Shown here: one piece after another, positions 1 through 32,284 of the stretch | Position numbering within the stretch: the stretch's first letter is position 1 | How the letters are laid out: each line of letters opens with the position of its first letter | The notes under the pieces: generated by a model | Told to the model about the DNA's origin: nothing | Seen by the model: only the letters and a program-made list of their open reading frames with translations | The model's database searches: none | Source: a virus | IMG/VR virus record: IMGVR_UViG_3300049916_000047 | Coordinates: 1-32,284 of that record | Length of the DNA: 32,284 bases | Reading direction: 5' to 3' (one strand) | Position numbers and translations under genes: made by a program

Positions 1-219
1 AATGAGAATACTGTAGAAGAGTTTGCTCATACGTTGGCTAAGTATGCTCCTCGAGTGCGTGGATTTACTTGCTATCCAGATGGGGCAAGAGGTGGTCAGC
101 CACTTACATCTGTTCCTTACCAAGAAGCAGTGGAAAAACTAGGTGAGGAATTTGATGAACATGTGGAGACACACGACATCTGTGATATAAGTGGAACAGG
201 TGGTTCATGTGGAGTATAA
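1..219 (+). CDS. nrdJ: Class II (B12-dependent) ribonucleotide reductase, C-terminal end (5' truncated)
   Basis: Only the last 72 codons are present; the frame is open from base 1, so the real start lies left of the window and internal ATG codons are not starts. The stretch RGFTCYPDGARGGQPLT followed by an acidic tail with two cysteines (CDISGTGGSC) near the end matches, from memory, the C-terminus of phage and marine-bacterial adenosylcobalamin-dependent reductases, where the terminal Cys pair re-reduces the active site. The enzyme makes deoxynucleotides for phage DNA synthesis in the host cytoplasm. It is the only + strand gene seen, so it probably belongs to a replication block on the left that converges on the late genes. 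The class II assignment rests on a short piece; another reductase class is less likely but not excluded. Confidence 0.75.
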   Translation, partial: NENTVEEFAHTLAKYAPRVRGFTCYPDGARGGQPLTSVPYQEAVEKLGEEFDEHVETHDICDISGTGGSCGV

Positions 220-241
220 ACCCTTATTTTTAACAAAAAAA

Positions 242-265
242 CCTCTAAGTCACTTGACCTAGAGG
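242..265 (-). terminator. Rho-independent terminator for the late (-) transcript
   Basis: On the - strand the hairpin CCTCTAGGT/ACTTAGAGG has nine pairs (one G-U) and a six-base loop. It is followed directly by seven T residues and then another T-rich stretch. On the + strand the tail is only moderately T-rich, so it should act mainly at the end of the long late transcript, after the 365-4087 gene, and perhaps weakly after the reductase gene. Confidence 0.75.
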
Positions 266-316
266 CTATATTATTTTATATTATTACTTGAACGATTAGT
301 CACCGTTCTAGTTGGT

Positions 317-362
317 AAAACCTCTGATTGTGTTATTTCCTATAGTTACAGTCAGAGGTTTT
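317..362. terminator. Bidirectional hairpin between convergent genes
   Basis: A near-perfect inverted repeat: AAAACCTCTGATTGT pairs with ACAGTCAGAGGTTTT (15 pairs with one wobble) around a 16-base loop. The AAAA/TTTT ends give a short U tract in both directions. It begins three bases past the stop codon of the 365-4087 gene and faces the reductase gene from the other side, so it can stop both converging transcripts. Confidence 0.7.
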
Positions 363-364
363 CT

Positions 365-3300
365 TTATTCTGTGGTAGGGATTCCAAGTGCATCTGTAAT
401 AACAGGAACTGCATCACTTACACTAGTAAAACCACTTTCTATAAAATCGGGTGTAACTTTACTAGCTATACCAGATCCCACATCTTTAATGGCATCTGAC
501 CTGTTTTCGGAATCATCATCTAAATCAGTTTTAATAATACCTCCAAATAGATATCTGACCATTAATTGCTCAAGCAAAGGATCTTTAGGGTTACTATTAA
601 AGCGTCGTGCTAACTCAAGGAAGTAATCTGGATCAGCATATAACTGTGCAGTAACTTCAGCGGCAAGTTGATTAGTGTCATACTTGTTAATTACTCCTGA
701 TCCCAAAGCTTTTAACTTTGTACCAGTGCGGCTCAATGGGCCAATAAAAGTATATATTAATCTATTAGTTGCGGTCTGAGCATTAGCGTTAAAGTTGGTT
801 GCTGATTGGGAAGGATTAGGAGTAGCTCGTTTATTGATAGCCGCATCTCTAGCGAAGTCTAAAGTATTTTCTAAAGCTTCTACCCACTCAGGAGAATCTT
901 TATATATTTTTCTTGCGAGAGCCATAACTTGAGGTGTTCGGACATCCTCTAGAATTTTATCAGCTTGTGCTACACTAAGTTCTTTTCCACCTGTTAAGTT
1001 TCTTGCAGCGGTAAATATTTTATCATCAATGAACTTATTAAAAGATAGCTTCAAACCATCCATAACTATCTCGCCTTCCGACTTAGCGTAGTTACCTTTA
1101 GGTAAAGCATCTATCTCAGCCATGAGATCATCTAGACGGTTAACGGCTTGTGGATCTCTAAAGATAGTAGCAAAGTTTTCATAAGGATTAGATGTTGGCC
1201 TTATCTCACTACCAGCCGCAATCTCCGAAGCTTTAGGAGTACCTTTATTATCCCAAAATTTACTTAATATAGAGTCATATAGTTTTGACTTTGCTACTGT
1301 AGCATTCTCACTAGCCGTAGCTAGTTTGGTTTCCAAATCTGTAGAAGATCCTTTTACCGCTTCAAGCTCATCAATAAACTTTCTAATAGACGCAGTCTTT
1401 TCCGGAAATACTTTTGATACAACGGTTGCATGTTTATTAAGTTGATTCAGCATTGCCTCAACATCAACCGCTTTCATACCACCAGTTCTTACTTTTGAAT
1501 GAAAATTCTGAATAACATCAAACATCATGTAATCAAACAAAAGATCTGGATTTCCTAGCTGTTCTCCGTTCAGGTTTTTACCCAATAAGTCAGCTACATT
1601 CTGGAATATATCTTCATTACCAGAACCAAGAACTTCGCCATTAACTAGGGTATTTAATTTTTCATTGTACTCTCTTACACCAAACTCTTTACCAGTAGCC
1701 TTTGCGGTTAGGTTTGTACCAGGAGTTCTTCCTATTGTTGAGTCATAAAGATTAGCATATCGCGCTAGAACACTGTCTCCACCAAAGAAGTCTGCATAGT
1801 TATTTTGATAAAATGATTTAGCTGCATCAGCCGCTTCTTTTAATCCAGCATCACTTTGAGCCGCAAAATCTAATGCATCATTATCTATATAGCTAATAAA
1901 CTCTCTCATTACCCGACCAGCGGCTTTTGACTCTGGAGTACTAGCAGAGAACAAGTCACTTGCAGCGCGAGAGATTGCAGGTCTTATATCAGTGTATAAA
2001 TCTCCAAAGGTTAAACCTTCTCCTTCAATAAAGTCAGCCATAAGCTTTTTAACGGCTGCGTCTGGATCACCGCCTACAATTGAATCAATTTCATCTAACC
2101 TATTCTGTAGAGCTTCTTTATTTTTACTCTTAGGGTTAGCCAGTTTTGCGGATATGCTGTCTGCCTCTTTTAGTAAATTATCCACTTGTGCTTTAGTAGA
2201 TTTAAACTTGTTCATAAAATTACCAAACATTGATTTTGGAGGTAATCCAAGTCTGGCGGGATCAAAATAAGAGGGATCTAATGACTCTAAAGTTTCTACT
2301 AGACCTTCAGAGTCTACTGCACCGCCTTCTACTTCCCTATAAAGACGATCTTTTTCATTCTTAATAGCTTCATATGCATTTCTTACATCCGACTTTATAG
2401 TGCCTACGCCTTCAAGTTGTACATCTGCTAATTCGTCAGGGTACTTTTTCTGGAGTTCTTCTAGTGCAGCCATCATTTCAATATCATCTGCACGATTAGC
2501 TAGTACGGCATCTACATCTGCATCAAACTTTGCTTGCGCTGCTTCAAGTCCACCTTGAGCTTCATCCACAACTCGTCTGCTTTGGTTGACTACAACATCA
2601 GCCGCGTCTTGCATAACCGCCTGATCCGCTGGTAAAACTTGTGGATTAACTTGAGTAACAACTGTACCTTCACCTCCTCCAAGAGCTTGTCTTTGGGCGG
2701 CTAGATCGTCTTGTATTGCATTTACTGGCGCATTGACTTGGTCATTTAATGTCGTTGAAGTACCATCGGTCATTTGAATGGGTGTAGTACCAGATTCGTT
2801 AACTACTCCAGCCCTATTGCCGCGAAGATTAGAAGGGTTTAGATTTTCTGAATTTCCCCTAAGTAAGGCAGTAACTGTATCAAATGTCTGAGGTCTTTCT
2901 TTTTCTAAATCAGCCAAGCTCCTAACAATAACTTCTTTATTATTTTTAACTATTTCAGCTATTTCTGCCTGAACAGCAGCAACTTCTTGGGGTGTTGATT
3001 TACTAGTTAAACCCCCTAAAGATATAGATACTTTTTGATAGATTTCTCGTTCAACGGCAGGTCTGCCTCTGAACATATCAACAATTCCCTTACCCAAGAA
3101 ATCATATGCCGCCATGCCGCCAGCTTTAACAGTCAATGCGGCCCCAGTAAACGCTCCCCCAAGTATCATACCTTCCATAAAAGTATTCATTCGGTGAGCA
3201 ATTAGTTTACCTTTTTCATCTTCAGCCAACCCCATGTCTTCGGGTCCAAAGTCTAACCATAAAGTTCCTTCGTCCGTACCTGTAGTAGCAGTAGCAGCTA

Positions 3301-4087
3301 CTTCACCAGACACTGCTGAAGCCATGCCTCTGAGTATTGTTGGTGCGTGTTTAAGGCTTTTAAATACTAAAGCCCCAGTACCTCCTCCAGCTAACAACGC
3401 TGGAAAACCATCTGCTACGATTGCATCAATTATGCTATCTCCAGTTTCTACTCGAACACTATCTTTCTGAAACGCACCTAATCTATCATTAGTATCTATA
3501 CCTACAAGCTCACCAAAAAAATCAACTCCAGAGGCCACTAACTCCAAGGCATCATAGCCACTTTCTCTAGTTCCTAAGTAAGCCACACTGGTGAGGGGTA
3601 CTTTTGCTCTTATATCTTCAAAGTTAAAATCATTAAAAGGCCAGAGACTTTTAGCAACATCCCATGTGCGAGGCTCTGGTCTAGGAACAAAAGTTTTTTT
3701 ACCATCTTTATCTGTATATACTAAACTTCCAAAATTAAATGAGAATGGTGAATCTGGATCATCTACGGTAGCTGCATATTCTGTAAATTTATTATTCGCT
3801 TCTACATAACTCATATCGTCATATGAAGATGTAGAGAAACCTTCTTGTTCGATATTTTCTTCTGAAGTTTCATCTTTAGATGATGTATCTACCCCAGACA
3901 AATTCATAGACTTGCCGTTAACTACAGTATCAGGGTAGGGGATTACAGGCTCTTCTTTTTCCTCTGGAAGGAAGGAGTCTGCTACAGATTGAATACCTGT
4001 ATCATCATTATCTTCGTCTTTTTCATCTTCTAAGTCAGGTAAAAAAGAGTCAGCAATAGCTTGTATATCTAGTTCTTCATTTTCCAT
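365..4087 (-). CDS. Very large virion/ejection protein candidate (1240 aa)
   Basis: The longest gene of the window and the last of the late run. I recognise no enzyme motif. Size, the final position after tail and lysis genes, and an acidic N-terminus followed by long Ala-rich helical and coiled-coil stretches fit an internal virion protein ejected with the DNA, like T7 gp16 in role only. Residues 8-17 (IQAIADSFLP) and 32-41 (IQSVADSFLP) are a near-exact repeat in the acidic leader. Two Gly/Ala-rich hydrophobic stretches near residues 220-243 and 305-331 could enter a membrane. The start is ATG with GGAG 11 bases upstream. No lytic transglycosylase motif was seen, unlike T7 gp16. A structural role is inferred from context. 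Confidence 0.6.
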   Translation of the reverse strand: MENEELDIQAIADSFLPDLEDEKDEDNDDTGIQSVADSFLPEEKEEPVIPYPDTVVNGKSMNLSGVDTSSKDETSEENIEQEGFSTSSYDDMSYVEANNKFTEYAATVDDPDSPFSFNFGSLVYTDKDGKKTFVPRPEPRTWDVAKSLWPFNDFNFEDIRAKVPLTSVAYLGTRESGYDALELVASGVDFFGELVGIDTNDRLGAFQKDSVRVETGDSIIDAIVADGFPALLAGGGTGALVFKSLKHAPTILRGMASAVSGEVAATATTGTDEGTLWLDFGPEDMGLAEDEKGKLIAHRMNTFMEGMILGGAFTGAALTVKAGGMAAYDFLGKGIVDMFRGRPAVEREIYQKVSISLGGLTSKSTPQEVAAVQAEIAEIVKNNKEVIVRSLADLEKERPQTFDTVTALLRGNSENLNPSNLRGNRAGVVNESGTTPIQMTDGTSTTLNDQVNAPVNAIQDDLAAQRQALGGGEGTVVTQVNPQVLPADQAVMQDAADVVVNQSRRVVDEAQGGLEAAQAKFDADVDAVLANRADDIEMMAALEELQKKYPDELADVQLEGVGTIKSDVRNAYEAIKNEKDRLYREVEGGAVDSEGLVETLESLDPSYFDPARLGLPPKSMFGNFMNKFKSTKAQVDNLLKEADSISAKLANPKSKNKEALQNRLDEIDSIVGGDPDAAVKKLMADFIEGEGLTFGDLYTDIRPAISRAASDLFSASTPESKAAGRVMREFISYIDNDALDFAAQSDAGLKEAADAAKSFYQNNYADFFGGDSVLARYANLYDSTIGRTPGTNLTAKATGKEFGVREYNEKLNTLVNGEVLGSGNEDIFQNVADLLGKNLNGEQLGNPDLLFDYMMFDVIQNFHSKVRTGGMKAVDVEAMLNQLNKHATVVSKVFPEKTASIRKFIDELEAVKGSSTDLETKLATASENATVAKSKLYDSILSKFWDNKGTPKASEIAAGSEIRPTSNPYENFATIFRDPQAVNRLDDLMAEIDALPKGNYAKSEGEIVMDGLKLSFNKFIDDKIFTAARNLTGGKELSVAQADKILEDVRTPQVMALARKIYKDSPEWVEALENTLDFARDAAINKRATPNPSQSATNFNANAQTATNRLIYTFIGPLSRTGTKLKALGSGVINKYDTNQLAAEVTAQLYADPDYFLELARRFNSNPKDPLLEQLMVRYLFGGIIKTDLDDDSENRSDAIKDVGSGIASKVTPDFIESGFTSVSDAVPVITDALGIPTTE

Positions 4088-4102
4088 TCAAAATGGCTCC
4101 AA

Positions 4103-6277
4103 TTAATTATTGGGTTTTCCGTAAGTATCTCTAAGACCTTTTTCTATAGCCTCTAAAATAACAGGGTCAGTTACTTTCTTTTTAATAGAATTCATAGCAG
4201 AACTAAATTTGTCCTCTAAGGGAATATAATTATACTCCTCCTTATTAAAAAATCCGCTATAGTTAGTGATGTATTTATTTATATTTTCAGATTGTTGTTC
4301 AATAACGTCTGGTCTACGGCTAGGTTCTTCTCCAGCGAGTTGTTGAGAGAACATAGATTTAAATTTAGCTTTATCTTCCCTAAATTCTAAACCCTCTAAA
4401 ATAGTGCCATAAATAGGTTTACCTATACCTGTAGAATTAATAATTTCTGTTTCGCCACCCACCTTCAGGATGCTTTCAGAAAAACCTTTTCGTCTTATTT
4501 CTGCATTAGTGACTTCTGATATTAGTAGCTCATCTAAAATTCCAACCAGTTTCTCAGGATTTGTTACTCCCTGTCCAAGAGTAGCAAGAATTGATTTTAG
4601 CTCTCTATCTGAAAGGGCTTGGCCTACAGAGCCTCGCATCTTAGCAATAGCATATGCGGTAGCTAATGTCTTTTGTGCTACTACTTTGTCCTTACCAGAC
4701 AGGTTACCCAGAGATTCTAAGAACTCACTTTCAACTTGTTTATAGTTTCCAACATTCCCCTCGCTATCTACTGTAAAAATAGTTTTAGCTGCATCTCCAG
4801 CCGCTATAATTTTATCGGCTAACTGACCTAAAGCATTTGTAAAGGGGTTAAGAGCTTCTTTGCCTTCAGTAGCTACATAATCCTGTAGGTCTATAATAGT
4901 AGCGACGGCAACTGTGGACTCTGTGATTGTGGTATTAGCTTGTGACACTTCATCATTATAAACTTTTATAATAAGTTCGGCTTCATCAGTGGTATAAAAA
5001 ACGCTATTCTTTATAGTATCTTCGTCTAATGGCTCACCCTCAGTATTGGTAAATATATAGCCACCTGCACCATCCGGTTTTCTAGTGACTGTACCCCCAA
5101 GAACTTTAAAGTTCATTAAACCAGTTTCAGGGTCTAGATTGTAGCGTTTAAGTTGTATTTCAGAGCCTGTAGCCGCTGCAAGTTTAGCATCACTTTTAGC
5201 TTTAGCCAGTGTAGCAAACTTTTCTTTCTGAGTTTTGAGTATGCCTTCTAATTTAGCCTTTTGACCGTCGTAAATCTCTGGCATAGCTTCCAGTTCACCT
5301 TCGGCTGCAGTAATCTTATCTACGCTATCAAGATTTTGTAAGAATTCTTGGTCAAAGGCGCTTATTAATGTAGTGCCTATCTGATTAATTCTTTCTATAG
5401 CCTTTGTCTTACCAGAGCTATCAGGTAAGGCGTTTGCTGCAGCTATTGCATTCCTGAAAGACTTCATATCAGTAACCGCTGGTAGTTTAGCAAATATCTC
5501 ATCATCTGTTTGATAATTTATAGAAGACAGTTCATTTTCTAATGCTGCCCTTCTTTCATCGCTAATGTTTCCAGAATTAAGTTCGGATACAATTTCTCTT
5601 TCTTCCATAGCACTAGGTTTCTTAGGACGTTTACCTAAAGTTATAGAAGGATCTGTACCTTCAATACCAATCTCTTGCATCTGTAGGGAAGCTGGATCTG
5701 GTTGTCCTGTATTCTGTGCAGCCAAGTCACCTGCAAGATCATTTATCTCTTGCTCAGTATATTCACCTGACTCAATCACTGCTTTATTTTCAGGATTATT
5801 AAGAATCAGTTGTTTATTCTTCTCAATAGCTTCCTCTCTAGCCCTCATTTCTGGGGGCAAGCTTCCCTGTATTTGATTAAGAGGAACATCTGCTCTACCC
5901 TGATCATATTTAATGTATTCATCGAAGTATGTTTGAAATTTACCAGCGTCTGTGAAGTTTCCTGATTTAGCTATAGTCATTAATTGTTTATTAATTTCAG
6001 GGGTAGGCGTTATATTATTTTGTGCTATTACCAAGCTTACCATGTCCTGTCTTGCAGCATCAGCCTTATCTAGCTCCCTCTGCCTATCAGCAGCTTCCTT
6101 TTCTTCCCTTGCTACCCTAGCTCTCTCTTCTCTTTCTTCCTGAATCCTCGCAGCTTCTTGCCGTTCAATACCTCTAACAAAAGGTTTCATAAACGCATCT
6201 GCATAGTTACGTTTTTGTTTGAAATCGCCTCTAGCTAGACCAGCGCGGATTTTACCTGCTTCAGTTTGCCAACCCAT
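4103..6277 (-). CDS. Large helical virion/ejection protein candidate (724 aa)
   Basis: No enzyme motif is seen. Residues about 38-75 form a highly charged Glu/Arg helix. The rest is mostly helical with few Cys, and residues about 210-330 are rich in charged heptad-like spacing. It lies 1 base after the 6279-6860 gene, whose last codons GAGGAG supply its ribosome site, and 15 bases before the 1240-residue gene. A pair of large helical proteins at the end of a late operon is the arrangement of internal virion/DNA-ejection proteins in short-tailed phages, so that role is inferred. The N-terminus (MGWQTEAGKIRAGLARGDF) resembles proteins I have seen in marine podoviruses, but I cannot name a family. 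Confidence 0.55.
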   Translation of the reverse strand: MGWQTEAGKIRAGLARGDFKQKRNYADAFMKPFVRGIERQEAARIQEEREERARVAREEKEAADRQRELDKADAARQDMVSLVIAQNNITPTPEINKQLMTIAKSGNFTDAGKFQTYFDEYIKYDQGRADVPLNQIQGSLPPEMRAREEAIEKNKQLILNNPENKAVIESGEYTEQEINDLAGDLAAQNTGQPDPASLQMQEIGIEGTDPSITLGKRPKKPSAMEEREIVSELNSGNISDERRAALENELSSINYQTDDEIFAKLPAVTDMKSFRNAIAAANALPDSSGKTKAIERINQIGTTLISAFDQEFLQNLDSVDKITAAEGELEAMPEIYDGQKAKLEGILKTQKEKFATLAKAKSDAKLAAATGSEIQLKRYNLDPETGLMNFKVLGGTVTRKPDGAGGYIFTNTEGEPLDEDTIKNSVFYTTDEAELIIKVYNDEVSQANTTITESTVAVATIIDLQDYVATEGKEALNPFTNALGQLADKIIAAGDAAKTIFTVDSEGNVGNYKQVESEFLESLGNLSGKDKVVAQKTLATAYAIAKMRGSVGQALSDRELKSILATLGQGVTNPEKLVGILDELLISEVTNAEIRRKGFSESILKVGGETEIINSTGIGKPIYGTILEGLEFREDKAKFKSMFSQQLAGEEPSRRPDVIEQQSENINKYITNYSGFFNKEEYNYIPLEDKFSSAMNSIKKKVTDPVILEAIEKGLRDTYGKPNN

Positions 6278-6278
6278 C

Positions 6279-6860
6279 TTATACAGGCTCCTCTTCTAAC
6301 TCTTCTTCTGGATCTTCTTCTACTTGCCCAAGCATCTCAGCTTGTTCTTCTGCAGGTGCAGCCCCAGTATTCTGAGGCATAGACATTAGACCCATCATCT
6401 GTTCTTGAGTGATTTCGTTAGGACCAGCTTCTTCTCTTAAAGCCTTAATTTCTTCTGACTCTTCTTCCGGTTGTTCTACTATTCCAAGAGCGGCTTTTAG
6501 TAGCGTAGGGGTGAGAACCATACGATCAGCTTTCTCAACACCCATCTCATGTTTAATTCCGGAATTATTAGCTTTTATCTCAATATATCGTGCTAGAGGA
6601 CCAGCCATTAACATAGCCAGATCTATAGAGAATTTACCCTTAGATATGCCTTGAAGGAGTAGGGTGCTTACTACCGTTGCTACATGAGCATCAATCTGTA
6701 GCATTGCAAATACTAATTCTATTTGCTCTGGCTCATCTATCTTATCTAGCATGTAAGAAACAGCTTCATCATAATCAACAAGATCCGGTGGTCTGTGCCA
6801 AGGGTAATTCTTAGTATCTGTTAGATAGTTTTCGCCTGGAATTGGTCCTTCAAACTTCAT
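6279..6860 (-). CDS. Conserved marine-phage protein of unknown function (193 aa)
   Basis: The N-terminus (MKFEGPIPGENYLTDTKNYP then WHRPP) and the central segment LAMLMAGPLARYIE look like a family often found in the late region of marine tailed phages; no function is known to me. Residues about 45-95 are helical and partly hydrophobic (VVSTLLLQGI) but contain charges, so membrane insertion is uncertain. The C-terminal third is Glu-rich and ends in EEELEEEPV, an acidic tail. It overlaps the preceding small gene by 11 bases and is followed after 1 base by the 724-residue gene, so the three are probably translationally coupled. A minor virion or assembly role is plausible from position only. Confidence 0.6.
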   Translation of the reverse strand: MKFEGPIPGENYLTDTKNYPWHRPPDLVDYDEAVSYMLDKIDEPEQIELVFAMLQIDAHVATVVSTLLLQGISKGKFSIDLAMLMAGPLARYIEIKANNSGIKHEMGVEKADRMVLTPTLLKAALGIVEQPEEESEEIKALREEAGPNEITQEQMMGLMSMPQNTGAAPAEEQAEMLGQVEEDPEEELEEEPV

Positions 6861-7032
6861 CTATATCATCCTCTTTCTTGACTTCAGGCTCATTCTTTAA
6901 TTCTTCTTCAAGCTCATTGAAGTACTCAGGGGTGTAAATAAGTTCGCCTTCTTTAAGTTCCATCAAGCTTTCGGGAACTTTACCGTCTAAGAAGTTAGCG
7001 ATTGACTTTTTAATTGCACTAGTGAAGTCCAT
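6850..7032 (-). CDS. Small acidic protein of unknown function (60 aa)
   Basis: Not recognised. The N-terminal 20 residues are mildly basic and helical; the C-terminal half is strongly acidic with a run of Glu/Asp (ELEEELKNEPEVKKEDDIDEV). It overlaps the end of the S74-bearing gene by 14 bases and the next gene by 11 bases. AAGG sits nine bases before the ATG, inside the upstream gene. Double overlap on the same strand supports a real coupled gene in the late operon. No Cys and no membrane segment. Confidence 0.6.
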   Translation of the reverse strand: MDFTSAIKKSIANFLDGKVPESLMELKEGELIYTPEYFNELEEELKNEPEVKKEDDIDEV

Positions 7033-8716
7033 TGTGTACCGCCTTATAGTCTACCATTAGATAGCCGCTATCATGTTTAGAGATTGCTTCTGGGTGAGTT
7101 TTCATAAGGTCTTGGGCTATAAAACCAGTAGTATGGTTTTGGTCTGCACCCAACCGAAGACCTTCATCATTCCATTGCCATGAATATATGTTGATACCAT
7201 TTATAGTATCTATCTTACGAACATTCTTTTTAAGCCTAACATCACTGAGGCCTTTAATAAAATCTACTATGAATTTTGATCCTGTGCCTGTACCTGCAAA
7301 CGCGCCACCAATACCAAGAGCTAATTCCCACCAGCTAGAGCCGCCTTGTTGTTGTGCTTGGGCCGATAGTTGAGATCCTAACAAGGTAACTGTGCGATTA
7401 GCATCCCCTTCTTCTTTGCGAAATATAAAGTCTAGTAAGCTATCTGTACGATCCCACAACTGGTTCATACCTTCTGTAGCTAAGTCTAACGAGTTTTTTA
7501 CATCTGAACTTATAGCATCGACGGTTGCTTGGAATTGTTTTACAGTAACTTCCTGTCTCCATTTCGCATTAGCTGTATCAATATTATACTGCATGGTTGA
7601 GTAGAACCGCGCTCTAGCGTCTTCTAACTCTGCATTAAACTCTCTAGTATCGTTAATCTCGCCAGCGTTAAACCTCTTCATAGCATTAATCTCAGAAGAG
7701 TTGTGTTTCTCCACTGCTACATTAAGCTCATCGTAAAACTTATTGAAATCATTTGTTTGTTCTGCAGTAAATAGGCGCTGGGCATTAATGATCTTACTGT
7801 CCTCAAACAAAGCTTGAGTCTTAGCCTGTTTATTTATTACTTCTGCCTGTTGCTCATTAGTTAAGTTCTTTAAGTCCATCTCTAAGAAAGACTTAGCATT
7901 CTGTACTGCAGCCGCCTGTCGTGCGCCTAAGTTAGCTACCTCAAAGCGAGATAGTATGTTTGCTTTATTAATAATAGCTTGCTGGCGGTTGTCTAAGTTC
8001 TTTGTTGTAAGTGTCTGAAAAAAGGAAGCTTCTTTCTCTGCTATCCCTAGAGTAGCTTCCATAATAGCTGTAGCCATTGCAGAGGTCTGGGCTGATCCAC
8101 TAATACCATCAAAAGCCATAGTCTGTGCTACTGATCTAGCCATCTTCTGCGCCCATTTTGGTATCACAGCTTGACCCTGATCGTTTACAAATTGCTCAGA
8201 GATGATTTTCATCTGCCCAGCTATTGTAGCTTTTTCGTCTACATAGTTACCTTCGCCCAGCGCCTTGGCTAAATTCTTACCGCTTACTGTAGAAGTATCG
8301 ATGATAGAGCTAAATTTTTGTGTGGCATAATCATTAGCTGCTACACCAGTGTAGTTAATTGTACCATCTGCATTTACGCCAGTAGCTGCACCTTGCATAT
8401 CAGTGACTATAGTTGAAGCATCTACTAGATTGTCATCGTCTATTGTTCCGGTAGCTGCGTTAACATCAAAAGAAGCATCCATCTTATCAAGGTTTGTACT
8501 AGCCTCATAAGTCACTGGGGTTGCTGCTGTAACGGATTTAACTGTAGATGCTTCTCCTGCAGTGGCAGTTTCTATATTTAAAGCATCTGCTTCACCAAGA
8601 GAGTACTTGGCGTCTGTGCCATCAAGAATAGTACCTTCAGCATTTGCATTTAAGGTTGGAACTAAGTCTTCTATATTTAAGTTTCGGCTCTTAGCCCATG
8701 CATTTGGATCATCCAC
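7019..8716 (-). CDS. Virion protein with C-terminal S74 self-cleaving chaperone domain (565 aa)
   Basis: The last 75 residues form a peptidase S74 / intramolecular chaperone domain: SDVRLKKN with Ser491 and Lys496 at the spacing of the known Ser-Lys dyad, followed by GFIAQDL and the VDYKAV end. In this family the domain helps a trimer fold and is then cut off autocatalytically at the Ser, leaving about 490 residues here. The remainder is not beta-helical: residues about 230-430 are a long Ala/Asn/Glu-rich helical region of coiled-coil type. The start is GTG; the frame is open only about 14 more codons upstream with no ATG. The upstream gene ends 16 bases before. The body resembles a structural protein family of marine phages, known to me only by pattern. 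Likely a fibre or tail appendage component. Confidence 0.75.
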   Translation of the reverse strand: MDDPNAWAKSRNLNIEDLVPTLNANAEGTILDGTDAKYSLGEADALNIETATAGEASTVKSVTAATPVTYEASTNLDKMDASFDVNAATGTIDDDNLVDASTIVTDMQGAATGVNADGTINYTGVAANDYATQKFSSIIDTSTVSGKNLAKALGEGNYVDEKATIAGQMKIISEQFVNDQGQAVIPKWAQKMARSVAQTMAFDGISGSAQTSAMATAIMEATLGIAEKEASFFQTLTTKNLDNRQQAIINKANILSRFEVANLGARQAAAVQNAKSFLEMDLKNLTNEQQAEVINKQAKTQALFEDSKIINAQRLFTAEQTNDFNKFYDELNVAVEKHNSSEINAMKRFNAGEINDTREFNAELEDARARFYSTMQYNIDTANAKWRQEVTVKQFQATVDAISSDVKNSLDLATEGMNQLWDRTDSLLDFIFRKEEGDANRTVTLLGSQLSAQAQQQGGSSWWELALGIGGAFAGTGTGSKFIVDFIKGLSDVRLKKNVRKIDTINGINIYSWQWNDEGLRLGADQNHTTGFIAQDLMKTHPEAISKHDSGYLMVDYKAVHNGLH

Positions 8717-8732
8717 AATTGCTTTAATATCT

Positions 8733-9464
8733 TCATTTAGCCCATTCTTGAATTTGCTCTAAAGGAGTTTTCTCTGGTTCGCCTTCAGTTTCATCTTCAC
8801 CTTCGCCATCGTTGGCTGCTTCATACTTCTCTAGTTCACTAACAGAGTCATTGTCTCCTGAGTCTTGGGCTTGGGCTTTATTATATTCATACCCATTTAT
8901 TGCGGTGATACCTTGTTGTTTTAAAAGCTCTACTTGTTCTGATGTTATTCTTTCACCAGTTTCAGGATGTACTGGTTGTTTTAGAGCATCAACCCACTGA
9001 CCATTTACTTCAACAACTTCATATGGAAGACCAAGAAAGTTCTTAGCATAGTTTTTAATTGAAGCGTCTTCACCTCCTGCGAATACTTCTAAAGCCTCGC
9101 CATTAGCTCCTACAGCCCCCTCTACTTTGCCATCATCAGGACCAATACCATTAATCCAATTAACGACGCCACCAAGTAACTTAGGCATAAAAGTTATTGG
9201 AGCTATTATATTTAGAGGAGTGATTCCTGTACTAGAACCACTACTATCATCACCATCGTCATTGTTGTTATTGCTGTTAGGATTGTTTGCGGAGCTATTA
9301 CCAGTAACAATATTTGATACGGCGGCTATACCAGTTACCTTATTATTAGGATCGTTGTCGTTATCGTAGGTGTCTCCAGGTTGACCTGGACCACCACCGT
9401 CAGTCATATCCTTTACAGCATCAAAAATATTCCCATCCTCAGAACCATACCCAAAAATCTTCAT
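8733..9464 (-). CDS. Asn/Asp-rich protein of unknown function (243 aa)
   Basis: Not recognised. Residues 20-80 are low-complexity Gly/Asp/Asn/Ser (NNPNSNNNNDDGDDSSGSS); residues about 82-105 are hydrophobic (TPLNIIAPITFMPKLLGGVV) and could touch a membrane. The middle (KNYAKNFLGLPYEVVEVNG) looks folded, and the C-terminus is Glu-rich. Its ATG overlaps the spanin stop by four bases, indicating coupled translation. The S74-bearing gene follows after 16 bases in the +1 frame. The position between lysis genes and an S74 protein suggests a late structural or linker protein; function unknown. It is possibly joined functionally to the next gene (see findings). Confidence 0.55.
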   Translation of the reverse strand: MKIFGYGSEDGNIFDAVKDMTDGGGPGQPGDTYDNDNDPNNKVTGIAAVSNIVTGNSSANNPNSNNNNDDGDDSSGSSTGITPLNIIAPITFMPKLLGGVVNWINGIGPDDGKVEGAVGANGEALEVFAGGEDASIKNYAKNFLGLPYEVVEVNGQWVDALKQPVHPETGERITSEQVELLKQQGITAINGYEYNKAQAQDSGDNDSVSELEKYEAANDGEGEDETEGEPEKTPLEQIQEWAK

Positions 9465-9709
9465 TCTATTTTTTCCTTCTCAGCATCACACTGGCGAATA
9501 CGATCTCGCAGTAGTATGTAATCGGTCACCACCTCTGGAATTGCCTCGTAATCTTCATGCAAAACGTCTAGCTCTGCAGCCAGAATCTCAGTGAAATCTT
9601 CTGAGTATTGTTTTATTGGTGGGCAATAAATTTCTAAGTCGGTTCTATAGACCGTTTCCGCGCAGCCGCTTAATGAGACTAGGGCGGTCAGTAATATTAT
9701 CTTCTTCAT
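9461..9709 (-). CDS. Rz1-like outer-membrane spanin lipoprotein (82 aa)
   Basis: From the ATG at 9709 the protein has a classic lipoprotein signal: KK, a hydrophobic stretch, then LSGC with Cys16 as the lipidated residue. The mature part has EIYCPPIKQYSEDF, an AAEL segment and LRDRIRQC. This looks like the outer-membrane subunit of phage spanins, which joins the inner-membrane subunit to fuse the membranes in the last step of lysis. The start lies inside the 3' part of the inner spanin gene in another frame, the well-known overlapping Rz/Rz1 layout. A longer reading starting at 9874 would bury the signal peptide and is rejected. The next gene starts within its stop codon. Confidence 0.8.
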   Translation of the reverse strand: MKKIILLTALVSLSGCAETVYRTDLEIYCPPIKQYSEDFTEILAAELDVLHEDYEAIPEVVTDYILLRDRIRQCDAEKEKIE

Positions 9710-9884
9710 GTTCTGAAATAGCCTTGTAAAAATTAGTTTTCTTCTTTGAGGCTTGTAGGTCATCTTTAAGGATCTTATTCTTCTCTTTATTAGCTCCAAC
9801 AACCTTTCCCATGACGTAAATAACAGGAATAGCCAGAGCCAATGCACCAATGATGTAGGTCTTAATTTTACCAAAGATAAACAC
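9645..9884 (-). CDS. Rz-like inner-membrane spanin (79 aa)
   Basis: One N-terminal membrane helix (about residues 8-28, YIIGALALAIPVIYVMG) is followed by a Lys-rich, probably coiled-coil periplasmic part, the shape of an i-spanin. It starts with GTG whose G is the last base of the endolysin stop (TAGTG), with AGAAGG nine bases upstream in the end of the endolysin gene, so translation is coupled to the endolysin. The o-spanin begins inside it in another frame. At 79 residues it is short for the family. Assignment rests on topology and on the adjacent lipoprotein gene rather than on sequence identity. Confidence 0.75.
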   Translation of the reverse strand: MFIFGKIKTYIIGALALAIPVIYVMGKVVGANKEKNKILKDDLQASKKKTNFYKAISEHEEDNITDRPSLIKRLRGNGL

Positions 9885-10615
9885 TAGTGGATGCCTTCTT
9901 TATTATCTTTCCATCTTGCATAAGCAGCCAAAGCTATGCCGCCAATTGCACAGACTAAAAATATAGTCTTCAAGCTATCAGCGTAGGGTAGTAAGCTTTG
10001 CATTTGACCTGCTACTTCATTCAAACCTGTAGCTGCACCAGCAATCCCTGCACCAGCCATAGTCTTAGACTTCATTAAACTTTTAGGAGCTTCGGAAGTT
10101 ACCTTCTGAGGCATATCCGGACCACCTTCATCCGATGGCATCAGAGCATCTCTAGTAAAGATTGCAGCTTCTGCAGCCCTACGTCGAGTTAAACCTTTTA
10201 GAGGAGTAAGCTTTCCATCAATCCGACATTTATTCCAGCGCATAATCTGTTCAGGAACTTCGTCGTACAGACCTTTGTTCAATTTTTTCAGCAAAGTTGA
10301 GCTGCGAAACGCACCTTCGCCTAAATTGAATATGAACGACACTAGACTGTCATATTGTCCTTGTGAAAGAGGTACTTGTACATACTTCTTAATAGCTTTT
10401 GCATGGTCATTGAGGTCTTCAATTAATCGTAATTCGCAGTATTCTTTAGTCCACTTAGTACCAGAGCGCACTCCGCGAGTCGCGCCCCATCCACAAGTAT
10501 ACCGTCCGGCGCTACATCGATATGCGCTAACCATACCGTCTGGTTGTACTCTGTGAAGTCCTTCAAACTTCTTTACTAAATTAATACCATCTTCTGAAAT
10601 TTTGACAGGGTGCAT
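9884..10615 (-). CDS. Endolysin, GH24 lysozyme with C-terminal membrane segment (243 aa)
   Basis: Residues 5-150 are a GH24 (T4-type) lysozyme that cuts the MurNAc-GlcNAc bond of peptidoglycan: KKFEG with catalytic Glu18, then AYRCSAGRYTCGWGAT with Cys34 and Thr40 giving the Glu-Cys-Thr form of the triad. QYDSLVSFIFNLG and LTRRRAAEAAIF are typical later motifs. Residues 160-210 are a linker, and residues about 217-233 (TIFLVCAIGGIALAAYA) form a membrane segment followed by a basic end. GH24 endolysins normally lack this, or have a signal-anchor at the N-terminus, so this one may be membrane-tethered or carry a holin-like tail. The ATG has AAGGAG seven bases upstream. The spanin pair follows directly. 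Confidence 0.9.
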   Translation of the reverse strand: MHPVKISEDGINLVKKFEGLHRVQPDGMVSAYRCSAGRYTCGWGATRGVRSGTKWTKEYCELRLIEDLNDHAKAIKKYVQVPLSQGQYDSLVSFIFNLGEGAFRSSTLLKKLNKGLYDEVPEQIMRWNKCRIDGKLTPLKGLTRRRAAEAAIFTRDALMPSDEGGPDMPQKVTSEAPKSLMKSKTMAGAGIAGAATGLNEVAGQMQSLLPYADSLKTIFLVCAIGGIALAAYARWKDNKEGIH

Positions 10616-10636
10616 TAAATGCTCCTTAGTTTTTAC

Positions 10637-12217
10637 TTAAAATATTGGTTGATCTTGTCTAATAAACGGTTGATTTTGTTGGGCAGACATTATCCCTAGT
10701 CCATTGGCTGATAGATCCCCAAACTGACTACCTTGTTGGCGGTAGCCCATCGTATCTAATGCCGACATTAGTTGGTTAATGTTCGTTGTTTGCTGTGCAG
10801 CAAGCTGACCTTGAGCGTTATAACTATTAGTAATCAGCATGTTTTGCTCATCCAGACCTCTTCGTATTTGATTACCATTTTGGTCAACAGATTGAGTAAT
10901 TAACTGACCTTGCTCATCAAAGGCGTTTGCCAATGTGGTATATTCTGATCTAATACTTGCGTCTAAGTTAGTACCTTGCGCGGTAAGAATTTGTTTAATG
11001 GTATCTAATCTATTTACAAAATCCTGTTGCTGTACATTGTTTGTATCACCTGCAGCCCCACTGGAAATCTGTTTCGCTGTATCTGCAAATGTACCAGTTT
11101 GCTGTTGTATATCAGCCTGACCTTTTTGAATATTTGAGGCATTTACCTGCGCTTGAGCCGCATTACGAAAAGCTTCTTGAGAAGCGTCATTCTGTTTGTT
11201 TTGTACAGTATCAAATCCACCAGTTACTGTCTTAGCTAGTTCTGCCCTCTGTTGGTCTGCTAGAGTATTTGCCTTTTGCTGATCAGTTCTAAGGCTGTCT
11301 AAACCTGTCTGAACTCCACCAACACTGTCTTGAATGGTTGTCTGACCTGCAGATAAGTCTCCGTAATAAGTGGTTGCCTCATCTCGCATGGCATTGAGTA
11401 TGTCTGACATAGTTGCCTGACCTCCTAATACGGCTGACTGCATATCGGCTACTTGTGTCTTTTGACCTGCAAAGCCCTCACTTACGTCTTGGCCTAAAAG
11501 ACCTATATTAGTATTGGCAGTGTCTACACCTGTTTGAACACCTGCTACATCAGTCTTTAACCCACCAAGGGCAGTATTAGCGTCTGCTACCCCAGTTTTA
11601 ACGGTTCCTAAATCTGTAGCTATACCACCTATCTTTGCGGTATCTCCCTTAATTGTTCCTACATCAGTTTTAATGTCTCCAATTTGCTTTGTGTCTTGCC
11701 CAATACCTGCTAAATCTAGTCGAATGGCATCTTGATTTTTAGAAGATGCGGCAAAACCTGCGTCCATTGCAGCCGATTTTGCTAAGTTTGAGGTATCAAT
11801 CGTAGTGTTAGTCACATTAACAGGCTGAAAGTTAGCAAACCCTGAACTAACCTGACTTGAAAGATCGGACTGACCTGCTAGAAGACCTTCTGTATCCCCT
11901 TTAACAGTATCTGTTACCGCAACATCTCCACCACCATAGTCTACTGTCTTCGTACCTGAAATCACCTCACCTGTTTCAGCATCTATTGAAGTAGTAGGCA
12001 TCGTCATTGTACCGCCAGTGGCCTGAACAACGCCACCTTCAGTAGCTGTGCCTAAATTAGCGTTTATAGCACTTCCTGCAGTAACAATCGGGGCAGTAGC
12101 GTCAGTGACAATAGTTTGTACTTCGCTTGCAGAAGCCCCATCACCGCCACCTTTGAAAGCTATTAACCCACTATTTCTTGGGTTTAGAAATTTAAAAAAT
12201 GGGTTGTACAGTGTCAT
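10637..12217 (-). CDS. Coiled-coil virion protein (526 aa)
   Basis: Not matched to a named family. The N-terminus (NPFFKFLNPRNSGLIAFKGG) is followed by a Gly/Ala/Thr region, then residues about 150-270 with repeated short helical units of the type IGDIKTDVGTIKGDT and LGGLKTDVAGVQTGVD, i.e. heptad-like coiled coil, then a Gln/Asn-rich helical C-terminal half. No Cys. ATG with GGAG eight bases upstream; the previous stop is one base before. Long Gln/Asn coiled-coil proteins in this position are usually minor virion or ejection components in marine podoviruses; that is inferred from context. An enzyme is unlikely. Confidence 0.55.
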   Translation of the reverse strand: MTLYNPFFKFLNPRNSGLIAFKGGGDGASASEVQTIVTDATAPIVTAGSAINANLGTATEGGVVQATGGTMTMPTTSIDAETGEVISGTKTVDYGGGDVAVTDTVKGDTEGLLAGQSDLSSQVSSGFANFQPVNVTNTTIDTSNLAKSAAMDAGFAASSKNQDAIRLDLAGIGQDTKQIGDIKTDVGTIKGDTAKIGGIATDLGTVKTGVADANTALGGLKTDVAGVQTGVDTANTNIGLLGQDVSEGFAGQKTQVADMQSAVLGGQATMSDILNAMRDEATTYYGDLSAGQTTIQDSVGGVQTGLDSLRTDQQKANTLADQQRAELAKTVTGGFDTVQNKQNDASQEAFRNAAQAQVNASNIQKGQADIQQQTGTFADTAKQISSGAAGDTNNVQQQDFVNRLDTIKQILTAQGTNLDASIRSEYTTLANAFDEQGQLITQSVDQNGNQIRRGLDEQNMLITNSYNAQGQLAAQQTTNINQLMSALDTMGYRQQGSQFGDLSANGLGIMSAQQNQPFIRQDQPIF

Positions 12218-12218
12218 G

Positions 12219-12674
12219 TTAGATCTCCATATCGAAAACGTAGTATAAGGGTTTGTACTTATTGCCTTGTCTAGAACTCAGGCTCTGCAATCTTCTTTGC
12301 CAACCTTTTCGACCCCAGACTTGCATATGGCTGCAGCCGTTCTGTTTAGCAAAATCTTCAAACACCTTATGGTCATGTTCGACTTGTTTTAGTGGTATAT
12401 TATTGGTGGTGTTTGTAATTATTTGGCAGGTCTTTACCTGACCGTAATTTAAAAATCGTAGTGTAGTGGTGCAGACTATCTTGTTGTCTCTGTCTAGGGT
12501 GATGAAAATGAAAATCTTGTTAGCGAGTGCTTGTTTGCACATATCCAAGATTGTGATTTCATTAATGCCGTGATTTAGTGCTTTTTCTATGTCTGCTTCT
12601 ATAAGATGCCAGACTTTTAAAACTTCATTTGGAGAGAGCAAGACAGTCCGAAACTCAGTGGTTTCTTCTGTCAT
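12219..12674 (-). CDS. GNAT-like acyltransferase-fold phage protein (151 aa)
   Basis: The pattern is that of a GNAT-like family common in podovirus structural regions: VWHLIEADIEKAL at the start, TLDRDNKIVCTTTLRF as the central strands, and near the end GCSHMQVWGRKGWQRRLQSL with LYYVFDMEI. In GNAT enzymes an acyl group is moved from acyl-CoA to an amine; the acetyl-CoA loop (R/Q-x-x-G-x-G/A) is not clear here, so activity is uncertain and a structural role is possible. ATG with AAGG five bases upstream. It has its own promoter (12709-12737), which also serves the lysis genes downstream. Confidence 0.6.
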   Translation of the reverse strand: MTEETTEFRTVLLSPNEVLKVWHLIEADIEKALNHGINEITILDMCKQALANKIFIFITLDRDNKIVCTTTLRFLNYGQVKTCQIITNTTNNIPLKQVEHDHKVFEDFAKQNGCSHMQVWGRKGWQRRLQSLSSRQGNKYKPLYYVFDMEI

Positions 12675-12708
12675 AAGTACCTTGATTTTATTAATTAATC
12701 TACTCAGA

Positions 12709-12737
12709 ATTATACCACTTTAAAGTAAGGTTTGCAA
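12709..12737 (-). promoter_or_regulatory. Sigma70-type promoter with extended -10
   Basis: On the - strand TTGCAA (12732-12737), a 17-base spacer and TATAAT (12709-12714), with TG one base before the -10 (TGGTATAAT). It lies in the 72-base gap before the GNAT-like gene, so transcription should start near 12702 and feed the GNAT-like, coiled-coil, endolysin and spanin genes. Confidence 0.7.
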
Positions 12738-12746
12738 GAGTACATA

Positions 12747-12950
12747 CTACAGAGGGCTAGGGGGTAAAGTTTCATTTGCCAAATCATCTTGATCCACCAC
12801 TGATGGATAATCTCTGAGTGATTTTCTATACATTTCAATTACAATTTTATGCTCTGGTTGGTAGGGAGCATCTGGTAAAACTGCAAAATCTGATGCTGCT
12901 AAAGCAATGTCTCTTTTTGCCCTTACATCATCCATGTCGGTGAATGCCAT
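12747..12950 (-). CDS. Small tail-assembly-chaperone-like protein (67 aa)
   Basis: The core pattern RAKRDIALAASDFAVLPDAP followed by MYRKSLRDYP matches the short 'R..RD.LL..SDW..LPDAP....YR..LRD' signature that I associate with the phage tail assembly chaperone family (Pfam Phage_tail_APC). Such proteins are encoded next to fibre genes and help fibre assembly or end up in fibre tips. Here it directly follows the 621-residue cupredoxin-motif fibre gene (26 bases). ATG with AAAGGA eight bases upstream. Function by family pattern and neighbourhood only. Confidence 0.65.
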   Translation of the reverse strand: MAFTDMDDVRAKRDIALAASDFAVLPDAPYQPEHKIVIEMYRKSLRDYPSVVDQDDLANETLPPSPL

Positions 12951-12975
12951 ATTATTTTCCTTTATTTTATGTTAA

Positions 12976-14841
12976 TTAGAAAGGCCAATCAAATACGCTT
13001 ACCAAACAATAAGCACTACTGTGATTGACTATTTGTATATGTGTAGGGTTTCCCGACCCATCAAATATAACGTCGGGTTGAGCGTATGTTGAAAGATATT
13101 GAGAATTTTGTGTTGCATCAATATTTGCAGAATTGGTGATCGTGACATTGCCAGAAGTTTGATCGATTGTAAAAAGAGCAATTCCATAGGTATTTTTGTC
13201 AGCCGCTATCAACCTAATAAAAGTATTTCCAGAAACATGCCGTCCTTGGCTGACTATAGAAGTGGTAAATGGAAAAGGTTCTGATCCTGCTACGGTAGAC
13301 ATATCTGTATAAGAAGAATAAGTAGCAAATCTATATTTATATAGGCTCGAATACAGAAAAACATTTCCGTTAGTCATAACATATCCTTCTGCAAGACCAG
13401 AAAAATTTGGAATAGGTACATCACCAGTGTTGCCATTGTTATCTGTAGTTCTCAGTCTTTGTTGGTTTGCTGTGTTTTGCCATTCTAGCGCAGAGACAAG
13501 CGCAGTCCCAGACATTGGGTACGCAGAGCTATTTGGAACTATGCTACAAGGATAGCTTGTAGAGGTATTAGAACCACCATTAGTGTTAGTATTAGAAGGA
13601 AAACTACCAGCATTAAATTGCTGTTTTCTGTAATTATGAACGCTACTACTTTGTGTATACCCACCTGTTAAATACCACCCAGTATCAGCGTCAGTAGGTG
13701 TGCTTATAGTAGTGGCATTATAGCCGTGGTCAGCGCCAGAAGAATTGACAGTAATATGCACCCATTGTTTTGTTGAAGGATTAAGATAGGCTTGTGCGTA
13801 ACCAAACTGGTGGCTACTAGTTGTCCAACCTACATTTCCACCATACGTTACAGCACCAGTGCCATAACAGTGATGAAAATAACAAGTACTAATACTATTA
13901 CCATTAGTGTTAGTCCATATATTTGTGGGGTTTTGATTTACTGTTATAGCACCAGTTGAAGGGTTTGTATCCCAAGACCAAGCAACCCCTGCCGTGTGAT
14001 TATTCGTTGCATTTCCTGCTATCCCAATACCACCAAAGGTATTACCTTGAAGACCACCTGTTCTAATGTGTGGAGCTTGGTATGAATAGTACCATTGATT
14101 ACCCGCTTGCGATGTAAAACCATAAGTGGCTACCCTATTCATTGCCCCCCCACCTGACGAAGCTGCCGTATTTACATATGCTCCTGATGCAGCGGAATAT
14201 GTTAAAACTTCACCATCTGCAGGTGTAGTAGAAAGTACATTATATGAGGCATAAGCTACTCCCCCCATAGCTGCATGGTTGCCGCAATAGTAGAATAGAT
14301 TTGCGCTATCTTGCTCAACAATTATCTGAACGTAGGCGTTTGCTGTTCCTGCAGTACCTGAGACTGTTACCCCAGTAGTAAATTCCGTTCCACTACCATG
14401 AGTACCGTCTGCTGTTGTTGAAAATTTTAGTGGATGCCCAGAGTTTGTAGCATCTGAAACATCAAAGCGATACATCACTGAGGGCGATAAATTAAGAGCT
14501 TGTTGGCTTGTGCCATCCACTACAAACTTACCCCCTGCAACGGTGATTGTAAGTTCAGATATAGAGGATAACCCTGCAGCGGCTGCTTGTACGGCTGCTA
14601 CTTGCGTAGTACCTGCAGTATTAACGGACGCTACCTGAGTAGTACCTGCAGTGTTAACATTACCTACCTGAGTATCTCCCTCTGCAATAATAGCAGAAAC
14701 AGTATCTGGTACGTTTAAAGCCTCGACTGCTTTGCCTAAGAACACAAGGTCTTTAGGATCAGTTGTAGATTGCGCTAGTGACTGCGCTTTTGAATCAATC
14801 GCTGTTATGAGCGAACTAAAATTTGTATTTGTTGTTGGCAT
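12976..14841 (-). CDS. Tail fibre/receptor-binding protein with cupredoxin-like copper motif (621 aa)
   Basis: Residues 1-90 form an attachment module shared with the 15767-16663 protein: FLGKAVEAL, then 11-residue repeats around NTAGTTQVA, a likely trimeric coiled-coil stalk. Residues about 95-195 look like a cupredoxin-type beta domain: GHPLKFS with His136, and YYCGNHAAMGG with Cys186, His189 and Met192, the type-1 copper ligand order. The remaining 420 residues are Thr/Asn/Ser/Gly-rich beta structure with scattered aromatic residues, as in receptor-binding fibres. ATG with GGGG eight bases upstream. A small chaperone-like gene follows. Receptor-binding is inferred. Confidence 0.75.
   Translation of the reverse strand: MPTTNTNFSSLITAIDSKAQSLAQSTTDPKDLVFLGKAVEALNVPDTVSAIIAEGDTQVGNVNTAGTTQVASVNTAGTTQVAAVQAAAAGLSSISELTITVAGGKFVVDGTSQQALNLSPSVMYRFDVSDATNSGHPLKFSTTADGTHGSGTEFTTGVTVSGTAGTANAYVQIIVEQDSANLFYYCGNHAAMGGVAYASYNVLSTTPADGEVLTYSAASGAYVNTAASSGGGAMNRVATYGFTSQAGNQWYYSYQAPHIRTGGLQGNTFGGIGIAGNATNNHTAGVAWSWDTNPSTGAITVNQNPTNIWTNTNGNSISTCYFHHCYGTGAVTYGGNVGWTTSSHQFGYAQAYLNPSTKQWVHITVNSSGADHGYNATTISTPTDADTGWYLTGGYTQSSSVHNYRKQQFNAGSFPSNTNTNGGSNTSTSYPCSIVPNSSAYPMSGTALVSALEWQNTANQQRLRTTDNNGNTGDVPIPNFSGLAEGYVMTNGNVFLYSSLYKYRFATYSSYTDMSTVAGSEPFPFTTSIVSQGRHVSGNTFIRLIAADKNTYGIALFTIDQTSGNVTITNSANIDATQNSQYLSTYAQPDVIFDGSGNPTHIQIVNHSSAYCLVSVFDWPF
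14597..14676. repeat. 33-bp tandem repeat in fibre gene (11-residue hendecad)
   Basis: Units begin at 14597 and 14630 with GCTAC(T/C)TG(C/A)GTAGTACC and a third partial unit follows from 14663. The 33-bp period encodes the 11-residue repeat TQVA(S/G)VNTAGT on the - strand. A hendecad period suggests a right-handed coiled-coil stalk. Repeat number could change by slippage, altering stalk length. Confidence 0.7.
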
Positions 14842-14844
14842 TGT

Positions 14845-15030
14845 CTAGACCCCTAAATTGAGTAAATTTTCGTCTTCAAGAGCCGTTACCTTTTGGTTTA
14901 GGCTTATATCAGAAGTGTTATAATTAGGTTCGTTTACGTTGAAGTCCGAAGCAGAGGCTGAACCTTGAACCTCTGCGAGTGAGATTTTGCTGTCTCTCAT
15001 TAAGTCAGCTAGTAATCTTGCTTTAGACAT
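14845..15030 (-). CDS. Small fibre-associated protein (61 aa)
   Basis: MSKARLLADLMRDSKISLAE is an N-terminal pattern I have seen at the start of marine-phage fibre proteins; the rest is polar and ends in a short heptad-like helix (LNQKVTALEDENLLNL). It may be a detached fibre N-terminal module or a small coiled-coil partner of the neighbouring fibres. It stops three bases before the ATG of the large fibre, whose ribosome site overlaps its last codons, so the two are coupled. No enzymatic motif. Confidence 0.5.
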   Translation of the reverse strand: MSKARLLADLMRDSKISLAEVQGSASASDFNVNEPNYNTSDISLNQKVTALEDENLLNLGV

Positions 15031-15076
15031 AAGTGTTTTCCTATTAAATTATTAAGCCAAGATGCATAATAGCACC

Positions 15077-15751
15077 CTAATTTTGTATTCTTACAGACAT
15101 CCACTGCCCTTGGTTATAGCTAGACATGTAATGTACATCTCCTATGCTTACGTAGGCATTACCTAAAGGACTTGCGTAATGTATTGCGCTATCTCCTGCT
15201 TGAATAGAACTACTTGAATCTACATACATACTTCCGAAAGAACCATTACCTACACCACTGGGAACACCAGATACCCAACCTAAATAGTAGTCTCCTGTTG
15301 CAGGAATAATAGGATTACCAACTTTATATGGTGAATTACCAATATCAAAAGTGACCGCAGTTCCATCACTACTCGAATTATCTACCCTAAACATATAATG
15401 AAGTTCATAATGATAACCACCATGCGCTACGGCTACATCTTTCCAAACACAAATCATAAATGAATTTGAATTAGAAAAAGATTTATATCTTAAATTCTGT
15501 CGGCTTATATCTTGCCCTGCGGTAAATTTATAATAACTCCCAGTATCAACCGCAGGGTAGCCATAAGTACCACAAGAAAACCATGCGTTGTTTGCAGAAC
15601 CAAAGCTATTATTATAATACCCAACAGGGAAATTAAGATCAGCATTAGGATCGACCCCACCACCAGTACCTCTGCCAAAGCTCCGCATAGAGCCACCGCC
15701 CAGAGTTCCTAGCATGGGTGCAAAGAGGATTTCTTTTTTAGGAAAAATCAT
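15077..15751 (-). CDS. Tail/virion structural protein, beta-rich (224 aa)
   Basis: The N-terminus MIFPKKEILFAPMLGTLGGG followed by SMRSFGRGTGGG is a leader I associate with marine-phage tail proteins; the rest is Ser/Gly/Tyr/Asn-rich with alternating hydrophobic residues, consistent with a beta-sandwich binding domain. AGGAG lies nine bases before ATG. It sits between two fibre genes that share an N-terminal module. A role as a small fibre or spike with carbohydrate-binding character is inferred from composition and position; no family is named with confidence. Confidence 0.55.
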   Translation of the reverse strand: MIFPKKEILFAPMLGTLGGGSMRSFGRGTGGGVDPNADLNFPVGYYNNSFGSANNAWFSCGTYGYPAVDTGSYYKFTAGQDISRQNLRYKSFSNSNSFMICVWKDVAVAHGGYHYELHYMFRVDNSSSDGTAVTFDIGNSPYKVGNPIIPATGDYYLGWVSGVPSGVGNGSFGSMYVDSSSSIQAGDSAIHYASPLGNAYVSIGDVHYMSSYNQGQWMSVRIQN

Positions 15752-15766
15752 TGTGAGTATCTCCTA

Positions 15767-16663
15767 CTAAGCAAATGCTGCTACTGTTGCCAAAACCGTA
15801 AATGTTGCTGAAGCTGTTTTAATTATGGTGAATGTGTATACATCAATACCAGAAGCAGTTCCTGCTGTAGGTGCGCTACCGCCCTGCCATTTTACGTTAG
15901 GGGTTACGTTTACACCGTCTATAACAATTGCGCTTGGGTAATAGGCTGTAGTGCTTTGTGTGTACAGTACAGCCATCGATAAAGACTGACCAACACCTAG
16001 TAGGGCATCTAGTGTTGTTGTGGCATTTCCTCTAAAATTAATTGTACTATTTGAGGCTTGATTGAGTGTATGATAAACAACGCCCTGATCGGCACAATCG
16101 ATGTAGTAAGAGCCACCTGTCCCCCCTATAATAGTTACCTTTTCGATAACTTCTTCAATCTCTAATGTACCACCGACAGCTAGACCTTTGTTAGTTGTCC
16201 ACTTGTCACCAGAGGATGCATAATTGAACGTAGCTCCTGCACCATCTACTGTGATCCCTGCGCCATTTGCAGCGGCTGCGTCAGCCGCACCATCAGCAAC
16301 AGTGATATTTAAATCATCTACTGTTAGTGTGGCAGTATTCAGTATTGTCTGAGTACCGTTGACCGTTAAATCGCCAGATAATGTGAGGGCGGCTGCATTC
16401 ACTGTGCCAGTAAAAGTTGGATTAGCTAGAGGGGCATATCCAGACGCTGCAGCTTGAACGGCTGCTACTTGAGTAGTACCTTCGGCTGTTACTAATCCTA
16501 CCTGAGTAGTACCCTCAGTCTGAATGCTAGTTACTGTTACTGATGGAGTTAAGGCTTCAACCGCCTTGCCCAAGAGCAAGAACTCTTTTGCATCCGTTGT
16601 GCCACTAGTTGCGTTAAGTTTAGTAGTTAAATTTGATTCAACTGTAGTTGTATTTATTGCCAT
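15767..16663 (-). CDS. Fibre protein sharing the attachment module of the large fibre (298 aa)
   Basis: Residues about 10-75 repeat the module seen in the 12976-14841 protein: LLLGKAVEAL, then TQVGLVTAEGT and TQVAAVQAAAS, again an 11-residue period. Residues 75-125 (PLANPTFTGTVNAAALTLSG, then DLTVNGTQTILNTATL) are the collar-type beta repeat common in phage fibres. The C-terminal half is beta-rich. ATG with AGGA nine bases upstream; it begins three bases after the 621-residue fibre above it. The shared N-terminus suggests both products attach to the same virion site. Confidence 0.65.
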   Translation of the reverse strand: MAINTTTVESNLTTKLNATSGTTDAKEFLLLGKAVEALTPSVTVTSIQTEGTTQVGLVTAEGTTQVAAVQAAASGYAPLANPTFTGTVNAAALTLSGDLTVNGTQTILNTATLTVDDLNITVADGAADAAAANGAGITVDGAGATFNYASSGDKWTTNKGLAVGGTLEIEEVIEKVTIIGGTGGSYYIDCADQGVVYHTLNQASNSTINFRGNATTTLDALLGVGQSLSMAVLYTQSTTAYYPSAIVIDGVNVTPNVKWQGGSAPTAGTASGIDVYTFTIIKTASATFTVLATVAAFA

Positions 16664-16666
16664 TTT

Positions 16667-18532
16667 TTAAATTCCTGCCAATGCTAGAGTTTCTACGTCA
16701 TCGATGAAAGCATCGACTTGAGTTTTGTTGTAGTGGTCTGCCAGTGAAAAGGTTCCAAATGATACAATCGAAATTGAATCCCCTGTAGCCGCTGCAGAGG
16801 CCAAGACCACATTGGCTCCATCTGTTGCGGTGAAATCTGAAGGTGCTAATTTTATTCCGTTTAAATATACATCTGCATAAGATGGATCGTATACTGCAGG
16901 AAACGTAGTTAATGATCCGCTGTAGCTGCCAGAGCTAGTTCCCACAGTGTAATCTTTACGTTCAGCCGTTCCGTTAATTGAAGAACCTGCGCTCTGAAAA
17001 CCACCAGAACCAAAAACTTTCATCTGATTAGCGGTTGTGTCGAACCATAAATCCCCTAGCGTTACGTTTGCACCTGTTGGAGCATTTGCTGATACGAAGT
17101 AGGTATCTAGAAACTGTTGCGAGGATGCGATTGCGGATTGGGCTGTGGTTGCATGACCTGCCGCTGCATTTTCACTGGAAAGGGCTGCTGCCGCTGAGTT
17201 AGCCGCTGCCGTAGCGGAAGCTGAAGCATTATTTGCTGATCCAAGAATACCGTCTACATACGCTTTAGAAGTTGCTTGATCATTATTTAGGGGCGTTGGA
17301 AGACCACTTATAGCGTTGTTCCCCATTGCTATACCCCCAGACATTGTACCGCCTGATAGGTTTAATTTAGTAGCGTCTTGGGTATCGGTATAATTTTTAG
17401 TCGAAAGGTCTTGGGCGTTTGTTGGATCACCTGCATTAGTAATCTTCTGGCTGCCCATGTCGATAGCACCAGACATTGTGCCACCTGCTTTAGGTAGTTT
17501 AGTAGCTATGGAGTTAGTAATAGTTGTGCTAAACCCTGCATCATCGTTGATGGCTGCAGCAAGTTCATTAAGGGTGTCTAATGCTGCAGGGGCAGTATCC
17601 ACTAGGTTAGCTACGGCTGTATCAACATCCGTTTTTCGGGCGGCATCATTTGGATTTACTGGTGCAGATAAATTCTGAATAGTAGCAGTTGTACCACCAT
17701 CCATATTTAGTGTGCCTGAGACAGTTACATTATTAAAAGTAGAAGTACCTGTAGAAGTAACATCACCTGCAACATTACCAGTAAGTGAGGCTGTTAGTGT
17801 GCCGTTTACTGTGGTGTTATTAAAAGTACTTGTACCAGAGGACGCTGTTACATTACCTGCTACGTCACCAGTAAGGTTACCAGTAAAACCATTATTTGCA
17901 GTAATTGTAGTACCAGTTATACCAGTTGGATTTGTGCTACCAATTACTACCCCATTAATTGATCCGTTGTTACCTGAACCGCCAACAGTCACTGATCCTA
18001 AAGTTGAGGTTGTGGAGTTTAGAGAAGCTAGGGTACTAAGACCTGCTACTCCAAGTGTGCCACCCATAAGGGCGTTTCCTGCTAGGTGAAAGTCTTTGTA
18101 CTTCAGGCTAGATGAGCCAATATCAACGGTGTTTGTGGTTTCAGGCGTTATACTTGTTCCAGTATTGGCTACGATCTCATGCCAAATGGCTGCAGAAGAT
18201 GCTGCAGAGGTACATATAAAAATACGCTTTGTAGTAGTATTAATCCACAAAGATCCCACCGCATAGCTCTGTGAGCTATCGTCTGTAATGGTGGGATTAC
18301 TTGTAGTAAAATTATTCTTACCTCCTGTACCGCCATGTACTGCAGGAAGAACTCCCGATACAGAAGTAGCTAGAGGTATTTGTGGTGCATCTCCTGTAGC
18401 GCCTGTATGACCATGTCCTGTTGCTGCTTCAAATGCTGCTAATAGTTGGTTAAATTCAGCATTAAGTGGTGGAGCCGTAATATCCGCACCATTGATAATT
18501 TGGCTTACAGATTGGCGAGTATATCCTGCCAT
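16667..18532 (-). CDS. Main tail fibre protein (621 aa)
   Basis: N-terminal residues 1-70 (SVSQIINGADITAPPLNAEF, GHGHTGATGD, then LPAVHGGTGG) form a virion-attachment head typical of marine-phage fibres. The middle has repeated units of the form TSTFNNVTVSGTL, then two copies of a KL...GGTMSG.I.MG...I unit with KNYTD / KAYVD ends, a triple-stranded fibre repeat. An Ala/Ser-rich coiled region is followed by GDLWFDTTANQMKVF and VYLNGIKL, common fibre-tip motifs. The start ATG follows the previous stop by three bases with GAGAAGG upstream. It is the first fibre gene after the tail tube/stabilization genes, as expected for the fibre that anchors the others. Confidence 0.8.
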   Translation of the reverse strand: MAGYTRQSVSQIINGADITAPPLNAEFNQLLAAFEAATGHGHTGATGDAPQIPLATSVSGVLPAVHGGTGGKNNFTTSNPTITDDSSQSYAVGSLWINTTTKRIFICTSAASSAAIWHEIVANTGTSITPETTNTVDIGSSSLKYKDFHLAGNALMGGTLGVAGLSTLASLNSTTSTLGSVTVGGSGNNGSINGVVIGSTNPTGITGTTITANNGFTGNLTGDVAGNVTASSGTSTFNNTTVNGTLTASLTGNVAGDVTSTGTSTFNNVTVSGTLNMDGGTTATIQNLSAPVNPNDAARKTDVDTAVANLVDTAPAALDTLNELAAAINDDAGFSTTITNSIATKLPKAGGTMSGAIDMGSQKITNAGDPTNAQDLSTKNYTDTQDATKLNLSGGTMSGGIAMGNNAISGLPTPLNNDQATSKAYVDGILGSANNASASATAAANSAAAALSSENAAAGHATTAQSAIASSQQFLDTYFVSANAPTGANVTLGDLWFDTTANQMKVFGSGGFQSAGSSINGTAERKDYTVGTSSGSYSGSLTTFPAVYDPSYADVYLNGIKLAPSDFTATDGANVVLASAAATGDSISIVSFGTFSLADHYNKTQVDAFIDDVETLALAGI

Positions 18533-18535
18533 GTT

Positions 18536-20185
18536 CTACCTTCTCCCCGAAATCGAAAATTCAAATACTAATCCTTGGATAGAGTAGGGCTGTGATTGCC
18601 CTACCGTTACAAAGGTTGCTCTTGTTGCAAAACCAGATCCTTGAACGTCAGCCGTAAGAATTGGTTTTGAGTTGCCCCCATAGAGTGCGTTTGCATCACC
18701 ATAGTCTAGATTAAGAGCATTATATCTAACTGGGCCACCTGTAGATGCTTGGGTATATTCTGAGGGCTTACTGGTATTGTAGTCTCCCCAATCATAATCA
18801 AGTGATAAAAAGAATGTTGTTGGACCTTCGGCTCTCACAAAGGTATTTACCTTGCGGAGTGTCTTTCTAACTTCTGTATCGCCAAAGTCTAAATAAGGCG
18901 TAGCATATACTGCAACTATGTCATTCCCTGCAAAGCTACTGCCAGTTTCTTGCTGATAAACTTTGCCATCGAAGTCACCATGAATTATAAATTCTTCTGA
19001 GTCTATGTAACCGGATTCACAGCAAGAGGCTCTAATTCCAACTAACTCACCAAATGACCACTCAATAGAACCTTGGCTATCATATAAACCCCCAATAATT
19101 CCGTAGCTATCTATTTGGTCTGTAGTATCATCACCTACAAAAAATCTTACTTGAGACTTGCTTCTAATGACTACGGCATTAACTGTATCTGCATTGTTGT
19201 TTTTAATTAGATTTACTAAAGTAACTTGAATTGATTTACTTACTGTCTCTAATTCAACATCTCCAATTTTTGAGGTTGAGGATACAGGTCTAAAACCATC
19301 TGGTGCTAAGAAGAGTAGGTCACCTGCAATTTCGACTACGCTGTCTCTGGCTATGCAGCCTACGTTGTTAGTCACACTCTCTAAGGAAAAAGTAATTCCA
19401 CCTGAAGAGTTCTTAGATGTTCCTACTTTCTTTATAGAATTAGTTCCAAATACGAATAGGTCATCTCTAAAGGGTTTTATTTGTACAATATTAAATGCAG
19501 GATTTAGAGTTCCTCCTCCTGCAGCCGAAGTCCAAGTGTATGGATCATTAGGTGCAGAGTGTCTTATGGTAGCTCTAGAAGTGAGATCACCGCCAACCCA
19601 GAGATGGTTTTGATACTCTCCTACTATCGAAGGAGCATCTACTAGCTGATCCCCACCTGCAGAAGAAGTTCCTCCTGTATTTGCTTGAAGTAATTCGTAC
19701 CAGTTTAATCCATCAAAAATTACTGCAGGATTGACCCCATCTACGAAGCATATTGTTGAACCGTTACCCCAATCAAACTGTACATGGCGAATTTTATCGA
19801 CGGTTAAGCTGCCTGATACAGTATTTCTTGTTGGTTGATTGGCTATTACCTGCCAACCCGAAAAGGGTATAAATTTATAAAACTTATAAGTAGTAGCCCC
19901 AACATCTTTTCTAGCAGCAATAAAGAAAGGATTTCCTATATGCTCATTTTTATAGATAGCTAATCCTAGTACTTTACCTTCTGCATTAGTACCGCCAACC
20001 GTAGTATCTATCCCACCTAAATGATTATATCCTTCGATGCGTCTGTAGCCGCCATACAGACTAGGCTCAAAGTTAACTAGCCTTGTAGCTGCACCAGAAT
20101 TATTATCTGATAACGCTAAGTGGTTTTCATTACTATTTAGACCACCGCTACAGATAAGTTTGAAGGACTCAATTTGATCTGCCAT
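18536..20185 (-). CDS. Tail stabilization/tubular B-like protein (549 aa)
   Basis: A long beta-rich protein with repeated blade-like segments (YRRIEGYNHLGG, LWVGGDLTSRATIRHSAPND, LFVFGTNSIKKVG, SIEWSFGELVGI), which fits the beta-propeller-like stabilization or tubular-B proteins that extend the short tail below the connector (P22 gp10 or T7 gp12 in role). ATGs overlap: its start TAATG shares one base with the stop of the 20185-20874 gene, the usual A-then-B order. The assignment rests on pattern and order; exact homology to either model protein is not claimed. Confidence 0.7.
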   Translation of the reverse strand: MADQIESFKLICSGGLNSNENHLALSDNNSGAATRLVNFEPSLYGGYRRIEGYNHLGGIDTTVGGTNAEGKVLGLAIYKNEHIGNPFFIAARKDVGATTYKFYKFIPFSGWQVIANQPTRNTVSGSLTVDKIRHVQFDWGNGSTICFVDGVNPAVIFDGLNWYELLQANTGGTSSAGGDQLVDAPSIVGEYQNHLWVGGDLTSRATIRHSAPNDPYTWTSAAGGGTLNPAFNIVQIKPFRDDLFVFGTNSIKKVGTSKNSSGGITFSLESVTNNVGCIARDSVVEIAGDLLFLAPDGFRPVSSTSKIGDVELETVSKSIQVTLVNLIKNNNADTVNAVVIRSKSQVRFFVGDDTTDQIDSYGIIGGLYDSQGSIEWSFGELVGIRASCCESGYIDSEEFIIHGDFDGKVYQQETGSSFAGNDIVAVYATPYLDFGDTEVRKTLRKVNTFVRAEGPTTFFLSLDYDWGDYNTSKPSEYTQASTGGPVRYNALNLDYGDANALYGGNSKPILTADVQGSGFATRATFVTVGQSQPYSIQGLVFEFSISGRR

Positions 20186-20874
20186 TAGAAGGCTACCCTT
20201 GTATCCCTAATGTACTCAAAATTATTTATGAACAGTGTTTGGAGATCTTTAATACCTAGCATAAAGGCTTGATATGCAGCGTTGGCTGCATCCAAGTTGT
20301 CTTTAAACATATACAAATGATATAAAGCACCATCTACTATAACAGTGTCGAAGCTTTCAGGTATTCTAGTTACGTCACTTGCATTAGTAAGGTCTGTGTA
20401 GTTTAGATAATATCTAAATCTCACTGTGTAAGCTTTATTGGGTGAGGGGGTTACTCCGAAGCCATTTCCATGCGAAGGGAATACATTATCCGGTATACCT
20501 CTTCCTGCACTACCAGCTTCATAATCTGCATCTCTATGATTAGCGTACCAATCATCTCTTTCTAAATAGCCTAGAGACTTAAAAGAAGCCCCTAAACTGG
20601 AATCTTTTTGTATCTGAAAACTATTGTAATCAGCTTTTTTAAAAGCGGTAGGCCAATTATATTCTGTCTGCCCTGCAGTCAGTACTTGGCTAAACTCTGC
20701 AGCGTTAAAAGGCCACTCATATTCTGCCTGATTAATTTTGCTTACAGCGGCTTGTACTGCGTCTTTTACTAGACTTTGTATACCTCTAGTATTGAGAAAT
20801 TCAGCCGTAGCTATCTCTACCTCATTTAAACGACGTAATACTTTGTTACAAAGATCTATATAAGTAGAAGCCAT
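20185..20874 (-). CDS. Tail tubular A-like head-tail connector protein (229 aa)
   Basis: The N-terminus (YIDLCNKVLRRLNEVEI, then VQAAVSKINQAEYEWPF) is the helical pattern of tubular-A/gp11-type adaptor proteins, which bind below the portal as a ring. The middle is beta-rich with YTVRFRYYLNYTDL, and the C-terminal helix ends in ...NFEYIRDTRVAF. AGGA lies ten bases before ATG. It follows the capsid gene and its terminator and is coupled by a one-base overlap to the stabilization protein, the standard order of short-tailed phages. Confidence 0.75.
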   Translation of the reverse strand: MASTYIDLCNKVLRRLNEVEIATAEFLNTRGIQSLVKDAVQAAVSKINQAEYEWPFNAAEFSQVLTAGQTEYNWPTAFKKADYNSFQIQKDSSLGASFKSLGYLERDDWYANHRDADYEAGSAGRGIPDNVFPSHGNGFGVTPSPNKAYTVRFRYYLNYTDLTNASDVTRIPESFDTVIVDGALYHLYMFKDNLDAANAAYQAFMLGIKDLQTLFINNFEYIRDTRVAF

Positions 20875-20899
20875 TAAAAAAATGTCCTAAAATAGTGAC

Positions 20900-20926
20900 A
20901 AGGGGCCAGTATAAAACCAGCCCCTT
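20900..20926 (-). terminator. Hairpin after the major capsid gene
   Basis: On the - strand AAGGGGCTGG pairs with CTGGCCCCTT around a seven-base loop (ten pairs with two wobbles). The downstream T content is weak (TGTCACTATTTT), so read-through is likely. A leaky terminator just after the capsid gene, as in T7, would give more capsid than tail transcript. Confidence 0.55.
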
Positions 20927-20941
20927 TTATTGACTTAGATA

Positions 20942-21991
20942 TTATGCTAAGTTATAGTTTGCTGTGAAAAGAGCTTCAGGACGAAGTATTTTCCTACCAT
21001 ATAATTGCATTCCGCGAACAATGTCTGCAAATGTAGTTGGTGAACGGAAAGTCTCTGTTTTAGCAATCTGCTCTGCAGTTGCTGCTGCAGAAGCGTGACC
21101 AGCTACTAGAACTCCGAAGTTAGTTTCGGAACCTGCAGCGGCTGATACGCCAGCGCCTGTGCCTTCGTATGGAAGATTATTTGACTTGTAGATAGAGAAA
21201 CCTCTAATCGTACCTGGCAAACGACCATTACGCATCTCATCACCCCCACCGAAGTCAGAATTTATGAGCTTGCTTGACTCGTCCATTAACACTTCTGCGA
21301 AGACAGGGTCTACAACCAGCCATCTACCATCAGTGTCTACATTTGCCTGATCCATTTGTCGGGCAATGCGGTTCATTATAGCCAAAGGTGAAGTGATACC
21401 ACCTGCTCCACCACCAGCGGCGATTGGAATAGATGTTACTTCGCCAGCTACGCCAAGATCTGACCCGCCAAAATCGGTAATATCCAATTTGTTGGCTGCA
21501 AGTAATTCGTCAGAACCTGCATTAGTGTCGGCTTTAGTACCGTTAGTTGTAGTATTACGCACCCAGTTGGAAGGTGTCTTCCATCCAGACATGTAACCAA
21601 GAACTTCTGCATCGTATGAGTCACGCAATTTATATCCTGCGCGGTCTGAAGCAAGGTCTTGGAAGGACACATGGCTGTGCGCTTCTTCAATATCGTCCAC
21701 TGCGAACTGGAAGTAGTTTGCTTGATCTACAACCATAGTGAAATCGCTATCAACGAGATCTTGGGTTGCGAGTGTCGTACCCCTCTCGTAAGCTGTTATA
21801 GTTATGTCAGGTTCTTTGACAATTTTCACACTATCACCAAAATTTGCGATCTCATTGGTGTAATCAGTGTTAGTAATTGCGTCGATTACTGAACTTTTTC
21901 TCAGGGCCAACTGGACCTTTTTGCTATATAGTACAGGTGACCATGTGCCATTGGCAAGATTGGTGTACCCTGATGCTGCTGGAAATGCCAT
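20942..21991 (-). CDS. Major capsid protein (349 aa)
   Basis: Position directly after the scaffold gene, its own promoter and strong ribosome site (AGGAG nine bases before ATG), and a following hairpin all fit the most abundant virion protein. The N-terminal pattern LYSKKVQLALRKSSVIDAIT, FGDSVKIVKEPDITITAYE and FAVDDIEEAHS matches the coat family of marine and P22/N4-like podoviruses with an HK97-type fold. The C-terminal GMQLYGRKILRPEALF is also typical. It builds the icosahedral shell around the scaffold and expands on DNA packaging. No protease gene is seen nearby, so maturation without cleavage is likely. Confidence 0.85.
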   Translation of the reverse strand: MAFPAASGYTNLANGTWSPVLYSKKVQLALRKSSVIDAITNTDYTNEIANFGDSVKIVKEPDITITAYERGTTLATQDLVDSDFTMVVDQANYFQFAVDDIEEAHSHVSFQDLASDRAGYKLRDSYDAEVLGYMSGWKTPSNWVRNTTTNGTKADTNAGSDELLAANKLDITDFGGSDLGVAGEVTSIPIAAGGGAGGITSPLAIMNRIARQMDQANVDTDGRWLVVDPVFAEVLMDESSKLINSDFGGGDEMRNGRLPGTIRGFSIYKSNNLPYEGTGAGVSAAAGSETNFGVLVAGHASAAATAEQIAKTETFRSPTTFADIVRGMQLYGRKILRPEALFTANYNLA

Positions 21992-22002
21992 TGTGAATTC
22001 TC

Positions 22003-22227
22003 CTAAATGAAATGGCTTAAATAAACCTCGACTACAGAAACTGTGCCACTCAAAGGAGTGCCAGTAGAAGAGGTAGCTAAATCAGATAAGTTTGACTCAG
22101 TGTCAGTTCCAACAGAGAGTATCACGCAAGCATGGTTCTCATGGATACTGGTAGACTTTGTTAATAATTTATCTGGGGGGTTGGCTTTCGGGTATACTTC
22201 TAAATAAGAAGTGTCCTCTGCCTTAAT
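22003..22227 (-). pseudogene. Open frame without a usual start codon before the capsid gene
   Basis: The 305-base gap between scaffold and capsid genes holds a 74-codon open frame whose stop (TAG) overlaps the capsid ribosome site, as real genes in this operon do. The translation looks protein-like (SVGTDTESNLSDLATSSTG, SGTVSVVEVYL). There is no ATG or TTG early in it; only ATT at its 5' end and an internal GTG near 22116, which would leave about 37 residues. Either a remnant of a small head-decoration-type gene, a gene using a rare start, or a sequencing error. A six-codon ATG reading (MNVLLN) sits upstream. Function unknown. Confidence 0.35.
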
Positions 22228-22241
22228 TTAATAATACGTTC

Positions 22242-22270
22242 ATTATAACATATAATGTTTTTATTTACAA
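22242..22270 (-). promoter_or_regulatory. Promoter for the major capsid gene
   Basis: On the - strand TTGTAA (22265-22270), 17 bases, then TATAAT (22242-22247) with TG one base before it (TGTTATAAT), an extended -10. Start of transcription would be near 22235, giving a leader of about 245 bases that contains the open frame at 22003-22227, then the capsid gene. Confidence 0.65.
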
Positions 22271-22296
22271 TAGTTAATTGTTAAATACAACCTCAG

Positions 22297-23079
22297 TTAT
22301 CGGGCTGCACCGGAAATATCATAGTTGAATTTACCGGAAGAGATAGCCGCTTGGATAGCTTCTTCGTTAGCTTCATACTCTCTGTCAGACATTTTCTGTA
22401 CCATGCTTTCAGAGAAAGTAGCTTTTGGATTAGCCGCTGGTGCAGAAGAGTTTGTCTTTCCAACACTTTGCGCTGCAGATTTACTTCCTTGTCTATATCC
22501 TGTTTGAGCTTTGTACAGGTCTATTGTACTTGCAGCCCATGAAGCATCTGTGTTGTTCTTATAGACGCTATCTTGAATAGTAGGATGCTGTAAGGCAACC
22601 CAATCGTGGAAGCGTTTATCTTGACGTATAGATGCAAAATCTGGGTGCTTTTCTAAAAGCTGTTGTTCTGCAGATTTCTTATGAAGACTTTTCTCAAATT
22701 GTTCTACTTTTGCGAGTCTTTGTTCACCAAGCTCAAGAGCTTCATTAGCCCTTTTTTGGGCAATGCTATCAACAATTTGAGCAACGTCAGGATACTTTTT
22801 AGACCATGCTGCAATTTCTTCATCGGTTTTTGGAAACTTAATTTGTTTCCTAGTCGCTGCATCAAGCTGTTTTTGAACGTCGGCAACTTGTTGTGCAGCC
22901 TGATCACGCACTGTTTGGATATGTCTTTGAATATCTTGATAACGCTTTTTATAGGATTCTTCTTCAGCATTTAATTGCTCCACTGGTTCTTGTGGTTGCT
23001 GTTGTGCCGCTAACTCTTCACTGTAAGTCATGTTATCTTCAGGTTCAGGAGCGCGAGAGTATTTTTGTTTCTTTTCCAT
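22297..23079 (-). CDS. Capsid scaffolding protein (260 aa)
   Basis: A charged, almost wholly helical protein: Gln/Glu-rich N-terminus, a long coiled coil (about residues 40-145), the segment LLEKHPDFASIRQDKRFHDW, and a Ser/Ala/Lys-rich flexible C-terminus. This composition and its place between portal-side genes and the capsid gene are those of a scaffold that directs procapsid assembly and leaves before packaging. The ribosome site is weak (AGAAAG). No protease motif seen. Confidence 0.8.
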   Translation of the reverse strand: MEKKQKYSRAPEPEDNMTYSEELAAQQQPQEPVEQLNAEEESYKKRYQDIQRHIQTVRDQAAQQVADVQKQLDAATRKQIKFPKTDEEIAAWSKKYPDVAQIVDSIAQKRANEALELGEQRLAKVEQFEKSLHKKSAEQQLLEKHPDFASIRQDKRFHDWVALQHPTIQDSVYKNNTDASWAASTIDLYKAQTGYRQGSKSAAQSVGKTNSSAPAANPKATFSESMVQKMSDREYEANEEAIQAAISSGKFNYDISGAAR

Positions 23080-23116
23080 TTAAAACTTTCTGGGTCCGAC
23101 AAGTCGGGTATCCATA

Positions 23117-24487
23117 TCAAATAGCAAATACAAATTTCTGTTTTTTCATAATTGCTGGTAGCGGTTTTGATGTAGGAGATAATTCTTTATCTTCTTCATC
23201 GTCTAATTGATCGTCTACTTGTACTGTAGCGACCTCTACATCCATCTCTTCTGATGGAATCTCTTCGGGTGTTTCTCCCTCCTCTTCGGCTTCTTCTTGT
23301 TCGGTATCGTCTGAGGCTTGTACTTCGGTTTCCTCAGTGCTTTCGCTACCGGATTTATCCGAATGATACCCTGTGTTTTCGCAATGCTCACAACCTCTCC
23401 CCTGACACATTGGGCATTCAACAACACCCTCAACATCTACACTCTGAATAAGGCCATCCATCTTCATAGACATTAGCCCCATTTCGGCTTCAGCTTGCAT
23501 TCCCATGATATGCTTTAAGCCATGATATTTTACTACATGCGCTGGGAGTACATACTCTCCAGTACTAAGATTTGCTTCGATATCATCTCTGACATTCTCT
23601 GCAGAAGAACCTAGAGGAATAGGGTTGCCTGACACATCATCATACCCCATAAAGCCACAGTCTCCGGTACAATCGCCTTCGCAACCGCAAGCCATTCCCC
23701 CATGATACATTTTTACAGGTATATCTTCATCATCCACTAATTCATTATTTTGTAATGCTAGTTGGACTTCACGCTCTGCATTGCTAAGAAAGCCATCTTC
23801 ATTAGTATCTCCTTCAGAGACATCTGCTTGTTCTTTGTTTTCAGCCATTTTTCTGTCTTCTTCTGAAAGACCTTTTTTGCTGTCTGCTAAATTCAAATCA
23901 CTTTTTGCCATTTCTATATTTACCTTAATGTTGTGGGAGCCTCTAATATCTGTAACTGGCTCTTGTCCTTCGTAACCGTCATAGAAAGTGTGTTTGCCTA
24001 TAACCAAGGGGTTGGAGCCGCCAAAGGAAGTTCCTCTAGCTTCTGTTCTTTCTCTGTTTTGAAAAAAAGTACTACCTTGAGAACCGTCTTTACCTAGCTG
24101 GATATAATCAACGAGTTCTTGTATTCCTTCTCGTAACTGGTCTTCGGGTACTGGAATGGCGTCTATTGTTTTGTAGGTGTCTATAGGTTCAAATTCACCT
24201 GCCACTAATACAGAATCTATATCGTTACCAAATCTATCAGAGGCTAATCTGTTGAAGATAACTCCTCTAACAGCATCACGCCCTGCAACGCCCTCAGTGT
24301 TAGCTTCTGCCCAGACAACTCTTTCGATTTTTTCTAGGTCATCTAAGCTGATCTGAAAGGTAGGTTCTTCAGGTCTAGGTTGAGGTTTAACAACTTGAAA
24401 GTTTGGTCTTGGTTGAGGTTTTATAAAGCCTTCATCCATAAAAGGAGTTCCTAAATCAGTTAATAAAATAAATAGTAAATAATTCAT
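23117..24487 (-). CDS. SleB-like wall hydrolase fused to EF-hand, Cys-cluster and DnaJ-type zinc motifs (456 aa)
   Basis: Residues about 48-172 look like a SleB-type (hydrolase_2) peptidoglycan hydrolase: VVWAEANTEGVAGRDAV with Glu61 as likely catalytic residue, VIFNRL, FFQNRE and IGKHTFYDGY. Residues 227-238 (DTNEDGFLSNAE) are a complete EF-hand calcium loop. Residues 267-277 have four closely spaced Cys. Residues 294-340 (SSAENVRDDIEANLSTGEYV, VVKYHGLKH) are a block I know from structural proteins of marine phages. Residues 358-373 (CPMCQGRGCEHCENTG) are a DnaJ-type zinc motif, followed by an acidic tail and a basic end. An alternative ATG at 24439 has AGGA nine bases upstream and would remove a hydrophobic N-terminus. 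Probably a virion protein that opens the wall on entry. Confidence 0.7.
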   Translation of the reverse strand: MNYLLFILLTDLGTPFMDEGFIKPQPRPNFQVVKPQPRPEEPTFQISLDDLEKIERVVWAEANTEGVAGRDAVRGVIFNRLASDRFGNDIDSVLVAGEFEPIDTYKTIDAIPVPEDQLREGIQELVDYIQLGKDGSQGSTFFQNRERTEARGTSFGGSNPLVIGKHTFYDGYEGQEPVTDIRGSHNIKVNIEMAKSDLNLADSKKGLSEEDRKMAENKEQADVSEGDTNEDGFLSNAEREVQLALQNNELVDDEDIPVKMYHGGMACGCEGDCTGDCGFMGYDDVSGNPIPLGSSAENVRDDIEANLSTGEYVLPAHVVKYHGLKHIMGMQAEAEMGLMSMKMDGLIQSVDVEGVVECPMCQGRGCEHCENTGYHSDKSGSESTEETEVQASDDTEQEEAEEEGETPEEIPSEEMDVEVATVQVDDQLDDEEDKELSPTSKPLPAIMKKQKFVFAI

Positions 24488-24490
24488 TCA

Positions 24491-24706
24491 TCATTCAGCC
24501 CCTTTGAGAGTTTCTTCGCGCAGTGTGCTAAAGCGTCTTAGCTCTGCTATTGCGCCCTGAAAGCGAACAATGGTGTCCATGTCTCGCTCTGTAGATAGCT
24601 GTTGAAGTAAAAGGTTAATTCTGATTTCTGCGTAATCTTGTAGACATTTGAACTGATCTTTATCGTTCACCAAAATCAAAAGATTTCTGTAAAATTCTTT
24701 ATCCAT
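24491..24706 (-). CDS. Small helical protein between portal and hydrolase chimera (71 aa)
   Basis: Not recognised. Almost entirely helical and charged, with a basic/acidic coiled-coil look (LLLQQLSTERDMDTIVRFQG). It starts 12 bases after the portal stop, and its last codons contain the AAGGGG that may serve the chimera gene. The ribosome site is weak. Small helical proteins in this position accompany portal genes in many podoviruses, but no function can be assigned. Confidence 0.55.
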   Translation of the reverse strand: MDKEFYRNLLILVNDKDQFKCLQDYAEIRINLLLQQLSTERDMDTIVRFQGAIAELRRFSTLREETLKGAE

Positions 24707-24717
24707 TAATAGATCTT

Positions 24718-26841
24718 TTATTGAATAGGTGGTGCAGCTTGTTGTTGTGGTTGGTTACCGCCATTGTCTCCACCACCGCCCCCTGTAAATCCTTGGGCAT
24801 CTGGTTCCGGTGCTTGGGGTACTGGTGCGCCTTCAGGTACTCCCTGCGCTGGTGATCCTTGTGCTTGGACTGAAGTAGGTGGCGCTGGTGGATCTGGCAT
24901 CATGGCTTTTATCTCAGCCATCATTTGTTGTTGGATAGCGGCTTCTCTAGGATCGTTGAGGATCTTGTCTTCGTCTAAGTCCATCGATGCTGCTAGTTCT
25001 CTGAGTATGTAGTCATATTTCACGAAAGGAGCCATCTGCTCATTGCCTGTCATTTGCATGAACTGTAGTAGGCGTTGGCTACGAACTTCATTACGCATAA
25101 GGCTCTCTGTACCTCTAGCCTTAACGTCCAAGTCTCCTACTAATTCTTTGTCGAAGTTAAACTGCATATTGAAAGCAAACAGGCTCTTACCCAATGGGCT
25201 GAGTAGGTAGTCATCGATGTTCCGGACCACCGCTTTAATATTTTGCGCTGCGGCTCCCATGAGCATCGACATACCTGAAGCAGTTCTACCAACGCCGCCA
25301 ACGGCTCCCGATCCATGTGAGTAGGATGGAATACCAGTAGCCTCATCAGCTAGTTGTCTGCTCTTATCAAACATCATTAATAGCTCTTGGCTGACGTTCT
25401 TAAACGAGTGGGAATGTATGCTCTGGCCTGGTGCGCCTTGCTGTCTCCTAAAAATTTTGCCTGGATATATAGACATATCTTGGCCTGGAACTAAATTAGT
25501 TTCATCTATTTCTATCAATAGGTTACCAGACAAAGCTCCATTATCGACTGCCATTCGCATGAAGCCATTCATCAAGAGTTGTGTATCTGTCATATTCTCA
25601 GCTACACCAATGCCCCAGAAGGAATAAGGGTTTAGCTCATAAGGAACTGATAGGTAAGGAATGCGGTTAGGAGTGAAGGGATTTAGTACTAATCTAAGGA
25701 TTTGACCGTTACAAATCCAAATATTGACCTGAATTTCGTCTTTTTGGCGTAAATCCTTCGGAATATCTATATCGGCTTCTTCAGCTAAATCGGTGTCTAA
25801 AATGCCCCAATATTCTAAAACTTCATACCTTTCCATCTCTGGAGAGATCCCATCGTCCTCTAGAGCCTCTTCCCAGTAGCTTCTGGTATAATCTGGGCCA
25901 TATTCTAGAGCTAATTCTATGGATTCTGAACGAAAATGCGGTCTTTTCTTTAGAGATCTAAGCTGAGTGCGGTTCATTCTATGGCGTTGTATAGCAAACT
26001 CTGCCTCAGACATGTTTCTGGCGTCAGGATCTGGATAAAAATCCCAAATAGAGACATATTCTACTTTAGGTATAGTTTCCATTACCGGATCGTAGTCACC
26101 ATCCTCTGTCCAGCGCGGATATTCTTTAGTTTGGGCAAATGGACCCTTCATACAGCCGCTACCAAAGAGGCAAGTCTCAAAAGCCATAGATCTGAGGTGT
26201 TTTGGGGCTTCTGACTCGTCTAATTGATCGTGCATGAGCTTTTCCATCTTCTGGGCGGCTCTTTTCGCGGGTTCGTAGGTTATAGACCCTGGCATTTTAC
26301 CTGCACCAAGCTCTAAATCGTCCTGTATTTGAGTTAAATCCTCTTTATAAATGCCTAGATCCTTGGCAATGTCCGGACGAACAATATTATTGGAGATTTT
26401 GTAGTCTACACCAGCTTCTTCTTTGACTTTTTCTTCAGTAAGCTTGTTTGGGTCCATCGAAACAGCGTCAGCTACGTTATTAGGAAACTGTCTAGCCTCT
26501 ATTCCAATAGGAAACTTAGACCCAGCCATAAGTACGTCTACTACTTGGGCGTATGCAGCGAGAACTTTTGTTTTAGTAACCTTAATAAATGCTTTGGACT
26601 TTTCAGTTTCAGTAAATTGTACTTCCGACGAATATAAGCCACGATAATTACGGTAAGCATCTAACCATCGCTCCTCATCTACTCGTCTTGCTTCTTCTGA
26701 ACGTCTAAATTGGTCTTTAATAAAGCTTACTGCACCAGAGTATTCTGTATTTTCGGCTTCTACATCCCCAGTTTCGTCCAAAGGAATGGCAAGATCTGAG
26801 TCAGTTACGTCTTCCGGTAGAGGTTTATCCATCAAGGCCAT
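24718..26841 (-). CDS. Portal protein (707 aa)
   Basis: Directly follows the large terminase and has the portal pattern: N-terminal helices (RVDEERWLDAYRNYRG), a wing region with YVSIWDFYPDPDARN, the IPYLSVPYELNPYSFWG block before helices that line the channel, and a long helical C-terminal part ending in a Pro/Gln/Gly-rich tail (about the last 55 residues). The dodecamer forms the DNA entry channel and docks the terminase. ATG at 26841 sits two bases after the terminase stop TAA; a TTG 12 codons further up lies inside the terminase gene and is less likely. Size is in the range of P22-like portals. Confidence 0.88.
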   Translation of the reverse strand: MALMDKPLPEDVTDSDLAIPLDETGDVEAENTEYSGAVSFIKDQFRRSEEARRVDEERWLDAYRNYRGLYSSEVQFTETEKSKAFIKVTKTKVLAAYAQVVDVLMAGSKFPIGIEARQFPNNVADAVSMDPNKLTEEKVKEEAGVDYKISNNIVRPDIAKDLGIYKEDLTQIQDDLELGAGKMPGSITYEPAKRAAQKMEKLMHDQLDESEAPKHLRSMAFETCLFGSGCMKGPFAQTKEYPRWTEDGDYDPVMETIPKVEYVSIWDFYPDPDARNMSEAEFAIQRHRMNRTQLRSLKKRPHFRSESIELALEYGPDYTRSYWEEALEDDGISPEMERYEVLEYWGILDTDLAEEADIDIPKDLRQKDEIQVNIWICNGQILRLVLNPFTPNRIPYLSVPYELNPYSFWGIGVAENMTDTQLLMNGFMRMAVDNGALSGNLLIEIDETNLVPGQDMSIYPGKIFRRQQGAPGQSIHSHSFKNVSQELLMMFDKSRQLADEATGIPSYSHGSGAVGGVGRTASGMSMLMGAAAQNIKAVVRNIDDYLLSPLGKSLFAFNMQFNFDKELVGDLDVKARGTESLMRNEVRSQRLLQFMQMTGNEQMAPFVKYDYILRELAASMDLDEDKILNDPREAAIQQQMMAEIKAMMPDPPAPPTSVQAQGSPAQGVPEGAPVPQAPEPDAQGFTGGGGGDNGGNQPQQQAAPPIQ

Positions 26842-26843
26842 AT

Positions 26844-28718
26844 TTAATATCCAAATATTGCGTCGGCTGGACGCCAACTTTGTTGTGGTATGCCATTACC
26901 AAAGTCAAAGGGGCTAAATGCCTTCGGTCTGGACATGGCTGCATACCTGATAGAGTCGTAGGTATGTCTTTGTTGAGAGGTTCTTGGGTCAATGTCATCA
27001 CCGCCCTTGGGGTCTGTGGGTATAATAGGGAAATCCGCTATTACCTGTCGGCATGTATTAAAGAATTGTATGCCAGCTAGACCTGTTTCCTCATCTACTT
27101 TAAACAATTCATGCAGTCGGTTCTTTCCTGCTATCCTTGCTCCGTTTGATCTGTCACTAGGACGCCATCTGCATCCCTGAGAAATCATTTCTTCGGCAAT
27201 CGATGGACCTAGCTGTCCTCTCTGATGCCAACAACTGGAGTCTAGAACTCCATACTGTATTTTTTCACCACCTTCGGCCTCTAGTACGGCTCTGGCTAAG
27301 TCACGGCCTGTATGTTTAGTTACATACAATTCTCTGTAGCAAACTAAGGTGTCGAAGTTAGGGTCAATAGCAAACCAATGAACTGAGCTAAAACTAGAAT
27401 AGCCATAATCACATGACCTGAATCTGGTCCAATCAGTCGGAATATCGTATGGTTCAATGACATGATCTTTTTGCCTAAACTCTGGGAAAGCTGCTCCATC
27501 CGTAATTCCCCAATCGCCTTCAAGAAGTTGCCGCCTTTGCATCTCAGGTAATGAAAGTAGGTTAGCTTCATATTGACCGCCTTCCATGAGGTAGGGATTG
27601 TCCGATAATCTGGCTGGAATAAAGCGCCTGTAGAATAGTGGTTCTCCTGCTTTCTCATGTCCTTCGGGATATACTAGGTCATCCCCTGTATCGATATCCT
27701 GCGCTACAAACTTCTTATTGGGTGGGGCAGGGTCTATGAAGGTTCGTTTTACCCATCCCATTCCTATACCACCTGGATTGGTGGTAGCTCTCATGTAAAC
27801 TGGCAGAGTAGGGTCTGTTGTACGAAGCCGGGATCTTAAATAATTCCAGCTAAAGGGAGTGGCATACTGAGTAAGTTCGTCTACCGCTATATAACTAAAT
27901 GACTGACCTTGGTATCTGAGTACATCCTGATCTCTTTCAAGGTATGTAAGCCAGAGTTTTGCTCCTGAAGGAAACGTCCACTGTGACTTCTTCTCAGCCC
28001 ACTTAGCTCCTTTAAATGCTCTGGGATATAGTTCCTGAGATTTCCAAATAAGCTCTCTAAGTTCGTCATTAGTTCTACGAAGAATAAGCCCATTAAAATT
28101 AGCGTTTGAGAAGTAACGCATTGGGTCTGCTAGTAGGCCGTAGCTCTTACCGCCACCAGCGGCTCCACCATATAAAACTTCTCTTTCGGATGCTGCTAAG
28201 AACTCTGTCTGTGGACCCTCGTTAGGGGCGAATATGACTTCCTGTTCCTGCTTCTGTTTATCTATCACATCAAAATCAAGGCTGCAAGAGATCGTAGGCT
28301 CTTCAGGCGATAATTTATTAAGATCTCTCTTAGCCATAGTCAGTCTACGTTTAGCATCTGTCTGCTTACGTTTTGCTGCAGCTAATTTCTTTTCTTCTAG
28401 GGTTTTAGGCTTGTTCTTGCGTCTTGTCTTAGCCATCTCTTTTAGACGCTTAGAGGGGTTCTCTGTACCTTTGACTCTGAACCTATTCCAAATAAGATTC
28501 ATACCCTGATGGGAGAGCTTATCTCCGGTCTTACTTACTAGCCAAGCAGTGACCTTCCTAGAGCTATTTCCTTCCTCTAGGTAGTCCATAGCCTGTTCTA
28601 CTAGGTCTACCTTATCCTGATCAGGAACAAGCACCAGAGGATCGTCCTCAGAGGCTATGTAAGCATAAGGCATCTTGGCAGTCTTGTTAGGTCTTGTGCG
28701 GTTAGGCCACTTGCTCAA
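26844..28718 (-). CDS. Terminase large subunit (up to 624 aa)
   Basis: Packaging motor ATPase and nuclease. Walker A is GGAAGGGKS (184-192), Walker B is YIAVDE (276-281), then the coupling segment TTNPGG; the RNase H-like nuclease has acidic residues Asp437 (SCDYGYS), Asp493 (GVLDSS) and Asp588 (HTYDSIRY). Before the ATPase is an extra 160 residues: an HTH-like part (about 35-80, VTAWLVSKTGDKLSHQGMNL) and a Lys/Arg-rich helix (90-135). The reading begins with TTG overlapping the small-subunit stop by four bases; an ATG 15 codons later (28673) is the alternative start. It cuts concatemers and drives DNA through the portal. Confidence 0.92.
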   Translation of the reverse strand: MSKWPNRTRPNKTAKMPYAYIASEDDPLVLVPDQDKVDLVEQAMDYLEEGNSSRKVTAWLVSKTGDKLSHQGMNLIWNRFRVKGTENPSKRLKEMAKTRRKNKPKTLEEKKLAAAKRKQTDAKRRLTMAKRDLNKLSPEEPTISCSLDFDVIDKQKQEQEVIFAPNEGPQTEFLAASEREVLYGGAAGGGKSYGLLADPMRYFSNANFNGLILRRTNDELRELIWKSQELYPRAFKGAKWAEKKSQWTFPSGAKLWLTYLERDQDVLRYQGQSFSYIAVDELTQYATPFSWNYLRSRLRTTDPTLPVYMRATTNPGGIGMGWVKRTFIDPAPPNKKFVAQDIDTGDDLVYPEGHEKAGEPLFYRRFIPARLSDNPYLMEGGQYEANLLSLPEMQRRQLLEGDWGITDGAAFPEFRQKDHVIEPYDIPTDWTRFRSCDYGYSSFSSVHWFAIDPNFDTLVCYRELYVTKHTGRDLARAVLEAEGGEKIQYGVLDSSCWHQRGQLGPSIAEEMISQGCRWRPSDRSNGARIAGKNRLHELFKVDEETGLAGIQFFNTCRQVIADFPIIPTDPKGGDDIDPRTSQQRHTYDSIRYAAMSRPKAFSPFDFGNGIPQQSWRPADAIFGY

Positions 28719-29089
28719 TCTTCGCTCTTCGGTGGTAGGATAAACATAGCACCGCCTGTATTATTCACTTCTACTTGTTCTTTCTTAACCAGCCCAGTTC
28801 GATCCAGTATCTGTGCAGCCGCTGCAATAGAGTTTCTGGCTCCCATAGCCTCTGGGTTATCTAGAACGTCTGAAAGCCCCCAAGCGGCTTTAGGAGCGTT
28901 CATAGCAAGCATCATAGATGCCTTCTCGTTAATCTCTTTCTGTAACGGTCCTACAACAGCCGATAGGCTTGTCGTATCTGCGTAACCTGCTTCTTTCATC
29001 GCTAGTCTGATGTTGCCCTTGCACTCAGGTGTCATCAAGACTTCTAGAAAGAGTTGTTGCTTATCCGTTAATACTTTGGTGTCTTCCAT
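28715..29089 (-). CDS. Terminase small subunit (124 aa)
   Basis: The N-terminal half (LTDKQQLFLEVLMTPECKGN then IRLAMKEAGYADTTSLSAV) is the helix-turn-helix DNA-recognition pattern of small terminases; the middle is a helical oligomer region (NSIAAAAQILDRTGLVKKEQ) and the end is a short tail. It precedes the large subunit with a four-base overlap. Start chosen at ATG 29089, with GAGGT six bases upstream inside the previous stop region; a longer reading lacks a ribosome site. It recognises phage DNA for packaging. Confidence 0.75.
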   Translation of the reverse strand: MEDTKVLTDKQQLFLEVLMTPECKGNIRLAMKEAGYADTTSLSAVVGPLQKEINEKASMMLAMNAPKAAWGLSDVLDNPEAMGARNSIAAAAQILDRTGLVKKEQVEVNNTGGAMFILPPKSED

Positions 29090-29091
29090 AA

Positions 29092-29355
29092 TTACCTCAA
29101 AAATACGAAGGCTAGACCTACGGCTCCTGTACAAATCATCCAGAAGAACCTCTCAGCAAAAGCTATCTTCTGGCCTCTGACCAAAGCCTGTCGCTCCATC
29201 TCATCAAGCCTGTCATCCATCTTGCCTTGATACTCGACAATGGTATCCATTCTCTTGAAAGCAGAGACTACTCGCTCTTCTACTCTAGCCATTTCTATGA
29301 CTGCCTCCGATAATTTATCAATTTTATCCTCTACGCGAGACAGTCGTTCATCCAT
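29092..29355 (-). CDS. Coiled-coil protein with one C-terminal membrane helix, holin-like candidate (87 aa)
   Basis: Residues 1-60 are a charged coiled coil (MDERLSRVEDKIDKLSEAVI) and residues 70-86 (FFWMICTGAVGLAFVFL) a single membrane helix, ending in Arg. This topology is found in marine-phage proteins often annotated as holins or membrane anchors. T7 also places a one-helix holin close to its terminase genes. ATG with AAGGA six bases upstream. Followed after two bases by the small terminase. Lysis function is inferred from topology; the endolysin lies 19 kb away. Confidence 0.5.
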   Translation of the reverse strand: MDERLSRVEDKIDKLSEAVIEMARVEERVVSAFKRMDTIVEYQGKMDDRLDEMERQALVRGQKIAFAERFFWMICTGAVGLAFVFLR

Positions 29356-29364
29356 TTTAAGTCC

Positions 29365-29562
29365 TTAAATTGAGTTAGTTGGTAATTTGAAACAGTAAGG
29401 TCTAACCAGTACTTGAAAATTATTTGCTGTGTATTCTGCAAAATTAGTCATCTCTTGTTGGCAAGAAGCTATGTCCATGAACATTTGCTTTTCCCAAGCA
29501 ACCACTGTGCAAGTCGTGGCGTCGTATGGCATCATACAAGCTAGTATGGCTCCTAAAATCAT
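29365..29562 (-). CDS. Small Cys-bearing secreted-type protein (65 aa)
   Basis: Not recognised. A short hydrophobic start (MILGAILACMM) is followed by a soluble part with three further Cys (TTC, ASCQQ, RPYC). This is the shape of a secreted or membrane-tethered disulfide protein. The 30264-30431 protein has the same overall plan (hydrophobic start, a Cys with E-rich helix, then C at a late strand), so the two may be distant relatives. It starts four bases after the stop of the previous gene. Confidence 0.5.
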   Translation of the reverse strand: MILGAILACMMPYDATTCTVVAWEKQMFMDIASCQQEMTNFAEYTANNFQVLVRPYCFKLPTNSI

Positions 29563-29566
29563 TTAA

Positions 29567-29797
29567 CTATGCTTTCTTTTTCCAACTGACTCTTTTGGAT
29601 GAAGTCTTCTTTTTAGTAGCGGCTTTGCCCTTTTTAGTTTTGCACTGCGCCATAGAAGGTCTACACGCAGGATAGGAACCACCACTTTTTTTAGACTTAC
29701 GTCCACAAGGGCCACCTGTCTTACAGTTAACCCATCCCTTGCCGTTATTTTTTTTGAACCAATCGTTAAGATTGCTAGGCTTTTTTCTTGCTGCCAC
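29567..29797 (-). CDS. Small basic Cys protein, marine-phage type (about 76 aa)
   Basis: LNDWFKKNNGKGWVNCKTGG and PCGRKSKKSGGSYPACRP form a pattern I have seen in short basic proteins of marine phages (perhaps one of the DUF6321/DUF5872-type domains; not certain). Four Cys could hold a metal. The C-terminus is Lys-rich. No ATG is available; GTG at 29797 (giving MAARKK..., like its neighbours MAAKKK and MARKKK) is preferred, GTG at 29830 is possible. It overlaps the upstream gene by about 23 bases in another frame. A DNA-binding or virion-packaged role is speculative. Confidence 0.55.
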   Translation of the reverse strand: MAARKKPSNLNDWFKKNNGKGWVNCKTGGPCGRKSKKSGGSYPACRPSMAQCKTKKGKAATKKKTSSKRVSWKKKA

Positions 29798-29942
29798 TTT
29801 TCTTACCGCCGATGTTGTAGTTTTTAGCACCGACTTTGCGGCAACGAACTATATGCCCTGACCTGTACGCAGACGTTTTAGGCATGACCCTTTCAACTTT
29901 TCTGTGACAGGCGTCTTTTTTCTTTTTCTTCTTTGCTGCCAT
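29775..29942 (-). CDS. Small basic protein with CHRK/CRKVG motif (55 aa)
   Basis: After a run of Lys, KDACHRKVERVMPKTSAYRSG and IVRCRKVGAKN match a pattern of tiny proteins ('KKDACY.KVK....PSAYASGALVKCRKVGA.NWG') recurrent in marine phages; I know no function. Two Cys and His may bind metal. Start ATG at 29942 is chosen over a TTG five codons upstream; the ribosome site is weak (GGAAAA). The last 23 bases overlap the next gene. Confidence 0.6.
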   Translation of the reverse strand: MAAKKKKKKDACHRKVERVMPKTSAYRSGHIVRCRKVGAKNYNIGGKKSGSKKKA

Positions 29943-30051
29943 TATTTTTTTCCACAAAATTTAAGACTATAGATTTTGTTTTAGTGATAATAAGTACAAA
30001 GCCCTGATCATCGTAGAGCGTGTGCTTTGACCCATGACTGAGGAGTTTCAT
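29893..30051 (-). CDS. Possible small gene overlapping the basic-protein cluster (52 aa)
   Basis: ATG at 30051 is preceded by AGAGGA at good spacing, formed by the last codons of the 30053-30271 gene. The product begins MKLLSHGSKHTLYDDQGFVL then IITKTKSIVLNF, which looks like a small beta fold, and ends in a charged stretch that overlaps the Lys run of the next gene by 50 bases. The first 34 codons lie in sequence not otherwise used. Supported by ribosome site and spacing only; no family recognised. Confidence 0.45.
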   Translation of the reverse strand: MKLLSHGSKHTLYDDQGFVLIITKTKSIVLNFVEKNNGSKEEKEKRRLSQKS

Positions 30052-30052
30052 C

Positions 30053-30271
30053 TTATCCTCTTACGGACTTTTTACCTCTACAGCCCCAAGCCTTACGCCT
30101 GACTTTGACTTTCTCAGTCTGCTTTTGTCCTGAACTTCTGGCGCAGTAGGCATCTCCGCGCTTCGTTCCTTTGGCAGAGGTTCTCTTATGGGTTTTTCCT
30201 GTAGAGTCTTTGTAGGTAGTGCCGTTGGCATACTTGCGGCTTGCAGGTATCTTCTTCTTTTTTCTAGCCAT
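30053..30271 (-). CDS. Small Lys/Arg-rich protein with two Cys (72 aa)
   Basis: MARKKKKIPASRKYANGTTY, then GTKRGDAYCARSSGQKQTE and WGCRGKKSVRG: very basic, with two Cys and no acidic cluster. Similar short proteins occur beside packaging genes in marine phages, in my memory, without known function. Nucleic-acid binding is plausible by charge. ATG overlaps the end of the 30264-30431 gene by eight bases, so the two are coupled. Confidence 0.6.
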   Translation of the reverse strand: MARKKKKIPASRKYANGTTYKDSTGKTHKRTSAKGTKRGDAYCARSSGQKQTEKVKVRRKAWGCRGKKSVRG

Positions 30272-30431
30272 TTCTATCTACCTCGAAACATTCTACTGAA
30301 CTTGCTGAGTTGGTAATTAAGACTTTGGACTTAGCTAATTCTGCCTGACATACTTCTTCAGATCCAAAGGTGGCGATATGGTAGTACTCAAACTCGCCAT
30401 GCATAAATTGAAGCCAAACTAGAAACCACAT
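30264..30431 (-). CDS. Small Cys-bearing protein, hydrophobic start (55 aa)
   Basis: Begins at ATG directly after the TAA stop of the 30432-30881 gene (TAAATG), and ends overlapping the next gene by eight bases. N-terminus MWFLVWLQFMHGEFEYYHIA, then GSEEVCQAELAKSK and SSVECFEVDR: two Cys in a small alpha/beta layout with a hydrophobic start. Same overall plan as the 29365-29562 protein. Not recognised. Tight packing on both sides argues that it is real. Confidence 0.6.
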   Translation of the reverse strand: MWFLVWLQFMHGEFEYYHIATFGSEEVCQAELAKSKVLITNSASSVECFEVDRNG

Positions 30432-30881
30432 TTAAGTAAAAAACCACCAGTAAGCTGTTCCACAGATACCACCCCAGAGAACTACGATTATAAATATCCA
30501 AGTAAGCATCTCTCGTAATTCTTCGGCTTCCTTCTGCTTCTTACGCAAGGCTTCCTTACGCTGTTTTCGCATCTGACCCTGATAGGATACCCAATCATCG
30601 AACAATCCTGGTCTTCCGAAAAGCCGCATATGCGACTCTAATTCGCGCTTCTGTTCCTTGAGTTTGTCCAAGGCGAGAAACTCTTCAAAGTCATCACCTG
30701 CTTTACCTAAGACTTTGGTAAAAACGGACTTCTTTTTCTTCTCAACCTTGGCTTTGAGATCTTCTTCGGCAGATACAAAAGCCCCAATGGATTTTCCTAC
30801 ATCTACTAGTTCCCGGCCCTGAGAAATCGCCTTCTTGATAGTAGTATATGCTGCTGAACAAGCAGCGAGTTCTGCAAGCAT
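30432..30881 (-). CDS. Coiled-coil protein with C-terminal membrane helix (149 aa)
   Basis: Residues 15-40 and 45-120 are helical and highly charged (LKAKVEKKKKSVFTKVLGK, RKEALRKKQKEAEELREML); FGRPGLFDDWVSYQGQMRKQ in the middle is a distinctive block. Residues about 127-147 (IFIIVVLWGGICGTAYWWFF) form a membrane helix at the very end. I recall related proteins before terminase genes in marine podoviruses but no function. Topology would suit a membrane-anchored lysis or virion-assembly factor. ATG with GGGGGGAGAG just upstream, a strong ribosome site. Confidence 0.6.
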   Translation of the reverse strand: MLAELAACSAAYTTIKKAISQGRELVDVGKSIGAFVSAEEDLKAKVEKKKKSVFTKVLGKAGDDFEEFLALDKLKEQKRELESHMRLFGRPGLFDDWVSYQGQMRKQRKEALRKKQKEAEELREMLTWIFIIVVLWGGICGTAYWWFFT

Positions 30882-30909
30882 TCTCTCCCCCCGAAGAACT
30901 CATTAGATA

Positions 30910-31089
30910 CTAACGGTTCTTTATTCCCATGTTTCCTGATACCATTCCTGATTTCTTCTTCTCAGCCATGCCGCCCATGTTATAAGAAGGCTTCTTCTTT
31001 TTCTTCATAGCCATGCCACCGCCATACATTTTGGCTTTCTTTCCTGCAGGTGCTACACTGGCTCCGCAATTCGCATATTTTTTATTCAT
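30910..31089 (-). CDS. Small Gly/Met/Lys-rich protein (59 aa)
   Basis: From ATG at 31089, which overlaps the preceding stop (GATGAATAA) with GAGGAAGAG upstream: MNKKYANCGASVAPAGKKAK, then MYGGGMAMKKKKKPSYNMGG. Low-complexity, basic and flexible, with one Cys. Such Gly-Met-Lys peptides are seen at the start of late operons in marine phages; no role known to me. A longer reading with MYQLIIL upstream lies inside the preceding gene and is rejected. Confidence 0.6.
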   Translation of the reverse strand: MNKKYANCGASVAPAGKKAKMYGGGMAMKKKKKPSYNMGGMAEKKKSGMVSGNMGIKNR

Positions 31090-31339
31090 CAAACTCTTCC
31101 TCAATATAATAAGTTGGTACAAATCGTTGGGGTTCTGGGGGTATGTCTACGGAGTTCTCTTCTGTGAAGAAGTAAGCACCATAGCCTCTGAATCTATGAG
31201 CCATTGGATTGGCATCTAATTCTTTTTTGGTAATAAGCTTCTCTTCTACTAGGAGTCTTCTAATAGTGGGGAAATCTAGCCGTTGGCCTGTTTTCGCTTC
31301 GATGGCGGCTCTAATGTAGTAGAGATTAAGACTTTTCAT
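31082..31339 (-). CDS. First gene of the late run, unknown function (85 aa)
   Basis: From ATG at 31339 with GGAGT six bases upstream: MKSLNLYYIRAAIEAKTGQR, then IRRLLVEEKLITKKELDANP and a region with FRGYGAYFF. The N-terminal helices resemble a small conserved protein ('LNLYYIRAAIEA.TG..L....R.LL.EE.LIT') of marine podoviruses, function unknown; a DNA-binding helical fold is possible. A longer reading from 31399 would start upstream of the likely promoter and has no ribosome site, so it is not used. Its stop overlaps the next gene. Confidence 0.65.
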   Translation of the reverse strand: MKSLNLYYIRAAIEAKTGQRLDFPTIRRLLVEEKLITKKELDANPMAHRFRGYGAYFFTEENSVDIPPEPQRFVPTYYIEEEFDE

Positions 31340-31370
31340 AAGCACTCCAATAAGAATGCCTAATCCATAC

Positions 31371-31401
31371 ATTGTAACATTTATTGATAGAAAAGGCAAT
31401 C
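31371..31401 (-). promoter_or_regulatory. Possible promoter for the late run
   Basis: On the - strand TTGCCT (31396-31401), a long 19-base spacer and TACAAT (31371-31376). The ATG at 31339 with its ribosome site follows about 25 bases after the expected start. Weaker than the other promoters seen here because of spacer length and -35 sequence. Confidence 0.4.
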
Positions 31402-31402
31402 A

Positions 31403-31438
31403 CTTTATTATTGTTTAAAAAAACACTTTATTATTGAC
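31403..31438. repeat. Tandem 13-bp direct repeat in the control region
   Basis: CACTTTATTATTG occurs exactly at 31403-31415 and 31426-31438, 23 bp apart (about two helix turns), in an AT-rich stretch between the opposed promoters. The second copy overlaps the -35 of the + strand promoter. Such spacing is typical of a paired operator or a protein-loading site. Confidence 0.65.
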
Positions 31439-31464
31439 TAAGTAGTGTTTTATTGGTATAATGA
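31436..31464 (+). promoter_or_regulatory. Strong sigma70-type promoter reading rightward
   Basis: TTGACT (31436-31441), 17 bases, TATAAT (31459-31464), with TG one base before the -10 (TGGTATAAT). Near-consensus. It reads away from the late genes, into a 150-base gene-free stretch and then antisense to the DUF1127 and endonuclease genes. No + strand gene follows within the window, so it may make a non-coding or antisense RNA, or serve genes to the right. Confidence 0.7.
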
Positions 31465-31500
31465 ATTGTCGCTTGAGGGGATATACTATATAGTAGTAAC

Positions 31501-31556
31501 TCTAAGTCACCCTAGTATGGGAGTAGAAGTAGGCTTATAGTATAATACTCTAAGTC
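31501..31556. repeat. Short repeats in the gene-free stretch
   Basis: TCTAAGTC is present at 31501-31508 and 31549-31556, each preceded by a TATAGTA-like AT stretch. The 31465-31621 interval has no open frame of note on either strand; besides these repeats I see only the AT-rich palindrome-like CTATATAG. Possible binding sites, weak evidence. Confidence 0.35.
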
Positions 31557-31602
31557 CTCTACCGCCCTCAGACAAATCCATCAAAAGTAATATAATAAAG
31601 AG

Positions 31603-31642
31603 ATAGCCTAGATGCTTCACGCTATTGGTCTTTGTAGGCTAT
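31603..31642 (-). terminator. Possible terminator after the DUF1127 gene
   Basis: On the - strand ATAGCCTA (31642-31635) pairs with TAGGCTAT (31610-31603) around a 24-base loop that contains the stop codon, followed by the T-rich CTCTTTATTATATTACTTTT. The loop is long, so this is a moderate candidate. Confidence 0.4.
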
Positions 31643-31768
31643 TCTAAATATATCTCCTCGATTTATACCAATATCTTTTAGTTGTTGGTCTGTTAGGTTA
31701 TGTAGCTGCCAGTAGGCGGCTCTTTTGTTTTGTATTTTAATGATTTTATCGTAGATTTTAGCGAACAT
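31622..31768 (-). CDS. DUF1127-family small protein (48 aa)
   Basis: MFAKIYDKIIKIQNKRAAYW, then QLHNLTDQQLKDIGINRGDI and FRIAYKDQ. The core L..L.D.QLKDIGI.RGDI is the DUF1127 (YjiS-like) signature, a very short family abundant in Alphaproteobacteria, where members have been linked to RNA turnover and to phosphate and carbon metabolism control. AGGAGT lies seven bases before ATG, and an extended -10 sits 26 bases before it. Its length fits the family (about 45-60). In a phage it may be a host-derived regulator that reshapes host RNA metabolism; that role is inference. Confidence 0.8.
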   Translation of the reverse strand: MFAKIYDKIIKIQNKRAAYWQLHNLTDQQLKDIGINRGDIFRIAYKDQ

Positions 31769-31793
31769 AATATAACTCCTAATATGTAGTTAC

Positions 31794-31799
31794 ATTATA
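31794..31799 (-). promoter_or_regulatory. Extended -10 promoter for the DUF1127 gene
   Basis: TGGTATAAT on the - strand (TATAAT at 31794-31799), in the 75-base gap between the endonuclease and DUF1127 genes. No good -35 is seen, but an extended -10 can suffice. The transcript would have a leader of only about 20 bases. Confidence 0.5.
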
Positions 31800-31843
31800 C
31801 CAAATTTAGGACTTCCGGAGTAGTTAGCTAATGGGTATATCCG

Positions 31844-32284
31844 CTATGCATTATGGTCCTTTTTAAGGAATTCAAGCATATTACTAACCGCTTTAACGTC
31901 ATCCTTAATAAACCCCATCGCACTGTTACAAGGGTTGCATACCCATCCCCTCACAGTCATCGTTTTATGGCAGTGGTCTACTGCAAAAGGAGATCTACTT
32001 AGGTATCTCCCAGCAGCCTTAAAATCACCATGAGACATATTACAAATAGGGCATCTAAAGTCTTGAGGGAGAGGATTTCTCTTTCTCCAATCCCTACAAA
32101 CCTTCTCACCCTCAGAGTGGCATACCTTGCAAGAAGCTCTTCTTAGACCTTCCTCCCATGCCTTGCCTTGTTTAGGCTGGTAAACTCCAAACTCTTCTAC
32201 AGGTAAATGCTTACCACAGCCGTTACACTGCTTGAGAGAAGGGGGGTCAGGTAGATCTTCTTCTTTTAGGAAGAGATCATACTG
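31844..32284 (-). CDS. Endonuclease VII-like HNH nuclease with extra zinc module (5' truncated, 146 aa present)
   Basis: The frame is open to the window edge, so the start lies to the right. The C-terminal part has the endonuclease VII core: CPIC, then FAVDHCHKT (metal-binding DHxH) and VRGWVCNPCNSAMG (second Cys pair and the catalytic-type Asn), followed by a helix LEFLKK. Ahead is a second Cys pair set, CNGCGKHLPVEEF and CKVC, another zinc module common in phage members. The family cuts branched DNA or acts as a homing/nicking HNH enzyme. An ATG at 32038 lies between the two zinc halves and would break the core, so it is not the start. Could be a resolvase for replication or a homing nuclease. 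Confidence 0.8.
   Translation of the reverse strand, partial: QYDLFLKEEDLPDPPSLKQCNGCGKHLPVEEFGVYQPKQGKAWEEGLRRASCKVCHSEGEKVCRDWRKRNPLPQDFRCPICNMSHGDFKAAGRYLSRSPFAVDHCHKTMTVRGWVCNPCNSAMGFIKDDVKAVSNMLEFLKKDHNA

Follow-up and report, generated by a model that had tools for sequence, protein, structure and literature searches.

A SleB-type domain joined to a conserved C-terminal module in a candidate cargo slot of an HMO-2011-type marine podovirus

Results

Organization of the locus

The window is the whole stretch of DNA analysed here, 32,284 nucleotides long (IMG/VR virus record IMGVR_UViG_3300049916_000047, positions 1 to 32,284). By its sequence, it is a fragment of an HMO-2011-type marine podovirus, a type of phage that is reported to dominate in the ocean and to be widespread there (PMC9038755). 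Its late genes run in the order portal, 71-residue ORF, target ORF, 260-residue scaffold-like ORF and major head protein (PHROG 267), and also include a terminase, a SU10-like adaptor and, further on, a GH24 lysozyme. The features of interest are the following.

24718 to 26877, minus strand: SU10-like portal protein (PF23899, E 4e-28)
24491 to 24706, minus strand: 71-residue ORF between the portal gene and the slot
23117 to 24487, minus strand: target ORF of 456 residues, SleB domain and constant C-terminal module (ORF list, Pfam)
23918 to 24355, minus strand: predicted SleB/Hydrolase_2 lytic transglycosylase domain, residues 45 to 190 (PF07486, profile against the PDB, AlphaFold2 and Foldseek)
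24305 to 24307, minus strand: Glu61
23990 to 23992, minus strand: His166
23774 to 23809, minus strand: EF-hand loop DTNEDGFLSNAE, residues 227 to 238, with predicted helices on both sides
23654 to 23704, minus strand: HGGM-CGC cysteine cluster, residues 262 to 278, variable and found in part of the relatives
23447 to 23641, minus strand: conserved block beginning DDVSGNPIPLGSSAENVRDDIEANLSTGEYVLPAHVVKYHGLKHI, residues 283 to 347, constant in the slot protein of the group
23381 to 23416, minus strand: zinc-type motif CPMCQGRGCEHC, residues 358 to 369, an all-or-nothing module
23120 to 23362, minus strand: acidic C-terminal tail, residues 376 to 456, predicted to be disordered (low pLDDT)
22297 to 23079, minus strand: scaffold-like protein of 260 residues (PHROG 13678, E 7e-46, function unknown; position)
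9884 to 10615, minus strand: GH24 lysozyme, likely the endolysin (PF00959, E 2.8e-36; net charge +10)

The 456-residue protein described in an earlier note on this DNA is thus a real minus-strand ORF, and the gene order agrees with its placement between portal and scaffold genes, the label "scaffold" for the 260-residue ORF being given from position and size only. In nearly all relatives, the scaffold-like gene follows the slot immediately on its 3' side. In many of them, a cargo ORF of 530 to 1016 residues is inserted just after the 71-residue ORF. A search of the window for RNA families, tRNAs, promoters and terminators returned nothing above chance.

Two further proteins of the window were noted. 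The GH24 lysozyme has a hydrophobic stretch near its C-terminus, recognised by eye, and is possibly membrane-anchored. A 565-residue protein (7019 to 8716, minus strand) carries a C-terminal Peptidase_S74 intramolecular chaperone domain (PF13884, E 5e-11), which suggests a self-cleaving tail fibre or spike.

Relatives of the slot protein

The closest annotated relatives of the target are found in Roseobacter phages CRP-2, CRP-738, CRP-3, CRP-235 and CRP-212, and a more distant one in Puniceispirillum phage HMO-2011. In these genomes the matching protein lies between the portal and scaffold-like genes and is annotated as a hypothetical protein. HMO-2011-type phages, including CRP-1 and others besides those just named, share the same gene slot and the same block as the target, and differ in the passenger. 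This is SleB in CRP-2, DUF7178 in CRP-212, and SleB together with a methyltransferase-like domain (below cutoff) and DUF7178 in CRP-3, all in one 1292-residue protein. CRP-738 has DUF7178 in the gene adjoining the slot, and no passenger was recognised in the slot of HMO-2011 or CRP-235.

IMG/VR was scanned twice. The constant module as query gave 372 relatives, of which 80 were kept, and the SleB domain gave 107, of which 80 were again kept; some contigs came up in both scans, and together these yielded loci L008 to L158. After the constant-module scan, SleB was present in 22 of 87 loci and the remainder had a slot protein without it. Leaving aside ORFs truncated at a contig end, every SleB ORF that the phage SleB profile recognised was fused to the block, and nearly all of these fusions adjoin portal or scaffold-like genes. 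The fusion seen in the window, which the earlier note proposed to look for in other marine phages, therefore recurs, for example in CRP-2 and CRP-3.

Translation start

The target protein would comprise 440 residues if Met17 (24439) is used as the start, and this is the likelier start than the first listed codon. A TTAGGA sequence lies 9 nt upstream of the Met17 codon and is kept in relatives, and the residues after Met17 match the starts of the relatives' proteins, so that the first 16 codons of the listed ORF (24440 to 24487, minus strand), which encode a hydrophobic stretch, are probably not translated. In L023, L025 and the clade of the window, the internal Met has a ribosome-binding site of the AGGA or GGGA type in front of it. 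Hydrophobic leaders also occur in L023 and in L059 and L076, the latter two with no clear ribosome-binding site before the internal Met, and the upstream ATG of the window itself has a possible AAAGGGG site. We also considered residues 1 to 16 as a signal peptide or leader and think this unlikely, given the ribosome-binding site at the internal Met and relatives that start exactly there.

The SleB-type domain

Hydrolase_2 (PF07486) matches residues 65 to 169 of the target with 34.5 bits (E 3.3e-8), above the curated cutoff of 27 bits, and the slot proteins of CRP-2 and CRP-3 with 45 to 59 bits. A profile built from nine phage SleB domains and run against all PDB sequences matched only 4f55 and 4fet (E 4e-7), which are the SleB proteins of B. 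cereus and B. anthracis, respectively. The AlphaFold (AF2) model has a pLDDT of about 77 to 93 over residues 45 to 180, and its best Foldseek matches are again 4fet and 4f55 (TMt 0.69).

Residues Glu61, Asn79, Arg80, His166 and His185 are invariant in all 39 non-redundant SleB domains. Glu61 and His166 align with 4f55, Glu61 standing opposite the Glu of the SleB YGES motif. The catalytic Glu of SleB is reported to be essential (PMC12331253), and Glu61 is its putative counterpart here. The dN/dS of the domain is well below 1 in pairs where it was computable; the domain is under purifying selection. Judged from the alignments and the model, the SleB domain is genuine, with a SleB-type fold and the look of an intact enzyme, predicted to be a lytic transglycosylase. 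The hydrolase and the Glu/His pair named in the earlier note are both borne out.

The target shares the fold, the aligned Glu and the IGKHxF motif with the catalytic domain of the spore cortex-lytic enzyme SleB (4f55, 4fet), at about 21% identity. Unlike SleB, it apparently lacks a signal peptide and has no peptidoglycan-binding domain that we could recognise; it carries a phage-specific C-terminal module instead.

The constant C-terminal module

The EF-hand loop of the target fits the 12-residue pattern, with ligands at positions 1, 3, 5, 9 and 12 and Gly at position 6, and its flanking helices are modelled at a pLDDT of about 61 to 76. A strict or loose EF loop was found in 55 of 75 non-redundant relatives, a less biased figure than our alignment A7, which overstates EF conservation since its members were preselected with the loose EF pattern. 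In composition-preserving shuffles of the target protein, a strict EF loop arises with p = 0.0002 and CxxC..CxxC with p = 5e-5. The Pfam EF-hand profile does not match the window protein, which has a single loop and no paired EF-hands, and the EF-hand_5 profile matches 8 of 45 relatives (best E 0.008).

The cysteine cluster includes CGCEGDCTGDCG at residues 267 to 278 and recurs in part of the relatives. The block that follows is near-invariant over about 60 residues. When the constant modules are aligned, 26 relatives show all four Cys of the zinc-type motif and 28 lack the motif altogether, as expected for an optional zinc knuckle. Thus, the complete EF loop, the cysteine cluster and the structural block of the earlier note are all real and recurrent, the block being constant in the slot protein of related marine phages, and so are the CxxCxGxG and CxxC of its "DnaJ-type zinc motif". 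Membership of the DnaJ domain, on the other hand, was ruled out: the target has one CxxCxGxG and one CxxC versus four CxxCxGxG repeats and two zinc centres, and the Pfam DnaJ profile (PF00684) matches one of 45 relatives and not the window protein.

The model of the constant module is of low confidence (mean pLDDT 58), and a Foldseek search with it gave nothing below E 6; its six weak matches are calcium-binding EF-hand, dockerin or engineered calcium-binding domains. Outside the group, hypothetical proteins of Rhizobium phages RHph_TM3_14A, TM27A, TM27B and TM29 weakly match the middle of the block (E 1e-3), a possible sign of its wider distribution.

The metal motifs and the SleB domain segregate separately among relatives. 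A strict EF loop is kept by 29 of the 32 non-redundant relatives that have no SleB, and no EF loop of any kind is found in 17 of the 43 SleB-bearing ones. The zinc motif shows no statistical association with SleB (Fisher p = 0.63), and the EF loop is, if anything, anti-associated with it (p = 0.004), being commoner where SleB is absent. We accordingly assign the EF-hand, Cys and zinc motifs to the constant module in preference to the wall enzyme.

Exchange of N-terminal modules

N-terminal modules have been gained, lost and exchanged cleanly between near-identical phages. Loci L069 and L078 are 90 to 92% identical on both flanks, and L078 lacks 198 codons, corresponding to SleB and its linker, the gap beginning right behind the start codon. 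L073 corresponds to L069 with an in-frame insert of 1068 bp that has a Phage_L5_gp82 match. Four architectures are found between flanks of about 85 to 97% identity: SleB alone (L147), a leader domain and SleB (L155), a leader, L5_gp82 and SleB (L135), and another N-terminal module and SleB (L138). Likewise, L012 has an extra ORF of 598 residues (weak LPD23 match) between the 71-residue ORF and the target, which is absent from L009 with flanks at 96%. The large ORFs inserted after the 71-residue ORF in many relatives carry DUF7178, Phage_L5_gp82 or LPD23, the last being "large polyvalent protein associated domain 23". Several enzymatic or effector domains can share one chain, as in L003 (SleB, a weak methyltransferase-like domain and DUF7178) and in L135 and L073 (SleB and Phage_L5_gp82); the window protein has one only.

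The leader domain is recurrent, occupying residues 1 to 110 of the block ORFs of L058, L155 and L002 with the pattern MDxITxHxYxNIxxGK...TVxTxxVxIDGxxxLIPTxWDG. In the slot protein it is found either ahead of SleB or by itself, and no Pfam match to it was noticed. A ParB-type-like passenger (DGRHRAMAL) was seen by eye at residues of about 150 to 210 of the ORF at 6559 to 8571 of L138, where Pfam is silent at E 0.01.

A short motif, [FYM]xxGG[LIMVF], was counted 107 times across 53 non-redundant block ORFs, an 18-fold excess over shuffled sequences; the portal, terminase and scaffold-like proteins have none. Its copies lie immediately next to SleB on either side, and ahead of the EF-hand and of the block, for example at residues 110, 505, 680 and 743 of the ORF at 3864 to 6581 of L135. 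Part of this count may be ascribed to shared ancestry of the constant module, an explanation that would not extend to the copies at the ends of inserted modules. The motif might serve in docking, mark a site of cleavage or be typical of linkers.

Discussion

We favour, at slightly better than even chances, the reading that the target is the cargo-slot gene of an HMO-2011-type podovirus and that its SleB passenger is an accessory lytic transglycosylase packaged in the virion and acting at entry. The constant C-terminal module (EF-hand, Cys/GG segment, block, optional zinc knuckle and acidic tail) would be made together with the portal and scaffold and would dock the slot protein into the assembling head. 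The fused N-terminal modules would be interchangeable passengers, here a SleB-type lytic transglycosylase that would be carried in the virion and degrade peptidoglycan locally during DNA entry, by analogy with T7 gp16 and with polyvalent proteins that carry PF07486. It is probably this docking module, and not the enzyme, that the metal sites would stabilise or switch. Beyond the observed fold, conservation, fusion, exchange and gene order, we infer packaging, ejection and the time of action.

This reading is adopted because the slot fits the concept of polyvalent proteins and has a precedent in T7 gp16. The SleB fold with its conserved residues, the fusion of SleB to a near-invariant module beside the scaffold-like gene, and the clean exchange of modules also speak for it. 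Polyvalent proteins combine several domains, are encoded by phages and conjugative elements and are likely packaged in the head and injected, and PF07486 has been named among their peptidoglycan-attacking domains, with a proposed help in entry (Iyer et al. 2017, PMC5512222). They are likewise modular, lie in the late portal/terminase region and combine unrelated enzymatic domains; their LPD23 and methyltransferase modules also occur in this slot, and PF07486 is reported in a small number of them. Unlike them, the slot keeps a dedicated, near-invariant C-terminal module and exchanges its passengers at sharp junctions between close relatives, and the window protein has a single enzymatic module. 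The slot may thus be taken as a polyvalent-protein slot, a class already described and with PF07486 already known in it; what is new is that a constant, docking-like module is dedicated to it, that cassettes are exchanged precisely and that a GG motif is enriched where modules meet.

Among podoviruses, T7 gp16 is the precedent for an internal wall-cutting protein (PMC5380687). Together with SP6 gp36, phiKMV gp36 and P22 gp4, it resembles the role proposed here in being head- or neck-associated and cutting peptidoglycan at entry (PMC5380687), whereas these proteins belong to other enzyme families and sizes. A virion location of the target is plausible from its gene order and polyvalent-protein relatives; our literature search found no virion proteomics of HMO-2011-type phages. 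The SleB passenger is dispensable: CRP-738, CRP-235, CRP-212 and HMO-2011 lack SleB throughout their whole genomes.

An unlikely alternative is that the SleB fusion is a lysis enzyme, an endolysin or an auxiliary one, that acts at the end of infection. PHROG profiles name the target an endolysin, and the fused SleB is the sole wall enzyme recognised in CRP-2 (MK613344), where some genes were scanned and GH24 is absent by a search of the whole record. G009, the record of L150, likewise has a fused SleB and no GH24. SleB-type "cell wall hydrolase" genes also lie outside the slot in CRP-1, CRP-345 and CRP-603, which have no GH24, and CRP-9, CRP-13, CRP-207 and G002 have neither SleB nor GH24 by these profiles. 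In part of the HMO-2011-type group, SleB enzymes are probably used as endolysins, so that the fused SleB may have a lysis role in CRP-2-like phages. Against this, 7 of the 9 genomes or large contigs with a fused SleB also encode GH24; in the window it is a distinct gene of the same contig, in keeping with the earlier note, which had separated the hydrolase from the GH24 endolysin. Moreover, the gene lies between portal and scaffold-like genes, SleB is fused to a module that is also found without it, and the protein has no leader if Met17 is the start. Its charge argues in the same direction: Gram-negative Hydrolase_2 lysins are reported to be positively charged (PMC8223927), whereas the whole target protein has a net charge of about -59 and SleB domains have a median of -11. 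The latter argument is weakened because CRP-1 gp11 (-1) and CRP-603 gp48 (-21) are not positive either. The probable lack of a leader and the strong acidity, unlike Gram-negative Hydrolase_2 endolysins, add to the case for a packaged entry enzyme.

We likewise hold it improbable that the target is an assembly factor, a partner of portal and scaffold or a minor scaffold, that is not retained in the virion, with SleB having an unrelated role or none. Such a factor would agree with a nearly invariant block that adjoins the scaffold-like gene in nearly all loci, and with an acidic C-terminus predicted to be disordered. The SleB catalytic residues, however, are invariant and under purifying selection, and diverse enzyme passengers fit delivery better than assembly. 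There is little to commend the idea that the passengers are anti-competitor or anti-defence effectors, with SleB remodelling the cell wall during infection so as to exclude superinfecting phages: fast module exchange between near-identical phages and the polyvalent-type neighbours (methyltransferase, DUF7178, LPD23) would suit it, whereas peptidoglycan cutting most simply serves entry. Finally, we reject as highly improbable the view of the earlier note that the folding or activity of SleB is gated by calcium and zinc sites on its own chain, a proposal that draws on every motif lying in one chain and on the good conservation of the EF loop and zinc Cys where present, because these motifs are equally or more frequent without SleB, many SleB fusions lack them, and the 356-residue insert of L073 parts SleB from the EF-hand with neither altered.

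That reading is hereby corrected: it is the constant module, rather than the wall enzyme, that the metal sites accompany. In the favoured reading of a packaged entry enzyme, we tentatively extend the role of the constant module (EF-hand, block and junctional [FYM]xxGG[LIMVF]), which is possibly a general cargo-loading tag by which fused enzymes would enter the head near the portal and be ejected with the DNA. The natural, near-isogenic pair L069 and L078, one module apart, shows what can be gained or lost. If the slot is a site of packaged cargo, the constant module would give a defined and testable loading signal for proteins delivered together with DNA. If the cargo-tag reading is true, a dominant group of ocean phages carries a plug-in delivery slot, the contents of which turn over faster than the other late genes.
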